This document shows positions 1-64,000 of a stretch of DNA of 64,000 nt, one piece after another. Source of the stretch: Ancylomarina subtilis (GTDB lineage: Bacteria; Bacteroidota; Bacteroidia; Bacteroidales; Marinifilaceae); assembly GCF_004217115.1 (NCBI RefSeq), contig NZ_SHKN01000001.1:809781-873780 (forward strand), given 5' to 3'. Under the pieces are notes generated by a model that saw nothing but the letters and a program-made list of their open reading frames with translations, was not told the origin of the DNA and made no database searches. The position numbers and the translations under genes were made by a program. How positions within the stretch are numbered: position 1 is the first letter of the stretch; every line of letters starts with the position of its first letter.

Positions 1-1056
1 CAATTCCACATCAAAACAGCCATCATCCTGTTTGATATTTAATTCATGCCTTGCCGGATAGATTAGTTCAAGTCGTTTACGAAGATTTTCCAACCCAATT
101 CCCCCATTTCCTTTAGAAGCATTGGTGATTCGAATCGGATTTTTAATCCTAAAACAAAAATCATCGTCTAAATCAAGATGTATTGCAATAGTACTCGCCA
201 CATCATCTTTTCTATCGGTATGCTTAAAGGCATTCTCAACCAAAGGCAAAAGCAGCAAAGGCGCTATCATTTCGTTCATTTGCTTGCCAACTTCAAGATC
301 GATATCCAGAAAAATTGCTTCACCAAAACGTCCCTTTTGAATGTTTGCATAATTTTCAACCAATTCAATCTCTTTATATATGGGAACAAATTTGGTATTG
401 CATCCATAAAGCGTATAATCCAATATTTCAGAAAGAAGCATAATCATCCGAGGCGTTTCTTCTGACTTTTCAAGACTCAATCCATAAATACTATTTAAGG
501 AGTTGAATAAAAAATGAGGATTGACTTGAGCTTTCAATAAATTTAATTCTGCCTCCTTAAGACGCAATTCAGTCTCTACCTTTATCTTATCCTGTTGTTC
601 TCTTAATCGTTGTTCTTGCAAACTTCTTTGAAGCTGGCGATAGGCAACTCCAACCAAAATCACAAAGTATAAACCAACGAGAAAAAAACGCACATCCATG
701 GTTGCAGGATCAATTCCCACAAGAGAATAATTCCAAACTAAAACAAAAAGACCTGCAATGATTAAAGTTTCAATACTCAGAGATAAACACAGCAGGTAAA
801 ATAGATACAAGCCAAACCTAAAATAACGCTTGGTTAATAAGTAACGTGGAATTATAAAATTATTTAAAATACGCGTACAAACGTAAGCAAGAGGCACAAA
901 ACAAAGACAAAAAATTAATGCATTATAATAATCCTGGCTATACAAACCGAAAAAGACAGATATAAACAAAAAAGCCATAGACCAAGTCAACAGAGATAGA
1001 GCTGTTCTTCTCCAGTTTACAAGATTCCTATTAAGCAAAGTTGAAATTTTCATCAT
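1..1056 (-). CDS. LytS/YesM-type sensor histidine kinase, 3' end cut by window edge
   Basis: The reading frame is open from an ATG at 1056 to the left edge, so the C-terminus is missing. The first ~150 residues hold about four hydrophobic segments, followed by a Q/E/R-rich coiled stretch and then the His_kinase motif QVNPHFLFNSLNSIYG, with the phospho-acceptor His at about residue 181. The end of the frame (GNGGIGLENLRKRL) is the ATP-binding G-box of this family. Such kinases normally pair with a LytTR-type response regulator, which would be expected just beyond position 1 (inference). A second ATG lies one codon downstream of the chosen start. The inducing signal is unknown. Confidence 0.9.
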   Translation of the reverse strand, partial: MMKISTLLNRNLVNWRRTALSLLTWSMAFLFISVFFGLYSQDYYNALIFCLCFVPLAYVCTRILNNFIIPRYLLTKRYFRFGLYLFYLLCLSLSIETLIIAGLFVLVWNYSLVGIDPATMDVRFFLVGLYFVILVGVAYRQLQRSLQEQRLREQQDKIKVETELRLKEAELNLLKAQVNPHFLFNSLNSIYGLSLEKSEETPRMIMLLSEILDYTLYGCNTKFVPIYKEIELVENYANIQKGRFGEAIFLDIDLEVGKQMNEMIAPLLLLPLVENAFKHTDRKDDVASTIAIHLDLDDDFCFRIKNPIRITNASKGNGGIGLENLRKRLELIYPARHELNIKQDDGCFDVEL

Positions 1057-1400
1057 AGCAGTTACGAAAATAGATATTTTAGTCTGAAGCAAAAACCTTT
1101 TACTTATGATATACGACAAACAGCCAAATTATAAGCTTAACGACAAAACAATATCATTTACATGATCGAAGAAACCTTTTACACATCACACACAAACCTC
1201 CAACAAACAAAGCATTATGATACAACATCATAAAATTCGTATAACATATGAAAACGATTGACTTGTATATAAAAAACAACTTAACCTTATTTATATGTTA
1301 TTCATCTTAACTCTTTACCTATTAAACGCAATAAATTTGAAAAGAAATTAACAAGCGATAGGTTTGATTCGTATTTTTGTTTAACCTAAACTTTTAAAAC
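1057..1400. other. Intergenic region between divergent genes
   Basis: About 340 AT-rich bases separate the divergent histidine kinase and the ExbB-like gene. No open frame with coding character was seen. A Bacteroidota-like -7 box lies near its right end (separate entry). Confidence 0.6.
1372..1379 (+). promoter_or_regulatory. Candidate -7 promoter box (TATTTTTG)
   Basis: The octamer matches the Bacteroidota primary sigma -7 consensus TAnnTTTG and sits 22 bases before the ATG at 1401. I see no clear -33 TTTG at the usual 19-21 base distance, so this is tentative. Confidence 0.35.
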
Positions 1401-1772
1401 ATGATCGATCTTTTCTTTCAAGGCGGTACCCTATTCATGACTGTTATAGTGCTTACCGGACTGGGCGCCATTATATGGTCACTATTAACTTTAATCAAGT
1501 TTCTAAAACTTGGTTTTGTTACGAAACGACATTTAGATGCCATTTTATTCTTAGGAAGTATAAGTTTTTTCCTCGGCCTTCTTGGTCAAGGTATAGGCCT
1601 TTCAAATGCCCTTAATTCCATTCAAGATGTCCCATCAGTTTCACCAGCAGCAGTTGTTGGCGGATTAAAAGTAAGTATGATCCCACCTTTAACAGGTGCC
1701 ATACTATTCTCTGTCGCGGGCATTTTCTGGTTCATTTTACATTACATGAATGCTAGAAAACAAGAAGCTTAG
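1401..1772 (+). CDS. Small MotA/TolQ/ExbB-like membrane protein
   Basis: This 123-residue protein has three hydrophobic segments (about residues 8-35, 45-68 and 93-117). The central loop and last helix (PAAVVGGLKVSMIPPLTGAILFS, read in part) resemble the pore-lining part of MotA/TolQ/ExbB proton channels, where a GL-K-hydrophobic-T pattern precedes the last helix. It is much shorter than ExbB (~240 aa). There is no ExbD, TonB or MotB partner nearby, so a role in energising another complex is only inferred. It is a single-gene unit with its own terminator at 1807. A generic small membrane protein is the alternative. Confidence 0.6.
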   Translation: MIDLFFQGGTLFMTVIVLTGLGAIIWSLLTLIKFLKLGFVTKRHLDAILFLGSISFFLGLLGQGIGLSNALNSIQDVPSVSPAAVVGGLKVSMIPPLTGAILFSVAGIFWFILHYMNARKQEA

Positions 1773-1806
1773 AAAGCCACTGGGACTAAAATAACCTACT
1801 AATTTA

Positions 1807-1840
1807 GCCACAATTTCAATATTGAGATTGTGGCATTTTT
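1807..1840 (+). terminator. Intrinsic terminator after the ExbB-like gene
   Basis: GCCACAAT pairs with ATTGTGGC around a self-complementary loop core (TCAATATTGA) and is followed by ATTTTT. It lies 35 bases after the stop codon. Confidence 0.8.
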
Positions 1841-1961
1841 ATGAAAGCCTTCAATTCAACACTTTTCAGCTACCCCATCATTCTTTTGGCTTTCCGACCT
1901 TTTTTCAACATAAATTTCTTCTTTCGGCGAATTTGGCTTCCTTTGTGCAAAATTTTATAAT

Positions 1962-3275
1962 ATGCCAATAAAACGTCATCCCAACTTACCTTTTGCGCCT
2001 TCCAAATTCCCTGTCTTTTACGGGTGGATGGCCATGATTGCTGCCACAATAGGAATCATTTGTTCTATCCCTGGTCAGACCATTGGAGTATCTGTCTTTA
2101 CAGATTATTTAATAGATGCTTTGCAACTTTCCCGCGACGCCCTGAGCTCTGCCTATCTGATTGGTACGGCCATGAGTTCATTATTCCTAACCAAGGCTGG
2201 AAAAGTGTATGACCGATTTGGAGCACGATTCACCTCTATTCTTGCTGCAAGCATTCTTGCAATAACACTTTTGCTATTCTCTATAAGCGATCAGATGACT
2301 GCGAGTATTTCGTCCTTGACAAATATTTCATTTTCAACAATCAGTTTCATATTGGTATCTGCGTTATTCTTTATACTTCGTTTCTCCGGACAGGGCGTAT
2401 TGACATTAGCATCTCGCAATATGCTGATGAAGTGGTTCAACAAAAGGCGTGGATTAGCCAATAGCATCTCCTCGGGTATTCAATCTTTCGGATTTGCTGT
2501 AGCTCCACTTTTTGTAGCAGGCATTATCCATAGCACCGATTGGAGCGCAGCCTACCTGATTATGGCAGCCATTATTGTTGCGTTTATCGTCTTTGCTTAT
2601 GTTTTCTTTAGAGATAACCCTGAAGAATGTGGACTTATTCCAGATGGAAAAGTAATTGAAGAGAAAAAACAAAAAGCTTTTAAGGATAGTAACAAACAGT
2701 TCACACTAAAAGAAGCAAAGAAAACGCCTATCTTTTGGGTTTATGCGCTAGCCATTGCCTTTAGTGCTTTCTTCATTACAGGCTTCACTTTTAATGTGGT
2801 TTCTATATTCGAGATATCAGGTTATAGCGAACAGAAAGCATTAAGTATTTTCATTCCTGCTTCGCTAATTTCTATCGTTGCTGCCCTGGCAGGAAATGTA
2901 ATAAGCGACTATATGCCACTTAAGCGTATTCTAATTATTTACCTTATGGGATGCTTGCTTTCTTGCATCGGATTATCTTGCCTTTCGCATTGGAGTGGTT
3001 ACTACATTCTGATTCTTGGTAATGGTGTTATGGGAGGTCTTTTCTCTGTGCTGGCTTCGATTACATGGCCCCGTTTTTTCGGACAAGATCATTTGGGTGC
3101 AATTAGTGGATTAGCTATGTCTCTTATGGTATTTGGCTCAGCTATAGCTCCCCTATTCTTTTCTCGTATATTCACCCTAACAGGCAGCTACCAACTTGCC
3201 GGTATCGCTGGTGGGGTATTAGTTCTGATCCTACTTTTGTTCTCTTTAAAGCTGAATAACCCGCAGGAAGATTAA
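1962..3275 (+). CDS. MFS transporter (OFA-like)
   Basis: The 437-residue protein has about twelve hydrophobic segments and a hydrophilic central loop (about residues 222-250) between two six-helix halves, as in the Major Facilitator Superfamily. The loop after helix 2 carries a motif A remnant (GKVYDRFGARF, about residues 80-90). The overall pattern, including PEECGL after helix 6, resembles the oxalate/formate antiporter-like branch, whose members carry small carboxylates or are uncharacterised. The substrate cannot be read from the sequence. It stands alone between terminators. Confidence 0.8.
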   Translation: MPIKRHPNLPFAPSKFPVFYGWMAMIAATIGIICSIPGQTIGVSVFTDYLIDALQLSRDALSSAYLIGTAMSSLFLTKAGKVYDRFGARFTSILAASILAITLLLFSISDQMTASISSLTNISFSTISFILVSALFFILRFSGQGVLTLASRNMLMKWFNKRRGLANSISSGIQSFGFAVAPLFVAGIIHSTDWSAAYLIMAAIIVAFIVFAYVFFRDNPEECGLIPDGKVIEEKKQKAFKDSNKQFTLKEAKKTPIFWVYALAIAFSAFFITGFTFNVVSIFEISGYSEQKALSIFIPASLISIVAALAGNVISDYMPLKRILIIYLMGCLLSCIGLSCLSHWSGYYILILGNGVMGGLFSVLASITWPRFFGQDHLGAISGLAMSLMVFGSAIAPLFFSRIFTLTGSYQLAGIAGGVLVLILLLFSLKLNNPQED

Positions 3276-3343
3276 TCGATAAGTATAAAGTGAAAAAGGT
3301 TAAAGGATAAAAGACATCCTATTAAGCCTTACAAATATATGAA

Positions 3344-3371
3344 GCCCAATTTCTATCATTAGAGATTGGGC
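3344..3371 (+). terminator. Terminator-like hairpin after the MFS gene
   Basis: GCCCAATTTCT pairs with AGAGATTGGGC (11 pairs, one G-T) around ATCATT. The following bases are only moderately T-rich, so efficiency is doubtful. Confidence 0.45.
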
Positions 3372-3551
3372 TGCTCTCATTTCTGCCTCAACCAATTAAC
3401 CCAATTGATTAAAATAGACTATCAAACTCACAAAAAATGAAAAAACTTTCAAAGTATTATTAAACATATATATCATTTCATTACATATTGATTTTTTAGC
3501 TTTTTTTGTTGTTACATAATAAATATTTACACTTAAAAACAACTTATTTTC

Positions 3552-4775
3552 ATGAAAACAAAACTACTTTTATTACTCTGTCTGATAACTATATTAAACT
3601 TTTCGTGTAGTGATGACAATGACGACAAAATCATATTAACAGCTGGAGAGTTAAGTCTTACTGAAGGTCGGTTCGGAGATAAAATAACAATTACAGGAGA
3701 AGGCTTTAGTGAAATAAAAGAGGAAAATATCGTAACCCTTAACGAATTGATAATTCCTGTTGAAGAAGCCACTTCAACAAAGCTCATAATTACTATTCCT
3801 AAAGGTGCAACTACCGGTAAACTAAGTGTAAGAGTGGATGAAGCTAATATTGACTTTGGAATCTTTACTATACGCAAAGAAAAGCTTTTTGTTCTAAAAT
3901 GCATTTTCGATAATGGGGGTGATTATATCATGACAATAGACCCGGAAACCGGGAAGGAAGACTTATTTGTAGAATTACCTAAAATTGAACATGATGTTGA
4001 TCTAATGTACTCGTCTTTATGTTATCTCAGCAAAACAAATGAACTTGTTATAATGAAAAGAGCAGAATGGCCAGTTAAAGATTACTCTGTGCTCAAGATA
4101 AATATCGAAACCAAGACGATTACAGAAAAAGAATTCAAAGAAACACTTAATCTTGAAGACATCAATTTAATATCAGATAGGGAAAGTAACCTGTTCCTAA
4201 TTAAGAACTTTCAATGGACTGAAGAAGACCACAACAAATCATCCATATATCGATTTGATATAGAAACCGGTGAGCAAAAATTACTAACGGAAGTAACAGA
4301 GGATTATATTTTCGGAACCAAAATTATTAAAGAAACTAACGAACTTCTTATAATTACCGATAACGATGGATGGGAAGATCGATCTACAAAGCTTATTAGC
4401 GTTGATTTAAATACTGAGAAACAAAAACTAGTCCCACTAAGCTATCCTAAAAGCCTTTATGGGTTTATCATTGGAACTGACAATAGCATCTATTTGGCAA
4501 ACGAAACGGTATTTGAGCAACAAGTTGATTTATTAAAAATCAACACCCTCACTGGATCTGAAGAAGTTGTTATGGAGTTTTCAGACCCCAAATTATGGTA
4601 TGGACGTCCGACTTTTTACGAAACGAATAATGAAATAATATATTTTTTAGATGACGACAACGATGTAACAAGTGGCATGCTCAAAATAAATCTTACTGAT
4701 AAAACCACAAAAGAAGTCAACATCCTTAATACCGATGAATCCTATTATGGTAATGCTTCTAGTATTTTCATCTAA
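3552..4775 (+). CDS. IPT/TIG-domain lipoprotein
   Basis: The protein has 407 residues. It starts with a signal peptide and lipobox (LLLCLITILNFSC, Cys at 19). The residues after the cysteine are SDDNDDK, an acidic string of the type that serves as a surface-export signal for lipoproteins in Bacteroidota. Residues ~28-100 look like an IPT/TIG immunoglobulin-like domain (GDKITITGEGFSE, then VTLNE, then TGKLSVRVDE). The remainder is a set of ~45-residue repeats with the pattern xxLLxINxxTGxE, suggesting a beta-propeller. No SusC/D genes are adjacent. The function is unknown; surface binding is inferred. Confidence 0.75.
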   Translation: MKTKLLLLLCLITILNFSCSDDNDDKIILTAGELSLTEGRFGDKITITGEGFSEIKEENIVTLNELIIPVEEATSTKLIITIPKGATTGKLSVRVDEANIDFGIFTIRKEKLFVLKCIFDNGGDYIMTIDPETGKEDLFVELPKIEHDVDLMYSSLCYLSKTNELVIMKRAEWPVKDYSVLKINIETKTITEKEFKETLNLEDINLISDRESNLFLIKNFQWTEEDHNKSSIYRFDIETGEQKLLTEVTEDYIFGTKIIKETNELLIITDNDGWEDRSTKLISVDLNTEKQKLVPLSYPKSLYGFIIGTDNSIYLANETVFEQQVDLLKINTLTGSEEVVMEFSDPKLWYGRPTFYETNNEIIYFLDDDNDVTSGMLKINLTDKTTKEVNILNTDESYYGNASSIFI

Positions 4776-4797
4776 CAGACTCTAATCACATTATAAT

Positions 4798-4826
4798 GAA
4801 GACCTCTTAATTGAGGTCTTCTTTTT
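4798..4826 (+). terminator. Intrinsic terminator after the IPT lipoprotein
   Basis: GAAGACCTC and GAGGTCTTC form a perfect 9-bp stem with loop TTAATT, followed by TTTTTA. Confidence 0.9.
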
Positions 4827-4994
4827 ATTTTTACGCCTTCCTCCATAACAAATACCCAAATCTCAAGAAAACATTGTATTCCATCATATTAAATAAGCTT
4901 AAATACTGTTAAAAGTAAAACAATCATATTGTTTAATATTTCCAGCCTAACTACTTTAGAGGAGCTTATTAATAACCTGATCTCCTACTTATAT

Positions 4995-5819
4995 ATGATT
5001 CGAATTCTACTTTTTGTTTTGATTCTTTTCCTTTTCTGCAATTCATCAAGTGCAGCTACACTAACTAATGATTCCATCATCCGTATATCTGGCCAGATTG
5101 TTACAAAATCTGACTTAAGCCCCATCCCATTCTCACACCTTATTATTAAAGGCAAACGAAGTGGACAGATTTGTGATAGCTTGGGTATATTCCATTTACA
5201 GGTTAAACAATCAGATACACTACTCGTTTCAGCCTTAGGCTATAAAACTAAAGAATGGGCTGTTCCATTTATTTTCGGAAGCTCACTCTCCCAATTCTTC
5301 CAAATTCCTTTGGATGAAACCGCTTATTTACTCAATGAAGTTAGTGTATATGCATTGGGAACCTGGGACGAATTTAAAGCTGACTTTCGGAAATTAGAAA
5401 TTAAAAATGAATATGCTCTCAATTCTCAAATAACAAAAGAACTGGCACCTTTCCAGACCAAAAAACCAAATATCGTTCCGCCTCAATATCGCCCTATTAT
5501 CGAAGATCTTAGTGTTTGGGATGCCATTGGTACACCCGCCTCCTTTCTTTTCTCAAAATTCAGCAAGAAGGAAAAAAGAAAACGGAAGGTGGCTAAAATG
5601 ATTCGAAATAAATGGCAAATAAAAATACTAAATCAGTATTACACCAGAGAAATTGTAGCCGCCAACACAGGCTTAAGCGGTGATGAACTAGACAATTTTA
5701 TGGCCTATTGCGGCCCCAAACTAAACATTACTCAAACGACTAGTCAATACGATATACTGGAACAAATCGTAAATCACTATAAAACTTACACTAAACAAAA
5801 AAGAGGCTATCAGTTATAA
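4995..5819 (+). CDS. Secreted protein with carboxypeptidase-regulatory-like domain
   Basis: I start at the ATG at 4995 (274 aa), because it places a good signal peptide (MIRILLFVLILFLFCNSSSA) at the N-terminus. The frame also allows an ATG at 4929. After the signal peptide comes one CarboxypepD_reg-like beta-sandwich (RISGQIVTKSDLSPIPFSHL, then DSLGIFHLQV, then DTLLVSALGYKTKEW), as found at the N-termini of TonB-dependent receptors and in stand-alone envelope proteins of Bacteroidota. The C-terminal ~130 residues are basic and charged, with no recognised domain. The function is unknown, probably periplasmic. Confidence 0.7.
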   Translation: MIRILLFVLILFLFCNSSSAATLTNDSIIRISGQIVTKSDLSPIPFSHLIIKGKRSGQICDSLGIFHLQVKQSDTLLVSALGYKTKEWAVPFIFGSSLSQFFQIPLDETAYLLNEVSVYALGTWDEFKADFRKLEIKNEYALNSQITKELAPFQTKKPNIVPPQYRPIIEDLSVWDAIGTPASFLFSKFSKKEKRKRKVAKMIRNKWQIKILNQYYTREIVAANTGLSGDELDNFMAYCGPKLNITQTTSQYDILEQIVNHYKTYTKQKRGYQL

Positions 5820-6055
5820 GCACCTCTCCCACCATAATGACAAACATTAATTGTTTACCCTCACCCATTCAACACACAACAAACTAATAATCAATCATTC
5901 TAAATAAGAGACAAGCCAGTCTTTTATTTTGCAAACATCTCCTATATTCATAAATTGAGAGAGGCAAAGACCAAAGTGTTCAATGCCTTTTTTATCATTT
6001 TTCGATAAATCTGCATCTAATTTGCATTTATTCTTTCATTAACACTCCGTTAAAA

Positions 6056-7189
6056 ATGGAAAATCAAACAGAACTTCTTTCAGAATTCAAATTCCAAGAC
6101 GAAATAGCCCACACATCTGGCTCTTTATTGAATGATATTACAATCACAACATTACTTGAATCATTGGCTGAAGGTGTTATTTTCATAGACGAGTGGGGCC
6201 GAATTATTTTTATAAATGACCGTATGGCTAAACTAACTGGTTACGACAAACATGAAGTAATCGGACAACACATGAATCTTTTTATACCCTATAAGTTGCA
6301 TCAAATACATCATTTTCATGTTAAAAGTTTCTTCAAGGCCCCGAAAATTCGCCCCATGGGAAAAGAGCTTGAACTGATTGCCAAAAGAAAAGACAATTCG
6401 ACTTTTCCCGTTGAAATCAGCATCAGTTTCCTGGATATGAAATCGGGTAAATTGGGAATCGCTTTTTTAACAGATATCACGACCCGAAAAAAAGCTGAAT
6501 ATGAACTTAAGAAACGAAATCAGGAATTGGATGCCTTCGCACATACGGTTGCGCATGATTTAAATTCATCTTTGGCTGGTACGACTGGTTGCAGTGAAAT
6601 ACTTACAGACCCAAACTATAAACTCTCAAAAGAAGAACAGGACACGTATTTAAAAGAAATTGCACGAAGCAGTAGAAAAATGACCCATATTATCAGTGAA
6701 CTTCTTCTTTTTGCAAGTATGAAAAAAGAAGATGTTGATGTTGTAGAAATCAATATGAAAGAATTAATCGACTCTGCCTGTGATCGATTAAAATATCAGA
6801 TTATAGAAAGAGAAGTACAACTTGAAATTAGCGAAACAATCTCGAATTGTTTGGGATATTCCCTATGGGTTGAAGAAATCTGGTTAAATTTTATCAGCAA
6901 TGCGATTAAATATGGCGGAACAAATCCTAAAATTAAAATATACAGTTCCAAAACAGACAATGGCTATATTAAATATAGCATTGAGGATAATGGCGAAGGC
7001 GTTGCTGATGAACTGAAATGTATTATTTTTAATGAGCATGATAAAAACAAAGACAAGCTCACAAAAGGCACAGGACTTGGCTTGTCTATCGTGAATAGAA
7101 TCATTGAGAAGCTTGATGGCCACCTCTCTCTTGAAACCAAAATTGGACAAGGAAGCATTTTTAGTTTCTATTTAAAAGCACTCAAATAA
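6056..7189 (+). CDS. PAS-domain sensor histidine kinase (orphan)
   Basis: The 377-residue protein lacks membrane segments. Residues ~30-145 form a PAS domain (EGVIFIDEWGRIIFINDRMAKLTGY at its start, read in part; DITTRKKAEYEL at its end). A HisKA segment follows with the H-box AHTVAHDLNSSL (His at about 167). The HATPase_c domain shows an N-box (NFISNAIKYGG), G1 (IEDNGEGV) and G2 (KGTGLGLSIVNRII). It is therefore a complete soluble kinase. No response regulator is adjacent, so its partner is elsewhere. The ligand of the PAS domain is unknown. Confidence 0.9.
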   Translation: MENQTELLSEFKFQDEIAHTSGSLLNDITITTLLESLAEGVIFIDEWGRIIFINDRMAKLTGYDKHEVIGQHMNLFIPYKLHQIHHFHVKSFFKAPKIRPMGKELELIAKRKDNSTFPVEISISFLDMKSGKLGIAFLTDITTRKKAEYELKKRNQELDAFAHTVAHDLNSSLAGTTGCSEILTDPNYKLSKEEQDTYLKEIARSSRKMTHIISELLLFASMKKEDVDVVEINMKELIDSACDRLKYQIIEREVQLEISETISNCLGYSLWVEEIWLNFISNAIKYGGTNPKIKIYSSKTDNGYIKYSIEDNGEGVADELKCIIFNEHDKNKDKLTKGTGLGLSIVNRIIEKLDGHLSLETKIGQGSIFSFYLKALK

Positions 7190-7363
7190 AACAGACTCAA
7201 GGAACTCCTCCAATCGTAGTAATCGTATGACCACTACACTATAATATAGTAGCGTCACTATTACACAAAGTTTCGGTTACGACATCATCCCCTCAACTCA
7301 TCCACAAAAATAAAGCTTAACAAAAATTAACGGCAAACAACTTTTATAAATAGTCCAAAAAAT

Positions 7364-7371
7364 TATCTTTG
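7364..7371 (+). promoter_or_regulatory. Candidate promoter of the Bat operon (TATCTTTG)
   Basis: TATCTTTG is an exact match to the Bacteroidota -7 box TAnnTTTG. A T-rich TTTT at 7342-7345, about 18 bases upstream, could serve as the -33 element. The implied leader before moxR is about 195 bases. The rest of the 380-base gap (7190-7571) shows no ORF that I can support. Confidence 0.45.
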
Positions 7372-7571
7372 TAGGGCACAAAAAATAATTGACATTTTTG
7401 TTGCCCTGAAAAGTTGTTCCAAATCATACTTTTTTTGAATGGAAGTCATTTGATTTCTGAAACAAGACTGTTTTATCAAGTTTTCTTCAGCATTTAACGG
7501 TCTTCAAAAATCAAAGTCTCTCCTTACCAATCAGATTGAATGTTTAATAACAAAAGCAAAATATATTTTTT

Positions 7572-8567
7572 ATGATCCAGACAGTTGATATCAAAGAGCT
7601 AAACGAGCGTATCCAGCAGGAAAGTTCCTTCGTGGATATGATTTCTATGGAAATGAATAAGGTTATTGTTGGACAAAAGCATTTGGTCGAAAGCCTACTG
7701 ATTGGCTTACTTTCCAATGGACACATCCTTCTTGAAGGGGTTCCCGGATTAGCAAAAACCCTTGCTATCAACACCCTTGCTACAACAATTGACGCAGACT
7801 TTAGCCGTATACAATTTACACCAGACCTTTTACCTGCTGATCTTGTAGGTACTATGATCTATTCTCAGAAAAAAGAAGAATTTGTTGTAAAGAAGGGACC
7901 TATTTTTGCCAACTTCATTCTTGCAGATGAGATTAACCGTGCCCCGGCTAAAGTTCAGGCTGCACTATTGGAAGCAATGCAAGAGCGTCAGGTGACTATT
8001 GGTGATCACACCTATAAATTACAAGAGCCTTTCCTTGTAATGGCAACTCAAAACCCTATTGAGCAAGAAGGAACCTATCCACTTCCTGAAGCTCAGGTTG
8101 ACCGTTTTATGCTTAAGGTCGTTATCAACTACCCTAAAAAAGATGAAGAACAAATTATCATGCGTCAGAATCTACTAAAAGCATTCCCTGTTGCCACTCA
8201 AATTCTTAAACCTGAAGACATCATTAAGGCTCGAAGCGTAGTGAAAGATGTATATATGGACGAAAAAATTGAAAAATATATTGTTGATATTATTTTCGCC
8301 ACTCGTTTCCCGGCTGATTATGGCTTAGAAAAATTCAAAGAGATGATTGCCTTTGGTGGATCGCCTCGTGCAAGTATTTCATTGGCATCAGCTGCTAAAG
8401 CATATGCCTTTATCAAGCGTCGTGGTTATGTCATTCCTGAAGATATTCGTGCCGTATGTCACGATGTCCTTCGTCATCGTATTGGTTTAACCTACGAGGC
8501 CGAAGCCAACAACATCACCAGCGAACACATTATCTCTGAAATTTTGAATACTGTTGAAGTACCGTAA
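7572..8567 (+). CDS. moxR: MoxR-family AAA+ ATPase
   Basis: The 331-residue protein has a Walker A motif GVPGLAKT (residues 56-63), a Walker B motif FILADE (115-120), the sensor-1 region ATQNP (158-162) and the MoxR signature EGTYPLPEAQVDRFM. The C-terminal lid includes GGSPRASISL. MoxR ATPases act as chaperone-like partners of von Willebrand A proteins. Here it opens the Bat operon, so its clients are probably BatA and BatB and the DUF58 protein (inference from family and context). The length is typical. Confidence 0.95.
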   Translation: MIQTVDIKELNERIQQESSFVDMISMEMNKVIVGQKHLVESLLIGLLSNGHILLEGVPGLAKTLAINTLATTIDADFSRIQFTPDLLPADLVGTMIYSQKKEEFVVKKGPIFANFILADEINRAPAKVQAALLEAMQERQVTIGDHTYKLQEPFLVMATQNPIEQEGTYPLPEAQVDRFMLKVVINYPKKDEEQIIMRQNLLKAFPVATQILKPEDIIKARSVVKDVYMDEKIEKYIVDIIFATRFPADYGLEKFKEMIAFGGSPRASISLASAAKAYAFIKRRGYVIPEDIRAVCHDVLRHRIGLTYEAEANNITSEHIISEILNTVEVP

Positions 8568-8570
8568 TTC

Positions 8571-8697
8571 AAGGTTAAAGGAAAGAAAGAGAAAATAAGG
8601 ATACAGAAAAAGGATAAAGTGAAAAGATCTCAAGATCGTTCCCTTTCAACTCTAACCTTATACTTTTTCACTTTAACCTTTAAACTTTAACCTTTTC
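8571..8697 (+). repeat. Long imperfect inverted repeat in the moxR-DUF58 spacer
   Basis: The 141-base spacer has a purine-rich left arm and a pyrimidine-rich right arm that are imperfectly complementary. AAGGTTAAAG near 8572 recurs in complement as CTTTAACCTT on the right arm. The apex is GATCTcaAGATC (8626-8637). It has no T-tract directly after it, and the operon continues, so it is more likely an mRNA-processing or stability element than a terminator. Confidence 0.5.
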
Positions 8698-8708
8698 AAA
8701 ATTGTAAA

Positions 8709-9578
8709 ATGGAGACTAGTGAATTATTAAAAAAAGTCCGAAAAATCGAGATCAAAACCAAAGGCTTGTCTCGAAATATATTTGCAGGCGAATACCATTC
8801 TGCATTCAAAGGTAGGGGTATGACCTTTAGCGAGGTTCGCGAATATCAGTACGGCGACGATATTCGTAATATCGACTGGAATGTAACAGCTCGTTACAAT
8901 ACCCCTTTTGTTAAGCTTTTCGAAGAAGAGCGCGAAATGACCGTGATGTTGATGATTGACGTCAGTGGTTCCCGTGAATTTGGAACCATGTCAAAACTCA
9001 AAAAAAATCAAATAACTGAGATAGCTGCTGTACTTGCTTTTTCTGCTATTCAGAATAACGATAAAATTGGTGTCCTATTCTTTTCAGATACTATTGAAAA
9101 GTTCATCCCACCTAAAAAAGGGAAGTCGCATATTCTTCGAATCATTCGGGAATTAATCGATTTTAAACCCGAACATCGCAAAACCGATCTTAATAATGCC
9201 CTTCGCTACCTGACTAAGGCTATTAAAAAGCGCTGTACCACTTTTGTGATATCTGATTTTATAGATGATCAGGATTTTGAGAAAAGCCTGAGTATTGCCA
9301 ACAACAAGCATGATGTCGTTGCCCTGAAAATTTACGATAAACGTGAAGAAGAATTACCTTCAATCGGTCTTGTAAGAATGCTCGATGCCGAAACCCGACA
9401 GTATCAATGGGTGGATACATCAAGTGCCAAGGTAAGGAACGCTCATGCCAAATGGTGGAAAGAAAATCAAGCTAAAATCGAAGAGACTTTTAAACGTTCA
9501 GGTGTAGATGTGGCAAATATCAGAACCGATCAGGATTATGTCCGATCACTAATTGCCCTATTTAAAAGAAGAGCTTAA
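8709..9578 (+). CDS. DUF58 domain protein of the Bat operon
   Basis: The 289-residue soluble protein carries the DUF58 signature YQYGDDIRNIDWNVTARY (about residues 46-63) followed by a vWA-like fold whose MIDAS-type string is DVSGSREF (about residues 84-91). The central part (FVISDFID) fits the same Rossmann-like fold. DUF58 proteins sit directly after moxR in most Bat and related operons and are thought to cooperate with the ATPase. It has no membrane anchor. Its position between moxR and the vWA genes is canonical. Confidence 0.92.
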   Translation: METSELLKKVRKIEIKTKGLSRNIFAGEYHSAFKGRGMTFSEVREYQYGDDIRNIDWNVTARYNTPFVKLFEEEREMTVMLMIDVSGSREFGTMSKLKKNQITEIAAVLAFSAIQNNDKIGVLFFSDTIEKFIPPKKGKSHILRIIRELIDFKPEHRKTDLNNALRYLTKAIKKRCTTFVISDFIDDQDFEKSLSIANNKHDVVALKIYDKREEELPSIGLVRMLDAETRQYQWVDTSSAKVRNAHAKWWKENQAKIEETFKRSGVDVANIRTDQDYVRSLIALFKRRA

Positions 9579-9582
9579 TAAC

Positions 9583-9640
9583 AATTGAGGATTTTTGATT
9601 GATGAATGGATTTCGAATCGCAAATCTGTAATCAGAAATC
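9583..9640 (+). repeat. Repeat AATTGAGGATTTTTGATT with hairpin in Bat spacer
   Basis: The segment 9583-9600 is repeated at 11816-11833 with one difference (AATTGAGGATTATTGATT); both copies lie within ~10 bases of a stop codon in the same operon. Here it also forms the left arm of a hairpin: GATTTTTGATT (9590-9600) pairs with AATCAGAAATC (9630-9640), 11 pairs with one G-T. An inner stem GATTT/AAATC lies at 9609-9626. Confidence 0.6.
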
Positions 9641-9670
9641 TTAAGTAAGTTGAGATTTTAAAGAAATAAG

Positions 9671-10702
9671 ATGATAGGATTAGAAACAATAAAGAAACAA
9701 TTCAGAAAAAGCTTACTCCTTTTGGGTTTTGCCTTGCTGCTCAATCCGGCAACGGCTCAAAACCAAGAGGATGGTTTTACCTACAGTGTTGCTCTCGACA
9801 CTAACGTCATTGCCATTGGGGATCAGATTCACCTAAACCTCTCGGTAGATCAACCCAAAGGTATAAATATTAGCTTTCCTGTTTTTACCGATAGTATTAC
9901 CAAGAATATTGAAATCATTCGTCAGTGGCCATTGGATACCACTAAGAAAAAAAATGGTAGTCTGAAAATTAGCAAGAAATATCTGATTACGTCTTTCGAT
10001 GGTGGCGTTCACAAAATTCCACCTTTCGAATTCAAGCTAAATGGAGAAAATATCAACAACATTATCCGTACCGATACCCTGCAACTGGGTGTACGAAGTT
10101 TTGAAATTGATACCACCAAAGCCAATTTCGATATTGCTATGCCAATTCATACGCCTGTCTCGTTTGCTGAGATTGCGCCTTGGGCTGGTGGCGGACTTTT
10201 ACTCATTGCCATACTCTTTGCTGCTTATTATTTCTATCGCAGATACAAACGGAATCAACCTTTGTTTAAAGCAGAAGTTCCTGCCGAACCTGCTCATGTT
10301 ATCGCATTTAGAAAATTGGAAGAAATAGACAATCAGAAACTCTGGCAAAAAGGCCATGTTAAGCAATACCATTCAGATCTGACGGACACCGTTCGTAACT
10401 ATCTGGATGAGCGTTTTAACCTGGCAACTTTGGAGTCGACAACTGAGGAAACCATGGAGACAATTACCGAAGCCATCATGCCAAAAGATCTGATTGCTGA
10501 CTTAAGAGTTATTTTGGAAAGAGCGGACTTGGCCAAATTTGCAAAATTTCAGCCTCTACCGGATGAAAATCAACTCAGTCTGAAATATGCATATCGCATT
10601 GTAGAAAATACACTAATAAAAGAAACTGTAAAAGACGAAACAGAAAAGGACGCTGAACCAATTGAATTAACAGAGGGTGAAGCAAAAAATATGACACCGT
10701 AA
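9671..10702 (+). CDS. BatD-like envelope protein of the Bat operon
   Basis: The 343-residue protein has an N-terminal signal segment ending in ATAQ (about residue 29), a beta-rich periplasmic part (about 30-165), one membrane helix (about 170-188) and a cytoplasmic C-terminal part. The C-terminal pattern (DLTDTVRNYLDERFNLATLESTTEE, read in part, then DLAKFAKFQPLPDE) matches the tail of the BatD protein encoded further down (DYISDKFNLPLSDLSK, then CEFARYAP). It is thus a short paralogue of BatD and probably assembles with BatA and BatB. A precise role is not known. Confidence 0.8.
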   Translation: MIGLETIKKQFRKSLLLLGFALLLNPATAQNQEDGFTYSVALDTNVIAIGDQIHLNLSVDQPKGINISFPVFTDSITKNIEIIRQWPLDTTKKKNGSLKISKKYLITSFDGGVHKIPPFEFKLNGENINNIIRTDTLQLGVRSFEIDTTKANFDIAMPIHTPVSFAEIAPWAGGGLLLIAILFAAYYFYRRYKRNQPLFKAEVPAEPAHVIAFRKLEEIDNQKLWQKGHVKQYHSDLTDTVRNYLDERFNLATLESTTEETMETITEAIMPKDLIADLRVILERADLAKFAKFQPLPDENQLSLKYAYRIVENTLIKETVKDETEKDAEPIELTEGEAKNMTP

Positions 10703-10723
10703 GCTACTATTGTTTACCGTGAT

Positions 10724-10767
10724 AAGGTTAGCCAATATGAATTTTTATTTCACCTTAGTCTAACCTT
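10724..10767 (+). repeat. Hairpin in spacer before batA
   Basis: AAGGTTAG (10724-10731) pairs perfectly with CTAACCTT (10760-10767). The following 45 bases are T-rich. It could act as a weak terminator or mRNA stabiliser inside the operon. Confidence 0.45.
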
Positions 10768-10813
10768 TTTATTCTTTATCCTTTTTTTAACCTTTTACAC
10801 TTGTACTTATAAT

Positions 10814-11806
10814 ATGAATAATCTAGATTTTGCAAATCCTGAATACCTTTATTTATTGCTGCTAATTGGTCCTCTTGTGGGTTGGTACATTTGGCGTGAT
10901 AAAAAGGCTCATGCCAGTATACAGGTCTCTACTCTAAAGAGCCTGACTAAGGCTCCTAAGACTTACAAGTATTATTTCCGACACGCTCTACTTGTTTTAA
11001 GAGTATTGGCTATTGCTTTTCTGGTGATTGCTATGGCTCGTCCACAATCGAGTAACGATTGGAAAAATGTAAGCTCAGAAGGTATCGACATTGTTATGTC
11101 ACTGGATATCTCGAGTAGTATGTTAGCTCAAGACTTCGAACCTAACCGTTTGGAAGCAGCAAAGGATGTGGCTACACAATTTATCACAGGTCGTCAGCAA
11201 GATAAAATTGGCTTGGTTATTTTTAGTGGAGAGAGTTTCACACAGTGCCCGTTAACAACTGATCATGCCGTTTTAATCAACTTATTCTCCGACATCAAAT
11301 CAGGAATGATAGAAGATGGTACGGCTATCGGTTTAGGTTTGGCAAATGCCGTGAATCGCTTAAAAGATTCTGACGCCAAATCAAGAGTCATCATTCTTTT
11401 GACTGATGGGGTTAATAACCGAGGTGAAATTGCTCCTATTACGGCAGCTGAACTGGCAAAAACTTACGGCATTCGTGTTTATACAGTTGGTATTGGAACT
11501 CAGGGCACAGCCCCCTACCCTTTTCAGACACCTTTCGGCATACAAATGCAGAATATGCCTGTCGAAATCGATGAGGCAACTCTAACAGATATTGCCGAGC
11601 TTACAGGGGGGAAATACTTTAGAGCAACAGATAACAATAAGCTTAAAGCCATTTACGAAGAAATCGATCAGATGGAAAAAAGAAAAATTGAAGTGACACA
11701 ATTCAGCACTAAAAAAGAAGCCTATAAAGCTTATGCACTTTGGGCTGCTCTTTTCCTTCTATTCGAAATTGCCTTTCGCAACAGTATTCTTAGAAACATT
11801 CCTTAA
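10814..11806 (+). CDS. batA: BatA, vWA-domain membrane protein
   Basis: The 330-residue protein has two membrane helices near the N-terminus (about residues 11-27 and 57-75), a vWA domain with an intact MIDAS motif DISSS (Asp98, Ser100, Ser102), the downstream GTAIGLGL and LLTDGVNN strings, and a C-terminal membrane helix. BatA and BatB are inner-membrane partners with the vWA domain exposed between the helices. In Bacteroides the operon was linked to aerotolerance. Only ~110 bases separate it from its neighbours, so co-transcription is likely. Confidence 0.93.
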   Translation: MNNLDFANPEYLYLLLLIGPLVGWYIWRDKKAHASIQVSTLKSLTKAPKTYKYYFRHALLVLRVLAIAFLVIAMARPQSSNDWKNVSSEGIDIVMSLDISSSMLAQDFEPNRLEAAKDVATQFITGRQQDKIGLVIFSGESFTQCPLTTDHAVLINLFSDIKSGMIEDGTAIGLGLANAVNRLKDSDAKSRVIILLTDGVNNRGEIAPITAAELAKTYGIRVYTVGIGTQGTAPYPFQTPFGIQMQNMPVEIDEATLTDIAELTGGKYFRATDNNKLKAIYEEIDQMEKRKIEVTQFSTKKEAYKAYALWAALFLLFEIAFRNSILRNIP

Positions 11807-11815
11807 CGAATTTAA

Positions 11816-11902
11816 AATTGAGGATTATTGATTTAAGATTAAAATAAAATAACCATTGAGTATTGAGATGTAAATCATCACAAAGCTAAAAGTCGATACT
11901 CA
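11816..11902 (+). repeat. Second copy of the Bat spacer repeat plus hairpin
   Basis: AATTGAGGATTATTGATT (11816-11833) repeats the element at 9583. A separate hairpin follows: TGAGTATTG (11857-11865) pairs with CGATACTCA (11894-11902), nine pairs with one G-T. Confidence 0.6.
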
Positions 11903-11919
11903 TCTAATAATATTTGAAA

Positions 11920-12951
11920 ATGAACCAGTTTCGTTTTGAACATCCGGAATATCTCTACCTCCTTTTTATTCTTCCTGCTCTTGTGGTACTTTACTACATC
12001 AGCTACAGAATGAAAAAGAAGGCTCTTCAGGAATATGGGGAGATGTCTATCATTTCACAACTGATGCCTTTTGCATCATTCACTCGTCCAATTTATAAAT
12101 TCTCAATCCTGCTTTTGGCTTTTGCCTTTCTGATTATTGCCATCGCTGGTCCTCAGTTTGGTTCAAAATTGAGAAAGATAAAACGTAAAGGAGTCGAAAT
12201 TGTAATCGCTCTGGATGTTTCAAACTCCATGTTGGCTCAGGATATTCAACCCAATCGTTTAGAAAGTGCCAAGCGTGCCATCTCTAAAATGGTGGATAAT
12301 CTGAATAATGATAAAATTGGATTGATCGTATTTGCCGGTGAAGCTTATACACAATTGCCAATTACAACCGATTATTCTTCGGCCAAACTTTTCCTATCGG
12401 GCATCAATACAGATATTGTACCTGTTCAGGGAACGGCTATTGGAGCAGCCATTAACTTAGCAAGTAAGAGTTTCACACCCGATAGCGAAGCGAGTAAAGC
12501 CATCATCGTTATTACCGATGGTGAAAACCATGAAGATGATGCAGTAGCAGCAGCAAAAACAGCACTGGAACAAGGCATTGTTGTTCACACCATTGCCATG
12601 GGGTTACCAAAAGGAGCTCCCATCCCTGTTAAAGGTAAATCCGGTCAATTCAGACAGGACGAGAATGGAAATGTGGTGATCTCAAAATTGGATGAGAAAA
12701 TGCTTGCCGAAATCGCTGAAGCCGGCGGTGGCAACATGATTAAAGCCAATAATACCACTACAGGATTAAATGCACTTTTCAAAGAAATTAACAAAATGGA
12801 CAAAACCGAATTGGAACAAAGAATCTACTCGGCTTACGATGAAAAATTCCAATATTTCATCGCAATTGTCCTTTTACTTATTCTGATCGAATATCTGATT
12901 CTTGATAGAAAGAATCGACATTTAAAGGATATTCATTTATTCAGCAAATAG
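11920..12951 (+). CDS. batB: BatB, vWA-domain membrane protein
   Basis: I start at the ATG at 11920 (343 aa). A TTG two codons upstream is in frame but is poorly supported. The layout mirrors BatA: N-terminal helices (about 10-28 and 60-77), a vWA domain with MIDAS DVSNS (Asp99, Ser101, Ser103) and ITDGENHEDD, then a C-terminal helix. The similarity to BatA, including the shared start PEYLYLL and SMLAQD-NRLE, shows an old tandem duplication. It is expected to form a complex with BatA and the TPR protein BatC. Confidence 0.93.
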   Translation: MNQFRFEHPEYLYLLFILPALVVLYYISYRMKKKALQEYGEMSIISQLMPFASFTRPIYKFSILLLAFAFLIIAIAGPQFGSKLRKIKRKGVEIVIALDVSNSMLAQDIQPNRLESAKRAISKMVDNLNNDKIGLIVFAGEAYTQLPITTDYSSAKLFLSGINTDIVPVQGTAIGAAINLASKSFTPDSEASKAIIVITDGENHEDDAVAAAKTALEQGIVVHTIAMGLPKGAPIPVKGKSGQFRQDENGNVVISKLDEKMLAEIAEAGGGNMIKANNTTTGLNALFKEINKMDKTELEQRIYSAYDEKFQYFIAIVLLLILIEYLILDRKNRHLKDIHLFSK

Positions 12952-12984
12952 ATATTAAAATCAGGATTGATTAAAAAGATTGAC

Positions 12985-13779
12985 ATGAAAACAAGAATTA
13001 GCCTACTCATATTAGCCTTACTTAGCCTTGCTTGTTTCAAAGCAAATGCCCAGAAAGAAAGAAAATTCATCAGAAAAGGGAATGGCCTTTTTGAAGATAA
13101 AAACTTTGAGAATTCGGAGGTCGAATATCGAAAAGCTCTTGATAAGAAAAATGCATCCTTTGAGGCTGCATTTAATCTGGGAGATGCCCTTTACAAACAA
13201 AAAAAATACGATGAAGCTCTTGAGCAATTTCAAACGCTCGCTTCTAAAGAAACAGATCCCCAACGTCTGGGTTTATTGCACTACAATATTGGCAATACCC
13301 TGCTTCTAAACAAAAAGATTGATGAGAGTATTGAAGCTTATAAAGAATCGCTTCGACATAATCCGGATTCAAAAGAGGCCAAATACAACCTGGAATACGC
13401 TCGTAAGATGAAGGAAAAACAAGAGCAACAAAAAAAGCAAAACAAAGATCAGCAAAACCAAGACAATAAAGATAACAAAGACAAAAAGGATCAGGATAAA
13501 AAAGATCAACAAAACAAGGACGATCAAAAGAAGAAGCAAGACGATCAGAAAAAAGATCAGGATAAAAAGAAAGATCAAAAAGATAAAGAGAAGCAAAAGC
13601 CTAACGAAGGCGACAAAAATAAAAAACAAGAACCTAAAGAGGGTAAAATCTCCAAAGAAGATGCTCAGCGCTTGCTACAAGCACTAGAAAATGACGAGAA
13701 AAAAGTGCAACAGAAAGTGCAAAAAGCCAAAGCTAAAGCACAACAAAAGAAAAAACAGAAAATAAAAAAGGATTGGTAA
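12985..13779 (+). CDS. batC: BatC, TPR protein with charged low-complexity tail
   Basis: The ATG at 12985 (264 aa) gives a clean signal peptide (MKTRISLLILALLSLACFKANA); a TTG at 12967 is in frame but would add a charged stretch. Residues ~35-135 form about three TPR units (FNLGDALYKQKKYDEALEQF; YNIGNTLLLNKKIDESIEAY). From about residue 140 to 225 the protein is almost only Lys, Gln, Asp, Asn and Glu. The C-terminal 30 residues are a lysine-rich helix. TPR repeats suggest a scaffold for BatA and BatB. The low-complexity region is likely disordered. Confidence 0.9.
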   Translation: MKTRISLLILALLSLACFKANAQKERKFIRKGNGLFEDKNFENSEVEYRKALDKKNASFEAAFNLGDALYKQKKYDEALEQFQTLASKETDPQRLGLLHYNIGNTLLLNKKIDESIEAYKESLRHNPDSKEAKYNLEYARKMKEKQEQQKKQNKDQQNQDNKDNKDKKDQDKKDQQNKDDQKKKQDDQKKDQDKKKDQKDKEKQKPNEGDKNKKQEPKEGKISKEDAQRLLQALENDEKKVQQKVQKAKAKAQQKKKQKIKKDW

Positions 13780-13920
13780 AACGCATTGTTAAATTAGATT
13801 TGAGATTTGTAGTTTAAAAGCCATTCTTAAATCATCAATAATAAGTTGATATTTGAACTCCCGATTGCATTCGGAACAGACTTATTAGGTGCTTAAGCCC
13901 TATTTTGCAAAATAATTCAG

Positions 13921-13928
13921 TAATTTTG
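13921..13928 (+). promoter_or_regulatory. Candidate internal promoter before batD (TAATTTTG)
   Basis: TAATTTTG is an exact match to TAnnTTTG and lies 45 bases before the batD ATG in the longest spacer of the operon (193 bases). A TTTTG upstream is too close (13 bases) to be a normal -33 element. It may allow separate expression of batD-batE. Confidence 0.3.
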
Positions 13929-13972
13929 ATTTTGCATAAAATTTGAACCTTTAGAAAAATAAAACAAGATTG

Positions 13973-15784
13973 ATGAAGAGACTATTTTTCTTATTACTTA
14001 CATGTCTATTTATTAGTACTTCGGCCTTTGCTGATAAAACTAAATTTACTGCTACAGCTCCAAATGTTGTTGCCTTGGGAGAGCAATTTCGCCTATCCTA
14101 CAGCCTGAATGAAAAAGGAACGAATCTGAAACTTCCCGCAATAAAAGGTTTTCAGATTTTAATGGGGCCTTCCACCTCAACGAGTATGAGTACGCAGTAT
14201 ATCAATGGCAAAATGACCTCAAGTTCATCCTATACATATACCTATGTATTGCTTGCTGAAACCGAAGGGAAATTCACTTTTGAACCAGCGGAAATTACAG
14301 TTGATGGTAAGCTTGTTAAATCCAATAGCCACACCATTGAAGTTGTACGGGAAAGCACTAAAAACAAACAACAAGGCACACATAGTAGTACATCCGCTCA
14401 GGCGCAACGTATCACTGAGGATAATTTATATATCAAGGTTAATGTTGATAGAAAGTCAGTTTTTATGGGAGAACCCGTAAAAGCAACTCTAAAAATCTAC
14501 TCAAAAAACAAAAACCTTGTTAATATTGAACCTGTTAAACTCCCTACTTTTCAGGGATTCCTGACACAGGAAATTGAACGAGATTCACCCAGTACCCTTA
14601 CCGGAGAAAATGTCAATGGTGAGATCATGTATACCTACGTTCGCAGTGAATACCTTTTATTCCCGCAACATGAGGGTGAAATTGTAATCGAACCCTGGGA
14701 AATGAATTGCATTGTGCAATTATCAGCACAAGCCCGTTCAAGAGGTTTCTTCGATGATTTTTTTAACAACTACAAAAATGTTCGTGTACCTCGCAAATCG
14801 AAACCTGTCACCATTAAGGTAAAACCAGTTCCTAATAATGCTCCTGCAAGTTTTGATGGTGCTGTTGGTCAGTTTAAGATAAGCACCAGTATCAATCAGG
14901 ATTCCGTTAAAGTTGACGATGCCATTACCATGAAAGTAAAAATCTCAGGTAATGGAAATATGAAATTGATCAACCCTTTGAAATTTGACTTCCCTGCTGA
15001 TTTTGAAGTTTACGATCCTAAAACGAATCAAAATATTGAGAGTACGGCTAAAGGAATGACGGGATCTACAACATTCGAATACTTAATTATTCCGCGTCAT
15101 GCAGGTGATTTCACCATTCCAACCAACGAGTTTACATATTTTGATCCAAGAGCTAGAAGATATAAAACCAAACTAACACCTGAATTCAAGATTCATGTTG
15201 CTAAGGGTGAAGGTGGCGTCTCAAACACAACCATTAGTTCATTCACTAAAGAGGATGTTAAATTTATTGGTAAGGATATTCGTTTTATCAAAACCAATAA
15301 TTTTGAACCCATCTACAAGGGAGAGATCTTTTTTGGAACCCTCAATTTCTATTTAGCTTATATCCTCCCTCTTTTTATATTCATTCTTGCTTTTGTTTTC
15401 AATCGTAAACGGATTAAAGAGAATGCTGATGTGGCTAAAATGAAAAACAAGCGGGCCAATCGTGTTGCCATGAAACGTTTAAAAGCAGCATCACAAAGAC
15501 TTCATGCAAAAGAAAAGGAGGCTTTCTACGATGAAATACTGAAAGCCCTTTGGGATTATATTTCTGATAAATTTAACTTACCACTATCCGATTTAAGCAA
15601 GGACAACATCAATGGTATTCTAGTTGACAGAAGCGTGGATCAGGAAATCATCAGCGATTTCATGACAATTTTGGATACCTGTGAATTTGCTCGTTATGCG
15701 CCATCAAGTGGCTCATCCGAAATGGACAGTCTTTATCAGAAAACAATGGAAACAATTACCAAACTTGAAAAAAACATCAAGTAA
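13973..15784 (+). CDS. batD: BatD, oxygen-tolerance envelope protein
   Basis: Starting at the ATG at 13973 the protein has 603 residues (a TTG one codon upstream is also in frame). It has a signal peptide (ending around SAFA), three beta-sandwich-like segments with BatD features (LGEQFRLSYSL; VFMGEPVKATLKI; DAITMKVKISGNGNMKLI), a membrane helix (about residues 460-480) and a basic cytoplasmic tail ending in a helical bundle. BatD faces the periplasm. The next gene begins two bases after the stop, so batD and batE are translationally close. Confidence 0.93.
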   Translation: MKRLFFLLLTCLFISTSAFADKTKFTATAPNVVALGEQFRLSYSLNEKGTNLKLPAIKGFQILMGPSTSTSMSTQYINGKMTSSSSYTYTYVLLAETEGKFTFEPAEITVDGKLVKSNSHTIEVVRESTKNKQQGTHSSTSAQAQRITEDNLYIKVNVDRKSVFMGEPVKATLKIYSKNKNLVNIEPVKLPTFQGFLTQEIERDSPSTLTGENVNGEIMYTYVRSEYLLFPQHEGEIVIEPWEMNCIVQLSAQARSRGFFDDFFNNYKNVRVPRKSKPVTIKVKPVPNNAPASFDGAVGQFKISTSINQDSVKVDDAITMKVKISGNGNMKLINPLKFDFPADFEVYDPKTNQNIESTAKGMTGSTTFEYLIIPRHAGDFTIPTNEFTYFDPRARRYKTKLTPEFKIHVAKGEGGVSNTTISSFTKEDVKFIGKDIRFIKTNNFEPIYKGEIFFGTLNFYLAYILPLFIFILAFVFNRKRIKENADVAKMKNKRANRVAMKRLKAASQRLHAKEKEAFYDEILKALWDYISDKFNLPLSDLSKDNINGILVDRSVDQEIISDFMTILDTCEFARYAPSSGSSEMDSLYQKTMETITKLEKNIK

Positions 15785-15786
15785 TT

Positions 15787-16542
15787 ATGCAAAAATTCAT
15801 TTATACTCTAATAGCCTTAGCTTTATCCGTTCAGGTTTTTGCCCAAATTCAGGCAAATCCAATTCAAGAAGCGAATGATCTTTATCAAAAAGGCGAATAC
15901 GAGAATGCCATAAAATCATACGAATCTGTATTGGAAACTCGTATTGAAGCTCCGGAAATCTATTTCAATCTAGCTAATGCCTATTACAAAACGGGCCAAA
16001 TAGCTCCTGCTATTCTGAATTATGAAAGAGCATTGCTTTTATCACCTGAGGATGAAGATATCAAGTACAATTTAGAATTGGCACAAAAAAATGTAACTGA
16101 CAAATTAGAGGTTCTTCCTGAATTCTTTGTGAGTTCATGGGTTTCCGGCTTATGGAACAGTTTATCAGCCAATGCCTGGTCTTGGTTATCAATTGGCTTC
16201 TTTTTCTTCTTCTTGGCTTTAATGAGCTTGTATTTATATAGCAAGATAAGTCGAATTAAGAAATTGGGCTTCTTTCTATCAATCTTGTGTTTACTTTCAA
16301 GTTTGGTCTTTTACAATTTCGCCTCAAAGATGAATAAACAGCTGACTTCGAGAGAATATGCTATTGTTTTTAGTCCCAGTGTAACAGTAAAAGGTTCTCC
16401 TGATGAAAGTGGCACACAACTCTTCCTCTTACACGAAGGAACCAAGGTTAAGGTTATAGAAGAACTAGGAGACTGGCGAAACATCAAATTGAGCGATGGA
16501 AATCAGGGCTGGTTAAAAAAGGAAGATATTGAGATCATTTAG
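15787..16542 (+). CDS. batE: BatE, TPR and SH3 domain membrane protein
   Basis: The 251-residue protein has a signal peptide (to about residue 20), two to three TPR units (ANDLYQKGEYENAIKSYESV; YFNLANAYYKTGQIAPAI), two membrane helices (about 135-156 and 160-178) and a C-terminal bacterial SH3 domain (about 195-251, VTVKGSPDESGTQLFLLHEG, then NQGWLKKEDIEII). This is the standard BatE architecture and closes the operon. A strong terminator follows. The SH3 domain suggests peptidoglycan or peptide binding in the periplasm (inference). Confidence 0.92.
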   Translation: MQKFIYTLIALALSVQVFAQIQANPIQEANDLYQKGEYENAIKSYESVLETRIEAPEIYFNLANAYYKTGQIAPAILNYERALLLSPEDEDIKYNLELAQKNVTDKLEVLPEFFVSSWVSGLWNSLSANAWSWLSIGFFFFFLALMSLYLYSKISRIKKLGFFLSILCLLSSLVFYNFASKMNKQLTSREYAIVFSPSVTVKGSPDESGTQLFLLHEGTKVKVIEELGDWRNIKLSDGNQGWLKKEDIEII

Positions 16543-16569
16543 GGTCAGAACTCTAAGACAGAAAAAAAT

Positions 16570-16602
16570 AAGGACAACAAAAATGTTGTCCTTATTTTTT
16601 TT
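16570..16602. terminator. Bidirectional terminator between batE and butyrate kinase
   Basis: AAGGACAACA and TGTTGTCCTT form a perfect 10-bp stem with loop AAAA. A T-run follows on the plus strand and an A-run precedes it, so it can stop transcription of both convergent operons. Confidence 0.92.
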
Positions 16603-16624
16603 ATCCTTGCTTTCAAGCAAATAT

Positions 16625-17749
16625 CTAATCATAATCTTTGATATCTGTTTCACCACGAAGAATCATCTGACCGTAATAGGATAAAGCACCAAGAACCTCT
16701 GCTCCTGGCATAACGTAAACAGGTGCAATAATCTCAACTCGATTGCGGATTTCGCTTACAAAGGTATCATCCTTGGCAAGCCCTCCGGTTATAATTATAC
16801 CATCAAGCTTTTCACCATCAAAACAAACATGTAAGGATGAAATATACTTGGAAACCTGATAAGCCATAGCAGATAATACCTCTGCGGCTTTCTCATCACC
16901 CGCATCACGCAATTGGCAAACATCAAAGGCACTATGCGTTTTAAAGTATGAATAAAGCCCACCATCACCCGTTTGTTTTTTCAGCATCTCATCCATCGTA
17001 AATTTACCTGAATAACACATCCGGATCACATCGCCCATAGGTAAGGAACCTGAGCGAATTGGTGAAAAAGGCCCATCACCATCGTATGCCTGATTGGTGT
17101 CAATCACACGACCCTTTTTATGTGCTCCAATACTAATTCCACCTCCCAAATGAACGACAATCAAATTCATCTTTTCATACTCCGAATACTTAATCTTCGC
17201 GTACTTTCGAGCTGAAATTTTTTGGTTGAGTGCATGAAAAATTGAACGCCGTTTAAACTCAGGGCGGCCTGTGAAACGAGCAATATCCTGAAGTTCATCA
17301 ACCACAACCGGGTCGGCAATATAAGCATGAGCACCATCAATAGCCTTGGCAATTCCATTGGCTAACAAACCACCCAGATTGACAACATCATCGCCAAATT
17401 CTGACGAACTAAGATCCTTTATCATCTTGGAATTTACACGATAAACACCCGATTCTACGGGCTTTAACAAACCTCCTCTACCAATAATCACTTTAATGTT
17501 TTTGACTTCAACATCATTCTCTTTCAACTCTTTAAGAATCACAGATGTGCGGAAATCAACCTGATCTTCAAATGAAGGATACATTTCTGTTTCTAAATCG
17601 TGATGATTAATTTTCTTAAGAAATAATGTCGAATTTCCCTGATAAACGGCCACTCTCGTGAAATACATTCGTGGATTAAGTGCTAAAACCAGATCTCTCA
17701 TATTATTCGTGTTTAGTGTTCGTAACTTGCTTAAGACTTTCTTTTTCAT
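16625..17749 (-). CDS. buk: Butyrate kinase / branched-chain fatty acid kinase
   Basis: The 374-residue protein belongs to the acetate-kinase fold. Visible motifs are VHLGGGISIGAHKKGRVIDT (phosphate-binding loop, about residues 200-219), DGDGPFSPIRSGSLP and the nucleotide-binding IIITGGLAKD. The string SPIRSGSLP is typical of Buk as opposed to AckA. The enzyme interconverts butyryl- or isobutyryl/isovaleryl-phosphate and the acid with ATP. The usual partner, phosphotransbutyrylase (ptb), is not present in the window. It lies 12 bases after the acyl-CoA dehydrogenase gene, so it is part of the leucine/isovalerate operon, which suggests branched-chain acids as substrates (inference). Confidence 0.9.
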   Translation of the reverse strand: MKKKVLSKLRTLNTNNMRDLVLALNPRMYFTRVAVYQGNSTLFLKKINHHDLETEMYPSFEDQVDFRTSVILKELKENDVEVKNIKVIIGRGGLLKPVESGVYRVNSKMIKDLSSSEFGDDVVNLGGLLANGIAKAIDGAHAYIADPVVVDELQDIARFTGRPEFKRRSIFHALNQKISARKYAKIKYSEYEKMNLIVVHLGGGISIGAHKKGRVIDTNQAYDGDGPFSPIRSGSLPMGDVIRMCYSGKFTMDEMLKKQTGDGGLYSYFKTHSAFDVCQLRDAGDEKAAEVLSAMAYQVSKYISSLHVCFDGEKLDGIIITGGLAKDDTFVSEIRNRVEIIAPVYVMPGAEVLGALSYYGQMILRGETDIKDYD

Positions 17750-17761
17750 CCCTTTTGGATT

Positions 17762-18907
17762 TTAACATCCAATATATCGTGATATGACTAAGCGTTGAAT
17801 TTCTGAAGTTCCCTCTCCAATTTGTAACAGGCGCTGATCCCGATAAAAACGTTCAATAGGATATTCTTTCATCAAACCATATCCACCATGAATTTGAACC
17901 CCTTCGTCTGCCACTTCCTTAGCGATTTCAGAACAATATAGTTTCGACATGGCAGCTTCCTTTTCAAAAGGATAATTGTTATCCTTCAACCAGCAAGCCT
18001 TATAAAGTAAATTTCTGGCAAGCTCAATTTTAGTTGCCATATCTGCCAACTTAAAGCTATTGATTTGAAATTTTGATATCGGTTTACCAAATTGCTTTCG
18101 TTCTTTTGCATATTCCAAGGTCATTTCAAATGCCCCCTGAGCCAAGCCCAAACCCATAGCCGCAATGGATAGTCGTCCTGAATCCAGAGTTTGTAACATG
18201 ATTTTAGACCCCATACCACGTTCACCAAGAATGTTCTTCTTAGGAACGAAACAGCCATCAAAAAACATCTGTGAGGTATCAGAAGCACGCCACATTAGTT
18301 TTCCATGCATCGCCTGACTCTTCCAGCCCGGGGTATCCTTCTCTACCAACAAACAAGTGAATTCTTTTTCATCCCCATTAATAGCAGAAACAGCCTGAAC
18401 CGTCACTCCCATCGTTTGTGGATTTGATCCGTTTGTAATAAAAATTTTTGAACCATTAATCTCCCAAAATCTCCCCAAATCCTTAACAAAGGTCTTTGTT
18501 CCTCTCGAATCCGATCCTGCCTCAGCTTCGGTTAAACCAAAAGCCCAGAGTTCTTTACCCGAACAAAGTCCCGGTAAATATTTTAATTTTTGCTCTTCCG
18601 TTCCAAAATTATAAATGGGCCCAATGCCCAATGAATTATGGGCAGCAAGAGTTGCCGCATGTGAACCATCCACACGAGCCACTTCTTCCACGGCAATAAT
18701 GTAGGATAGGTAATCGCTTCCATGTCCACCATATTTCTCCGGCAAATACATTCCAAAGAGACCCATCTCTCCCATTTTCTCTGTTATTTCAGGAGAAAAT
18801 TCTTCTTTTTCATCCAGTTCGGCAGCGAAGGGTTTTATCTCTCTTTCAGCAAAATCCCGAACCGCCTTTCTTATAATATGATGTTCTTCTTTCAAAAAAG
18901 GATCCAT
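17762..18907 (-). CDS. Acyl-CoA dehydrogenase of the Liu/Atu-type operon
   Basis: The 381-residue protein is a full-length acyl-CoA dehydrogenase: FAD contacts FGLTEAEAGSDSRG and FITNG, and the C-terminal IHGGYGLMKEYPIERFYRD. By context it would oxidise isovaleryl-CoA (LiuA role). However, the catalytic-base position near the C-terminus is Glu (IGEGTSEIQR, about residue 365), as in short-chain and 2-methyl-branched enzymes. Classical isovaleryl-CoA dehydrogenases have Gly or Ala there and use another Glu. I therefore leave the substrate open. It feeds electrons to ETF, encoded at 28.6-30.3 kb. Confidence 0.9.
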   Translation of the reverse strand: MDPFLKEEHHIIRKAVRDFAEREIKPFAAELDEKEEFSPEITEKMGEMGLFGMYLPEKYGGHGSDYLSYIIAVEEVARVDGSHAATLAAHNSLGIGPIYNFGTEEQKLKYLPGLCSGKELWAFGLTEAEAGSDSRGTKTFVKDLGRFWEINGSKIFITNGSNPQTMGVTVQAVSAINGDEKEFTCLLVEKDTPGWKSQAMHGKLMWRASDTSQMFFDGCFVPKKNILGERGMGSKIMLQTLDSGRLSIAAMGLGLAQGAFEMTLEYAKERKQFGKPISKFQINSFKLADMATKIELARNLLYKACWLKDNNYPFEKEAAMSKLYCSEIAKEVADEGVQIHGGYGLMKEYPIERFYRDQRLLQIGEGTSEIQRLVISRYIGC

Positions 18908-19003
18908 ATACTTATATTTTCATATTGATTATAAGTTAACAATAATTTGAGTATTAAACTTCAATCAATTCATTTTTTTAATTAATAATTTGAATACAAT
19001 TCT

Positions 19004-20797
19004 CTAAATATCTTTCAGATAAGTTTTTGGGATAGGAAAAGATTGATTTAAAAGTGCAGAGGCCATTGTCTTGCCCTGAGCATCTATCATCAAGGATTTT
19101 GTTCCCCCTCCATCCAAAGATTCTTCCAGTAAAAAATTCAATGCCAACAGATTATCCAATTCATAACGTTTAACTCTCCCTTTACAAATACCTTTAAACA
19201 TGCTTTTGATGATCTCAGGCGTCAATTTTGATTTCAAATAATGATAAATCTCCTCAGACCGAGCTAAAACACCAATATTAAAGGTATCTCCCTTGTCTCC
19301 GGAACGAGCCATACAGACCTCTCGTAATGGCACATCAATCATTTCCGAATCTGAATAATGATCTCCCTGAGAAGAATCAACTTGTGTGCTTTGTGGGATA
19401 AAATCTGCCTCATTTCCCAATACAGAATCAATATCATACGTTTCCTGAATATCTCCCTGAGAATCTAAAACATGCACTGTAGATTGAATCAATGTTTTGG
19501 GAATCAAAGTTGGCCAATAAGTAATAACCTGCTGATTTCTGGCTCTGCCTCCCGTTACTGCAACACCAGGAGGTCCACTTAAAATCAGCGGCGCAATACT
19601 GGTTGAAAATCGTTTAATCTTATCAAGATCATCATCGTAAACCGAGAAACGAAGGAGAATTTCATTGGGATCGATATCTTCAACCAAATTTTGATGACAC
19701 GCATTATAACCAATATATTCCGTATTGGTTTTCTTATAATCTGTGTTCAAACGTTGCCAGAATATCTTTTCAAATTCACGAGCCTTATTCAGAACTCGAC
19801 CTCCCGAAATTACAATAGAACTAACCGCCTTATAACCATCCTCATAAGCCATTGACACCTTTAAAAAGTGAGTTGAAGGATGCCCTTTCGCATTTTTAAC
19901 CAAAACACGGTTCGGTGCCAACTCTTTTAGTTCCAGTTGACTAAAATCGGCAACCACATCCGGACTGATATAATGCTTGGGATCACCCATTTCATAAACC
20001 AATTGCTCACGAATGGTATCCCGACTAATTAAACCGCCTGTATTGGGATGCTTGTAAACTTCGAAACTGCCATCACGACTCATCTCTACGATGGGATAAC
20101 CCATATTATCCCAAAGGCTTACCTTTTGCCAATCGGTGAAATTTCCCCCACTGGCCTGAGCACCACATTCAATAATATGGCCTGCAACCAAACCCGCAGC
20201 TAGTTTATCCCAATCATCCAGTTCCCAGCCGAGTTCATAAATCATGGGAGCCATGGTTATGGATGTATCCGTGACTCTACCGGCAAGAATCAAATCAGCA
20301 CCACTATCGAGAGCTTTTAATAAAGGAGGAACCCCCAAATAGACATTGGCAGACTGAATATTTTCTTTGATTCCTTCAAAATCATCACCCGTTTCCATGT
20401 CAGTAAAACTGGCCTTTTCAGGATAAAACTCATCAATCCGATCGATAATGTTATCACCAATGACAACAGCAATTTTCAAATCGACACCCTTATGTTTTAA
20501 TTCAGAAAGAATTTTGCGTGCACAAGCCAGAGGGTTAATCCCTCCCGCATTGGTAAGCATCCGCACTTTCTTTTCTTTCATCAATTCAGCCACATCAACA
20601 ATCTGATCAACAAAATCGCCCACATAACCCATGGCTTCATTTTTCAATTGCTGTTTTCGAAGAATACTCATGGTTACTTCAGCTAAGAAGTCTGAAGAAA
20701 TATAATCGACTTCTCCCCCTTCTAACTGACGTCTTAATACGCCAAGATCATCTCCCCAAAAACCACCGGCATTTGCAATACGAATTTTGTTTTTCAT
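19004..20797 (-). CDS. AtuA-like (DUF1446) acyclic terpene utilisation family protein
   Basis: The 597-residue protein has the family start (RIANAGGFWGDDLGVLRRQL) and the strings ACARKIL, ADLILAGRVTDTSITMAP and GGLISRDTIREQLVYEMGDP of the DUF1446 domain (about residues 4-450). A C-terminal ferredoxin-like AtuA domain follows (CMARSGDKGDTFNIGVL, about 497-513). The length equals AtuA of Pseudomonas. AtuA is needed for growth on citronellol-type terpenes, but homologues occur widely in leucine-degradation clusters. The biochemical reaction is not established. Here it lies between the dehydrogenase and the biotin-carboxylase subunit. Confidence 0.85.
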   Translation of the reverse strand: MKNKIRIANAGGFWGDDLGVLRRQLEGGEVDYISSDFLAEVTMSILRKQQLKNEAMGYVGDFVDQIVDVAELMKEKKVRMLTNAGGINPLACARKILSELKHKGVDLKIAVVIGDNIIDRIDEFYPEKASFTDMETGDDFEGIKENIQSANVYLGVPPLLKALDSGADLILAGRVTDTSITMAPMIYELGWELDDWDKLAAGLVAGHIIECGAQASGGNFTDWQKVSLWDNMGYPIVEMSRDGSFEVYKHPNTGGLISRDTIREQLVYEMGDPKHYISPDVVADFSQLELKELAPNRVLVKNAKGHPSTHFLKVSMAYEDGYKAVSSIVISGGRVLNKAREFEKIFWQRLNTDYKKTNTEYIGYNACHQNLVEDIDPNEILLRFSVYDDDLDKIKRFSTSIAPLILSGPPGVAVTGGRARNQQVITYWPTLIPKTLIQSTVHVLDSQGDIQETYDIDSVLGNEADFIPQSTQVDSSQGDHYSDSEMIDVPLREVCMARSGDKGDTFNIGVLARSEEIYHYLKSKLTPEIIKSMFKGICKGRVKRYELDNLLALNFLLEESLDGGGTKSLMIDAQGKTMASALLNQSFPIPKTYLKDI

Positions 20798-20857
20798 GAT
20801 TCTATCATTTTATTAACATCGAAATATTATCCCGATTGTATCCGTTCATAATTTATC

Positions 20858-22834
20858 CTACACCTCAATCAACTTAATTAGTTCCATTTGACTTGTTACC
20901 TGCTCGCCTTCTCTAATCACAATTTCAGAAACCATCCCATTAAAAGGGGCCAATATACTGTTCTCCATTTTCATAGATTCCAAAATAAGCAGCACCTCGG
21001 ACTTCTGAATTTTATCCCCGGCCTTTACATTAATTTTAACAACTTTGCCCGGAAGTGGGGCCAGAATACGATCACCTGCATGCCCATCACTTGCAAAATT
21101 TTCATTAAAAAGTTCATTCCCGGAATCAGACCAGCGTCTCAAAGACATTAAAATACCTTTACATGAGACATGAGCTTGATTGCATTCATTTTTTGAAATG
21201 TAAAACGTAAAAATTTTGCCATTATAAATCAGATTCACGCAATTTTCTTTCAAATTCAACTTTTCAAACGTATATAACACACCGTCAATCTCGTAAGTCA
21301 GATCATCCTTGAATGTGACATCAATCAACCTGTCTTCATGACTAATTTTGAAAGCTTTACGAGCATTTCGCCAAAAACCGATTTCTTCCCAAATATTCTG
21401 AGGTTTTCCAAGCCTTAAATCGTAATGAGAGAAAGCTGCGTAGAACAAAGACAGATCGATAGATTTTTGATCTTCCTTCATTCTCTGCTTAAGTTGCTGC
21501 TCGTTTTGCTTACAAAAATGGGTTGAAATTTGGTTCTTGATGTATTCTTCTGTTCCGATCAGATTCTTAAGAAAATGAATGTTGTTTTTAATGCCATGAA
21601 TGTGATAGTCAGACAAAGCTTCTTTCAGACCATTAATGGCCAACACTCTTGTTTCATCCCAAACAATCAATTTTGATATCATGGGGTCAAAATCGGGATG
21701 AATTGTACCCGCTTTTGAGAGTGACGAATCAATACGTAGCTTCGTATTGCTCACACTAGGCTCCTTATAAAATTCAATATCGCCGGGTGCCGGAATAAAA
21801 TCCAGATCAGGATCTTCGGCATAAATTCTAGCTTCAATAGCATGCCCACTTAAAACGATATCTTCCTGCTTCAATTGAAGCTTTTTACCGGAAGCAATTG
21901 CCAATTGCTGCTCAACCAAATCGACACCTGTAATCATTTCTGTAACGGGATGTTCAACCTGAATTCGGGTATTCATCTCAAGAAAATAGAAGTTTTGATT
22001 TTCATCCATCAAAAACTCAATTGTTCCTGCATTGGAATAGCCTAAAGCTTTGGTCAAACGAACAGCCGCTTGTCCCATTCGTTCTCTAAGTTCAGAATCC
22101 ACGCTAGACGATGGCGCTTCTTCAATAATCTTTTGAAAACGTCTTTGTATGGAGCATTCTCTCTCAAATAAATGAATGGCATGTCCATATTTATCGGCTA
22201 GTACCTGAACTTCAATATGTCTTGGATTCTCAATATACCGCTCCAATAAAACCTCCCCATCACCGAAGTATTTCTCAGCCTCACGCGAGGTGGCAGTAAT
22301 TGCAGATTCCAGATCGGATTCAGATCGCACAATTCGCATGCCTTTACCTCCACCACCTGCTGCAGCTTTCACTAATACGGGAAATTGCAAGTTTTTTGAA
22401 TTCTTCAATAAACTCTCCTTATCGCCAATAATCCCTTCTAAAACAGGTAGATTCTGTAATACAGCAAATTCACGTGCATTAACCTTATTACCCATCAGCT
22501 CAATAGACTCCGCATCAGGTCCAACAAAGTCGATATTTGCCTCAAGGCAAGCTTTGGCAAAAGCAGGATTTTCAGCAAGAAACCCATAGCCCGGATGAAT
22601 AGCATCAGCCTTATTTTCTATAGCAATCTTAATAATCTGTTGCTTATCCAAATAGGTTGATAAAAGATCATTTCCTTTGAGAGGGTAAGCCTCATCAGCA
22701 AATTGAACATGATCAGCCTCTTTATCCTTATCTGAATAAATAACCAAAGTTGAAATGCCCAATTTTCGGGCCGTTCGAATGATTCGAACCGCAATTTCAC
22801 CTCTATTTGCTATTAGTAGTCGTTTATAATACAT
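20858..22834 (-). CDS. Acyl-CoA carboxylase biotin subunit (methylcrotonyl-CoA type)
   Basis: The ATG at 22834 (658 aa) begins with the typical biotin-carboxylase start MYYKRLLIANRGEIAVRIIR; a TTG three codons upstream is in frame. Domains are the biotin carboxylase N-domain, an ATP-grasp domain with the glycine-rich loop KAAAGGGGKGMRIV and EMNTRIQVEHPVTEM, the C-domain, a linker domain, and a C-terminal biotinyl domain with LESMKMEN (biotinyl Lys at about 622). Together with the carboxyltransferase at 23.7 kb it forms 3-methylcrotonyl-CoA or geranyl-CoA carboxylase. Leucine context favours the former. Biotin ligase is elsewhere. Confidence 0.92.
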   Translation of the reverse strand: MYYKRLLIANRGEIAVRIIRTARKLGISTLVIYSDKDKEADHVQFADEAYPLKGNDLLSTYLDKQQIIKIAIENKADAIHPGYGFLAENPAFAKACLEANIDFVGPDAESIELMGNKVNAREFAVLQNLPVLEGIIGDKESLLKNSKNLQFPVLVKAAAGGGGKGMRIVRSESDLESAITATSREAEKYFGDGEVLLERYIENPRHIEVQVLADKYGHAIHLFERECSIQRRFQKIIEEAPSSSVDSELRERMGQAAVRLTKALGYSNAGTIEFLMDENQNFYFLEMNTRIQVEHPVTEMITGVDLVEQQLAIASGKKLQLKQEDIVLSGHAIEARIYAEDPDLDFIPAPGDIEFYKEPSVSNTKLRIDSSLSKAGTIHPDFDPMISKLIVWDETRVLAINGLKEALSDYHIHGIKNNIHFLKNLIGTEEYIKNQISTHFCKQNEQQLKQRMKEDQKSIDLSLFYAAFSHYDLRLGKPQNIWEEIGFWRNARKAFKISHEDRLIDVTFKDDLTYEIDGVLYTFEKLNLKENCVNLIYNGKIFTFYISKNECNQAHVSCKGILMSLRRWSDSGNELFNENFASDGHAGDRILAPLPGKVVKINVKAGDKIQKSEVLLILESMKMENSILAPFNGMVSEIVIREGEQVTSQMELIKLIEV

Positions 22835-22843
22835 GTGTATCAA

Positions 22844-23632
22844 TTATTTCACCCAATTTGGTTTTCTTTTCTCCAGGAAAGAATTCATTCCCTCCTGGCC
22901 TTCATCTGATTTTCTTAAATCTGCTATCATCTTGGCGGTATAAGTCATCGCTTCTTCATGAGTCAGACGATTACTCATATCGTAGAGCAACTTTTTACAT
23001 TGCGAAACAGCAATAGGCCCACTCGAACCCAAATTGGTAATCAATTCGTCGAGCTTTGCTTTTCTCTTTTTTTCTCCCAAGGCCCAATTCACCAAACCGT
23101 ATCTCATTGCTTCTTTTCCTGAAAAACGGATTCCTGTCAGCATAAGTTCTTTCGATTTGTATTCGCCCACACGTTTCATCACATAGGGTGAAATACAAGC
23201 CGGAACGATACCAATTTTCACTTCGCTCAGTGAGAAAACAGCATTCTTATCGGCTAGAACAAAATCACAGGCTGCCAACAAACCATTAGCACCTCCAATG
23301 GCTGCACCATGTACCAAAGCTATAGTTGGAAACTTACATGAGTAGATGGTATTGAAACATTGAGACAGCTTAAAACTCTCCTGAAAATTCTCCTCGTGAG
23401 TGTAATTCACGACTGATTTCATCCACTTCAGGTCAGCTCCTGCGCAAAATGAAGGACCTCTACCTTCGAGAATTAACAGTCGGATGTCTTTGTAATCCAT
23501 TTTTTCAACCTTCGCAAAGCAATCAATCAATTCAGAAATCATTTCTTCATTAAAGGCATTATGTATTTCAGGTCGATTTAAATAAATATAACCAATCTGA
23601 TTTTCTATCTTAAATTCAATTGTTTTATACAT
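22844..23632 (-). CDS. Enoyl-CoA hydratase family protein (methylglutaconyl-CoA hydratase-like)
   Basis: The 262-residue crotonase-fold protein carries the oxyanion-hole segments SFCAGADLKWMKS and HGAAIGGANGLLAACDFVLA, plus SEVKIGIVPACISPYV, which is the form seen in LiuC/AUH-type hydratases. In leucine breakdown this enzyme hydrates 3-methylglutaconyl-CoA to HMG-CoA; in the Atu pathway a homologue hydrates isohexenylglutaconyl-CoA. It lies between the two carboxylase subunit genes with only 31 and 9 bases of spacing. HMG-CoA lyase, the next step of the leucine route, is not encoded in the window. Confidence 0.9.
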   Translation of the reverse strand: MYKTIEFKIENQIGYIYLNRPEIHNAFNEEMISELIDCFAKVEKMDYKDIRLLILEGRGPSFCAGADLKWMKSVVNYTHEENFQESFKLSQCFNTIYSCKFPTIALVHGAAIGGANGLLAACDFVLADKNAVFSLSEVKIGIVPACISPYVMKRVGEYKSKELMLTGIRFSGKEAMRYGLVNWALGEKKRKAKLDELITNLGSSGPIAVSQCKKLLYDMSNRLTHEEAMTYTAKMIADLRKSDEGQEGMNSFLEKRKPNWVK

Positions 23633-23663
23633 GATGTTCGTTTTATATTTTCACATCTAAAAT

Positions 23664-25271
23664 TTACATACGGAAAACACCAAATTTTGGTTCACCATAT
23701 TCCTTATTAAGTGAGGCTGCAATTCCCAAGGCCAATACCTGACGGGTTTCGGTCGGATCAATAATTCCATCATCCCACATGCGTGACGTGCTGTAATAAG
23801 GCGATCCCTCTTCCTCAAACTTATTTAAAATGGTCTCCCGGAGTGTATTCTTTTCAACTTCATCAAACTTCTGACCTCTTGACTTTAATTGTTGTTCTTT
23901 AACCTGAACCAAAACACCTGCTGCCTGTTCGCCCCCCATTACAGATATTCGGGCATTGGGCCACATCATCAGCAAACGAGGCTCATAAGCACGACCAGCC
24001 ATCGCATAATTGCCTGCACCAAACGAGCCTCCTACAATAATCGTAAACTTGGGTACCTGCGCATTGGCTACTGCATGCACCATTTTGGCTCCATCACGAG
24101 CAATGCCTTGATGTTCATATTCTTTCCCAACCATGAAACCTGTAATATTTTGAAGGAATACCAAAGGAATCTTACGTTGGCAACACAACTCGATAAAATG
24201 GGCCGCTTTTAAGGATGTTTCTGAAAATATAATCCCATTATTGGCAATAATTCCCACAGGATACCCCATAATTTTTGCAAAACCGGTAACGATGGTCGGG
24301 GCATAATTTTCTTTAAATTCGTTAAAGGAACTCCCATCCACGATTCGCATAATCAATTCACGAGCATCAACCGGCTTTTTAAGATCCAGAGGTGCTAATC
24401 CATAAAGTTCTTCAGGATCGTAGGCAGGTTCAATAACTTCAGATCGATCAATGCTTTGTTTTTTTGGAATAGGAATCGATTCGAAAATATTTCGGCAAAT
24501 CTGAATGGCATGCCTGTCATCTTCGGCAAGGTAATCGGCCACCCCGGATTTCGATGTGTGCACCTCAGCACCACCTAATTCCTCAGCCGTTACTTCTTCT
24601 CCTGTAGCCGCTTTCACCAATGGTGGTCCTCCGATAAAAATGGTTCCCTGTCCTCTGACAATAATGGTTTCATCACTCATGGCGGGTACATATGCGCCCC
24701 CTGCTGTACACGAGCCCATTACCATTGCAATCTGTGGAATTCCTTTTGCTGACATCTGAGCCTGATTGAAAAAGAATCGACCAAAGTCAAGCTTGTCAGG
24801 AAAGACATTTGCCTGTTCCGGTAGAAAAGCCCCACCAGAATCAACCATGTATATACAAGCTAAATGATTTTCCATGGCAATTTCCTGCGCACGGATGTGT
24901 TTTTTTATTGTAGACTCATTATAAGTCCCCCCTTTTACGGTTGCATCATTGGCAATGATGACACATTCACGCCCCTGAACCACGCCAATTCCGGTTATAA
25001 TTCCTGCCGAAGGAAATTGATTGTTGTATTGATCGTAAGCAGCAAGAGGTGACAGCTCTAGAAATGGGGTGTTTTTATCAAGAAGAAGCTCTATTCGATC
25101 ACGAGCAAGCAATTTGCCTCTGGATAAATGCTTTTCCCTTAACTTGGAATCAACGCCCTCTAATATCGACTTCAATTTATGACGGTAATCTGCAATAAGA
25201 GCTTGATAGGACTTCTTATTATCAAGAAATTCTTCCGATTGTGTATCTATTTTTGATTTTAAGCGGTACAA
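23664..25271 (-). CDS. Acyl-CoA carboxylase carboxyltransferase subunit (methylcrotonyl-CoA type), TTG start
   Basis: The 535-residue protein has the family N-terminus ([13 protein letters not shown]), the crotonase-like carboxyltransferase halves with [36 protein letters not shown] and [19 protein letters not shown], and the ending of MCC/GCC beta subunits. Length equals bacterial LiuB. The coding frame has no ATG near its 5' end, and a TGA closes the frame three codons upstream of the TTG at 25271, so TTG is the only plausible start. This is the first gene of the operon. MCC versus geranyl-CoA carboxylase cannot be settled by eye. Confidence 0.92.
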
Positions 25272-25534
25272 TGTTTTTCATTTTTTGTGAGACATCTGAA
25301 CATACGCGACGTTCATTATATTCATCAAGTCATTATATTCAGGAAATAACCCTTGAATATAAATCAAATTTAAACAAAATACTAACAGGTCTGTTTTTCT
25401 TAATTAAAAATATCAGACTCAAAGAACAACTTATTATCAAACCTGACTTCGAATCCCAAACAGGCAAAATTTCAATCAAATAATTCTACTTCATTTCGAA
25501 TTATGCTATTACTCTCATTAACAGACTAACATCC
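25272..25534 (-). promoter_or_regulatory. Upstream region of the Liu-type operon with candidate -7 box
   Basis: The operon leader lies here. On the minus strand TAAATTTG (25372-25365) matches TAnnTTTG and would give a leader of about 85 bases. No clear -33 element or operator was found. A 12-codon ORF (start near 25317, minus strand) ends just before the TTG start. Its significance is unknown. Confidence 0.35.
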
Positions 25535-26362
25535 CTACTTTGAAATGTGCACATCTCTTTGAGGAAATGGAATTGTAACATTATTATTTCTGAAAGCCTC
25601 ATCAATAGCGAATCTCAATTCACTTTTAATATTTTCAACCAAGAAACTTTCCTTCACCCAAAAATACAACTGGAAGTCAAGTGAAGACTCCCCAAAATTG
25701 TTGAAACGAACAAAGGGCTCTGGCTTATTCGCAATCTTTTTATTTTCCTGTGCACAGTTTTTTAATAATTCACTCACCAACTTAACATTTGAACCATAAG
25801 CCACACCGACTTCAACAAAAAAACGGGTCTTAAAATCGATATGACTCCAATTGATAATTTTATCGTTTACAAACTTTGAATTAGGCACAATCATCACAAT
25901 GTCATCACGGGTTTTAATTTTCGATGTTCTCAAACCAATTTTAATAACCCTTCCTACTGTTTCGTCATCCAACTGAATCACATCATTAATCTGGAGATTA
26001 CGCTCTATTATCAAGACTAAACCTGAAGCGATATCATTAAAAAGTTGTTGAATTCCTAGACCAACTCCAACCAAAAGTGCCGCAATACTGGCAAGAAGAA
26101 CTGAAATTTGAACACCTACGGTATCAAGTAGAACTATAACTACAATTACCCAAGTGAGATATTTTATAAACAAAAAGACTGACCAATAAATACCTTGATC
26201 ACTCTCTCGCTTAGCAATAAACCGTTTAAATACCCGTTTCAAAATTCGTAACGCAATTATCGTTACCAAAACTACGGCTATCACAATCAGAACGCCATAA
26301 ACGCTAAGCGTAAAATTCTTAGATGTAATCAAACTATAATTCAAAAAATCACTTATTCCCAT
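25535..26362 (-). CDS. mscS: MscS-family mechanosensitive channel
   Basis: The 275-residue protein has three membrane helices (about 19-43, 60-82 and 86-110). The third carries the glycine/alanine-rich pore pattern LLASIAALLVGVGLGIQQLFNDIASG. A beta domain with IQLDDETVGRVIKIGLRTSKI follows, then an alpha-beta C-terminal domain. This is the small MscS architecture, opening under membrane tension during hypo-osmotic shock. It sits 58 bases after the electron-transfer operon, on the same strand, and may be read through, but has no functional link to it. Confidence 0.92.
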   Translation of the reverse strand: MGISDFLNYSLITSKNFTLSVYGVLIVIAVVLVTIIALRILKRVFKRFIAKRESDQGIYWSVFLFIKYLTWVIVVIVLLDTVGVQISVLLASIAALLVGVGLGIQQLFNDIASGLVLIIERNLQINDVIQLDDETVGRVIKIGLRTSKIKTRDDIVMIVPNSKFVNDKIINWSHIDFKTRFFVEVGVAYGSNVKLVSELLKNCAQENKKIANKPEPFVRFNNFGESSLDFQLYFWVKESFLVENIKSELRFAIDEAFRNNNVTIPFPQRDVHISK

Positions 26363-26420
26363 TTAGATACATTTCAAAAAATGACACAGCTTCTATTTTA
26401 ATTAAAATCTCTATGAACGA

Positions 26421-27218
26421 TTAAAGATCTAAAGCTTGAGCAACAATTTCAGCCAAATCCAGATTTTCAACTTCGTCCTCTTTATTCTTAAACTTAATCC
26501 CATCGGTCAGCATAGTCATACAAAAGGGACATGCCGTTGCCAACTTATCAACCTTTTGTTCCAGAACATCCTCTATACGCTCTATATTGACTTCTTTGTC
26601 GCCCTTCTCGGCATCCTTGAACATTTGCGCACCTCCGGCGCCACAACACAGTGCCGAACTTTTACAGCGTTTCATTTCTTTAACCTCACCGTAAACTGCC
26701 TTTACAATATTTCGGGGTGCATCGTATATCTTGTTTCCCCTTCCCAGATAACACGGATCGTGATAGGTGATACTTTGGTTTAAAAAAGGATTTGAATCCA
26801 ATTTTAAATTGCCTAGTTGAATCTGCTCATCCAAAAACTCTGTGTAATTAATCAATTCATAATTACCTCCCAAATCCGGATACTCGTTCTTAAGCGTATT
26901 ATAACAATGCGGGCAGGTGCAAACAATTTTTTTTATACCATAGCCATTTAAGATTTCAATATTTTGCATGGCTTGCATCTGAAAAAGCATTTCATTTCCC
27001 GCGCGTTTAGCCGCATCACCTGTACAACTTTCCTCAGTCCCCAGTACGGCGTAATTAATCTTTAGATGATTTAAAATTTTAGCAAACGAGCGTGCAACCT
27101 TCTGATAACGCAGATCATAAGCACCTGCACAACCAACCCAATATAAATAGTCTACCTGCTTTCCTTCAGCAGCCAAATCAGCCATTACAGGAATATCAAT
27201 TTTTGTGTCTGTTGTCAT
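26421..27218 (-). CDS. CCG-domain Fe-S protein, soluble part of an ETF:quinone oxidoreductase-like complex
   Basis: The 265-residue protein has two CCG-type cysteine-rich halves related to HdrB/GlpC/LutA. The second is clear (HDPCYLGRGN, then CKSSALCCGAGG, then CPFCMTML); the first is partly changed (GCAGAYD, then CTCPHCYN). Such domains bind a non-cubane or standard [4Fe-4S] cluster. It directly follows the membrane Fe-S protein and the etfBA genes. In many bacteria these two proteins are fused in one DUF224-type ETF:menaquinone oxidoreductase; here they are split. Electron transfer from ETF to menaquinone is inferred. Confidence 0.82.
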   Translation of the reverse strand: MTTDTKIDIPVMADLAAEGKQVDYLYWVGCAGAYDLRYQKVARSFAKILNHLKINYAVLGTEESCTGDAAKRAGNEMLFQMQAMQNIEILNGYGIKKIVCTCPHCYNTLKNEYPDLGGNYELINYTEFLDEQIQLGNLKLDSNPFLNQSITYHDPCYLGRGNKIYDAPRNIVKAVYGEVKEMKRCKSSALCCGAGGAQMFKDAEKGDKEVNIERIEDVLEQKVDKLATACPFCMTMLTDGIKFKNKEDEVENLDLAEIVAQALDL

Positions 27219-27255
27219 ATAATATAAATAAGATAGTTCTTTTTTTAAGTTTCTT

Positions 27256-28515
27256 TTATTCAGCCCATTTCATCCTATCCTCAGGAGAATATTGCCAGGG
27301 AGCACCATTGTTTTCGATATTCGCAAACATGGCATTCAAGCCTGATGGTGCTGAGGCTTCCTCCATCACCAAATACCTGCGCATATCCATAATCAGATTT
27401 GGATGACTAATTTCAATAGGGCATTCCTGTGCACAGGCATTACAAGTGGTACAAGCCCAAATTTCTTCTTCACTGATATAATCTCTGATCAAACTCTTCG
27501 TATCCTCTTTCCCCTTGATTAAGAGGCTGCCTTTCTCATTCATTCTGTGACGTAAATCCACAAATATCTTACGAGGTGATAAGCGTTTACCTGTAATGTT
27601 AGCCGGACAAACATCAGTACAACGTCCACATTGCGTACAGGCCAATGAATCCATATAATTACGCCAGGTCACATCTTCAATATCTTTCACTCCAAAACGG
27701 GAAACGTCTTCGGTTTCGTCATAACTCGCTTCAGGATTAAGCATCAGTTGCACCTCTTTCGTAACCGATTCAAGGTTTGGATATTTGGTTAAAGGATCGA
27801 GATTAGATAAGAAAACATTCGGTATGGATAAAAAAACATGAAAATGCTTTGAATAGGGCAAATAGTTTGCAAAAACAAAAATCAGTAAAAGATGAATCCA
27901 CCATCCCGATTCCTGAATCCCACCAAAATCAAGGCCAGTCCATTGTATAATCTGAGATGAAACGGGGTAAACACCTAAAACATGGTCAGAATGATTACTC
28001 AGATAACCCAGATTAAAAGCCAATAAGGATAACATCAAAAAACCAATAAAATAAAGTGAGAGTTGAGCATCCAGGTTTGCTTTCGGACCGATTTCAACGC
28101 CTTTAAATCGGCTAATATTCATATATTTCCTTCGGATGATAAACAACACAATAAAAATGAGAATGATAAAGGCAAATACATCTCCCGATGCCATCAAAAC
28201 ATCATAAAACCGATCTAAAAATGCAAATGACCGATCCGATCCTGTCAAACCATCAAAAACCATTTCGATACTACCAATTGTTATCACAAGAAATCCCCAA
28301 AAAACCAGTGCATGCATTAAACCAATAACAGGCTTTCTGAAGATTTTACGCTGACCGAATGCCACATTAAGCGTACGAGTCAAGCGTGCTGAGATATTTT
28401 TAATTGGATAAGCCGGTTTGGTTAGTTTAAAAAAAGCTCTTAAACGAAAAACAGACCAGGTAAAAACACCTAATGTACAAAGAAGAACAACTGTGAATAA
28501 CGTTTGTTTTATCAT
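27256..28515 (-). CDS. Membrane-bound 4Fe-4S dicluster oxidoreductase subunit
   Basis: The ATG at 28515 (419 aa) is preferred over an in-frame TTG at 28560. The N-terminal half has about five hydrophobic segments and resembles nitrate reductase gamma/HdrE, with conserved histidines (LMHALVFWGF; WWIHLLLIF; YSKHFHVF) that could hold haem b. The C-terminal half has two [4Fe-4S] motifs, CTQCGRCTDVCP and CTTCNACAQECP. With the CCG protein downstream and EtfAB upstream it is probably the quinone-reducing end of acyl-CoA oxidation (inference from context and family). Confidence 0.85.
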   Translation of the reverse strand: MIKQTLFTVVLLCTLGVFTWSVFRLRAFFKLTKPAYPIKNISARLTRTLNVAFGQRKIFRKPVIGLMHALVFWGFLVITIGSIEMVFDGLTGSDRSFAFLDRFYDVLMASGDVFAFIILIFIVLFIIRRKYMNISRFKGVEIGPKANLDAQLSLYFIGFLMLSLLAFNLGYLSNHSDHVLGVYPVSSQIIQWTGLDFGGIQESGWWIHLLLIFVFANYLPYSKHFHVFLSIPNVFLSNLDPLTKYPNLESVTKEVQLMLNPEASYDETEDVSRFGVKDIEDVTWRNYMDSLACTQCGRCTDVCPANITGKRLSPRKIFVDLRHRMNEKGSLLIKGKEDTKSLIRDYISEEEIWACTTCNACAQECPIEISHPNLIMDMRRYLVMEEASAPSGLNAMFANIENNGAPWQYSPEDRMKWAE

Positions 28516-28576
28516 GATGTCATTATTATAATTACGCAGAAAATAAAGAGTCAGGTTCAAACTGACTCAATTAATA

Positions 28577-29542
28577 TCACTCTCCATTAAGAACAATCTC
28601 AGTTAATTTCGGAAGAATAGTCATGGCATCACCAATAACGCCATAATCAGCCACTGAGAATATAGGCGCCTCAGGATCGGTATTGATAGCGACAATGCAT
28701 TTCGAGCGACTCACACCGGCCACATGCTGAATGGCACCGGAAATACCAACTGCAAAATACAGGTTTGGTGCAATAACCTTCCCTGTTTGTCCAACATGCT
28801 CTTCGTGACTTCGCCAACCATCATCAGATACGGGGCGAGAACAAGCAACTGCTGCACCTAGAGCTGCAGCAAAATCTTCTACGGGTTTCCAATTATCCGG
28901 CGATTTCATTCCACGACCTGCCGAAACAACAATATCTGCATCAGTTAAAATGATTTTATTATCTGAACTTTCAACCGACTTCACCTTTATCTTAAACAGA
29001 TCGTCCTTTAATTCAGGTGTGAAATATTCAATCGCAGCTGTTGATGGATTCTCTTTTAAACCAAAGGAATTTTTAGAAAGAGTCAATATTTTCTTTTCTG
29101 AGTCTATTTGGACATAAGCGAAAGCTTTTCCGGAAAAGACCTGTTTTTTCACTACAAAAGGTTCTAATGATTTGGGGACATCGAGCACTGCTGCCGCCAA
29201 TCCGGCCTGAAGCTTAACCGACAATCTGGGCGAGATGGCTTTTCCCGAATTGTTATCACTCAAAAGAACATGCGTGGCAGATTCTTTAAGAACGAACTGA
29301 GAAATAATTTCTGCATAAATTCGACTGCTAAGCGTATTTAAACGGGAATCATTAACCGAAATAATCCGGTCAGGTCCGTAAAGAGCCAATTTTTCCAATT
29401 CGGATTCATCGACTTCTCCAATTGAAAGAACCAGAGTTTGTGTATTTAGACGAGAGGCTAAATCTTTAGCATAGGAAACCAGTTCGTATGTTGATTTTTT
29501 GAATTTACCCTCCCAGTTTTTTGCAAATGCGATTACTGACAT
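28577..29542 (-). CDS. etfA: Electron transfer flavoprotein alpha subunit
   Basis: The 321-residue protein has the ETF N-domain and the C-terminal FAD domain with VVSAGRGMKSPDNW, HVGQTGKVIAPNLYFAVGIS and the signature GAIQHVAGVSRSKCIVAINT, then DPEAPIFSVADYGVIGD. EtfA and EtfB form the FAD-containing heterodimer that accepts electrons from acyl-CoA dehydrogenases. It lies 49 bases after etfB and upstream of the membrane Fe-S acceptor, an order that supports one operon from thiolase to the CCG protein. Confidence 0.95.
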   Translation of the reverse strand: MSVIAFAKNWEGKFKKSTYELVSYAKDLASRLNTQTLVLSIGEVDESELEKLALYGPDRIISVNDSRLNTLSSRIYAEIISQFVLKESATHVLLSDNNSGKAISPRLSVKLQAGLAAAVLDVPKSLEPFVVKKQVFSGKAFAYVQIDSEKKILTLSKNSFGLKENPSTAAIEYFTPELKDDLFKIKVKSVESSDNKIILTDADIVVSAGRGMKSPDNWKPVEDFAAALGAAVACSRPVSDDGWRSHEEHVGQTGKVIAPNLYFAVGISGAIQHVAGVSRSKCIVAINTDPEAPIFSVADYGVIGDAMTILPKLTEIVLNGE

Positions 29543-29591
29543 AGCGTATATTTTAAGAGATTATCTTTTATAAAAATGGATATCTAAAGGC

Positions 29592-30341
29592 TTACAGAAC
29601 TTTAGCTTCTGACTTAAGCAAATCAATCAAGTCGTCCAATTGCTCGGCGTCTATCATTTTACATGATGCTTTAGGCTGAGGCAGTTCAAACTCCACGATT
29701 CGACTCAATGCCGTTAGCTCAACAGCTGGCACGACCTCCAAAGGTTTTTTTCTTGCCATCATAATACCACGCATTGCCGGAATTCGGGGTTCTTTTGCAA
29801 TTCCTTTCTGAACAATCCCGACAAAGGGTGGATCCAATTGCAGAATCTGCTTCCCACCAGGAATCGCTCTATGAATGATCAATTCACTGTTATCGAAGCC
29901 CAATTGAGTCATTGATGAAATGGCAGGCCAATCCAAGAATTCACTAAGCATCCCTCCTACCGATGAACTGTTATAATCACTGGATTCTATCCCACTCAAA
30001 ACAATGTCATAAGGCGTCTTTTTTATATAGTCAGCAATCTGACCCGCAACAAAATGAGCATCAAGAGGACTTGCATCGATTCGAATGGCTTTGTCAGCCC
30101 CAATAGCAAGTGCTTTTCTCAAAGTCGCATCGCACATGGCTTCGCCAACATTTATAACACAGACTTCTTCAATCGGTGTTGAAGCATCCTCTTTCAACTC
30201 AATGGCTCGTGTTAGAGCCAGCTCGTCCCAGGGATTAATGATCCACTGAATTCCAGCATCATCAATCTGCTTATTTCCTTCCTTAAATTTAATTTTGGTT
30301 GTAGTATCGGGAACATTACTGATACAAACTAATATTTTCAT
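29592..30341 (-). CDS. etfB: Electron transfer flavoprotein beta subunit
   Basis: The 249-residue protein begins MKILVCISNVPDTTTKIKF and has the nucleotide-binding-fold strings INPWDELALTRAIELKE, DIVLSGIESSDYNSSSVGGM and PRIPAMRGIMMARKKPLEV, all typical of EtfB. EtfB binds AMP structurally in standard ETFs. There is no sign of the bifurcating type judged by eye, but that would need a structural alignment. It stands between the acyl-CoA dehydrogenase and etfA. Confidence 0.95.
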   Translation of the reverse strand: MKILVCISNVPDTTTKIKFKEGNKQIDDAGIQWIINPWDELALTRAIELKEDASTPIEEVCVINVGEAMCDATLRKALAIGADKAIRIDASPLDAHFVAGQIADYIKKTPYDIVLSGIESSDYNSSSVGGMLSEFLDWPAISSMTQLGFDNSELIIHRAIPGGKQILQLDPPFVGIVQKGIAKEPRIPAMRGIMMARKKPLEVVPAVELTALSRIVEFELPQPKASCKMIDAEQLDDLIDLLKSEAKVL

Positions 30342-30433
30342 ACCGTATTTATTTTGTGGTTAGTATTGATTCAGAGTCATTAACGTGAATAAAGGATTAT
30401 AGTACTCATAAATCCTTAATTAAGATAATCAAT

Positions 30434-31573
30434 CTAAGCTAATAATCCCCTAGAAATAATAATTTTTTGTATCTCTGACGTTCCTTCGTAAATCTGCGTC
30501 AACTTGGCTTCGCGCATCAATCGTTCAACATGATACTCTTTTACGTAGCCATTCCCACCATGAATTTGTACCGCTTCTGTAGTCACCTTCATGGCTGTTT
30601 CTGCCGCATAAAGTTTGGCCATCGCGCTAGCCTGTCCATAAGGTTTCCCCTGATCTTTAAGCCATGCTGCCTTTAAACAAAAATATCGAGCTGCCTCAAT
30701 TTCAACCGCCATATCTGCTAACTTAAAAGCAATAGCTTGATGCTTGATAATCTCTTTCCCAAATGTTTTTCTTTCCTGTGCATACTGCAATGCCAATTCG
30801 TAGGCTCCTGACGCAATTCCCAAGGCCTGAGAAGCAATACCAATACGCCCACCTTCAAGCGATTTCATAGCTATTTTAAAGCCCTGTCCATCTTCTCCCA
30901 ATCGATTTTCTTTAGGAATCTTTACATTATTAAACATGACAGAATGTGTGTCAGACGCTCGCATTCCCATCTTATTTTCATGAGGTCCAACACTAATTCC
31001 TTCTAGTTTTGAATCAATCAGAAAAGCATTAATCCCATGATGTTTCTTTTCCGGATGCGTGTGAGCTATCAAAAGATATGTGGAAGCTGTTCCTCCTGAT
31101 GTAATCCAATTTTTTATTCCATTAACCAAATAATGATCTCCCATATCAACAGCTGTGGTTCGCTGGGAGGTAGCATCTGATCCTGCCTCAGGTTCTGATA
31201 AAAGGAAAGCACCAATCTTATCCCCTCGTGCCATTGGCTTTAAAAATTCTTCCTTTTGAGCCTCAGTGCCATATTTTTGAACACCCCAGCAGACTAAAGA
31301 ATTGTTAACAGACATGATCACAGAAACAGAGGAATCAACTTTTGAGATTTCTTCCATAGCTAAAACGTACGAAATGGTATCCATTCCACCTCCATCATAC
31401 TGGGGGTCGACCAACATTCCCAGAAAACCAAGTTCTGCCAATCGTTTCACTTGTTCTTTAGGATATATGGCATCTTCATCGCGCTCAATAACGCCTGGCA
31501 ACAATTCACGTTGTGCAAAATCACGTGCTGCATCGCGAATCATCAACTGTTCTTCGGTGAATTCAAAATTCAT
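30434..31573 (-). CDS. Short-chain (butyryl-CoA-type) acyl-CoA dehydrogenase
   Basis: The 379-residue protein is close to butyryl-CoA dehydrogenases: start MNFEFTEEQLMIRDAARDFA, FAD motifs FLLSEPEAGSDATSQ and NGIKNWITSGG, and the catalytic Glu in IYEGTSEIQK (about residue 363). It oxidises the alpha-beta bond of short acyl-CoA and passes electrons to the EtfBA encoded just downstream. The thiolase gene lies 81 bases upstream. Together with the hydroxyacyl-CoA dehydrogenase and hydratase at 35-37 kb it completes a short-chain beta-oxidation set. Confidence 0.93.
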   Translation of the reverse strand: MNFEFTEEQLMIRDAARDFAQRELLPGVIERDEDAIYPKEQVKRLAELGFLGMLVDPQYDGGGMDTISYVLAMEEISKVDSSVSVIMSVNNSLVCWGVQKYGTEAQKEEFLKPMARGDKIGAFLLSEPEAGSDATSQRTTAVDMGDHYLVNGIKNWITSGGTASTYLLIAHTHPEKKHHGINAFLIDSKLEGISVGPHENKMGMRASDTHSVMFNNVKIPKENRLGEDGQGFKIAMKSLEGGRIGIASQALGIASGAYELALQYAQERKTFGKEIIKHQAIAFKLADMAVEIEAARYFCLKAAWLKDQGKPYGQASAMAKLYAAETAMKVTTEAVQIHGGNGYVKEYHVERLMREAKLTQIYEGTSEIQKIIISRGLLA

Positions 31574-31654
31574 AGTGTGGTTAATTTAAGGGTTAATAGT
31601 TTATTGTATTTGTGGTTATTTTACTTTTAAAAGATTCTAACAATTAATCGATTA

Positions 31655-32917
31655 TCAATTCTTCGTTTTTTTATAAACAATAGAAACAAGAGTTTTATCG
31701 TCTCCTCCCATATTAATACTCAAAGCATATGGCCGACTCTCATCTATATTTATTTGTGCAGGTCCAGCTTTTCCAGTTAATTGCTCCCAGATGGTAACCG
31801 CCTGATGCACTCCTGTGGCTCCTGTCGGATGTCCCCATCCAATCAATCCACCAGTAGTATTTATAGGCATCTCTCCATCCCTTTTCGACTTGCCATCGAT
31901 AACAAAATCGACACCTTTACCTGGCTCGGCAAGACCAATAGCTTCAATAGCCATTATTCCTGCAATGGAGAAACAATCGTGGAGTTCAATGGTGCCAATT
32001 TGATTCAAACGAACTCCTGCCATATCCAAAGCCTTAGCAACGGCTTGTTTAGTGGTTTCCAACGAGGTTGGATTTTCGGGATTCATCGTTATATCAGAGG
32101 TCATTTGAGCAAAACCAACAACCTCAACAGCATCTTCAGCCTTGTAACCCAGATTTTTTAATCCTTCTTCGGATACAACTGCAATTGCAGAAGCCCCATC
32201 TGAAACCTTTGAACAATCGAGAACTGTTAAATGGTCAACAAATTTTTTAGGATTCAATGGCATACTAAGCGCCATATCGTATAAATTCGATTTTTTATTT
32301 TCGGATTCCTGTGCGGTATGACAAAGTCTTGCGTTTTCTATAGCATTCGCATACCATTGCGACATGGCCATACGTGTGCGCTCTTTCCCATATTTTTGAT
32401 AATAAGCGCCAGCCCTATCGCTAAAAACACCTGGAAAAAAATAGGCATGTCCATCTTTCCGGGATTGATTCCAACCAGCACCAGCTAAAATATCAGCACC
32501 ATAAACCGCTTTTTTGGTATTCTGAACTTCAACACCTAAGGCAAGAACAACATCAGCCGTTTCAGCCAATACTGATTTTATGGCTGCTATTAATGCTAAT
32601 CCGCCGGAAGCACATGCGCCTTCTACACTTATCGCAGGTTTAAATTTTAAGCCTGCATCAATTAATGGAAAAAAGGCGGGTAAATTGGCTTGATTGTTGA
32701 AACGGGCGGCCATAAAATTTCCAATAACCCCTTCATCCACTTGATCTGCACCCCCAATTTTTTCCAAAACGGCCTGTCCCGCTTCTTTAATATAACTCTC
32801 TAAAGGACGACTCCCTTTTTTAGGATTAAAGTCTGATCGACCCGTTCCCATTGAAACTGTATTGTAACCAGCAAGCATGTAGATTTTTCGGCGTGGAGAT
32901 TTCATAGAGATTAGCAT
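31655..32917 (-). CDS. Thiolase (acetyl-CoA acetyltransferase / SCP2-type)
   Basis: The 420-residue protein has the thiolase catalytic cysteine in SVEGACASGGLAL (Cys about 102), the ELHDCFSIAGIM segment and the GWGHPTGATGVHQ active-site histidine loop. The spacing and the sequence GNFMAARFNNQANL resemble SCP2-type thiolases rather than PhaA/AtoB. It would cleave 3-ketoacyl-CoA or condense acetyl-CoA. It is the first gene of the ETF operon. The start is either 32917 or the Met four codons on (32905); I kept the upstream ATG, which follows an A-rich stretch. Confidence 0.88.
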   Translation of the reverse strand: MLISMKSPRRKIYMLAGYNTVSMGTGRSDFNPKKGSRPLESYIKEAGQAVLEKIGGADQVDEGVIGNFMAARFNNQANLPAFFPLIDAGLKFKPAISVEGACASGGLALIAAIKSVLAETADVVLALGVEVQNTKKAVYGADILAGAGWNQSRKDGHAYFFPGVFSDRAGAYYQKYGKERTRMAMSQWYANAIENARLCHTAQESENKKSNLYDMALSMPLNPKKFVDHLTVLDCSKVSDGASAIAVVSEEGLKNLGYKAEDAVEVVGFAQMTSDITMNPENPTSLETTKQAVAKALDMAGVRLNQIGTIELHDCFSIAGIMAIEAIGLAEPGKGVDFVIDGKSKRDGEMPINTTGGLIGWGHPTGATGVHQAVTIWEQLTGKAGPAQINIDESRPYALSINMGGDDKTLVSIVYKKTKN

Positions 32918-33165
32918 TTAATATTAGAATATTATTCGATCGAAACTGCAGCCTAAACCAAAGAAAACTTCAAGAACTAATGTGAAATCTGATATCAATT
33001 TGACAAGGCTTATTGTCCCAAATTATAAGTCGAAATATTTTTTCAGTGACTTAATTTAATAATAATTCACTTAAAATCAGAATCATCACGAATCTTATTT
33101 ATAATAAATAAATATAACCAATCTACATAACTAGTAAAATCAGCATAAAGAGTGCAAATTGTTAA
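32918..33165. other. Intergenic region upstream of the thiolase-ETF operon
   Basis: About 250 AT-rich bases that must hold the operon promoter. A TATAATTTG at about 33026-33018 on the minus strand is one base longer than the Bacteroidota -7 box. No ORF or clear repeat was seen. Confidence 0.4.
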
Positions 33166-33209
33166 TAAAAAAAAATCTCCTTTCATCTCTGTATAGAGAC
33201 AAAAGGAGA
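33166..33209 (-). terminator. Intrinsic terminator of the DASS transporter gene
   Basis: TCTCCTTT (33176-33183) pairs with AAAGGAGA (33202-33209), with an inner TCTCT/AGAGA stem and loop GTAT. On the minus strand it is followed by a run of nine T. It lies about 40 bases after the transporter stop codon. Confidence 0.9.
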
Positions 33210-33249
33210 ATTGAAGAAATAGAACTCATTCAAGTCCTTTATAGTATTT

Positions 33250-34758
33250 TTAAACTAAAAATAGATTTGCTAAAAAGAGGCCAGTCAGAGATATTATACT
33301 TACTGCAATAGGATCTAACATAAAACCAACTCGAACCATATTACTAATTTTTAATTCTCCACTCGCAAAAATAACAGCATTAGGAGGTGTTCCCATCGGT
33401 AAAGAAAAAACACAGCTCATTGCCAATATCATTGGAGCAGCAAAGGCAACGGGGTTCATTCCGTAAGAAATCCCTATACTTGCAATAATAGGCAAGAAAA
33501 TAGTTGCTAAAGCTGTATTACTCATAAGTTCAGTCATAACAACTAATATGAGCATTAATATTAAAGAAATAACTGTTACTGAGACACCTTGTATACTTGT
33601 AATATAATTTGCAAAAAAACTTAAAATTCCAGTATCCCCCAAAGCTGATGCGATACTTAAGCCTCCTCCAAATAAAATTAAAACACCCCAAGGTAATTTA
33701 GATGTGTCTTTCCATTCAAGAAGACGTTCCCCTGTGCCTTTAGAAGTAGGAATAAGAAAAAAGAGAACGCTTATAAACATGGCAATTGAAGTATCCCCAA
33801 GGTCTATATTAAAAAGACTATTGATTCCACTACGAGTAATCCACATAAAAGCGGCCAAAATAAAAAGAGCAAATGTTGATTTTTCTTCTCTGCCCATTTT
33901 TCCCATTTCTTCTAATTCTCGATCGACCATAGTAGTAAAGCTCTCAATTCGTCCCATTCTATTAGGGTAAACAACTTTTGTAATAAGAATATACATTATA
34001 AAAATAAGTGTAATTACAATAGGTAATGCAAATAGCATCCACTCTAAAAATCCAACTTCAACATTATAAGTTGTACGAATATATCCTGCTAGAATTGCAT
34101 TGGGAGGTGTTCCAATTAACGTTCCCATACCTCCAATATTAGCTCCATAAGCCATTCCTAACAACATGGATATTTTAAGGTTTCGAATATTCTTTGGGTT
34201 CTCGTTGCTGTTTTTTGAAATCATAGCTACTACAGAAAGTATAATTGGCAACATCATAACAGCAGTAGCTGTATTGGATATCCACATACTTAAAAAAGCA
34301 CTCGCAATAACAAAACCTAAAACAATAGAGTCTGCTCTAGATCCCATTAATTTAAGAATATACAAAGCTATCCGTCTATGAAGCGTCCATTTTTCAAGAG
34401 CCAATGCGATAATAAAACCACCTAGAAAAAGAAAAATAACCGATGAACTATATGGGATTGCAACCGATTTCATATCGAATATCGAGAAGGTTGGTAGTAT
34501 AATCAAAGGTAGCAATGACGTTACTGGTAAAGGCACAAATTCTGTTATCCACCACACCAGCATCCAAATAACAAGAGCTACGACTTGATGTGTACGAGCA
34601 TCCATGAATTCAAAAGGACTATAAATCATTGATAAACCAAACAAGATAGGTCCAAGAAGGTTAAAGACAACCTTTATTATATAACCAATTGATATCTCAC
34701 GAGATCGGTTGTGATGAATCTTATCATCAGGTTTCCATCCTTTAGAAACTTCAGTCAT
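33250..34758 (-). CDS. DASS-family sodium/dicarboxylate (anion) symporter
   Basis: The 502-residue protein has about eleven to twelve hydrophobic segments and the two SNT motifs that form the sodium and anion site in DASS/SLC13 carriers: MWISNTATAVMMLPI (first) and TELMSNTALATIFLPI (second). GTPPNAI and GTPPNAV strings occur after each. Typical substrates are succinate, fumarate, malate, citrate or sulfate. The acyl-CoA catabolic neighbours do not fix the substrate. It is a single-gene unit with its own terminator. Confidence 0.9.
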   Translation of the reverse strand: MTEVSKGWKPDDKIHHNRSREISIGYIIKVVFNLLGPILFGLSMIYSPFEFMDARTHQVVALVIWMLVWWITEFVPLPVTSLLPLIILPTFSIFDMKSVAIPYSSSVIFLFLGGFIIALALEKWTLHRRIALYILKLMGSRADSIVLGFVIASAFLSMWISNTATAVMMLPIILSVVAMISKNSNENPKNIRNLKISMLLGMAYGANIGGMGTLIGTPPNAILAGYIRTTYNVEVGFLEWMLFALPIVITLIFIMYILITKVVYPNRMGRIESFTTMVDRELEEMGKMGREEKSTFALFILAAFMWITRSGINSLFNIDLGDTSIAMFISVLFFLIPTSKGTGERLLEWKDTSKLPWGVLILFGGGLSIASALGDTGILSFFANYITSIQGVSVTVISLILMLILVVMTELMSNTALATIFLPIIASIGISYGMNPVAFAAPMILAMSCVFSLPMGTPPNAVIFASGELKISNMVRVGFMLDPIAVSIISLTGLFLANLFLV

Positions 34759-34912
34759 ATATTAAGTTTTAATTAGTGAAATTCAACTATAGATTAGTAA
34801 AATAATACTGCAGTATAGTTAAGATTATTGAATCTTCATAAGAAATCAACAATTTTATATAACAACAAGGACCATAGGCTATCAGAGAGAATAAGCCCTT
34901 ATAAAACATAAC

Positions 34913-34942
34913 AAAAAAAGCTCAACCGAAGTTGAGCTTTTT
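34913..34942. terminator. Terminator of the hydroxyacyl-CoA dehydrogenase operon
   Basis: AAAGCTCAAC and GTTGAGCTTT form a 10-bp stem with tetraloop CGAA. The minus strand continues with a T-run (complement of 34913-34919), placing it about 22 bases after the dehydrogenase stop. It could work in both directions. Confidence 0.92.
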
Positions 34943-34963
34943 GTATTATGAATTAATAATTGT

Positions 34964-36295
34964 CTATTCGAAAAATGTGTTGACAGGACCATAGGCATGA
35001 TAGAAACCCGTTTCCATAACCTTATTCACAGCATTTGTATCTGCTGCTACACCACCATCAACTAAAAGTTGACCAATTGCCTTTGATTGTTTCCCGTAAG
35101 AAACAGCCAATTGTGCCGCAGGGCTATTTAAAGTCTTCAACTCATTAAAGAAAGCTGTAAGGATATCTCCTCTTTCTTTTTCACGAATCACAGTTTTCCA
35201 GTTTAATTCCTGAGAAGGCTTAGGCTCAAAATAATCCGCATTAGCAGTCTTCACATCAGCAATTGCCTTATATGCTTTTGCTTCGATATCGTAAACAGCT
35301 ACGATTCTTCCTTTTTCATACTGAAAGAAACCATCTTTTTGCGAACCATCAGAAAACTGACCGCCTGTTACACCAAGATCCATATATTGATTCAATATCT
35401 CATGAGATAATTTTTCCTGAGGGAAAGCAGCCTGCATACTCTTAAGAATAAAACACATCACATCAATCCCAACATAGTCCATCAACTGAAAAATTCCCAT
35501 CGGACGAAGCAACAAATCACGACTGACAGTATCTACACGATAAATCGCATCAGCTAGAGGTGTTTCGTTGCCCATGCCTTTAGCTTGATCTAAAGCAAAC
35601 AAAGCATCACGCATGAAGTGTCCGTTACCAATAAATCCAGCCACATCACGAGAGTAAACTATTATCTTTCTCATCGACTTAGCTAAAGCCTCTGAAAATT
35701 CAATGATATCCGGGTTGATGTTTTCAACAGGAATAATTTCAAGTAACTTTTGAATCACAGGTGGGTTATAAAAATGGAATCCAATAATATCACCATTCAG
35801 ACCAGCTTCTTTATCGATTTCTCCCAAAGGAATTGATGATGTGTTGCTCAAGAACCAAGTATCGGGATTGTTTTGCTTGATTTGTGAAAACAATTTCACC
35901 TTCAAGCCCTTGTCTTCCTTAATAGCCTCGAATACCAATTGAGAATCGTAAGCTGTTTCAATACGAGTACTGGTTTTAATCATCGCCATTACATCATTTG
36001 CATAGGCATTAATCACATCCTCGTTTTCTACCAATTCGGTCGCATCTTTATACCATTCTCTAAGTTCAACGATGTTTTTCTCACCCGACTTTATTAATTG
36101 AGATTTAAGGTATTTCAACAAGCCCTCAAGTGCCTCAGGCGAAACATCAATAGCATTGATAACAAAACTTTCTTCGCGTTTGGCACCCAATTTCAATTTT
36201 CCAACTTCGAATGCCAAAAGAGCCATGATACCACTACCCATTTTACCAGCAGCACCAAGAAGACTTATGTTTGTGTATTTATTAATATATTTCAT
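34964..36295 (-). CDS. 3-hydroxyacyl-CoA dehydrogenase NAD-binding protein
   Basis: The 443-residue protein starts with a Rossmann motif (NISLLGAAGKMGSGIMALLA, about residues 9-28) and has a 3HCDH N-domain with FLSNTSSIPLGEID and GFHFYNPPVIQKLLEIIPVE, followed by the helical C-domain (RDVAGFIGNGHFMRDALFALD, read in part; LLLRPMGIFQLMDYVGIDV). This is longer than HBD-type enzymes (~280 aa), because of insertions and a C-terminal extension of about 100 residues. It is encoded 33 bases after the enoyl-CoA hydratase, and both probably serve short-chain beta-oxidation or its reverse. Confidence 0.85.
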   Translation of the reverse strand: MKYINKYTNISLLGAAGKMGSGIMALLAFEVGKLKLGAKREESFVINAIDVSPEALEGLLKYLKSQLIKSGEKNIVELREWYKDATELVENEDVINAYANDVMAMIKTSTRIETAYDSQLVFEAIKEDKGLKVKLFSQIKQNNPDTWFLSNTSSIPLGEIDKEAGLNGDIIGFHFYNPPVIQKLLEIIPVENINPDIIEFSEALAKSMRKIIVYSRDVAGFIGNGHFMRDALFALDQAKGMGNETPLADAIYRVDTVSRDLLLRPMGIFQLMDYVGIDVMCFILKSMQAAFPQEKLSHEILNQYMDLGVTGGQFSDGSQKDGFFQYEKGRIVAVYDIEAKAYKAIADVKTANADYFEPKPSQELNWKTVIREKERGDILTAFFNELKTLNSPAAQLAVSYGKQSKAIGQLLVDGGVAADTNAVNKVMETGFYHAYGPVNTFFE

Positions 36296-36328
36296 CTTAA
36301 AATTATGATTTTGAATTTTAAATAATAA

Positions 36329-37108
36329 TTATTTCCAGTTTGGTTTTCTTTTTTCAATAAAGGCATTAACCCCCTCGATACGTTCAGTTTGGTCTGCCTG
36401 AAACAATTTTCCAAATTCTTTCGATTCAAGCGCTTCGGCTTCAGTACGAGTCATTTCTTTCCCTTCTCGAAGAATTCTCTTTAATACCTGAAGTGAGTTC
36501 GGACTATTCTTTGTTATTTTCTTAGCCAAATCCACTGCCACTATCATGACCTGATCAGCATCAGTCAATTTCTGCACCAAGCCCAAATCAAATGCCTCTG
36601 TTGCCTTTATACCACCAGCAAGCATCATTAAATACATGGCATGTCCCAAACCAATTTGTTTAAGAGCTTCAACAGTTCCGTTAAATCCCGGGATTAATCC
36701 AAGAGAAGCTTCCGGCAAACCAAGACGCGTTTCTTTATTTGCAATACGAATATCGCAAGCCAATGCCAACTCGAGCCCGCCACCAAGAGCAAACCCATTA
36801 ATGGCAGCAATAACCGGAATGGGTAACTGAGCAATATGACGAAACACAGATTTGCCCTTTTCTGCAAAATCATAACCTTCCTGTTCGGTCATATCCTGAA
36901 AAGCTTTGATATCTGCACCAGCAACGAAAGCTTTTCCCGCACCTGTAATAATTAGGGCTCTAATATTAATCGACTCTTTTAGAGAATCAAGAAAAGCCTG
37001 CAACTCATCAAAAACTTCATCGTTGAGTGCATTTAAAGCATTCGGACGGTTCAAAGTCAGAATACCGATCTCTTCCCTTTCTTCATAAATCAGATAAGAA
37101 AAATTCAT
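36329..37108 (-). CDS. Enoyl-CoA hydratase (crotonase)
   Basis: Starting at the ATG at 37108 the protein has 259 residues; a TTG at 37144 is in frame but unlikely. Crotonase motifs are AFVAGADIKAFQDM, AAINGFALGGGLELALACDIRIA and LGLPEASLGLIPGFNGT. The two catalytic glutamates of crotonase fall in GGLELALACD (first) and LPEASLGLIPG (second). It hydrates short trans-2-enoyl-CoA. It is first in a two-gene operon with the hydroxyacyl-CoA dehydrogenase. Confidence 0.93.
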   Translation of the reverse strand: MNFSYLIYEEREEIGILTLNRPNALNALNDEVFDELQAFLDSLKESINIRALIITGAGKAFVAGADIKAFQDMTEQEGYDFAEKGKSVFRHIAQLPIPVIAAINGFALGGGLELALACDIRIANKETRLGLPEASLGLIPGFNGTVEALKQIGLGHAMYLMMLAGGIKATEAFDLGLVQKLTDADQVMIVAVDLAKKITKNSPNSLQVLKRILREGKEMTRTEAEALESKEFGKLFQADQTERIEGVNAFIEKRKPNWK

Positions 37109-37406
37109 AAGATTGTTTATTGTGTAAGTTTTATTTGAAATCAATTTGTTGATTTATAATCAGAACGCATAAAAAAACAGAAACCATTTAAATTGCATTT
37201 CCGGTTTTCGAAATCCTTTGCGTAAGAGATCATAAATTTAGAAAAAAATGTCAGGAAATAAATTATATATTGATGAGATAATCAGGCTTGAACCTATTTG
37301 ATGGAAGTGATACCATATAAAGCATTCGTTTTAGGCTAACTATGACTCCTCTTATTCGACGAAAAAATCAGCTTAAAAGCTTATCTTCGCAATCAAAATA
37401 AAGAAT

Positions 37407-39233
37407 ATGCGTAAAATTGAACTTTTAGCACCTGCTAAGAATCTGGAAACAGGGATTGCCGCCATTAACTATGGCGCAGATGCTGTATATATAGGCGCTC
37501 CGAAATTTGGAGCTCGTGCCGCTGTTGGGAATACTTTGGAAGATATTGGAGAATTAATTAAATACGCACACCAATATTGGGCAAAGGTGTTCATCACAAT
37601 GAATACCATTTTGTATGACAATGAGCTTAAGGAGGCTGAAGCACTTATTCATCAGCTCTATAAATTGGGAGCCGATGCCCTTATTGTACAGGATATGGGA
37701 ATTTTGGAGATGGATCTGCCTCCCATTGAATTGCATGCCAGTACACAGACGCATAACTTTGATTTGGAGCGTATTCAATTTCTTGAAAAAGCGGGGTTCA
37801 AACGTATTATTCTTGCCCGTGAACTTTCGTTAGAACAAATAAAAGAAATTCGAGCCAACACAAGTGTCGATTTGGAATACTTTGTGAACGGAGCATTATG
37901 TGTTTGCTTAAGTGGGCAATGCTATTTTTCTCATGCCATAACAGGACGTTCGGCAAATCGTGGCGAATGCAGTCAGGCTTGTCGAATGAAATACAATCTT
38001 GAAGATGCGGATGGCAATATCTTAGCTAAAGATCAACACCTCCTTTCGTTAAAAGATTTAAACCTTTCAAACGAAATAACAGATATTGTAAATGCCGGAA
38101 TTTGTTCTCTTAAAATTGAAGGTCGATTAAAAGACATTTCTTATATCAAGAATATTACGAGCCATTACAGCGAAAAGCTGGATGCAGCCATTCATCACAA
38201 CAAGGAACTTGAACGAGCATCATCCGGACATACTAAGGTCAACTTTAAGCCAGATCCTGAACGAACATTCAATCGTGGCTTTACTTCATATTTTTTTAAA
38301 GGTCGCATACCTGAAATTGCAAACTTCTTCTCTCCAAAATCACTTGGAAAAGAAGTCGGTAAAATCATAGCCGTTCGAAAAGATCATTTTCTTGTTAAGA
38401 GTAAATATCCCCTGCATAATGGAGATGGCTTGTGTTTTTTTAATAAAAATAAACTGCTTAAAGGTATTCAGGTTAATGGTGTTAAGGGCGATAAAATTTA
38501 TCCTAACGACATGAGTATGATTTGTGATGGCGTCACGCTTTATCGCAATAACGATCATGAGTTTGCTAAAGAACTTAAACAAGATAAAAGTACACGTAAA
38601 ATCGCCATTGATATTCTTTTAGAGCAGGTGGAAAATCAAATCTCCCTACAAATAACCGATGAGAATGGTGTTAGTGCCTCGAACTGTTTATCAGAAAGTT
38701 TCGAATTAGCCAAAAATGAAGAAATGGCCCAGGCCAATATCACGAAACAACTCTCAAAACTAGGGGATTCCATATATGATTTGAATACCATCCGTTTAAA
38801 TTTGCAGAATACGCCCTTCATTCAAGCTAAAATATTGAATGAACTCAGACGTAAAACTCTGGATGACTTAACATCAAATCGAATTGAACTGGCACAGAAA
38901 GAAGAAACCAGGCCTCTCATCACTCACCCAAAATATTATGCCGATAAAATTACCTATATGGGAAATGTGAGTAATTGTAAAGCCGAGGATTTCTATAAAA
39001 AATGTGGTGTTGAAAATATCGAGAAAGCTTTTGAACTACAGAAGAATTTCGACGGAAAGACCATAATGATAACCAAACATTGCCTGCGTTATGAATTTGG
39101 CAAGTGTCCAAAAAAAATGAAGTCTATTGGAGATAAACCAGGACCGCTTTATTTAGTTGATAACAATAGAAAATACAGCCTGGAATTTAACTGCCAACGT
39201 TGTGAAATGAAAGTTGTTTTAATGCCAAAATAA
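37407..39233 (+). CDS. U32 family protease-like protein (tRNA/rRNA hydroxylation type)
   Basis: The 608-residue protein starts with the U32 pattern ELLAPAKNLETGIAAINYGADAVYIG and has the signature EYFVNGALCVCLSGQCYFS, followed by NRGECSQACRMKY, giving a cluster of cysteines. A C-terminal collagenase-like extension has more cysteines (HCLRYEFGKCPKK and NCQRCEMKV). Family members TrhP and RlhA in E. coli are required for hydroxylation of tRNA uridine-34 and 23S rRNA C2501; older annotations call them peptidases. The domain length best resembles RlhA. The exact substrate is open. Confidence 0.85.
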   Translation: MRKIELLAPAKNLETGIAAINYGADAVYIGAPKFGARAAVGNTLEDIGELIKYAHQYWAKVFITMNTILYDNELKEAEALIHQLYKLGADALIVQDMGILEMDLPPIELHASTQTHNFDLERIQFLEKAGFKRIILARELSLEQIKEIRANTSVDLEYFVNGALCVCLSGQCYFSHAITGRSANRGECSQACRMKYNLEDADGNILAKDQHLLSLKDLNLSNEITDIVNAGICSLKIEGRLKDISYIKNITSHYSEKLDAAIHHNKELERASSGHTKVNFKPDPERTFNRGFTSYFFKGRIPEIANFFSPKSLGKEVGKIIAVRKDHFLVKSKYPLHNGDGLCFFNKNKLLKGIQVNGVKGDKIYPNDMSMICDGVTLYRNNDHEFAKELKQDKSTRKIAIDILLEQVENQISLQITDENGVSASNCLSESFELAKNEEMAQANITKQLSKLGDSIYDLNTIRLNLQNTPFIQAKILNELRRKTLDDLTSNRIELAQKEETRPLITHPKYYADKITYMGNVSNCKAEDFYKKCGVENIEKAFELQKNFDGKTIMITKHCLRYEFGKCPKKMKSIGDKPGPLYLVDNNRKYSLEFNCQRCEMKVVLMPK

Positions 39234-39242
39234 ACCTAAATC

Positions 39243-39289
39243 AAAAAAAAAGCAGATGTTCAAATAGAATTTGAACATCTGCTTTTTAT
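39243..39289. terminator. Bidirectional terminator between U32 gene and pyruvate kinase
   Basis: A 17-bp perfect stem (AAAGCAGATGTTCAAAT with its complement) with loop AGA lies at 39249-39285. It is flanked by an A-run on the left and T-run on the right, so it serves both convergent genes. Confidence 0.95.
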
Positions 39290-39305
39290 ATAAATATGTC
39301 ATCAA

Positions 39306-40718
39306 CTACACTTTATGCGTCAATTGGTAAACGTTTGATATTTCCATGAAATTAACCCCTTTTGAAGGGCCGAAACTACCTCCTAAGATAATCACTGAGT
39401 CTTCGTTAGTAAAATAGCCTTTTCCCATTAAGGTCAACATCGCTTCCTTCACATATTCATCACGGCTAGCCAATAGCTCTTTATAATCAGCTTCAACGCC
39501 ATAAGAAAGAGCCAGTTCACGCATAACACGTTTCGAATAACAAAGAGCGTAAACAGGAACAGTCCCTCGGTAAGCCGATAAATAACGTCCGGTTCTACCC
39601 GTTAGCGTATCAGTTACAATTGCCTTTGTTGAAAGGAATTGAGATGCATTAACAGCTGATCGTGCCAAAACCGATGTAACCTCTTTATGTCTGGGTTCGC
39701 GTTGCAATTTATCAGGAACCAATTCTTTCTCAACTTCCATTGCGACCTCCGTCATGACTCTAACAGCCTCAATAGGATAATCACCATAAGCCGTTTCGCC
39801 ACTCAGCATAATAGCATCCGTTCTATTGTATATCGCATTGGCAATATCACTCACTTCGGCACGAGTTGGACGAGGATTCTCTATCATCGAATGCAACATT
39901 TGCGTGGCAATAATAACAGATTTTTTAGCATCGATACATTTACGAACAATTCGTCTTTGAATCACTGGTATTTTAGCTGCTGGTATTTCAATTGCTAAAT
40001 CTCCACGGGCAACCATAACACCATAAACGTATTCCAGAATCTCATCGATATTGTCTACACCTTCCTGATTCTCGATTTTGGCAATAAGCTTTATTTTAGA
40101 TTCTCTTGCATCAAGAATTTTCTGAATCTCGATAACATCTTCTTTTTTACGAACAAATGAATGAGCAATAAAATCGATATCCTGATCAATTGCGAATTGA
40201 ATAAAATCCCTATCCTTATCACTCAAGGATGGTAAGTTAATTGAGACACCTGGAATATTGACACTCTTACGATTCTTTAAAAAACCTTCGTTTTGAGCTT
40301 CAACTTTTAAATAATCATCTGTTTTCTCAATAACTAACAGCTCCAAATCACCATCATCAATCAGAATTCGGTTTCCCAATTCAATATCCTGCACAAAGAA
40401 TTCATAACTCACTGCAAAGGTCTTTTCATCAGCAAAATCAGATTGAGAACCGACGATTTTCACCTGATCTCCTTTGGAAAGATAAATGTCTTTTTCAATT
40501 CCTATTGTTCTAATTTCAGGCCCTTTTGTATCAATCAATAAAGCTATCTTATCGGATACCTGACGCACATTATCTATAACCTTTTGAGCGTCGGCATGAG
40601 ACTGATGCGCCGTATTAAGGCGGACAACATTCATACCCTCTTCAAAGAGTTCAGTTAAAAATTTCACATCACATTTCTTATCAGAAATTGTAGCTATAAT
40701 TTTGGTACCTTTCTTCAT
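39306..40718 (-). CDS. pyk: Pyruvate kinase
   Basis: The ATG at 40718 (470 aa) gives the normal start MKKGTKIIATISDKKCD; a TTG 14 codons upstream is in frame. Motifs include MNVVRLNTAHQSH, LIDTKGPEIRT (substrate and K+ site), the lysine signature LIAKIENQEGVDNIDEIL, VMVARGDLAIEIP and SGETAYGDYPIEAV. There is no C-terminal PEP-utiliser domain. It makes pyruvate and ATP from PEP and ADP. It is monocistronic and has a long upstream region. Confidence 0.96.
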   Translation of the reverse strand: MKKGTKIIATISDKKCDVKFLTELFEEGMNVVRLNTAHQSHADAQKVIDNVRQVSDKIALLIDTKGPEIRTIGIEKDIYLSKGDQVKIVGSQSDFADEKTFAVSYEFFVQDIELGNRILIDDGDLELLVIEKTDDYLKVEAQNEGFLKNRKSVNIPGVSINLPSLSDKDRDFIQFAIDQDIDFIAHSFVRKKEDVIEIQKILDARESKIKLIAKIENQEGVDNIDEILEYVYGVMVARGDLAIEIPAAKIPVIQRRIVRKCIDAKKSVIIATQMLHSMIENPRPTRAEVSDIANAIYNRTDAIMLSGETAYGDYPIEAVRVMTEVAMEVEKELVPDKLQREPRHKEVTSVLARSAVNASQFLSTKAIVTDTLTGRTGRYLSAYRGTVPVYALCYSKRVMRELALSYGVEADYKELLASRDEYVKEAMLTLMGKGYFTNEDSVIILGGSFGPSKGVNFMEISNVYQLTHKV

Positions 40719-41299
40719 AATTGAGTTTAAATTAATACAAAACACGCTAATTCGACACAAATATCGAATTTATGAAAAGGATAATGATCTTTATCAGAAT
40801 TAACTAACGAGTATAATTTCAGATTAAAGGATAAGTAAAATTTTTAACAATGCAAAATAATTCTGGAAGTCGATAATCTTAACTAAACACATAAGAACAT
40901 ATTGCAAACAGGTGGTTTTTTAACAAAAAAGCCATTCTTCTATCAAATATATAACTCAATACTCTATCAGAGTTAAAAAATCAAGAGTTGAATATTCACA
41001 CATTATCGTTAATTGAATTCACTAAAAATATGAATTCAATCTTCAGCATTTCCTTTTCAAAAACTAAGGTATGTATTTTATAAACTTTAAAATAGCGTAC
41101 TACAGAATATTAAGAATGAGAGCTTTTATAAAACGTTTGCGGAACGAAAATTGGAATAAATCTAAATAAGCAAGTCAAATTTAACGATAAATTTCTCTAA
41201 TGAATTTTAATCAATTCAAAACATTTATTCGTCAATTTTGATAAATAACAAAAAGGCAAATTGAATTTCAAACAAAACTTACCATTTGTCAAAAAAAAA
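40719..41299. other. Long intergenic region between pyk and aroQ
   Basis: About 580 very AT-rich bases without a supportable gene. A 17-codon basic ORF (41116-41169, plus strand) has no ribosome site or context. The segment AACTCAATACTCTATCAGAGTT near 40953 can form a weak hairpin only. It must hold the pyk promoter, but no convincing box was found. Confidence 0.5.
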
Positions 41300-41731
41300 T
41301 TATTTGCTATTATTTAATTTTGTAAGAGCTTCAATTCCCAGGCGGTACGAATCCAAACCAAAACCTGCAATAACGCCAACACAACTTACACTAATTAAAC
41401 TAACATGTCTGAACGGCTCTCTTTTATGAACATTTGAAATATGAACTTCAATCACAGGAATATCAACAGCCGAAATTGCATCACGTATAGCGACTGAAGT
41501 ATGCGTGTAAGCAGCTGCATTTAAGACAATACCCTCATGAGACAATCGGCATTCATGTATCTTATTTATAATTTCCCCCTCTATGTTTGATTGAAAGTAA
41601 TCTAAGGTGAAATCCGGAAATATTTGCTTGAGTTCCTCAAGATATTCTTCGAAACATTGCGCCCCATAAATCGTCTTTTCTCTGCTTCCTAATAGGTTTA
41701 AATTAGGTCCGTTTATGATTAAAATAGTCAT
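41300..41731 (-). CDS. aroQ: Type II 3-dehydroquinate dehydratase
   Basis: The 143-residue protein shows the type II start ILIINGPNLNLLGSREKTIYG, the FQSNIEGEIINKIHE segment, LNAAAYTHTSVAIRDAI and VEVHISNVHKREPFRH. The catalytic Tyr is in the IYG loop and the His in VHISN. It converts 3-dehydroquinate to 3-dehydroshikimate in aromatic amino acid synthesis. It is divergent from xerD, an arrangement often seen in Bacteroidota. Confidence 0.96.
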   Translation of the reverse strand: MTILIINGPNLNLLGSREKTIYGAQCFEEYLEELKQIFPDFTLDYFQSNIEGEIINKIHECRLSHEGIVLNAAAYTHTSVAIRDAISAVDIPVIEVHISNVHKREPFRHVSLISVSCVGVIAGFGLDSYRLGIEALTKLNNSK

Positions 41732-41918
41732 TTCGTCAAAATTTCGGCTTAGTTTAACATAGAGTTTTTATTATCTTTTTGCAAATCTTACGTAATAATT
41801 TTTGACTCTGAATTATCATATTATCATAAAAGTACGTATATTGCTATCGTTAAAGCAAAACTAATAAAATAGTTTGATTAACAATTACAACTAAACTACA
41901 TACTTAAAATTAATTGAA

Positions 41919-42824
41919 ATGAATTGGACAACAACAATTGAGAATTTCAAGACTTATCTCACATTGGAAAAGTCTTTGTCTAAGAATTCTATTGATGCTT
42001 ACATCAATGACATCACTAAACTAACAACTTTTTTCAAAGAGCAAGGCAGAACTGTCTCTCCAGAACAAGTTGTTTTGCAAGACCTTAAGGATTTCGTAAC
42101 CTGGATTAATGATGCAGGAACAAGTCCTCGTACTCAAGCTCGAGTAATTTCGGGTATTAAAGCTTACTTCAAATATTTATTACTTGAAGAGGTTATTGAC
42201 AGAAACCCAACCGCTTTGTTGGAAGCTCCAAAAATCGGACGTAAACTTCCTCACACTTTAACCGTGGAAGAAATTGACGTGTTGGTTAAGGCAGTTGACA
42301 CAAACAAAGCTGAAGGACAAAGAAACAGAGCAATTCTTGAAACGCTTTATTCTTGTGGATTACGTGTTTCTGAATTGATCGATCTTAGAGTTTCGAATTT
42401 ACATTTCAGAATGGGTTTCATTAAAATTCATGGTAAAGGAAACAAAGAGCGTTTAATTCCAATTGGAAAGAGAGCTAAAAAAGAAATCAAACTTTATCTT
42501 AAAAACTACAGAGGTAAATTAAACATCGATAAGGATAGCGAGGATATTTTATTCCTAAACCGAAGAGGTCGCAAACTTTCTCGTGTGATGATTTTCACTA
42601 TCATTAAGAACCTTTCGAAAAAAGTTGGTTTAACTAAGAATGTTTCTCCTCATACTTTCCGTCACTCATTTGCTTCACATCTTGTAGAAGGTGGTGCTGA
42701 CTTAAGAGCTGTTCAGGAAATGTTAGGACATGAGTCTATTTTGACAACTGAAATCTATACCCATCTAGATAGAGATTATCTAAAAGAGACAATTAAAAAT
42801 TGTCATCCAAGATCTAAAGATTAA
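41919..42824 (+). CDS. xerD: Tyrosine recombinase XerD (chromosome dimer resolution)
   Basis: The 301-residue protein has an N-terminal SAM-like core-binding domain (about 5-90) and a catalytic domain with all six active residues visible: Arg149 (CGLRVSEL), Lys173 (HGKGNKER), His245 and Arg248 (HTFRHSF), His271 (LGHESI) and Tyr280 (TEIYTH). This is the normal Xer layout, with no mobile-element genes nearby, so a housekeeping role in resolving chromosome dimers at dif is most likely. XerC versus XerD cannot be told with certainty by eye. Confidence 0.93.
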   Translation: MNWTTTIENFKTYLTLEKSLSKNSIDAYINDITKLTTFFKEQGRTVSPEQVVLQDLKDFVTWINDAGTSPRTQARVISGIKAYFKYLLLEEVIDRNPTALLEAPKIGRKLPHTLTVEEIDVLVKAVDTNKAEGQRNRAILETLYSCGLRVSELIDLRVSNLHFRMGFIKIHGKGNKERLIPIGKRAKKEIKLYLKNYRGKLNIDKDSEDILFLNRRGRKLSRVMIFTIIKNLSKKVGLTKNVSPHTFRHSFASHLVEGGADLRAVQEMLGHESILTTEIYTHLDRDYLKETIKNCHPRSKD

Positions 42825-42831
42825 TAATCAA

Positions 42832-42864
42832 AAAAAAGAGTAGCAAATTGCTACTCTTTTTTTT
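42832..42864. terminator. Terminator after xerD
   Basis: A run of A, then GAGTAGC, loop AAATT, GCTACTC and eight T. It is symmetrical and lies between the convergent xerD and the SPOR-like gene. Confidence 0.92.
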
Positions 42865-42903
42865 GTATCTGTATATTCCAGAAATTGTGATCTCTCATTC
42901 TAT

Positions 42904-43533
42904 TTATAACTTCACAATATAGGCATCTGGAAAACCTTTTGAACGCACATCTCTCAACTCGCGTCTACAAACCCAATAGTTATCATAGCTGCGGTAAAAG
43001 TAGCGATAAAGATGTTCATCCTTATCAAAATTTTCATACAGTCCGGTCAATTTCAGCAAACTCAGGCGCGTTGCATTTTTGCTGGCAAAAACGTGAATGG
43101 AATATTTAAATTTAGGATTCTTCTTATTTTTAATCCCGTAAGTTTCTTCGTATAAGTTTCTCATTTTCTTTGAAAAACGCATGCGACTCACATCACGATA
43201 ATAATTCCAGAATTCCCATTTTCCATAACGATTGATTCGAAAAAGTGTTTCCGGAGGTAATTCCTCTATGTAATTTTCATCGCTGACGCTATCTTTAGGT
43301 GAAGTCTTAACTTCAGCAGTAGACAGAGATTCCTTTTTCTTATTAGACTCTGGCTTTAGATTATGCTCCGTAGTTTTACATTCGGGTTCAATCTCAACAA
43401 TTTCGGTATATTCCGAATTCTTAACATCATCAAGCTTAACTAAATTGAATAACTCCGGCGAAATCATGGGCGACAGTAAGCCTATAACAATCGATATAAG
43501 TAAACAAGCTACTATAAAGAAGAGATTTCTCAT
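42904..43533 (-). CDS. Single-pass membrane protein with SPOR-like C-terminus
   Basis: The 209-residue protein has an N-terminal membrane helix (about residues 4-24), an acidic/lysine-rich linker (about 35-90) and a C-terminal ~70 residues with the layout of a SPOR peptidoglycan-binding domain: YSIHVFASKNA, LYRYFYRSY, then ELRDVRSKGFPDAYIVKL at the very end. The final string is much like SPOR domains of Bacteroidota. The assignment is by pattern only. SPOR proteins usually localise to division sites or sense denuded glycan. Confidence 0.6.
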   Translation of the reverse strand: MRNLFFIVACLLISIVIGLLSPMISPELFNLVKLDDVKNSEYTEIVEIEPECKTTEHNLKPESNKKKESLSTAEVKTSPKDSVSDENYIEELPPETLFRINRYGKWEFWNYYRDVSRMRFSKKMRNLYEETYGIKNKKNPKFKYSIHVFASKNATRLSLLKLTGLYENFDKDEHLYRYFYRSYDNYWVCRRELRDVRSKGFPDAYIVKL

Positions 43534-43647
43534 AAATGACGTATTCCTTTAATTAAGACGATGAATCCCAGACATTGAACCTTCGCAAAAATGACAAAAG
43601 CTCTTATCGGTAATAAATATAATAAATTCTATTCATATATCTTCACT

Positions 43648-44856
43648 TTAGGACTTCATCAATAAAGAACTATCGCCATAGCTCAAAAAGCGGAATTTAT
43701 TATTCAATGCATAATCATAAATATCACGCCATCTTTCACCCACTAAGGCCGAAATTAATAACAACAAAGTACTCTGAGGTTGATGAAAATTAGTCACCAG
43801 CCCTGATATAATCTTAAACTCATACCCAGGAGCAATTATAATTTGCGTTGCGGCATTAAACAAGGACAGATTTTCCTTTTTCATAAAATCAATAATTGCC
43901 TGATAAGCATCAACACGTGAATAGGTCCCATCAAGATTGTAGGCATCCCATTGCTCCAATAAATAAGGATTTTCTTTACCTGTCAACAACTTAACTCCAA
44001 GCCAATATAAACTTTCAAGCGTTCGAACCGATGTTGTTCCGACCGCTACAATACCATTTTCGGCATCAATTATTTGTTGCAGACTATCCTTATTCACTTG
44101 AATATGCTCGGTATGCATTTCATGATCTCCAATCTGTTCAGCCTTAACCGGTTTAAATGTTCCCGCTCCAACATGAAGGGTTAATTCAGCTCTTTTCACC
44201 CCATTTTCATGCAGGCGATTAAATACAGAATCAGTAAAATGTAAACCAGCGGTAGGGGCAGCAACTGATCCCTCGTGTTTTGAATAAACCGTTTGATAAC
44301 GAACTAAGTCCGTATTTTCAGTATCTCTATTTAAATAAGGTGGAATTGGAATTTTGCCCGTTAGTTCAAGAACTTCACTAAAGCTTAACTCCTGATTATC
44401 CCAGGTGAATTTTATTTCATGAGCCCCGTCCAGGTTCTCTATATGTTCGGCACACAGGTACTCTTCCTTACCTTCAAAAATAAAGCTCATTTTTAAAACT
44501 CCCGATTTCCACTTGCGCAGATTCCCGATAATACACTTCCATGTACAAACCCCTTTAGCTTGAAATGCCAAATTGTAATCAGCAGGATTAAGTGGTTCCA
44601 AACAAAATATCTCAATACGAGCACCGGTTTCCTTATAAAAAATCAAACGGGCTTGGATAACCTTGGTGTTATTAAAGACCATTGTTGTCCCTTCAGTAAT
44701 TTCTTCAGGTAAATTTCGAAATCCTCGCTCCTGAATTTCACCATTCCTGTATACCAACAACTTTGATTCTTCGCGATTACCTAGAGGGTATTTTGCAATT
44801 TTCTCATCCGGTAAATCGTATGTGAAATCTGATATTTGAATGCACTGTGGATTCAT
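43648..44856 (-). CDS. queA: S-adenosylmethionine:tRNA ribosyltransferase-isomerase
   Basis: The ATG at 44856 (402 aa) gives the family start ISDFTYDLPDEKIAKYPLGNREESKLLVY. Other motifs are VFNNTKVIQARL, KHEGSVAAPTAGLHFT, HVGAGTFKPVKAEQIGDHEMHTE (read in part) and NFHQPQSTLLLLISAL. The frame is open up to 44946, but the extra 30 residues are not family-like. The enzyme transfers the ribosyl of SAM to preQ1 in tRNA to make epoxyqueuosine. The protein is ~50 residues longer than E. coli QueA, a size variant I associate with Bacteroidota. Confidence 0.92.
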   Translation of the reverse strand: MNPQCIQISDFTYDLPDEKIAKYPLGNREESKLLVYRNGEIQERGFRNLPEEITEGTTMVFNNTKVIQARLIFYKETGARIEIFCLEPLNPADYNLAFQAKGVCTWKCIIGNLRKWKSGVLKMSFIFEGKEEYLCAEHIENLDGAHEIKFTWDNQELSFSEVLELTGKIPIPPYLNRDTENTDLVRYQTVYSKHEGSVAAPTAGLHFTDSVFNRLHENGVKRAELTLHVGAGTFKPVKAEQIGDHEMHTEHIQVNKDSLQQIIDAENGIVAVGTTSVRTLESLYWLGVKLLTGKENPYLLEQWDAYNLDGTYSRVDAYQAIIDFMKKENLSLFNAATQIIIAPGYEFKIISGLVTNFHQPQSTLLLLISALVGERWRDIYDYALNNKFRFLSYGDSSLLMKS

Positions 44857-44911
44857 TATTGTATCTTCGGTTCTAACTTCCATCTCTCCTATTATATTTC
44901 TCAACATCACA

Positions 44912-44931
44912 ATTCTCCTAAGCCGGAGAAT
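44912..44931 (-). promoter_or_regulatory. Hairpin upstream of queA
   Basis: ATTCTCC and GGAGAAT form a perfect 7-bp stem with a 6-base loop, about 55 bases before the chosen queA start. It does not fit the preQ1 riboswitch consensus. Function unknown. Confidence 0.3.
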
Positions 44932-45049
44932 AGAATTGGTGTGCAAAAATAGTTAACTTTGTTCGTATTATAAAACAATGCCTCAGATTCCGCTCATTAT
45001 GGGGAATATTTTAAAGGAAACAGGTCTGCGGCAATAAATCAGATATCAC

Positions 45050-46069
45050 ATGCAAATAAATATTGGAGATAAAGTCAGATTTCTAAGCGAAATTGGAGGG
45101 GGAAGAGTGACCCGAATTATAGATGCCAAAACCGTAATGGTTCTTAACGAAGAGGATGATTTTGAAATTCCAACTTTAAAAAAAGATTTAGTTGTTATCG
45201 AATCACAGTCAGAAGGGAACACCTCATCTTCGCACAGCCTCTCAACAACACAAAAGGTTAGTACGGCTAAAAGTGCACCGCTTAAAGTTCAAAAGGAAGA
45301 TATCTATTTTGCCTTTGTACCCCGTGCGGGTTACGAAATCACCTCAAGTCCGCTTGAGCTTTATCTAATAAATGATACCAATTCGATACTTCTTTACAAT
45401 TTCTTTAATCAGAATGGGGAAAAATTCGAAGGGATCACAACAGGAAATATTGATCCAAACTCAAAAATCTTATTAACCGAATTCGATCAAAAGGATTTAG
45501 GAAATTTAAGCGCTTTTCATTTTCAGATCCTATATTATCAATCCGGTGATTTTACCCCCAAAGCACCAATCAATAAAACGGTGAAAATTCAGGCTGTGAA
45601 ATTTTACAAATCAAATTCGTACAAATTGACGGATTATTTTCACGAACAGGTTATACTTCATCGACTAACCGGTGAAGAAATAGAACACAAACTGGATGAA
45701 CTCAGTCAAAAAGACTTTAATAAATTAATTCGGGAGAAAGAGGGCAAATCAAAGAAAATTGAAAGTCCTAAACTCAATCCAAAAACCGATATTCTTGAAG
45801 TTGATTTGCATATCAACAAACTGATTGACTCGGTGACAGGTTTCTCTAATGCGGATATCTTGAATTTCCAAATGGAAAAATTCCACGAAATCATGCGTGA
45901 AAACGAAGGCAAAAAAGGCTCTAAGATTGTCTTCATTCACGGAATTGGGAATGGTACTCTTAAACAAAAAGTGTTATCAGAACTAAAAAGAAAATACCGC
46001 AAACACAGTTCACAAGATGCCTCATTCAAGGAATATGGTTATGGAGCAACAATGGTAACAATCAAATAG
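45050..46069 (+). CDS. DUF2027 and Smr domain protein
   Basis: The 339-residue protein has an N-terminal SH3-like segment (IGDKVRFLSEIGGGRVTRII), a middle DUF2027 beta domain (about 85-210) and a C-terminal Smr domain (about 255-339) with EVDLHINKLID and the HGIGNGTLK nuclease loop. Smr domains, as in MutS2, nick or cleave nucleic acids; in MutS2 they are linked to ribosome rescue or anti-recombination. This combination is characteristic of Bacteroidota. Activity on DNA or RNA is unknown. Confidence 0.88.
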   Translation: MQINIGDKVRFLSEIGGGRVTRIIDAKTVMVLNEEDDFEIPTLKKDLVVIESQSEGNTSSSHSLSTTQKVSTAKSAPLKVQKEDIYFAFVPRAGYEITSSPLELYLINDTNSILLYNFFNQNGEKFEGITTGNIDPNSKILLTEFDQKDLGNLSAFHFQILYYQSGDFTPKAPINKTVKIQAVKFYKSNSYKLTDYFHEQVILHRLTGEEIEHKLDELSQKDFNKLIREKEGKSKKIESPKLNPKTDILEVDLHINKLIDSVTGFSNADILNFQMEKFHEIMRENEGKKGSKIVFIHGIGNGTLKQKVLSELKRKYRKHSSQDASFKEYGYGATMVTIK

Positions 46070-46090
46070 ACCATACGGCTTAACTCAAAC

Positions 46091-46128
46091 AAAAAGGAGA
46101 AAGTAAATCATTACTTTCTCCTTTTTTT
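46091..46128. terminator. Bidirectional terminator between the Smr and LysE genes
   Basis: A 16-bp stem (AAAAAGGAGAAAGTAA with its complement) and loop ATCA, with a long T-run on the plus strand and A-run on the left. Confidence 0.95.
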
Positions 46129-46146
46129 ATACATTATATCTTACAC

Positions 46147-46794
46147 TTACTGTAAAAATGATTTTATCGGTTCGAAGCAAGAAAGGAAAACTACAAAACC
46201 CAAAACGGCAATAATAATACCTGAAATTTTATTGATCCAAAACATCTGCTTCAGTCTGAATTTTTTTCTAAAAACATTTACCAGAGTTGAAAGGGCATAC
46301 CACCAAAGTGCTCCTCCTAATAAGACACCTAACATCAAAAACAAAGAAACCTTAGTTGAGTTGTCGCCTCCAAAAACAGACGCACCAGCAAACATGGCTC
46401 CGAAAAAGATAACGGCAATTGGATTTGAAAGTGTCAGAAAAAAGATAGCCAAGAAATCACCTAACATCCCACGTTTCCCAGGAGATTGAGACTTCCGAAA
46501 CTGTTTGATGGTATTGGTAAAGAAAATGCGTAAGCCTACAAAAACCAAAAATACAGAGCCAACCAATCGAAAATAAAATTCCTGAGCTTGAATAAAGTTA
46601 ATAACAAACCCCAAACCTAAAATAGCAATTGATGCAAACAATGTATCGGCAGCAGCCGCTCCAAAACCAGAAACAAAACCAGCTAAACGACCTTTCTGTA
46701 GTGTTTTTTGAATGATTAAAACACCAATTGGACCTAATGGTATTGATGCCATAAGTCCTATAACAATTCCTTTAATTATATATTGAATATCCAA
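46147..46794 (-). CDS. LysE/RhtB-family exporter
   Basis: The 215-residue protein has six hydrophobic segments and the family start IKGIVIGLMASIPLGPIGVLIIQKTLQ, with GFGAAAADTLFASIA. LysE-type proteins export amino acids or other small metabolites. The lysine-rich loop between helices 3 and 4 (KQFRKSQSPGKRG) fits the topology. The substrate is not evident from the neighbours. Confidence 0.88.
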   Translation of the reverse strand: MDIQYIIKGIVIGLMASIPLGPIGVLIIQKTLQKGRLAGFVSGFGAAAADTLFASIAILGLGFVINFIQAQEFYFRLVGSVFLVFVGLRIFFTNTIKQFRKSQSPGKRGMLGDFLAIFFLTLSNPIAVIFFGAMFAGASVFGGDNSTKVSLFLMLGVLLGGALWWYALSTLVNVFRKKFRLKQMFWINKISGIIIAVLGFVVFLSCFEPIKSFLQ

Positions 46795-46898
46795 GTGATA
46801 GGCTTTTTCAAATAAAAAATTCAGTTGACAAAGGTCGTAATTTTATACTAAAACACCCCTGCTTCTTAAATATATTGTGTTAAAAAGAATAAAATTCC

Positions 46899-48701
46899 TT
46901 ACTTTTTCTTTTCACGAGTCGTAAAACGAGTAGATACTTCATCGTTGTTAATTTCCTTCGTCAATGATTCAATCATATTTACAGGAACATCAAACAAATC
47001 AACAACAATTAAACCATCTAAACAGTCGTTAAAATTAGGGTCAATATTAAAACCAACAATCTTTGCATTTAAGGAAATATACTTCTTAAGCAAAACAGGT
47101 AGTTTATCGTTTGAAACTTCAAAATCGCCAATTAGTTTATCAAGCTTATTGATATCGCTCTTTGCAGCCTCAAGTAAGATATCCATATCGAGACCTTTTA
47201 CCTTAACTTTAAATTTATTGCGCGACTTTATAAACTGTCCCATTTCATAATCGAAATAGTTACGCATGATAAATTTAATAATCAGATCTTTTGATGTATT
47301 GGAGTATTCATTGCTGATACTCACAGGACCAATTAAATAACGGCACTCAGGGTTCTTAAGTAAAAAGTACATAATCCCCTTCCACAACAGAAAAAGTGGC
47401 ATCGGTTTTCTCTGATATTCTTTAACAATGAAAGATCGTCCAAGTTCAATCGATTCGCTTAAAACTGGCTGAAACGCTTTCTTCATCTTAAATAAAGATT
47501 GAAGATAAAAACCTTTCAATCCATATTTCTCAAGAATTTCCTTACCCTTTCCTACCCGATAAGCACCTACAATTTTATGATTTTCCTCATCCCAAATAAA
47601 GAGTTGATGGTAATACAAATCATACTCATCCACATCAATGCTTTGATTGGTGCCTTCACCAACTTCGCGGAAAGTAATTTCTCTTAAACGACCAATTTCA
47701 TTTAAAACATTAGGAATATCATCAGAAGGCGCACAGTAAACTGAAAAGTTTCTGGATTTAAACAGAAGATGATCAGATAAGTTCGCAACTTCCTTACTGA
47801 TTAACTCAGTATCAACTGCTGGAATAACATCTTCAGCCTTTTTCTTTTTAGACGCTGACTTATTCTCATAAAACTTTTTCACCTCAACAGCACTACCCAA
47901 CATATAGGTCTTCGCTCTTAAAAAACGACCGTACTGATTGATATCAGTAAATCCTTTTTGATCTTTAACCGAAATTGGATTTCCAATGCGAATACGAATG
48001 GTTTTGTTCTTTTTATTCAATAATTCAGATGGTAATTTCACTGTTCTCAAAACAGGATGAATCATACCCATCAGGTAAAAGATCAAACTATTACTTCCCT
48101 GAAAGTGAATTGGAATCACAGGTACTTCAGCTTTCTTAATAAATTTCAAAATTGACGGTTGCCATTGCTTATCGGTAATATTTTTCGATTCTGACTGATA
48201 AGCAGACACTTCCCCGGCAGGAAAAATCCCCAAAGGAGCCCCATCACTCATATGACGTAAACCTTCTTTTATTCCCCCCATACTTGAAGCAACACCTTTT
48301 CTATCTTCAAATGGATTGACACCAAGAAAACAATTCTTTAACGGCTCAATCTTTTGAAGAAGGAAATTTGCCATTACCTTAAAATCCGGACGGATATCGC
48401 TAAGAAGTTTTATTAATAAAATTCCATCGATCCCCCCAAAAGGGTGATTGGAAATACTGATAAAACTTCCATCTAAAGGAATACGCTTCAACTCTTCCTC
48501 ATCAAATTCAAACTTGATTCCCAGGTCATCAATTAAACCATCAATAAATTCGACACCCGTTTTTTCGCAATTTGCAGAATACAGATCGTTCAATTTATTT
48601 AACCGCAAAATATACATTAACAGCTTGGCAAAACTCTCTCCTCCAAACCAATTTAAACTCTCACTAGCTTTTAACAAATCCTTGGGATCAACCAATTTCA
48701 T
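46899..48701 (-). CDS. OlsF-like bifunctional aminolipid synthase (PlsC-type acyltransferase plus GNAT N-acyltransferase)
   Basis: The 600-residue protein has an N-terminal lysophospholipid acyltransferase domain with ISISNHPFGGIDGI (His86 and Asp92) and GIFPAGEVSAY (about 158-168), then a C-terminal OlsB-like acetyltransferase-fold domain (about 310-540) with REITFREVGEGTN, LYYHQLFIWDEENHKIVGAYR (read in part) and ELGRSFIVKEYQRK. This is the layout of OlsF, where the C-terminal half N-acylates ornithine and the N-terminal half adds the second acyl chain. Bacteroidota also make glycine lipids with separate homologues, so ornithine versus glycine is undecided. Confidence 0.82.
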   Translation of the reverse strand: MKLVDPKDLLKASESLNWFGGESFAKLLMYILRLNKLNDLYSANCEKTGVEFIDGLIDDLGIKFEFDEEELKRIPLDGSFISISNHPFGGIDGILLIKLLSDIRPDFKVMANFLLQKIEPLKNCFLGVNPFEDRKGVASSMGGIKEGLRHMSDGAPLGIFPAGEVSAYQSESKNITDKQWQPSILKFIKKAEVPVIPIHFQGSNSLIFYLMGMIHPVLRTVKLPSELLNKKNKTIRIRIGNPISVKDQKGFTDINQYGRFLRAKTYMLGSAVEVKKFYENKSASKKKKAEDVIPAVDTELISKEVANLSDHLLFKSRNFSVYCAPSDDIPNVLNEIGRLREITFREVGEGTNQSIDVDEYDLYYHQLFIWDEENHKIVGAYRVGKGKEILEKYGLKGFYLQSLFKMKKAFQPVLSESIELGRSFIVKEYQRKPMPLFLLWKGIMYFLLKNPECRYLIGPVSISNEYSNTSKDLIIKFIMRNYFDYEMGQFIKSRNKFKVKVKGLDMDILLEAAKSDINKLDKLIGDFEVSNDKLPVLLKKYISLNAKIVGFNIDPNFNDCLDGLIVVDLFDVPVNMIESLTKEINNDEVSTRFTTREKKK

Positions 48702-48985
48702 GCGTAATTATTTAATATTAATATGGCTTATAGATGTAGATTTCCAATCTATTATCTACAAAAACATGATTCCTAAGAATATGTATTCCACGTGTAATTT
48801 CTTATCTCAATTCTCAAAAAAAGAAGACTGAACACATTCAATCCCCACCAGAAAGAATCTATTTCAAACCAACAGTAAAAATGATAAAAACACCATTCCC
48901 AGCCAGATACAAAGTAGATCTCAGTCGTTTTTCAATCGAGTAAAAATAGCATTAATTCTCATAATAAATCAACATTCCTAATATT

Positions 48986-49822
48986 TTATATACCCACATC
49001 ATTCCACTTCCCTTTATCATAAATACGAATGCTATCATAACCAGATTCTTTCAGCATTTCAGAGGCCTCGTCAAAATACAACAATAATTCATCGGGATGA
49101 TGTGCATCGGTGCTTATCGTCATTGGAATTTGGTTTTTAAAACAAGCTCTCGCAAAATTTAAATCAGGATAAAAAGCCGGCGATTTTTTTGTGTAAAGAC
49201 CACGGGTATTAATCTCAACAATACAATCCGTCTCTTTTATAACAGCAATCGTTTCTTTCAATAAATCCTGATACCATTTTTCATCTTCAGAAAAGTATCG
49301 ACCTTTATTGTTCATCTTAATCTTATCGATATGCCCTATGATATCAGGCTTCTGAACAAGGATCATTTCGTTGACTTGTGAAAAATAATCTGCAACCATT
49401 TTTTTAATATCCCCCTGATATAAGCATTCCAGTCCGTGCGAATAATTCGTATCCGGTCCATCTAAAAATAAAAATTCATGATCAACAGGTGATTGAATCA
49501 GATGCACTGAACCGATCGTATAATCCAGGCCCAAAGTCTCTTTTACCTGGGCAAAAGGCTTGGTTATACCTGGAATATAATCCAACTCTAATGAAAGATA
49601 AACATCAATCTCATTTTGATATTTTTCTGACAAAGCCCTGATCTCACTCACATAATTGTTTAACTGATTCTCCGCCATATTCCAGGAAACCTCAACTGGA
49701 AAAGGGGCATGTGAAGAAAAACCAACAGATTTCATTTGTAATTCAATGGCACGCTGAATAAAAGCCTCTGCTTTAGCCTTCCCATCACAATAGTTTGTAT
49801 GAGTATGATATGAAAAATACAT
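48986..49822 (-). CDS. hisK: PHP-family histidinol-phosphatase
   Basis: The 278-residue protein starts with the PHP metal motif YHTHTNYCDGKA, followed by GFSSHAPFP, LSLELDYIPG, GSVHLI, IIGHIDKIK, EINTRGL and STDAHHPDEL, which together hold the trinuclear metal site. This fits the HisJ/HisK family, which dephosphorylates L-histidinol phosphate in histidine synthesis. No other his genes are adjacent, which is common in organisms with this phosphatase type. A related PHP phosphatase with another substrate remains possible. Confidence 0.85.
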   Translation of the reverse strand: MYFSYHTHTNYCDGKAKAEAFIQRAIELQMKSVGFSSHAPFPVEVSWNMAENQLNNYVSEIRALSEKYQNEIDVYLSLELDYIPGITKPFAQVKETLGLDYTIGSVHLIQSPVDHEFLFLDGPDTNYSHGLECLYQGDIKKMVADYFSQVNEMILVQKPDIIGHIDKIKMNNKGRYFSEDEKWYQDLLKETIAVIKETDCIVEINTRGLYTKKSPAFYPDLNFARACFKNQIPMTISTDAHHPDELLLYFDEASEMLKESGYDSIRIYDKGKWNDVGI

Positions 49823-50039
49823 TATAATTAAAGTTCAAATTTTATTAAAAGATACCAGGTCACCAAAGATAATAGATCGTCATAGCTCTGGTATAAATTA
49901 ATGCTTCTTTAAAATCTTTATAAATAAAGTAGTAACTTTGCGCCAAAGTTCAAAAACAACAGGTTTTACCCTTCTCGATAAAATTTGGGCCCTGTTTAGA
50001 ATATATCGAGCTGTTTGCTTTTTGCAATACAACTTGTCA

Positions 50040-51899
50040 ATGAAAAGAATCAAGATGAAAGACGAGATATCAGGAAGATACAATCAATGGTTACCAACTT
50101 CGGCAAAAGAAGTGAAAGAAAGAGGCTGGGAAGAGCTGGATGTTATTTTATTTAGTGGTGATGCCTATGTTGATCACCCCTCATTCGGTGCTGCCGTAAT
50201 TGGTCGAATACTGGAGAGTGCTGGATTAAAAGTAGCCATTGTTCCTCAACCTAACTGGCGTGATGATTTACGCGATTTTAAAAAGTTGGGACAACCTCGT
50301 TTGTTTTTTGGTATCACGGCCGGTAATATGGATTCCATGGTGAATCATTACACGGCTAATCGTCGTTTACGCCACGATGATGCCTATACACCTGAAGGAA
50401 AGCATGGTTTCCGTCCGGATAAACCCAGTATCGTCTACTCTCAGATTCTGAAAAAGCTGTATCCTGATACGCCTATTCTATTGGGTGGTATTGAGGCATC
50501 TTTACGTCGTGTCACACACTACGACTATTGGTTGGATGAACTAAGACCAAGTATTTTATGTGACAGTTCTGCGGATTTATTGGTTTACGGAATGGGTGAA
50601 AAACCCTTAAAGGAAATTGTTCGACTACTTAAAAAAGGCGTTCCTTTTGAAACCTTAAAAAATGTTCCTCAAACCTCTTTTATTGCAAAAAAAGGTGAAG
50701 CATATCCAACTAAGAAAAAGTGGGAAACGCAAGTCCTGTATTCTCATGAGGAATGCCTAAAAGATAAAAAGAAATTTGCAGGAAACTTCCGCCACATCGA
50801 AATGGAGTCGAATTCAATGTTGGCAAAAAAACTGGTTCAAGGCTATAAGGATTCGGAAGTTATTGTCAATCCACCTTATCCGGTAATGAAAGAAAAGGAG
50901 CTGGATGCCATATTCGATTTACCTTACACACGGATGCCTCACCCCCGCTATCAAGGGAAAACCATTCCTGCCTACGAGATGATTAAGTTCTCGGTAAATA
51001 TGCACAGAGGTTGTTTTGGTGGCTGTTCATTCTGTACCATTTCTGCTCATCAAGGGAAATTTATTGCCAATCGTTCGAAAAAATCAATTCTTAAAGAAGT
51101 TGAGTATGTAACTAAGATGCCTGATTTCAAAGGCTACCTGTCTGATCTTGGCGGCCCTTCAGCAAATATGTATCAGATGAAAGGTATTTTCGAAAGTATC
51201 TGTCAAACTTGTCGACGTCCCTCGTGTATTCACCCCAATGTTTGCCCGAATCTGAATACCAATCACCAACCAATGCTGGATATTTACAAAGAAGTTGATA
51301 AAATTCCCGGCGTTAAAAAATCTTTTATTGGTAGTGGTGTGCGTTACGACTTAATGCTTCATAAAACCAAAGACGAAGAGGTAAATAAAGCAAATAAGGA
51401 GTATGCAGTTGAATTAATTAAAAATCACGTATCGGGACGATTAAAAGTTGCCCCTGAGCATACTTCCGATGAAGTATTGGATATCATGAGAAAACCTTCA
51501 TTCAAACTGTTTTACAAGCTGAAAGAGTTTTTCGACAAAATCAATAAAGAAGAAGGTTTAAATCAACAATTAATACCTTATTTCATTTCCAGCCACCCAG
51601 GTTCGCAGGGTGTGGATATGGCTGACTTGGCTGTAAAAACGAAAGAATTAGACTTTAAGCTGGAACAAGTTCAGGATTTTACGCCTACGCCTATGACTGT
51701 TGCAACCGTCATTTATTACTCAGGCTATCACCCTTACACCATGCAAAAAGTGTTTACGGCTAAAAGTAAGCAGGAAAAGTTATCTCAACGTAAGTTCTTA
51801 TTCTGGTATAAAAAAGAATATCGAAATGCCATTAAGACTGAATTGATCAATATGGGTAAAAAAGATTTATTGAAGAAACTTTTCGGAACGAAGGCTTAA
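50040..51899 (+). CDS. YgiQ-family radical SAM protein
   Basis: The ATG at 50040 (619 aa) or the one five codons later fits the family start QWLPTSAKEVKERGWEELDV; a TTG at 49938 is in frame but adds unrelated residues. The N-terminal domain has LFSGDAYVDHPSFGAAVIGR. The radical SAM core has NMHRGCFGGCSFCTISAHQG (CxxxCxxC) and later CQTCRRPSCIHPNVCPN, a second cysteine cluster. The protein is widely conserved; its reaction is not known. A terminator follows at 51921. Confidence 0.92.
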   Translation: MKRIKMKDEISGRYNQWLPTSAKEVKERGWEELDVILFSGDAYVDHPSFGAAVIGRILESAGLKVAIVPQPNWRDDLRDFKKLGQPRLFFGITAGNMDSMVNHYTANRRLRHDDAYTPEGKHGFRPDKPSIVYSQILKKLYPDTPILLGGIEASLRRVTHYDYWLDELRPSILCDSSADLLVYGMGEKPLKEIVRLLKKGVPFETLKNVPQTSFIAKKGEAYPTKKKWETQVLYSHEECLKDKKKFAGNFRHIEMESNSMLAKKLVQGYKDSEVIVNPPYPVMKEKELDAIFDLPYTRMPHPRYQGKTIPAYEMIKFSVNMHRGCFGGCSFCTISAHQGKFIANRSKKSILKEVEYVTKMPDFKGYLSDLGGPSANMYQMKGIFESICQTCRRPSCIHPNVCPNLNTNHQPMLDIYKEVDKIPGVKKSFIGSGVRYDLMLHKTKDEEVNKANKEYAVELIKNHVSGRLKVAPEHTSDEVLDIMRKPSFKLFYKLKEFFDKINKEEGLNQQLIPYFISSHPGSQGVDMADLAVKTKELDFKLEQVQDFTPTPMTVATVIYYSGYHPYTMQKVFTAKSKQEKLSQRKFLFWYKKEYRNAIKTELINMGKKDLLKKLFGTKA

Positions 51900-51920
51900 A
51901 AGCTTCTTTATTTACAATAT

Positions 51921-51953
51921 ATATCGGCAAAGCCTTTTAAGTTTTGCCGATAT
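51921..51953 (+). terminator. Terminator-like hairpin after the YgiQ gene
   Basis: ATATCGGCAAA pairs with TTTGCCGATAT (11 bp) around an 11-base loop. The tail TATTTAC is only weakly T-rich. Confidence 0.6.
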
Positions 51954-51988
51954 TATTTACATTAGATCAAAATTTATAATTTCCCTTT

Positions 51989-52714
51989 ATGTCTATCGTC
52001 TTTATGAAATTAAAACCCATAAGCTTTATTCTAATTCTTGTTTTGAGTCTTTCTTCGTGTACAAAAATGAAAGTCGATAAGCTAAATAAGAAAGGGATGG
52101 CCTTATTCGAGCAAAAGAAATACAAGGCAGCCAATCAGATTTTCTCTGAAATATTAAGTTTGGATAACAGCTTTCTTCCAGCCTATTACAATCGGGCAAT
52201 TTCCTATTCATTTAGTTCGAAGAATGCCCAAGCCATAAAAGACCTCAATCATGTTATTAAGACTCAAGGTTATTCTGAAGAAGCCATCTTAAATCGAGGT
52301 GTCATCTATGAAAATATGGGTAAATACAAAGAGGCTATAAACGACTATGATCGAATTCTTGAGGTAAATCCGCATCATTCTCAAGCTCTTCACTACAAAG
52401 GCATTTCGTTATATTACATTGGGGATTTTGATTCAGCTATTACCGAATACGATAAAGCCATTAAAGAAGGCCTTGACGTTTCTGGTGTTTATTACAATAA
52501 GGCTGTTGCCTTGGATTGTCTGAACAAATACAAAGAAGCCATCGCGAATTACAGCAAGGCTATTAAAATTGACCAGAAATTTAAGCAGGCTATTTATGCA
52601 AGAGGTGTGGCTTACTACAATATTAAAGATTTAAAACTGGCTAAAGCAAATTTGGAATATGCGAAAAAATTAGGACACCCTAAAGCAGAACAAATGCTAA
52701 AGAAAATTCAGTAA
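51989..52714 (+). CDS. TPR-repeat lipoprotein
   Basis: The 241-residue protein has a lipoprotein signal (ISFILILVLSLSSC; Cys at about 24 from the first ATG). An ATG at 52004 would give a tighter signal peptide and is a reasonable alternative start. The rest is five to six TPR units (ALFEQKKYKAANQIFSEI; AILNRGVIYENMGKYKEAIND; ALHYKGISLYYIGDFDSAI; GVYYNKAVALDCLNKYKEAI). TPR lipoproteins commonly act as scaffolds for envelope complexes. No partner is evident. Confidence 0.85.
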   Translation: MSIVFMKLKPISFILILVLSLSSCTKMKVDKLNKKGMALFEQKKYKAANQIFSEILSLDNSFLPAYYNRAISYSFSSKNAQAIKDLNHVIKTQGYSEEAILNRGVIYENMGKYKEAINDYDRILEVNPHHSQALHYKGISLYYIGDFDSAITEYDKAIKEGLDVSGVYYNKAVALDCLNKYKEAIANYSKAIKIDQKFKQAIYARGVAYYNIKDLKLAKANLEYAKKLGHPKAEQMLKKIQ

Positions 52715-52735
52715 TTAAAATAAATACAACAGCTT

Positions 52736-52771
52736 AATCCTGATTACTTATTCTGGTGATCAGGATTTTTT
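52736..52771. terminator. Terminator between convergent TPR and YhcC genes
   Basis: AATCCTGAT (52736-52744) pairs with ATCAGGATT (52759-52767), followed by TTTTTA. Its right arm overlaps the stop codon of the minus-strand radical SAM gene, so the two genes share a very short convergent junction. Confidence 0.8.
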
Positions 52772-53710
52772 ATACAAGCGACCTTGCCAGGTCTCTCTTT
52801 CGACCAATCGTTTTTCAAGTTTTGCCACAAACTGGTAATTTTTAATCCCCCACTTGGGTGCAATCAGCCAGCCTGGAGGTGCCTGATTCACAAAACGATC
52901 CAACATCACATCCGGATTTATCCTCTCCATCACATCAATCACAAAGTCAATATACTCTTCCATGCCAAACAAATGGAAACGATTGGGATCTTCCTCGTAC
53001 TCCTTAGCCATTGTTGTGTGATTCAAAATTTGCAACTGATGCAACTTTAAAGTTTCTATGGGCAAATTCGATAGTCGAATGGCATGTTCCAACATCAACT
53101 CAGGTGTATCATGTGGTAAACCATTCACCAAATGTGCACCAATATGAATGCCCCGATTAGCCGTAGCCAGGATTGTAGCCTCAGCTTCCTCATAAGTGTG
53201 TCCACGATTAATCGCATCCAAAGCCATGTTATTGGCAGACTCCACCCCATATTCAACTGCGATATAATAATCCTTAGCCAAAGTCTCCAAATAATCCAGT
53301 AAAGGTTCCGAAATGCAATCTGGTCGAGTACCAATCACCAGCCCAATTACTTTTTCATGAGAAAGGGCCTCTTCATACAAACTTTTTAAAAGTTCAAGCT
53401 CCCCATAGGTATTTGAAAAAGCCTGAAAATAGGCCAAATATTTTTGGGTTTTGTATTTACTCGCAAAAAACAAAATCCCCTTTTCAATCTGCTCTGTCAC
53501 CGATTCCTTTGGAGTACAATAAGCTGGATTAAAACTCTTATTGTTGCAATAAGTACACCCTCCTGTTCCCTTACTCCCATCTCTATTGGGACAAGTAAAA
53601 CCAGCGTCAATAGTCACTTTCTGAATGCGTTCAGAAAACTTTCTTTTGAAAAAACCAGGAAAATCGTTGTAACGCTTATTGTGTCCCCAAGGGTATATCT
53701 CTGTTTGCAT
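52760..53710 (-). CDS. YhcC-type radical SAM protein (TIGR01212 family)
   Basis: The ATG at 53710 (316 aa) gives MQTEIYPWGHNKRYNDFPGF; a TTG 16 codons upstream is in frame. The Fe-S motif is in CPNRDGSKGTGGCTYC, with the longer first spacing typical of this family, followed by FQAFSNTY, VIGTRPDCIS, VEYGVESAN and HLVNGLPHDTPE. The biochemical role is not established, although it is widespread in anaerobes and facultative bacteria. Confidence 0.9.
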   Translation of the reverse strand: MQTEIYPWGHNKRYNDFPGFFKRKFSERIQKVTIDAGFTCPNRDGSKGTGGCTYCNNKSFNPAYCTPKESVTEQIEKGILFFASKYKTQKYLAYFQAFSNTYGELELLKSLYEEALSHEKVIGLVIGTRPDCISEPLLDYLETLAKDYYIAVEYGVESANNMALDAINRGHTYEEAEATILATANRGIHIGAHLVNGLPHDTPELMLEHAIRLSNLPIETLKLHQLQILNHTTMAKEYEEDPNRFHLFGMEEYIDFVIDVMERINPDVMLDRFVNQAPPGWLIAPKWGIKNYQFVAKLEKRLVERETWQGRLYKKS

Positions 53711-53977
53711 AATTGTTTCGCTTTGCCGCAAAAGTACAAACTTATAAGCATTCTGCAACCTCTAGAGTTTCAGTCGTATTTATATCATTTCAGACGGTAT
53801 TAGCCCCTTCGTTTTAAAGATCTAAACCATTCACTTTTTTAACTGACTTAAATCATTGTATTATTGATATTTAAGAAACCACCTTTTAATAACTTATCAA
53901 AATATAAGAGAAAATCGAGTTCATATTGAAAACAATTTTTTATATTGCTCCTTCGACAATTTACAAAAAGCAAAACC

Positions 53978-55534
53978 ATGTTCTCAAAAAAAGACCTAAG
54001 CCTCATAAAAAAACGAGGTATGGACAAAGCCAAAATCGAAGAACAGTTAAAACACTTCGAAACTGGTTTTCCTAAAGTAAAGCTCATTAACCCAGCCATC
54101 ATTTCTGATGGAATTATGAGAATTGATGATGAAGAATTGAAAGTTCTGAGAGATCAATACATCAATCGTCCCAAAAAACTTTCTGTCATCAAATTTGTCC
54201 CGGCATCAGGAGCAGCAAGTCGAATGTTTCAAAAACTCTACGATTTCTTAAACAACTACCACGAAACCGAAGAAGATTATCTGGCTTACATGAAAGATAA
54301 ATCTCATGATGGCATGTTTAAGTTTTTCGAAAACATTCAAGATTTTGCCTTCTTTGTTGATTTAAGGGCTGCCTTGCAGAAAAAAAATATGGACATCGAA
54401 AGGTTACTTGAAAAGAATAACTTCAGAGAAATACTAAACACCTTACTCAATGCCAATGGTTTAAATTACAGTAATAAACCCAAAGGCTTGTTAAGATTTC
54501 ATAAATACCAGGACTATTCCCGAACAGCTTTCGAAGAGCATTGGGCTGAAGCTTTGCATTATGCGAAAAACTATAAAGGCACCGCTCAGCTTCATCTAAC
54601 CATATCTGAGGAGCACAAAAAACTCTTTGCCAGAAAGCTAAAGAAATCAAGATCTGCTTTTGAGAAAAAATACGATGGCAAACTCAAAGTGACATTTTCA
54701 TATCAGAAAGCCTCTACTGACACCATTGCAGTAGATATGGAGAATAAACCTTTCAAGGATGTTGATGACAGCTTATTGTTCAGACCTGGAGGGCACGGTG
54801 CTCTTATCGAAAATCTAAACGAACTTAAAGCAGACTTGGTTTTCATTAAGAATATCGACAATGTTGTACCTGACAGACTAAAAGAGACAACCTACCAATA
54901 CAAAGAAGCGTTGGCTGGTGTTTTATTAAAATATCAGAAGCAAATGTTTGAGTACATGAAGGAACTCGACAATCCAAAACTCGAACTGACTTCAGAAAGG
55001 CTTTTGGAAATGCTCAATTTTTCGGTCGACCAACTATGTATAAAAACGCCCAAATCGCTTAAAACAGATAACTTAACAAAACTTAGAGCTTATCTGCTTG
55101 CGAAGTTTAACAGACCTATTCGTGTTTGTGGTATGGTTGTGAATGAGGGGGAACCGGGTGGCGGACCTTTCTGGGTGAGAAATGCCGACAACTCATCAGC
55201 ATTACAAATTATTGAAAGTTCACAGATTGATCTTGAAGATAAAAAACAAGCTAAAATCATGGGAGCTTCAACGCATTTTAACCCCGTTGATTTGATTTGT
55301 GGTATTAAGAACTACAAAGGTAAAAAGTTTGATTTAACTCAATTTGTAGATCCTGAAACAGGTTTTATTTCTAAGAAATCGCACAATGGGACACCATTAA
55401 AAGCCATGGAGCTTCCTGGTCTTTGGAATGGGGCTATGGCTGATTGGAATACTATATTTGTGGAAGTTCCAACAATCACCTTTAACCCTGTAAAAACCAT
55501 TTTCGACTTACTTCGTGTTGAACACAGAAACTAG
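53978..55534 (+). CDS. DUF4301 family protein
   Basis: The ATG at 53978 (518 aa) begins MFSKKDLSLIKKRGMDKAKI; a TTG 11 codons upstream is in frame but adds a non-family segment. The protein has the string VIKFVPASGAASRMFQKLYDFL, resembling a nucleotidyl-sugar-phosphate-type loop, and KDVDDSLLFRPGGHGALIENL near the middle. The family is almost confined to Bacteroidota and its function is unknown. The glycine-rich GHGALIENL segment hints at a nucleotidyltransferase-like fold (inference). Confidence 0.85.
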   Translation: MFSKKDLSLIKKRGMDKAKIEEQLKHFETGFPKVKLINPAIISDGIMRIDDEELKVLRDQYINRPKKLSVIKFVPASGAASRMFQKLYDFLNNYHETEEDYLAYMKDKSHDGMFKFFENIQDFAFFVDLRAALQKKNMDIERLLEKNNFREILNTLLNANGLNYSNKPKGLLRFHKYQDYSRTAFEEHWAEALHYAKNYKGTAQLHLTISEEHKKLFARKLKKSRSAFEKKYDGKLKVTFSYQKASTDTIAVDMENKPFKDVDDSLLFRPGGHGALIENLNELKADLVFIKNIDNVVPDRLKETTYQYKEALAGVLLKYQKQMFEYMKELDNPKLELTSERLLEMLNFSVDQLCIKTPKSLKTDNLTKLRAYLLAKFNRPIRVCGMVVNEGEPGGGPFWVRNADNSSALQIIESSQIDLEDKKQAKIMGASTHFNPVDLICGIKNYKGKKFDLTQFVDPETGFISKKSHNGTPLKAMELPGLWNGAMADWNTIFVEVPTITFNPVKTIFDLLRVEHRN

Positions 55535-55552
55535 ATAGAAAATACAACATAC

Positions 55553-55597
55553 AAAAATGCCCCTCAAAAATTAAGTTTATGAGGGGCATTTTTTTAT
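55553..55597. terminator. Bidirectional terminator between DUF4301 and IspD-like genes
   Basis: AAAAATGCCCCTCA (55553-55566) pairs with TGAGGGGCATTTTT (55580-55593), with further T on the plus strand. Confidence 0.95.
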
Positions 55598-55612
55598 TTT
55601 CAAATTCAACTG

Positions 55613-56302
55613 CTAAGCAATCAGATTCTCACCTTTTGTTAAATCTTGCTCAAAGGTAATCTTGATATTCTTTTCATCCCCCTCAACAATATGAATAGCC
55701 TCATCTGGCAAATAATTTAAAACCACACCACAATCGTCGCTGGCTTTAAAATTTGGATCCTTCAACGCCAGGTTGTAGGCTTTCTTTATGATTTCACAAG
55801 GGAATGCTTGTGGGGTCTGAGCTCTGTAAAGAAAATCACGAGGAGGAACAGACTCAATGCATTTCGTTTGATTCAGTTTAAAAATAGTATCAGTACTCGG
55901 GATGGCAACAGCCACCGATTTCCCTTCAGCCAAACTCGAAAGTACATCGTCAATAATCCTCTGACTCACAAATGGACGAACGGCATCGTGAAAAATTAAA
56001 TTCACATCTTTCTCATTCTCGTAAGCTGAAATAGCTGCCAAACTGGAATCGCTTCGTTCCTTACCTCCACAAAGAATCTTAGTCACCTTTTTAAAACCAG
56101 CTTCACGAACAATATCCTCAACATCGGCTACAAAATTCGAATGAATCACCACACAAATCTCAGAAATACCAGCATGTTTTTCGAAAATAGCCATGCTATG
56201 CTCAATAATCGATTTACCGGCAATCTTAAGAAATTGCTTAGGCAAGTAAGCGCCCATACGCTTACCTGTGCCCCCCGCAAGAATAACAGCTACATTTTTC
56301 AT
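55613..56302 (-). CDS. ispD: IspD/TarI-family cytidylyltransferase
   Basis: The 229-residue protein has the CTP-binding start VILAGGTGKRMGAYLPKQFLKI, then CGGKERSDSS, FHDAVRPFVS, RAQTPQAFP, SDDCGVV and GDEKNIKITFEQDL. These fit IspD, which makes CDP-methylerythritol in the MEP isoprenoid pathway. The LAGG start instead of AAG also occurs in TarI-like ribitol-5-phosphate enzymes, so the symbol is a best guess. No CDP-ribitol genes are adjacent. It is separated from map by a terminator. Confidence 0.75.
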   Translation of the reverse strand: MKNVAVILAGGTGKRMGAYLPKQFLKIAGKSIIEHSMAIFEKHAGISEICVVIHSNFVADVEDIVREAGFKKVTKILCGGKERSDSSLAAISAYENEKDVNLIFHDAVRPFVSQRIIDDVLSSLAEGKSVAVAIPSTDTIFKLNQTKCIESVPPRDFLYRAQTPQAFPCEIIKKAYNLALKDPNFKASDDCGVVLNYLPDEAIHIVEGDEKNIKITFEQDLTKGENLIA

Positions 56303-56314
56303 TTCAAAGTCGGT

Positions 56315-56346
56315 TAAAAAACAAAAGGTTAAATTGTAATTTAACC
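56315..56346 (-). terminator. Terminator after map
   Basis: On the minus strand GGTTAAAT and ATTTAACC form an 8-bp stem with a 4-base loop, followed by TTTTGTTTTTT. It lies between map and the IspD-like gene on the same strand, so the two are probably separate units. Confidence 0.75.
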
Positions 56347-56377
56347 CTTTATCTTTAATTATTTTCTTATTCAGAAT

Positions 56378-57157
56378 TTATTTGAAGATATCATACTCTC
56401 CAACATCTGTTAAAATCTCGTACCCCTCTTTGGTTACCAAAACAGTATGTTCAAACTGAGCAGACAATTTATTATCAATGGTACGAGCAGTCCAGCCATC
56501 TTTCTCGTCGATGACAGCACGGGCCTTACCCATATTAATCATTGGTTCAATGGTGAAAACCATACCCGGCTTCATAATTTCACCCGAGTTACGTTGTGCA
56601 ATATGCTCAACTTGCGGCTCTTCATGAAAATCCATCCCAATACCATGACCACAAAATTCATAAACGACACCATATTTTCTGGCCTTAGCAAAACGACCAA
56701 TAGCAAAACCAATATTCCCGAAGTAGTTGTCAGGTTTCACCTGCTCAATACCTAAATAAAGAGCATGCTCTGTATCCTCTACCAATTTTGCGGCTTTGTT
56801 CGAGATATCTCCAATGGTAAACATGGTACTGGTATCTCCATAGTATCCATCTAAAATTGTGGTCACATCAATATTCAAAATATCTCCATCTTTTAGAATG
56901 GTTTTCTCACTTGGAATTCCGTGACAAATAACCTCATTTAAAGAGATACAACTTGATTTTGGGTAACCGTGATAACCTAATGTCGCCGGAATGGCTCCAT
57001 TATCACGCATATATTCTTCGATTAAATTATCCAGATAAAGCGTATTCACGCCCTCTTTCACATAATCGCTAATAAATTTAAGTGTATTTCCAGCCAATTG
57101 AGAACTCTTTCTAATGCCCTCAATTTGCTCTGCTGTTTTAATTATAATCTCGCTCAT
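56378..57157 (-). CDS. map: Type I methionine aminopeptidase
   Basis: The 259-residue protein shows the start IIIKTAEQIEGIRKSSQLAGNTL, the NEVICHGIPSEKTILKDGDILNIDVT segment (metal Asp; read in part), GYYGDTSTMFTIG (metal Asp), FCGHGIGMDFHEEPQV (metal His) and FTIEPMIN (metal Glu), with FEHTVLVTKEGYEILT at the end. It removes N-terminal Met from new proteins. There is no N-terminal zinc-finger extension. It is not in the usual secY-infA ribosomal operon here. Confidence 0.95.
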   Translation of the reverse strand: MSEIIIKTAEQIEGIRKSSQLAGNTLKFISDYVKEGVNTLYLDNLIEEYMRDNGAIPATLGYHGYPKSSCISLNEVICHGIPSEKTILKDGDILNIDVTTILDGYYGDTSTMFTIGDISNKAAKLVEDTEHALYLGIEQVKPDNYFGNIGFAIGRFAKARKYGVVYEFCGHGIGMDFHEEPQVEHIAQRNSGEIMKPGMVFTIEPMINMGKARAVIDEKDGWTARTIDNKLSAQFEHTVLVTKEGYEILTDVGEYDIFK

Positions 57158-57324
57158 CTAGTTTTAAACCTAAAGATTAGAGCTGCATATCATCATGGAA
57201 TAGTTCTCGATAAAATCCCTACACAACCCTTAATAAAAGAACACCCAAAGGTCTGCAATGATTCCTACTTTTGCAAACAAAAGCTTTCATAAATTTTTAA
57301 GTCATTATCAAATTCATCTATCAT

Positions 57325-57357
57325 GAAAATCCACCCTGCTAAAAAAGCAAGGTGAAT
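57325..57357 (-). terminator. Terminator after luxS
   Basis: On the minus strand ATTCACCTTGCT pairs with AGCAGGGTGGAT (12 pairs, three G-T) around TTTTT, followed by TTTT. It lies about 25 bases after the luxS stop and closes the sulfur operon. Confidence 0.8.
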
Positions 57358-57381
57358 TTATTTTCATTTATAAACCTAATA

Positions 57382-57861
57382 CTAAATTGGATAATTAAGA
57401 TTATCATCATTTAAGTTTGTAAGCACCTGATCATAGAAGCGTTGAGCCTCCCAATTGGCCATAGGCAAATCATGACTCAAACTATAGCCACATTCAATAC
57501 GTTTAGATCCCGGTATTTCATCCTTAAAGTTGGCCATAAACAAAAATAAATCTTTGGTCAGCTCAACAATATCTTCCGATTGGTAATCCCCATGTAAAAT
57601 GACATAAAATCCCGTACGACAGCCCATCGGGCCAAAATATACGGTACGGCTGCCCCACTCCTCGCTGTTGCGCAAAAAAGTAGCTCCCAAGTGCTCCATG
57701 GTGTGCATGGCCTGAATATCCATAGCGGGCTCTCTATTGGCCAGTTTCAAACGAATATCGAAACTGGTTAGGGTTTCTTGCCCAATTTGATCTTTCCGTG
57801 ATACATAAATACCAGGGTTTAATCTGTCGTGATCTACATTAAAACTATCTATTTGCTTCAT
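57382..57861 (-). CDS. luxS: S-ribosylhomocysteine lyase (AI-2 synthesis)
   Basis: The 159-residue protein has the LuxS metal site His53 and His57 (AMHTMEHLGA) and Cys124 (IECGYSLSHDL), plus the catalytic Cys81 in FGPMGCRTGFY. It splits S-ribosylhomocysteine into homocysteine and DPD, the precursor of autoinducer-2. As the last gene of the mccA-mccB-methyltransferase-luxS operon it supplies homocysteine to the cystathionine synthase at the start of the operon. The SAH/MTA nucleosidase that makes its substrate is not in the window. Confidence 0.97.
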   Translation of the reverse strand: MKQIDSFNVDHDRLNPGIYVSRKDQIGQETLTSFDIRLKLANREPAMDIQAMHTMEHLGATFLRNSEEWGSRTVYFGPMGCRTGFYVILHGDYQSEDIVELTKDLFLFMANFKDEIPGSKRIECGYSLSHDLPMANWEAQRFYDQVLTNLNDDNLNYPI

Positions 57862-57927
57862 CTTATTTCTTTTATAAATTTATTATTTTATCAACTCGTC
57901 ACCTATACCCGAGCTTTATTTCTATAC

Positions 57928-58668
57928 TTAAGCACCTTTCAATTTCAATTCGAAAGGATAAACCATAGCCTTCCAAATTCCTTCTTCCCGGAAAATATGG
58001 ATCTTACCTGCCTCATTCAACTGCTTGTAAAACTCAATATTCTTTTCTACAAAAACTTTATTGGGTAAAGCGTAAGTATTGATCATACGAGCATGATAAT
58101 TCTGACCAATTAACTGAAAAGTGCTCTTATAATCAGAAAGACTGCCCACATTAATATATAAACGGCTGTCAGCATGCATAAACTGAGGTGCTATTTCCAA
58201 AAATTGTATTAAAATCTCATTCCCTAGTTTACCTCCACTAATAGTCTGCGCTAAATCTTCACCCAAATTGAATTTATAATCTTCAGGTAAAATTTCCTGA
58301 GGAAGATTAGCGATAATTACATCGAATTGACCTTGCAAAGGACCAAAAAAGCTACCCGCAAAAGCCTGAATATCGACCTTATTTTTTTTTGCATTTTCTT
58401 TGGCATTCATAACAGATATCTCACTCGTATCGGTCGCCCAAACCTCAGCCCCCAATTGTGCCGCCATAACAGCGAGTATCCCACTTCCTGTTCCGATATC
58501 GGCCACCCGGTCACCAGCTTTAATCCGGATATTCTGAGCAAAAGGCACCACAAAATCGGATGGAGGAAACACATTGGGATGCAAATCTAAACGGATATGA
58601 TTGCCCTGTAACTGATAGTCACGAACTTCAGGACGATCCAAAAAAAAGTTTTGACTTTTCATTTTCAC
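57928..58668 (-). CDS. SAM-dependent methyltransferase of the reverse-transsulfuration operon
   Basis: The 246-residue protein has a class I Rossmann fold: motif I VADIGTGSGILAVMAAQLG, motif II WATDTSE, and IIANLPQEILP at the position where N-methyltransferases have NPPY. The leader VFPPSDFVVPFA resembles small-domain methyltransferases of the PrmC/RsmC group. NLPQ instead of NPPY argues against glutamine or adenine N-methylation. It lies 13 bases after mccB. In Bacillus subtilis the comparable operon starts with the methyltransferase gene yrrT, whose product likewise has no firmly known target. Confidence 0.8.
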   Translation of the reverse strand: MKMKSQNFFLDRPEVRDYQLQGNHIRLDLHPNVFPPSDFVVPFAQNIRIKAGDRVADIGTGSGILAVMAAQLGAEVWATDTSEISVMNAKENAKKNKVDIQAFAGSFFGPLQGQFDVIIANLPQEILPEDYKFNLGEDLAQTISGGKLGNEILIQFLEIAPQFMHADSRLYINVGSLSDYKSTFQLIGQNYHARMINTYALPNKVFVEKNIEFYKQLNEAGKIHIFREEGIWKAMVYPFELKLKGA

Positions 58669-58681
58669 AATTCTTTAATAT

Positions 58682-59839
58682 TTAAAAATTCAACGCCTGA
58701 ACCAAATCCTCAATTAAATCTTCTGTATCCTCTATTCCCACAGATACCCTAATTAAAGTATCTGTAATACCCAACTTCTTACGATCATCTGCAGGAACTG
58801 ACCCATGTGTCATTAAAGCCGGTAATTCGATCAGAGATTCAACACCACCTAAACTTTCAGCCAAAGCAAAATATTTAAGCTTCGATAGAAAATTCTTTGC
58901 ATCTTCAAGTTCTCCATCCAATTCAATAGCCATCATCCCACCAAATCCTTGCATCTGTTCCTTTGCCAACTCATGCTGTGGATGAGACTCAAGCCCCGGA
59001 TAAATCACCTTTTTCACTTTAGGATGATCACTCAAAAATTCAGCTATCTCGATGGCATTTTTCTCATGCTGACGCATTCTCAGACTCAAAGTTTTAATCC
59101 CTCGAAGTACCAAATAACTATCAAAGGGCGACATCATTGCACCAGCAGAGTTTTGCATAAATTGAAGCTTCTCATACAAATCATCACGGCTGACCATCAC
59201 AGCACCACCAATTGAATCGCTATGACCATTGATGTATTTTGAGGTTGAGTGCAAAACAATATCGGCTCCCAGCTCCAATGGATTTTGAAAATAAGGGCTC
59301 ATAAATGTATTATCCACCACCAAAATCAAATTGTGCTCTTTGGCAATCAGAGCAATTCGAGCAATATCAGTCAGCTTCAACATGGGATTCGTTGGGGTTT
59401 CAATCCAAATCATCCTGGTTTCTTCACGAATCGCATCTTCAACTCGGGCAGGATTTGAACTGTCAACAAAACTAAATTCTATACCATAATTGGCTGTGAA
59501 AACTTTTCTAAAAAGCCTTTGGGTTCCGCCGTACAAATCATCGGTTGTAATCACATGATCACCCGATTTTAACAGAGCCAACAAGACCGTTGTCTCAGCT
59601 CCCAAACCCGATGAAAAAGCCAGGCCGTACTTAGCTTTTTCAATAGCCGCCAACTTGCTTTCCAAAGCCTTACGGGTTGGATTCAACGATCTGGAGTATT
59701 CGTATCCCGCTGTGGGGACTTCAACCTCTTGCCGTGCAAATGTGGTCGATAAATGTAGGGGAACAATAACATCTCCCGTTGTACCCTCCTGAAAATTTGG
59801 CTTCTCACCTATGTGAATTCCTTTAGTTGTAAATTTCAT
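58682..59839 (-). CDS. mccB: Cystathionine gamma-lyase/synthase family PLP enzyme
   Basis: The 385-residue protein has the Cys/Met-metabolism PLP pattern: YEYSRSLNPTRKALE, FSSGLGAETT, VVDNTFMSPYFQNPLELGAD (read in part) and the lysine loop LHSTSKYINGHSDSIGG (Lys201). Length and motifs fit both cystathionine gamma-synthase (MetB) and gamma-lyase (MccB/CGL). Pairing with a beta-synthase-like gene and luxS favours the lyase, which releases cysteine from cystathionine. The gene symbol is therefore from context. Confidence 0.88.
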   Translation of the reverse strand: MKFTTKGIHIGEKPNFQEGTTGDVIVPLHLSTTFARQEVEVPTAGYEYSRSLNPTRKALESKLAAIEKAKYGLAFSSGLGAETTVLLALLKSGDHVITTDDLYGGTQRLFRKVFTANYGIEFSFVDSSNPARVEDAIREETRMIWIETPTNPMLKLTDIARIALIAKEHNLILVVDNTFMSPYFQNPLELGADIVLHSTSKYINGHSDSIGGAVMVSRDDLYEKLQFMQNSAGAMMSPFDSYLVLRGIKTLSLRMRQHEKNAIEIAEFLSDHPKVKKVIYPGLESHPQHELAKEQMQGFGGMMAIELDGELEDAKNFLSKLKYFALAESLGGVESLIELPALMTHGSVPADDRKKLGITDTLIRVSVGIEDTEDLIEDLVQALNF

Positions 59840-59865
59840 ATCTTATCGTTTTAAACCTGTTTTAT

Positions 59866-60861
59866 TTATTGAATTGATTCTAAGTTGTTTGCTTGCAGCA
59901 AGCCTTTTTCCCGCATCCACTGATCATTATAAAGACTGCTTAAATAGGATTTACCCGAATCGGGCAAAAGGACTACCACCACATCATCTTCATTAAGCTG
60001 TGCAGCTACTTGTAAAGCTCCATTTACAGCTGATCCAGCTGATGATCCAGCAAAAATGGCATCCTTAATCACCAATTCTCTGGCCGTAGCAAAAGCATCC
60101 TTATCACTTACTGTGATAATCTCATCTATGACAGAGAAATCAACCGTGTCCGGAATAAAATCTTCTCCAATCCCCTCAACCAAATAGGAATGAATAGCCC
60201 CCTGAGTTTTATAAAACTCATGCTTGTAAATAGAGCCCTCCGTATCCACACCAATCACCTTGATATTGGGATTTTGTTCCTTCAAATATTTACCAACCCC
60301 CGAAATGGTCCCTCCGGTACCGATACCTGCTACAAAATGGGTGATCTTTCCCGCCGTATCTCTCCAGATCTCAGGCCCGGTACTTTCATAATGTGCTCTG
60401 GGATTATTCTTATTAAAATACTGATTGGGTGAAAAGGAGTTGGGAATTTCTTTAAGTAATCGTTCAGCTACTTTATAATAACTCTGAGGATCATCAGGTT
60501 CTACTGCAGTTGGGGTACGAATAACTGTCGCACCATATGCCGTGAGCAAATCCTCTTTCTCCTGACTCATTTTATCGGGCATGGTAAAGATCAATTTGTA
60601 GCCCCTAAGTATGCCGACCTGTGCCAAACCCAATCCGGTATTACCCGAAGTCGGTTCAATAATGGTACCCCCCGCTTTTAAAAGTCCCTTTTTCTCGGCC
60701 TCATCCAACATGGCAATTGCAACGCGATCTTTACTGCTCCCTCCGGGGTTAAAACTCTCCATTTTACTAAGTAAAAGTGGCGCATGAGCCCGATTGATTT
60801 GATTCAATTTCACCAGTGGTGTATTACCAATGGTCCCCAATATATTCTGATAATATTTCAT
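59866..60861 (-). CDS. mccA: Cystathionine beta-synthase / cysteine synthase-like PLP enzyme
   Basis: The ATG at 60861 (331 aa) follows an A-rich stretch and gives MKYYQNILGTIGNTPLVKLN; a TTG 19 codons upstream is in frame. Motifs are the PLP lysine in NPGGSSKDR (Lys44), EPTSGNTGLGLA, GIGTGGTISGVGKYLKEQ and the C-terminal VLLPDSGKSYLSSLYND. The last string is typical of CBS/MccA rather than CysK. There is no regulatory CBS-domain pair. It joins homocysteine to serine or O-acetylserine. It is the first gene after the long Cys-codon leader. Confidence 0.9.
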   Translation of the reverse strand: MKYYQNILGTIGNTPLVKLNQINRAHAPLLLSKMESFNPGGSSKDRVAIAMLDEAEKKGLLKAGGTIIEPTSGNTGLGLAQVGILRGYKLIFTMPDKMSQEKEDLLTAYGATVIRTPTAVEPDDPQSYYKVAERLLKEIPNSFSPNQYFNKNNPRAHYESTGPEIWRDTAGKITHFVAGIGTGGTISGVGKYLKEQNPNIKVIGVDTEGSIYKHEFYKTQGAIHSYLVEGIGEDFIPDTVDFSVIDEIITVSDKDAFATARELVIKDAIFAGSSAGSAVNGALQVAAQLNEDDVVVVLLPDSGKSYLSSLYNDQWMREKGLLQANNLESIQ

Positions 60862-60989
60862 ATTTTTCTTCTTATTTGTCTGTACAAAACTCTGGTTCAA
60901 GCTTTTAAACTCGAACAAAACTTTTCACTTTGGGCTGTAGCTTTCTTCCTATCCTCAAAAGAACAGTTATAAGGCTAAGTCAGCCAATT

Positions 60990-61022
60990 CCTGATGCTTA
61001 CAAAACTGTAATATCAATCAGG
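60990..61022 (-). promoter_or_regulatory. Leader stem-loop downstream of peptide 3
   Basis: On the minus strand CCTGAT pairs with ATCAGG, with an inner TTACA/TGTAA stem separated by an internal loop. A further small stem GGCT-GACTT-AGCC follows at 60985-60973. Together they form a compact structure about 110 bases before mccA. Confidence 0.5.
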
Positions 61023-61043
61023 ACAAAAATTCAATGTGTTTTA

Positions 61044-61106
61044 TCAGCCACAACAGACCGTTGTGGAAATACGAAGATGATAGGGTTTAATCTGTAAAAA
61101 TTTCAT
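61044..61106 (-). CDS. Leader peptide 3: ends in VCCG
   Basis: A 20-residue ORF reads MKFLQIKPYHLRISTTVCCG. A purine-rich AAAAGG lies 4 bases upstream of its ATG, a better ribosome site than for the other two. The two Cys codons fall in the right arm of a perfect 7-bp hairpin CCACAAC-GGTCT-GTTGTGG (61066-61048), so a ribosome on the ORF would open this stem. Confidence 0.55.
   Translation of the reverse strand: MKFLQIKPYHLRISTTVCCG
61048..61066 (-). promoter_or_regulatory. Leader hairpin over the Cys codons of peptide 3
   Basis: CCACAAC pairs with GTTGTGG, loop of five. The arm with TGTTGT encodes the two cysteines. Confidence 0.6.
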
Positions 61107-61200
61107 GGTGCCTTTTCAAGATAATTATTCTGTTGCAATCTGTTTCAAATCTCATTAACTAATTTGCACGAACTTTTAAAGCGTACAAATCAGATTTCTC

Positions 61201-61242
61201 TTAACAAGAGCAACAACAGACGAATCTTGAAAAATGGGGCAT
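61201..61242 (-). CDS. Leader peptide 2: MPHFSRFVCCCSC
   Basis: A 13-codon ORF ends in Cys-Cys-Cys-Ser-Cys before TAA. In-frame ATGs at 61266 and 61332 would give 21 or 43 residues, and I cannot choose by ribosome site. Four Cys in the last five residues repeats the design of leader peptide 1. Its codons TCTGTTG (61221-61215 region) are complementary to CAACAGA at 61135-61129 downstream. Confidence 0.6.
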   Translation of the reverse strand: MPHFSRFVCCCSC

Positions 61243-61352
61243 TCCAGTTTGATTGGAAATAGACATGATAAACGGGTAATGATGAAAAAGAAAAAATGAT
61301 TCATTGGGAGCTGTATTCCCTAATAGGTACATAGAACGTGCCCGCAAACTGT

Positions 61353-61424
61353 TTAGCAACAGCAGCAGCAGCAACACGTATGTGTTGCAGAAAATATATT
61401 TTCTATTGAATTCATTTTATTCAT
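61353..61424 (-). CDS. Leader peptide 1: ends in seven consecutive cysteines
   Basis: A 23-codon ORF reads MNKMNSIENIFSATHT and then seven Cys codons (TGT, TGC four times, TGT, TGC) directly before the TAA stop. The mixed codons show it is not a pure trinucleotide slip. It lies upstream of a cysteine-synthesis operon on the same strand. The segment GCAACAC-ATAC-GTGTTGC (61388-61371), spanning the first two Cys codons, is a perfect 7-bp hairpin. The start is either 61424 or the Met three codons on (61415). A ribosome short of Cys-tRNA would stall here. Confidence 0.75.
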   Translation of the reverse strand: MNKMNSIENIFSATHTCCCCCCC

Positions 61425-61429
61425 CGGGA

Positions 61430-61460
61430 CAAAGCAAAGGCTTTTTTTTTAATCTCGCAA
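61430..61460 (-). promoter_or_regulatory. Candidate promoter of the Cys leader
   Basis: On the minus strand TTG (61460-61458), a 20-base spacer and TTGCTTTG (61437-61430) resemble the Bacteroidota promoter TTG-N19-21-TAnnTTTG with one mismatch. The -7 box ends 5 bases before the ATG of leader peptide 1, so that ORF would be leaderless or nearly so. Confidence 0.4.
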
Positions 61461-61466
61461 GAGAAA

Positions 61467-61491
61467 AACAAAAAAAAGACAAAAAAGTCTT
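61467..61491 (-). terminator. Weak terminator candidate after the cytochrome b561-like gene
   Basis: On the minus strand AAGAC-TTTTTT-GTCTT is followed by a T-run. The stem has only five pairs. Confidence 0.35.
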
Positions 61492-61626
61492 ATTTGAAAT
61501 TTAGGCTGAACAATTCGAGATACTAAATAGAAGTCTTAAATATTAATCAATAGCACAAAAAAAACACTTCACGAAATCACGATCATAGTAATACCAAATA
61601 TGCTTTTGCGAATCCATTGCTTCCAT

Positions 61627-62205
61627 TCAATCTTCATCACGTGTTCCGCTTATCATCCTCGAAACAATTCCTTTTTGGTCAGAGAATTCAGCTATGAAAA
61701 CGCCTGCCAAATGAATCACAATAAAAGAGATTAAATAATAAATAGAAAGCACATGTATCTCTTCCATCAATTCTTTTGATGATTTAGGTCCTAATTCAAT
61801 CATTAGCCCTGTAGCTAAAGAAATGATTATGCAGATATAAAAAATAATATACAGCCATTGCTGAAATCTTAATTTAGCTGTTAAATCTTTACGCAATGGA
61901 TTTTGATATCTCATGTAGCCAAACAAAGGAAGTAAAAATCGAATACTATATAATCCAACCAAGACATAGCCTATATAAATATGCCAGTTCCACATCGGCT
62001 GTCTTATTTTCTTAGCTAGCACAATAAGCTGTTTTTGCGATAAAACCTGATCCGTCCCATTAAGGTAATCTTGTATGATATTCGCAACATTGGTCTTATT
62101 CATCCAAGTTAATCTCAGAAAAATTGTCACTAATAACAACACGAGTGAAATGGCTATAGCCCAATGAATCAACCTATATATTTTGGAATATTTTTTCTCT
62201 TCCAT
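61627..62205 (-). CDS. Cytochrome b561-like membrane protein
   Basis: The 192-residue protein has four hydrophobic segments (about 10-30, 73-93, 112-134 and 149-172) with histidines placed for two haem b: RLIHWAIA (His14), WNWHIYIGY (His74), EEIHVLS (His149) and IVIHLAGV (His164). This is the YceJ/hydrogenase-b-type family. It probably moves electrons between quinone and a periplasmic partner, which is not encoded nearby. Confidence 0.85.
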   Translation of the reverse strand: MEEKKYSKIYRLIHWAIAISLVLLLVTIFLRLTWMNKTNVANIIQDYLNGTDQVLSQKQLIVLAKKIRQPMWNWHIYIGYVLVGLYSIRFLLPLFGYMRYQNPLRKDLTAKLRFQQWLYIIFYICIIISLATGLMIELGPKSSKELMEEIHVLSIYYLISFIVIHLAGVFIAEFSDQKGIVSRMISGTRDED

Positions 62206-62474
62206 AATTGTCTATTTTTGAAATAAATACATAAAAATAATGTGAGCGTTTAAAAATTCGATTACACATTTAGGCATGAATTTCATCACATCAATCTTTT
62301 CATGACAAATTTATCAAAACTGCCTGTTCTATTTATCATTTTATTAAAATGATGGGCTAAACTACAATTTTTTATATGAAAAATAGAATGCTTTATTCTT
62401 TAATTAGTTTTCCAATAAACTTTTAATATCAATTTTAGAACTTCACAAAATCCATAAGTTTTATATTTTCAATC
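62206..62474. other. Intergenic region
   Basis: About 270 AT-rich bases with no supportable ORF, RNA or repeat. Confidence 0.5.
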
Positions 62475-62693
62475 CTATAATTCACGAACCATCATCTCTT
62501 TAATCTTTATTGCCTTTTCGAAATGATCAAGCTTGTGTGTCATAATCCACCACTCCGCAACCGCCATTAATCGTTCAGGATTCGTGTTCTTATTGGCAAA
62601 AAAGGCATAAAATGACAGACCTACATTTTCTCCTTTTTTCTCTATCTTCTCATTGCAAACCTCAATGATTCTTTGGCGCATGTTTTCATTCAT
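62475..62693 (-). CDS. Small conserved protein (possibly DUF6500)
   Basis: The 72-residue soluble protein (RIIEVCNEKIEKKGENVGLS, then FYAFFANKNTNPERLMAVAE, then WWIMTHKLDHFEKAIKIKEM) is rich in aromatic and charged residues and looks like a genuine small family; I associate it tentatively with DUF6500. No function is known. Start at 62693 or the Met four codons later. Confidence 0.6.
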   Translation of the reverse strand: MNENMRQRIIEVCNEKIEKKGENVGLSFYAFFANKNTNPERLMAVAEWWIMTHKLDHFEKAIKIKEMMVREL

Positions 62694-62817
62694 AAAAATT
62701 GCTCTTAAATATTTTAGGAGGTATAATTTAATCTGTAACGGATCGTCTTTTACCGAATCTCAATTCAGCGAAATTGTTCTTCAAACGACCTCTATAATAA
62801 CTGGGAATGATACACTT

Positions 62818-63660
62818 TTATTTCATAAACCCCATTTGCTTCAAGGCTTTCAATGTAATCTCTTTTCTTTTTGCAACAAATTTGTCAAAATCAAATTCCT
62901 TTTGAGGTTCTATATTTGTGGCAAAGAAATAAGTATCAGACTTGAATTCAATATACCCAACATACCAACCGTTATAAATGCTATTGGTATTGGATAAGCC
63001 AGTCTTTTCACTTAATTTATATTGATCGGTATGATCAGCAACAAACATCCGCTTCATTATTTTCTCTGTCCTTTCAGAAATGGGTAATTTTGACTGATAA
63101 AAGCTTTTCAAAAAATCTATTTGTTGAAACTGGTTAATTCGGGAATCTCCCTCCAACCAAAACATATCCAAATTGCTAGTATCCACTTTCATGCTACCGT
63201 ATTTCATTTTAGCCAAATAAGCATTCATCCTTTCCACACCAATGCTTCTGGCAATATCCTGGTAACAGGGCACACATGAAAAATGGAATGCATCCCGAAG
63301 AATGAGATCCTGTTCCCATTTTTTCATCCACCTTTTCTTTCCATCCCATTTCAATAATGTGCTGTCATTTTTAACAATACCTGTTTCGAGTGCAATAATT
63401 GAGTTGGCAATTTTAAATGTAGATGCAGGCAGATGCCCCATTTTTGCCCGCTCAAAATTATTGGAATAATAAATATCCTTATTTAAGTCATAAATCAATA
63501 CAGATCCTTCAACATTACAAGAATCAATAATGAACTGAAATTCTGGCTTTACTACCTGCTTTGTGATGATTGATTCATTCTTTTTATTGGTTGCAGATTT
63601 TTTCCCGTCAGAACAGGATAAAAACAAAATCACGATAGCAAGAAAAGGGAATATTTTCAT
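62818..63660 (-). CDS. Class D (OXA-type) beta-lactamase, predicted lipoprotein
   Basis: The 280-residue protein has a lipobox (IVILFLSC, Cys16), then the class D motifs: PASTFKIANS (catalytic Ser80, carboxylatable Lys83), SCV (Ser128-Val130) in FHFSCVPCYQDIAR, YGS (154-156) where most class D enzymes have YGN, and KTG (219-221) with GWYVGYIE after it. All catalytic elements are present, so an active enzyme is likely. It would be membrane-anchored. No mobile element or integron flanks it, so it looks like an intrinsic gene. The spectrum cannot be predicted. Confidence 0.9.
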   Translation of the reverse strand: MKIFPFLAIVILFLSCSDGKKSATNKKNESIITKQVVKPEFQFIIDSCNVEGSVLIYDLNKDIYYSNNFERAKMGHLPASTFKIANSIIALETGIVKNDSTLLKWDGKKRWMKKWEQDLILRDAFHFSCVPCYQDIARSIGVERMNAYLAKMKYGSMKVDTSNLDMFWLEGDSRINQFQQIDFLKSFYQSKLPISERTEKIMKRMFVADHTDQYKLSEKTGLSNTNSIYNGWYVGYIEFKSDTYFFATNIEPQKEFDFDKFVAKRKEITLKALKQMGFMK

Positions 63661-63811
63661 TTTTTCAGGATTGGTTTTAAATGGTAAAATATTATAAATT
63701 TATAAACAAGATTAAGGTATAAATTCTAATTATGAAAGCTCAATCTAAAATAAAATGCCATTTTATTCTAAACCAAACCCCTCCTTCATCCAACAAATCA
63801 TCCGGCTAATT

Positions 63812-64000
63812 TTATAATTCAACATCCTCATTCTTTTCACTAAACTCTATATGTTCTTCGGGCTCGATATGCACATGAACATGACACCGTAAAATTTCAG
63901 CTTTGATTTTATCTTCAATAAAATGTGCAATATCATGTGATTGAGGGATACTCAATTCGGGACTCACATGAATATTAAGTTCTACAAAAAATTCAGCACC
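63812..64000 (-). CDS. Cation diffusion facilitator transporter, C-terminal end (partial)
   Basis: The frame runs open from the right edge to a TAA at 63814-63812. The visible 62 residues (FFVELNIHVSPELSIPQSHD, then IAHFIEDKIKAEILRCHVHV, then HIEPEEH) match the C-terminal cytoplasmic metal-binding domain of CDF proteins, with its histidine-rich last strand. The membrane part lies outside the window. Zinc, iron or manganese export is the likely role. Confidence 0.8.
   Translation of the reverse strand, partial: GAEFFVELNIHVSPELSIPQSHDIAHFIEDKIKAEILRCHVHVHIEPEEHIEFSEKNEDVEL

Follow-up and report, generated by a model that had tools for sequence, protein, structure and literature searches.

The small open reading frame uORF1, located at 61353..61424 on the minus strand of the window (the whole stretch of 64,000 nucleotides of Ancylomarina subtilis DNA that was analysed), very probably encodes a leader peptide through which the mccA-mccB-methyltransferase-luxS operon is attenuated in response to cysteine. 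The original prediction had proposed a sensor of Cys-tRNA. Comparison with related genomes supports this reading, as the Cys run is kept in a genome of the same genus (G002), a second leader stands at cysE-cysK of the source genome, and all 22 family loci with a close cysE carry a poly-Cys ORF. Relatives of the same order lend further support, since they display putative Cys leaders that combine a terminator with an antiterminator candidate. As Cys-rich mini-genes precede the cysteine genes of relatives, it is very likely that the ribosome senses cysteine shortage and switches the operon on.

The mccA operon and its leader

uORF1 comprises 23 codons from an ATG start to the stop TAA (MNKMNSIENIFSATHTCCCCCCC), and its seven Cys codons at 61356-61376 (TGT TGC TGC TGC TGC TGT TGC) are followed by the stop. 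The 23-codon minus-strand ORF with seven Cys codons and a stop is thus confirmed as first described; the distance from its stop to the ATG of mccA (60858), given earlier as about 490 bases, was measured as 494 nt, and the order of mccA, mccB, methyltransferase and luxS was found as stated. The 768-nt intergenic region holding uORF1 was shuffled 20,000 times with its dinucleotide composition preserved; ORFs with at least three consecutive Cys turned up in 611 of the shuffled sequences, those with at least four in 31, with at least five in 1 and with at least six in none. This bears out the view that chance is an unlikely source of the run, and the use of both TGT and TGC, also pointed out in the original prediction, is evident. 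Four TGY codons followed by TRR occur at 12 sites in the genome, uORF1 among them; 10 of the other 11 lie within a larger ORF of another frame and 1 is without a start codon. Short started ORFs with a run of at least five TGY codons number two in the 4.0-Mb genome, one ahead of mccA and the other ahead of cysE, and hence both precede cysteine-synthesis genes. A TGT microsatellite of 12 units was also recorded at G000:C1:115233-115268, G000 being the source genome.

All four genes of the operon lie on the minus strand. mccA (59866..60858) codes for a protein of the cystathionine beta-synthase/cysteine-synthase family (PALP, PF00291), mccB (58682..59839) for one of the cystathionine gamma-lyase/synthase family (Cys_Met_Meta_PP, PF01053, 517.8 bits), the third gene (57928..58668) for a PrmA/HemK-type methyltransferase assigned by family match, and luxS (57382..57861) for an S-ribosylhomocysteine lyase (NF002604, 202.6 bits, above the cut-off of 158). 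The best NCBIfam match of MccA is TIGR01137 at 459.9 bits, under its cut-off of 510, and that of MccB is PRK07811 at 510.1, slightly under the cut-off of 513; the exact reactions of both are therefore deduced from family and operon. By gene content, the operon would supply cysteine from methionine via reverse transsulfuration. Upstream of the leader, the same strand carries genes for a cytochrome b561-type protein (61627-62205) and a DUF6500 protein (62475-62693), and a protein of the class D beta-lactamase family is encoded at 62818-63660 on the minus strand (NF012161, 255.6 bits, barely above the cut-off of 250).

The operon had been described as headed by a lone Cys ORF; uORF1 itself is real, but the leader holds three Cys-bearing small ORFs. 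The 494 nt between the uORF1 stop and mccA (60859..61352, minus strand) include uORF2 (61201..61266, minus strand; MSISNQTGMPHFSRFVCCCSC, stop), the second Cys-rich small ORF, and uORF3 (61044..61106, minus strand; MKFLQIKPYHLRISTTVCCG, stop), which has two Cys codons. uORF2 is kept in G002, where it reads MSISTQTGIPYFSRFVCCCSC. It is nevertheless the weaker case, as a CCC run anywhere in the region is reached by about 3% of shuffles by chance; the synonymous-codon test gave no excess of a Cys-codon hairpin for it (0.932). None of the three uORFs has an NCBIfam match. Both uORF2 and uORF3 may serve as further Cys checkpoints in series.

In G002, MccA is 94% identical and the same leader with uORF1, uORF2 and uORF3 is present, uORF1 differing from that of the source by 1 amino-acid change and 3 nucleotide changes. 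A metagenome-assembled Bacteroidetes genome (L052) has an MccA 75% identical to that of the window, and its contig ends within TGT TGT TGT TAG, about 300 nt ahead of mccA. Outside these, L249 of the same order (G619, MccA 73% identical) has no poly-Cys leader, and a started Cys run of at least four was met upstream in 0/27 order loci and in 0/109 distant CBS loci (80 named and 29 class), 9 of the 109 having CCC; the upstream sequence was short for some of the order and distant loci. Of the conservation expected upstream of mccA homologues, the run is kept at the orthologous operon of G002, with three Cys codons and a stop visible in L052, and is missing in L249.

Cysteine-codon leaders ahead of cysE and cysK

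The second poly-Cys ORF of the source genome, MREHNSHIASYSTSQSVFEMYLFASTRLNSFNSNTSFSTSNLNCCCCCCCTPCC, lies 103 nt ahead of cysE, which is followed by cysK. The CysE product scores 151.4 bits with the EpsC model (cut-off 150) and 164.6 with the CysE model, under its cut-off of 210.65. Matches to cysE were found in 31/56 genomes of the family and 30 loci were obtained. A poly-Cys ORF stands 89-104 nt upstream in 22/22 loci with a close cysE, with Cys runs of 4-12, though these leaders are non-independent, coming from few genera, with L236 and L237 identical and L241 (G036) preceding a broken cysE. The other 8 of the 30 loci, with a more distant cysE, have no poly-Cys ORF upstream. Many of the 22 leaders coincide with the 20/30 cysK/CBS loci of the family that carry a Cys run of at least four. 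The Cys patterns vary (C7, C6TPCC, C12FTSCC, C4SMPC4, C5NLYSCCW and others), and within the genus g1 runs of 6, 7 and 12 are found.

A TAnnTTTG box, which we take to be the Bacteroidota promoter element, ends 17-19 nt ahead of the leader ATG in 21/22 of these loci, so that their 5' leader may be short. No such box is present within 202 nt upstream of uORF1, where only the one-mismatch TAAATTTC occurs.

Pooled over nine pairs of cysE uORFs, pS is 0.223 as compared to a pN of 0.096, with pN greater than pS in 3/9 pairs. In genera g1 and g10, the ORF had a larger share of indels in multiples of three (11/19 and 30/61) than the spacer (2/42 and 9/76), and genus g11 had none in either (0/6 and 0/12). 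Across genera, the ORF value of 75/194 is barely above one in three (spacer 42/148). These counts were taken over all pairs within a group and are hence non-independent, and the alignments are loose. The pooled pN below pS, along with the excess of multiple-of-3 indels in g1 and g10, suggests that the cysE leader ORF is probably translated.

As a search pattern, four TGY codons followed by TRR is unspecific in the family, occurring in 55/56 genomes. Among the matches listed, 50 loci of this kind were examined (3 without a readable match), and outside larger ORFs there were only the mccA leader, L311, which has no start, and L324. The last (G025:C1 near 4689954) is a TTG-started LFYFCCCC placed 119 nt ahead of a regulator-like gene, and it is the one short poly-Cys ORF met in the family away from cysteine genes. 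The counting of runs of six TGY codons over the order (186/295 genomes) as a sign of broad conservation was dropped, because in 28/30 loci the run lay inside or opposite another ORF or was without a start codon; L177 and L178, at contig ends, could not be placed.

Some relatives outside the close group appear to have another build of leader. The order survey covered 69 cysE loci from a longer list, L214 being left out as it has no in-frame ATG; to the resulting 68 loci were added 7 from the family that have the other cysE type, which gives the 75 cysE loci outside the close group. By a fixed rule, a Cys-rich uORF was found within 350 nt upstream in 10/75 (antisense strand, 1), and a strong intrinsic terminator (stem of at least 9, within 170 nt) in 8/75. 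Both features coincide in 6 of the 75 loci (P 2.6e-5), the stem cut-off of 9 having been picked after the data were seen; with the weaker L191 and L211 added, 8/10 terminators go with a Cys uORF. Of the strong terminators, the other two belong to L327, whose CC pair was not scored as a Cys uORF, and to L247, where no Cys uORF is present. In L213, MLKRIVKHMFCCCMASQTGLCFDLYD is followed by AACAGCCCTTCCGATTTCGAAAGGGCTGTTTTTTT and then by cysE, and in L218, MNKERAYSFICCCCGMHQYG goes with a 12-bp terminator; the genes of both match serine O-acetyltransferase models. L030, from the window's own family, shows the same plan ahead of cysK, its terminator having been recognised by eye and fold.

An antiterminator candidate starts 17-39 nt past the first Cys codon in L201, L205, L213, L218, L219, L326, L327 and L030. 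In mononucleotide shuffles, the fractions for these candidates range from 0.010 to 0.103, so that each beats about 90-99% of shuffles, with L213 alone (1/8) under 0.05. Were the ribosome to stall on the Cys codons, the antiterminator could remain free, and a ribosome reaching the stop could cover it; on paper, the leaders of these eight relatives would constitute complete classical Cys attenuators. The class-level cysE survey, in which Cys-rich uORFs and terminators were the features scored, took up 29 loci, 2 of which were left out for want of a start. Among the remaining 27, a Cys-rich uORF was found in 5 (antisense, 1), a terminator in 7 and both in 3 (L378, L386 and L396), a result that agrees with that of the order and is too small to stand alone.

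Proposed working and rival explanations

The leader would be transcribed together with mccA-mccB-methyltransferase-luxS. When Cys-tRNA is ample, the ribosome would pass the seven Cys codons and halt at the TAA, leaving the RNA behind it bare, and expression of the operon would end ahead of mccA, most likely through Rho acting on the spacer and less likely through a structure hindering translation. When Cys-tRNA is scarce, the ribosome would stall on the Cys codons, the leader would stay permissive and the operon would be on.

A Rho-dependent off-step after the ribosome leaves uORF1 is put forward tentatively, at a little under an even chance. Rho is the first choice and translational control the second, as no intrinsic terminator was found, Rho is encoded in the source genome, and C exceeds G in 21/22 of the family cysE spacers (mean 0.171 versus 0.093). 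The mccA spacer overall is not C-rich (C 0.168 and G 0.178 over 494 nt), with C above G in 3/7 successive 78-nt blocks. Its most C-skewed 78-nt stretch, with a C/G of 3.5, begins 42 nt past the uORF1 stop, and four further intergenic regions of the window have more G than C. Rfam models run over 56000-64000 gave only SprD, which lies outside the leader and scores well under its gathering threshold; over 14 loci, nothing reached the gathering score.

Translational attenuation, in which the stalled ribosome refolds the RNA and frees the start of the first gene without an early stop of transcription, is a somewhat unlikely alternative. It draws on the conserved fold of the 21 distinct cysE leaders, for which RNAalifold gave −20.9, whereas 60 column shuffles had a mean of −3.7 (sd 2.1) and a lowest value of −12.8. 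In L190, L220-L239 and L241, the first half of the leader ORF forms a conserved hairpin that shows compensatory changes (alignment columns 52-69), and several single-sequence folds have this half paired with the region of its own start. Another cysE leader hairpin has the Cys codons in its 3' arm, a position that also speaks for this alternative. The uORF1 hairpin GCAACAC-AUAC-GUGUUGC (61371..61388, minus strand) likewise carries the first Cys codons in its 3' arm; it occurs in the predicted folds of both the source genome and G002, and its stability is above that of random synonymous-codon versions (fraction 0.030). Similarly, the hairpin CCACAAC-GGUCU-GUUGUGG (61048..61066, minus strand) carries the uORF3 Cys codons and is predicted in both genomes, with a synonymous-codon fraction of 0.077. 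The excess over 28 ORFs is modest (mean z −1.1), and three cysK leaders (L028, L029 and L036) have none in the same test, which indicates that the Cys-codon hairpin is not universal; our guess is that it forms a pause site holding ribosome and polymerase in step. Against translational attenuation, the mccA start is 494 nt distant, and the idea that the Cys run pairs with the cysE start was rejected as inconsistent, the start window ranking best in 6/21 leaders.

It is improbable that the nascent peptide itself is the sensor, with the Cys-rich peptide or the uORF3 HLRISTTVCC arresting the ribosome or sensing thiol, sulfide or metal. uORF3 of the source genome and that of G002, which reads MRFQQIKPYHLRISTTVCCG, agree in all of their last 16 residues, and L052 carries between its Cys codons and mccA a peptide, MKLLPFKVYYFHLSNTRCCEIVIRS, in a similar place, the likeness having been judged by eye. 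A degenerate DNA search found the uORF3 motif in 2/56 family genomes, these same two of the genus, and no NCBIfam match to the peptide was obtained at E up to 10. The sequence HLRISTTVCCG presumably resembles the short leader peptides annotated ahead of Streptomyces sulfur genes. Many cysE leader peptides also retain NNNQ(I/V) ahead of the Cys run, but the NNNQ codons double as a hairpin arm, and cysE leaders differ from one another in how many Cys they have, in how these are spaced and in much of the remaining peptide, as the counting of codons predicts.

Classical attenuation of the trp/his type, where the off-step would be an intrinsic terminator within the leader of the window itself, is distinctly improbable. 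The analogy with trp and his leaders drawn in the original prediction holds in so far as a run of control codons fits the pathway; it fails in that the window leader has no intrinsic terminator and hence no competing antiterminator, so that a working of this type is not demonstrated. Zero terminator-like sites were found in 60700-61700, and none in the 21 family poly-Cys cysE leaders scanned; this absence makes Rho or translational attenuation likelier than a trp-type mechanism. In its favour stand the seven cysE relatives and L030 described above, with Cys codons, antiterminator candidate and terminator, and also a leader of the source genome itself. At L366 (G000:C1 near 490578), a His6 leader, MNFTTQHHHHHHFTYFR, precedes hisG (TIGR00070, 191.9 bits, cut-off 75.75), and a hairpin ending in a U-rich tail was recognised by eye between the two; the organism thus appears to use classical leader attenuation elsewhere.

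That the ORF encodes a small functional Cys-rich protein (metal-binding, secreted or modified) and not a leader is very improbable; the pooled pN below pS of the nine cysE uORF pairs would suit such a protein, but the place ahead of cysteine genes is fixed, the Cys runs range from 4 to 12, the mccA uORFs are without an NCBIfam match, and relatives have terminator-type Cys leaders. A functionless slippage repeat of TGC/TGT is hardly credible, for although the run length differs between species of g1 and a long TGT repeat exists elsewhere in the genome, the run mixes TGT with TGC, shares its frame with a start and a stop codon, stands beside conserved promoter-like boxes at a single kind of gene, and is conserved at cysteine genes.

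Relation to known leaders and significance

Cysteine-responsive attenuation by uORF1, the preferred reading, has its closest counterparts outside the phylum. Leaders with Cys runs have been described in Actinobacteria, at cys operons in Mycobacterium and Propionibacterium and at cbs in Bifidobacterium (PMC1262725). That report notes the lack of an obvious terminator and suggests Rho, a prediction rated weak by its authors (PMC1262725). As far as these leaders are described there, they share with the window a Cys run near the stop of a short ORF, a position upstream of cys or cbs genes and the lack of an obvious terminator. They differ in that they belong to another phylum, whereas the leaders on the window's side precede mccA-luxS and cysE-cysK, have relatives with terminators and antiterminator candidates, and at mccA form three serial Cys ORFs. 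In our best reading, the window leader is closest in build to these terminatorless Cys leaders.

The polycysteine leaderless short ORFs of mycobacteria (Canestrari et al. 2020) are reported to attenuate downstream genes by cysteine (PMC9031893, PMC9094748), with which the earlier statement on mycobacterial poly-Cys short ORFs is consistent. Contiguous Cys codons in a short ORF are common to both. The mycobacterial ORFs start leaderless; the family cysE leaders, with a box that ends 17-19 nt before the ATG, may have a short 5' leader, and a response of the window's leader to cysteine is a prediction. The uORFC-8-2 motif ahead of cysS in Rhodobacterales, as described, consists of a uORF with two Cys codons and a terminator downstream of it (PMC8632094). 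It thereby resembles the L213/L218 type of the relatives, but differs from the window in its two Cys codons, its tRNA synthetase gene and its place in Alphaproteobacteria, the window leader being without a terminator. Within Bacteroidota, amino-acid operons of Flavobacterium psychrophilum were reported as likely to be attenuated by leader peptides (PMC9723704), and Bacteroides thetaiotaomicron was noted to have candidate leader-like sORFs (PMC7366714); supplements aside, neither report names a cysteine leader. The original remark that no described Bacteroidota example was known agrees with a full-text literature search, supplements and most subscription papers lying outside its scope, which found no cysteine leader in this phylum.

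What appears to be new here is thus a putative cysteine leader peptide in a phylum for which no described case was found, together with its triple arrangement at mccA-luxS. Terminator-bearing and terminatorless Cys leaders would also seem to coexist in one order. A broader proposal, possible though on balance doubtful, is that Cys-codon leaders act in Bacteroidota as a general regulator of cysteine supply with a switched off-mechanism, some relatives using intrinsic terminators and the window's family using long terminatorless poly-Cys leaders. In this proposal, the three Cys ORFs at mccA-luxS may work as a graded cysteine gate, the third being possibly a conserved arrest peptide.

Bacteroidota are a main group among gut and marine bacteria. 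The control of cysteine is well studied elsewhere, through CysB in proteobacteria and through the T-box and CymR in Firmicutes, and to our knowledge little is known of it in Bacteroidota. Were the proposed reading true, one order would hold both versions of the sensor, and the way in which a leader works without a terminator would become a testable question. In that case, a leader sensing Cys-tRNA would also explain how cysteine synthesis and sulfur recycling are tuned without a dedicated protein, and would couple the LuxS methyl cycle to translation.
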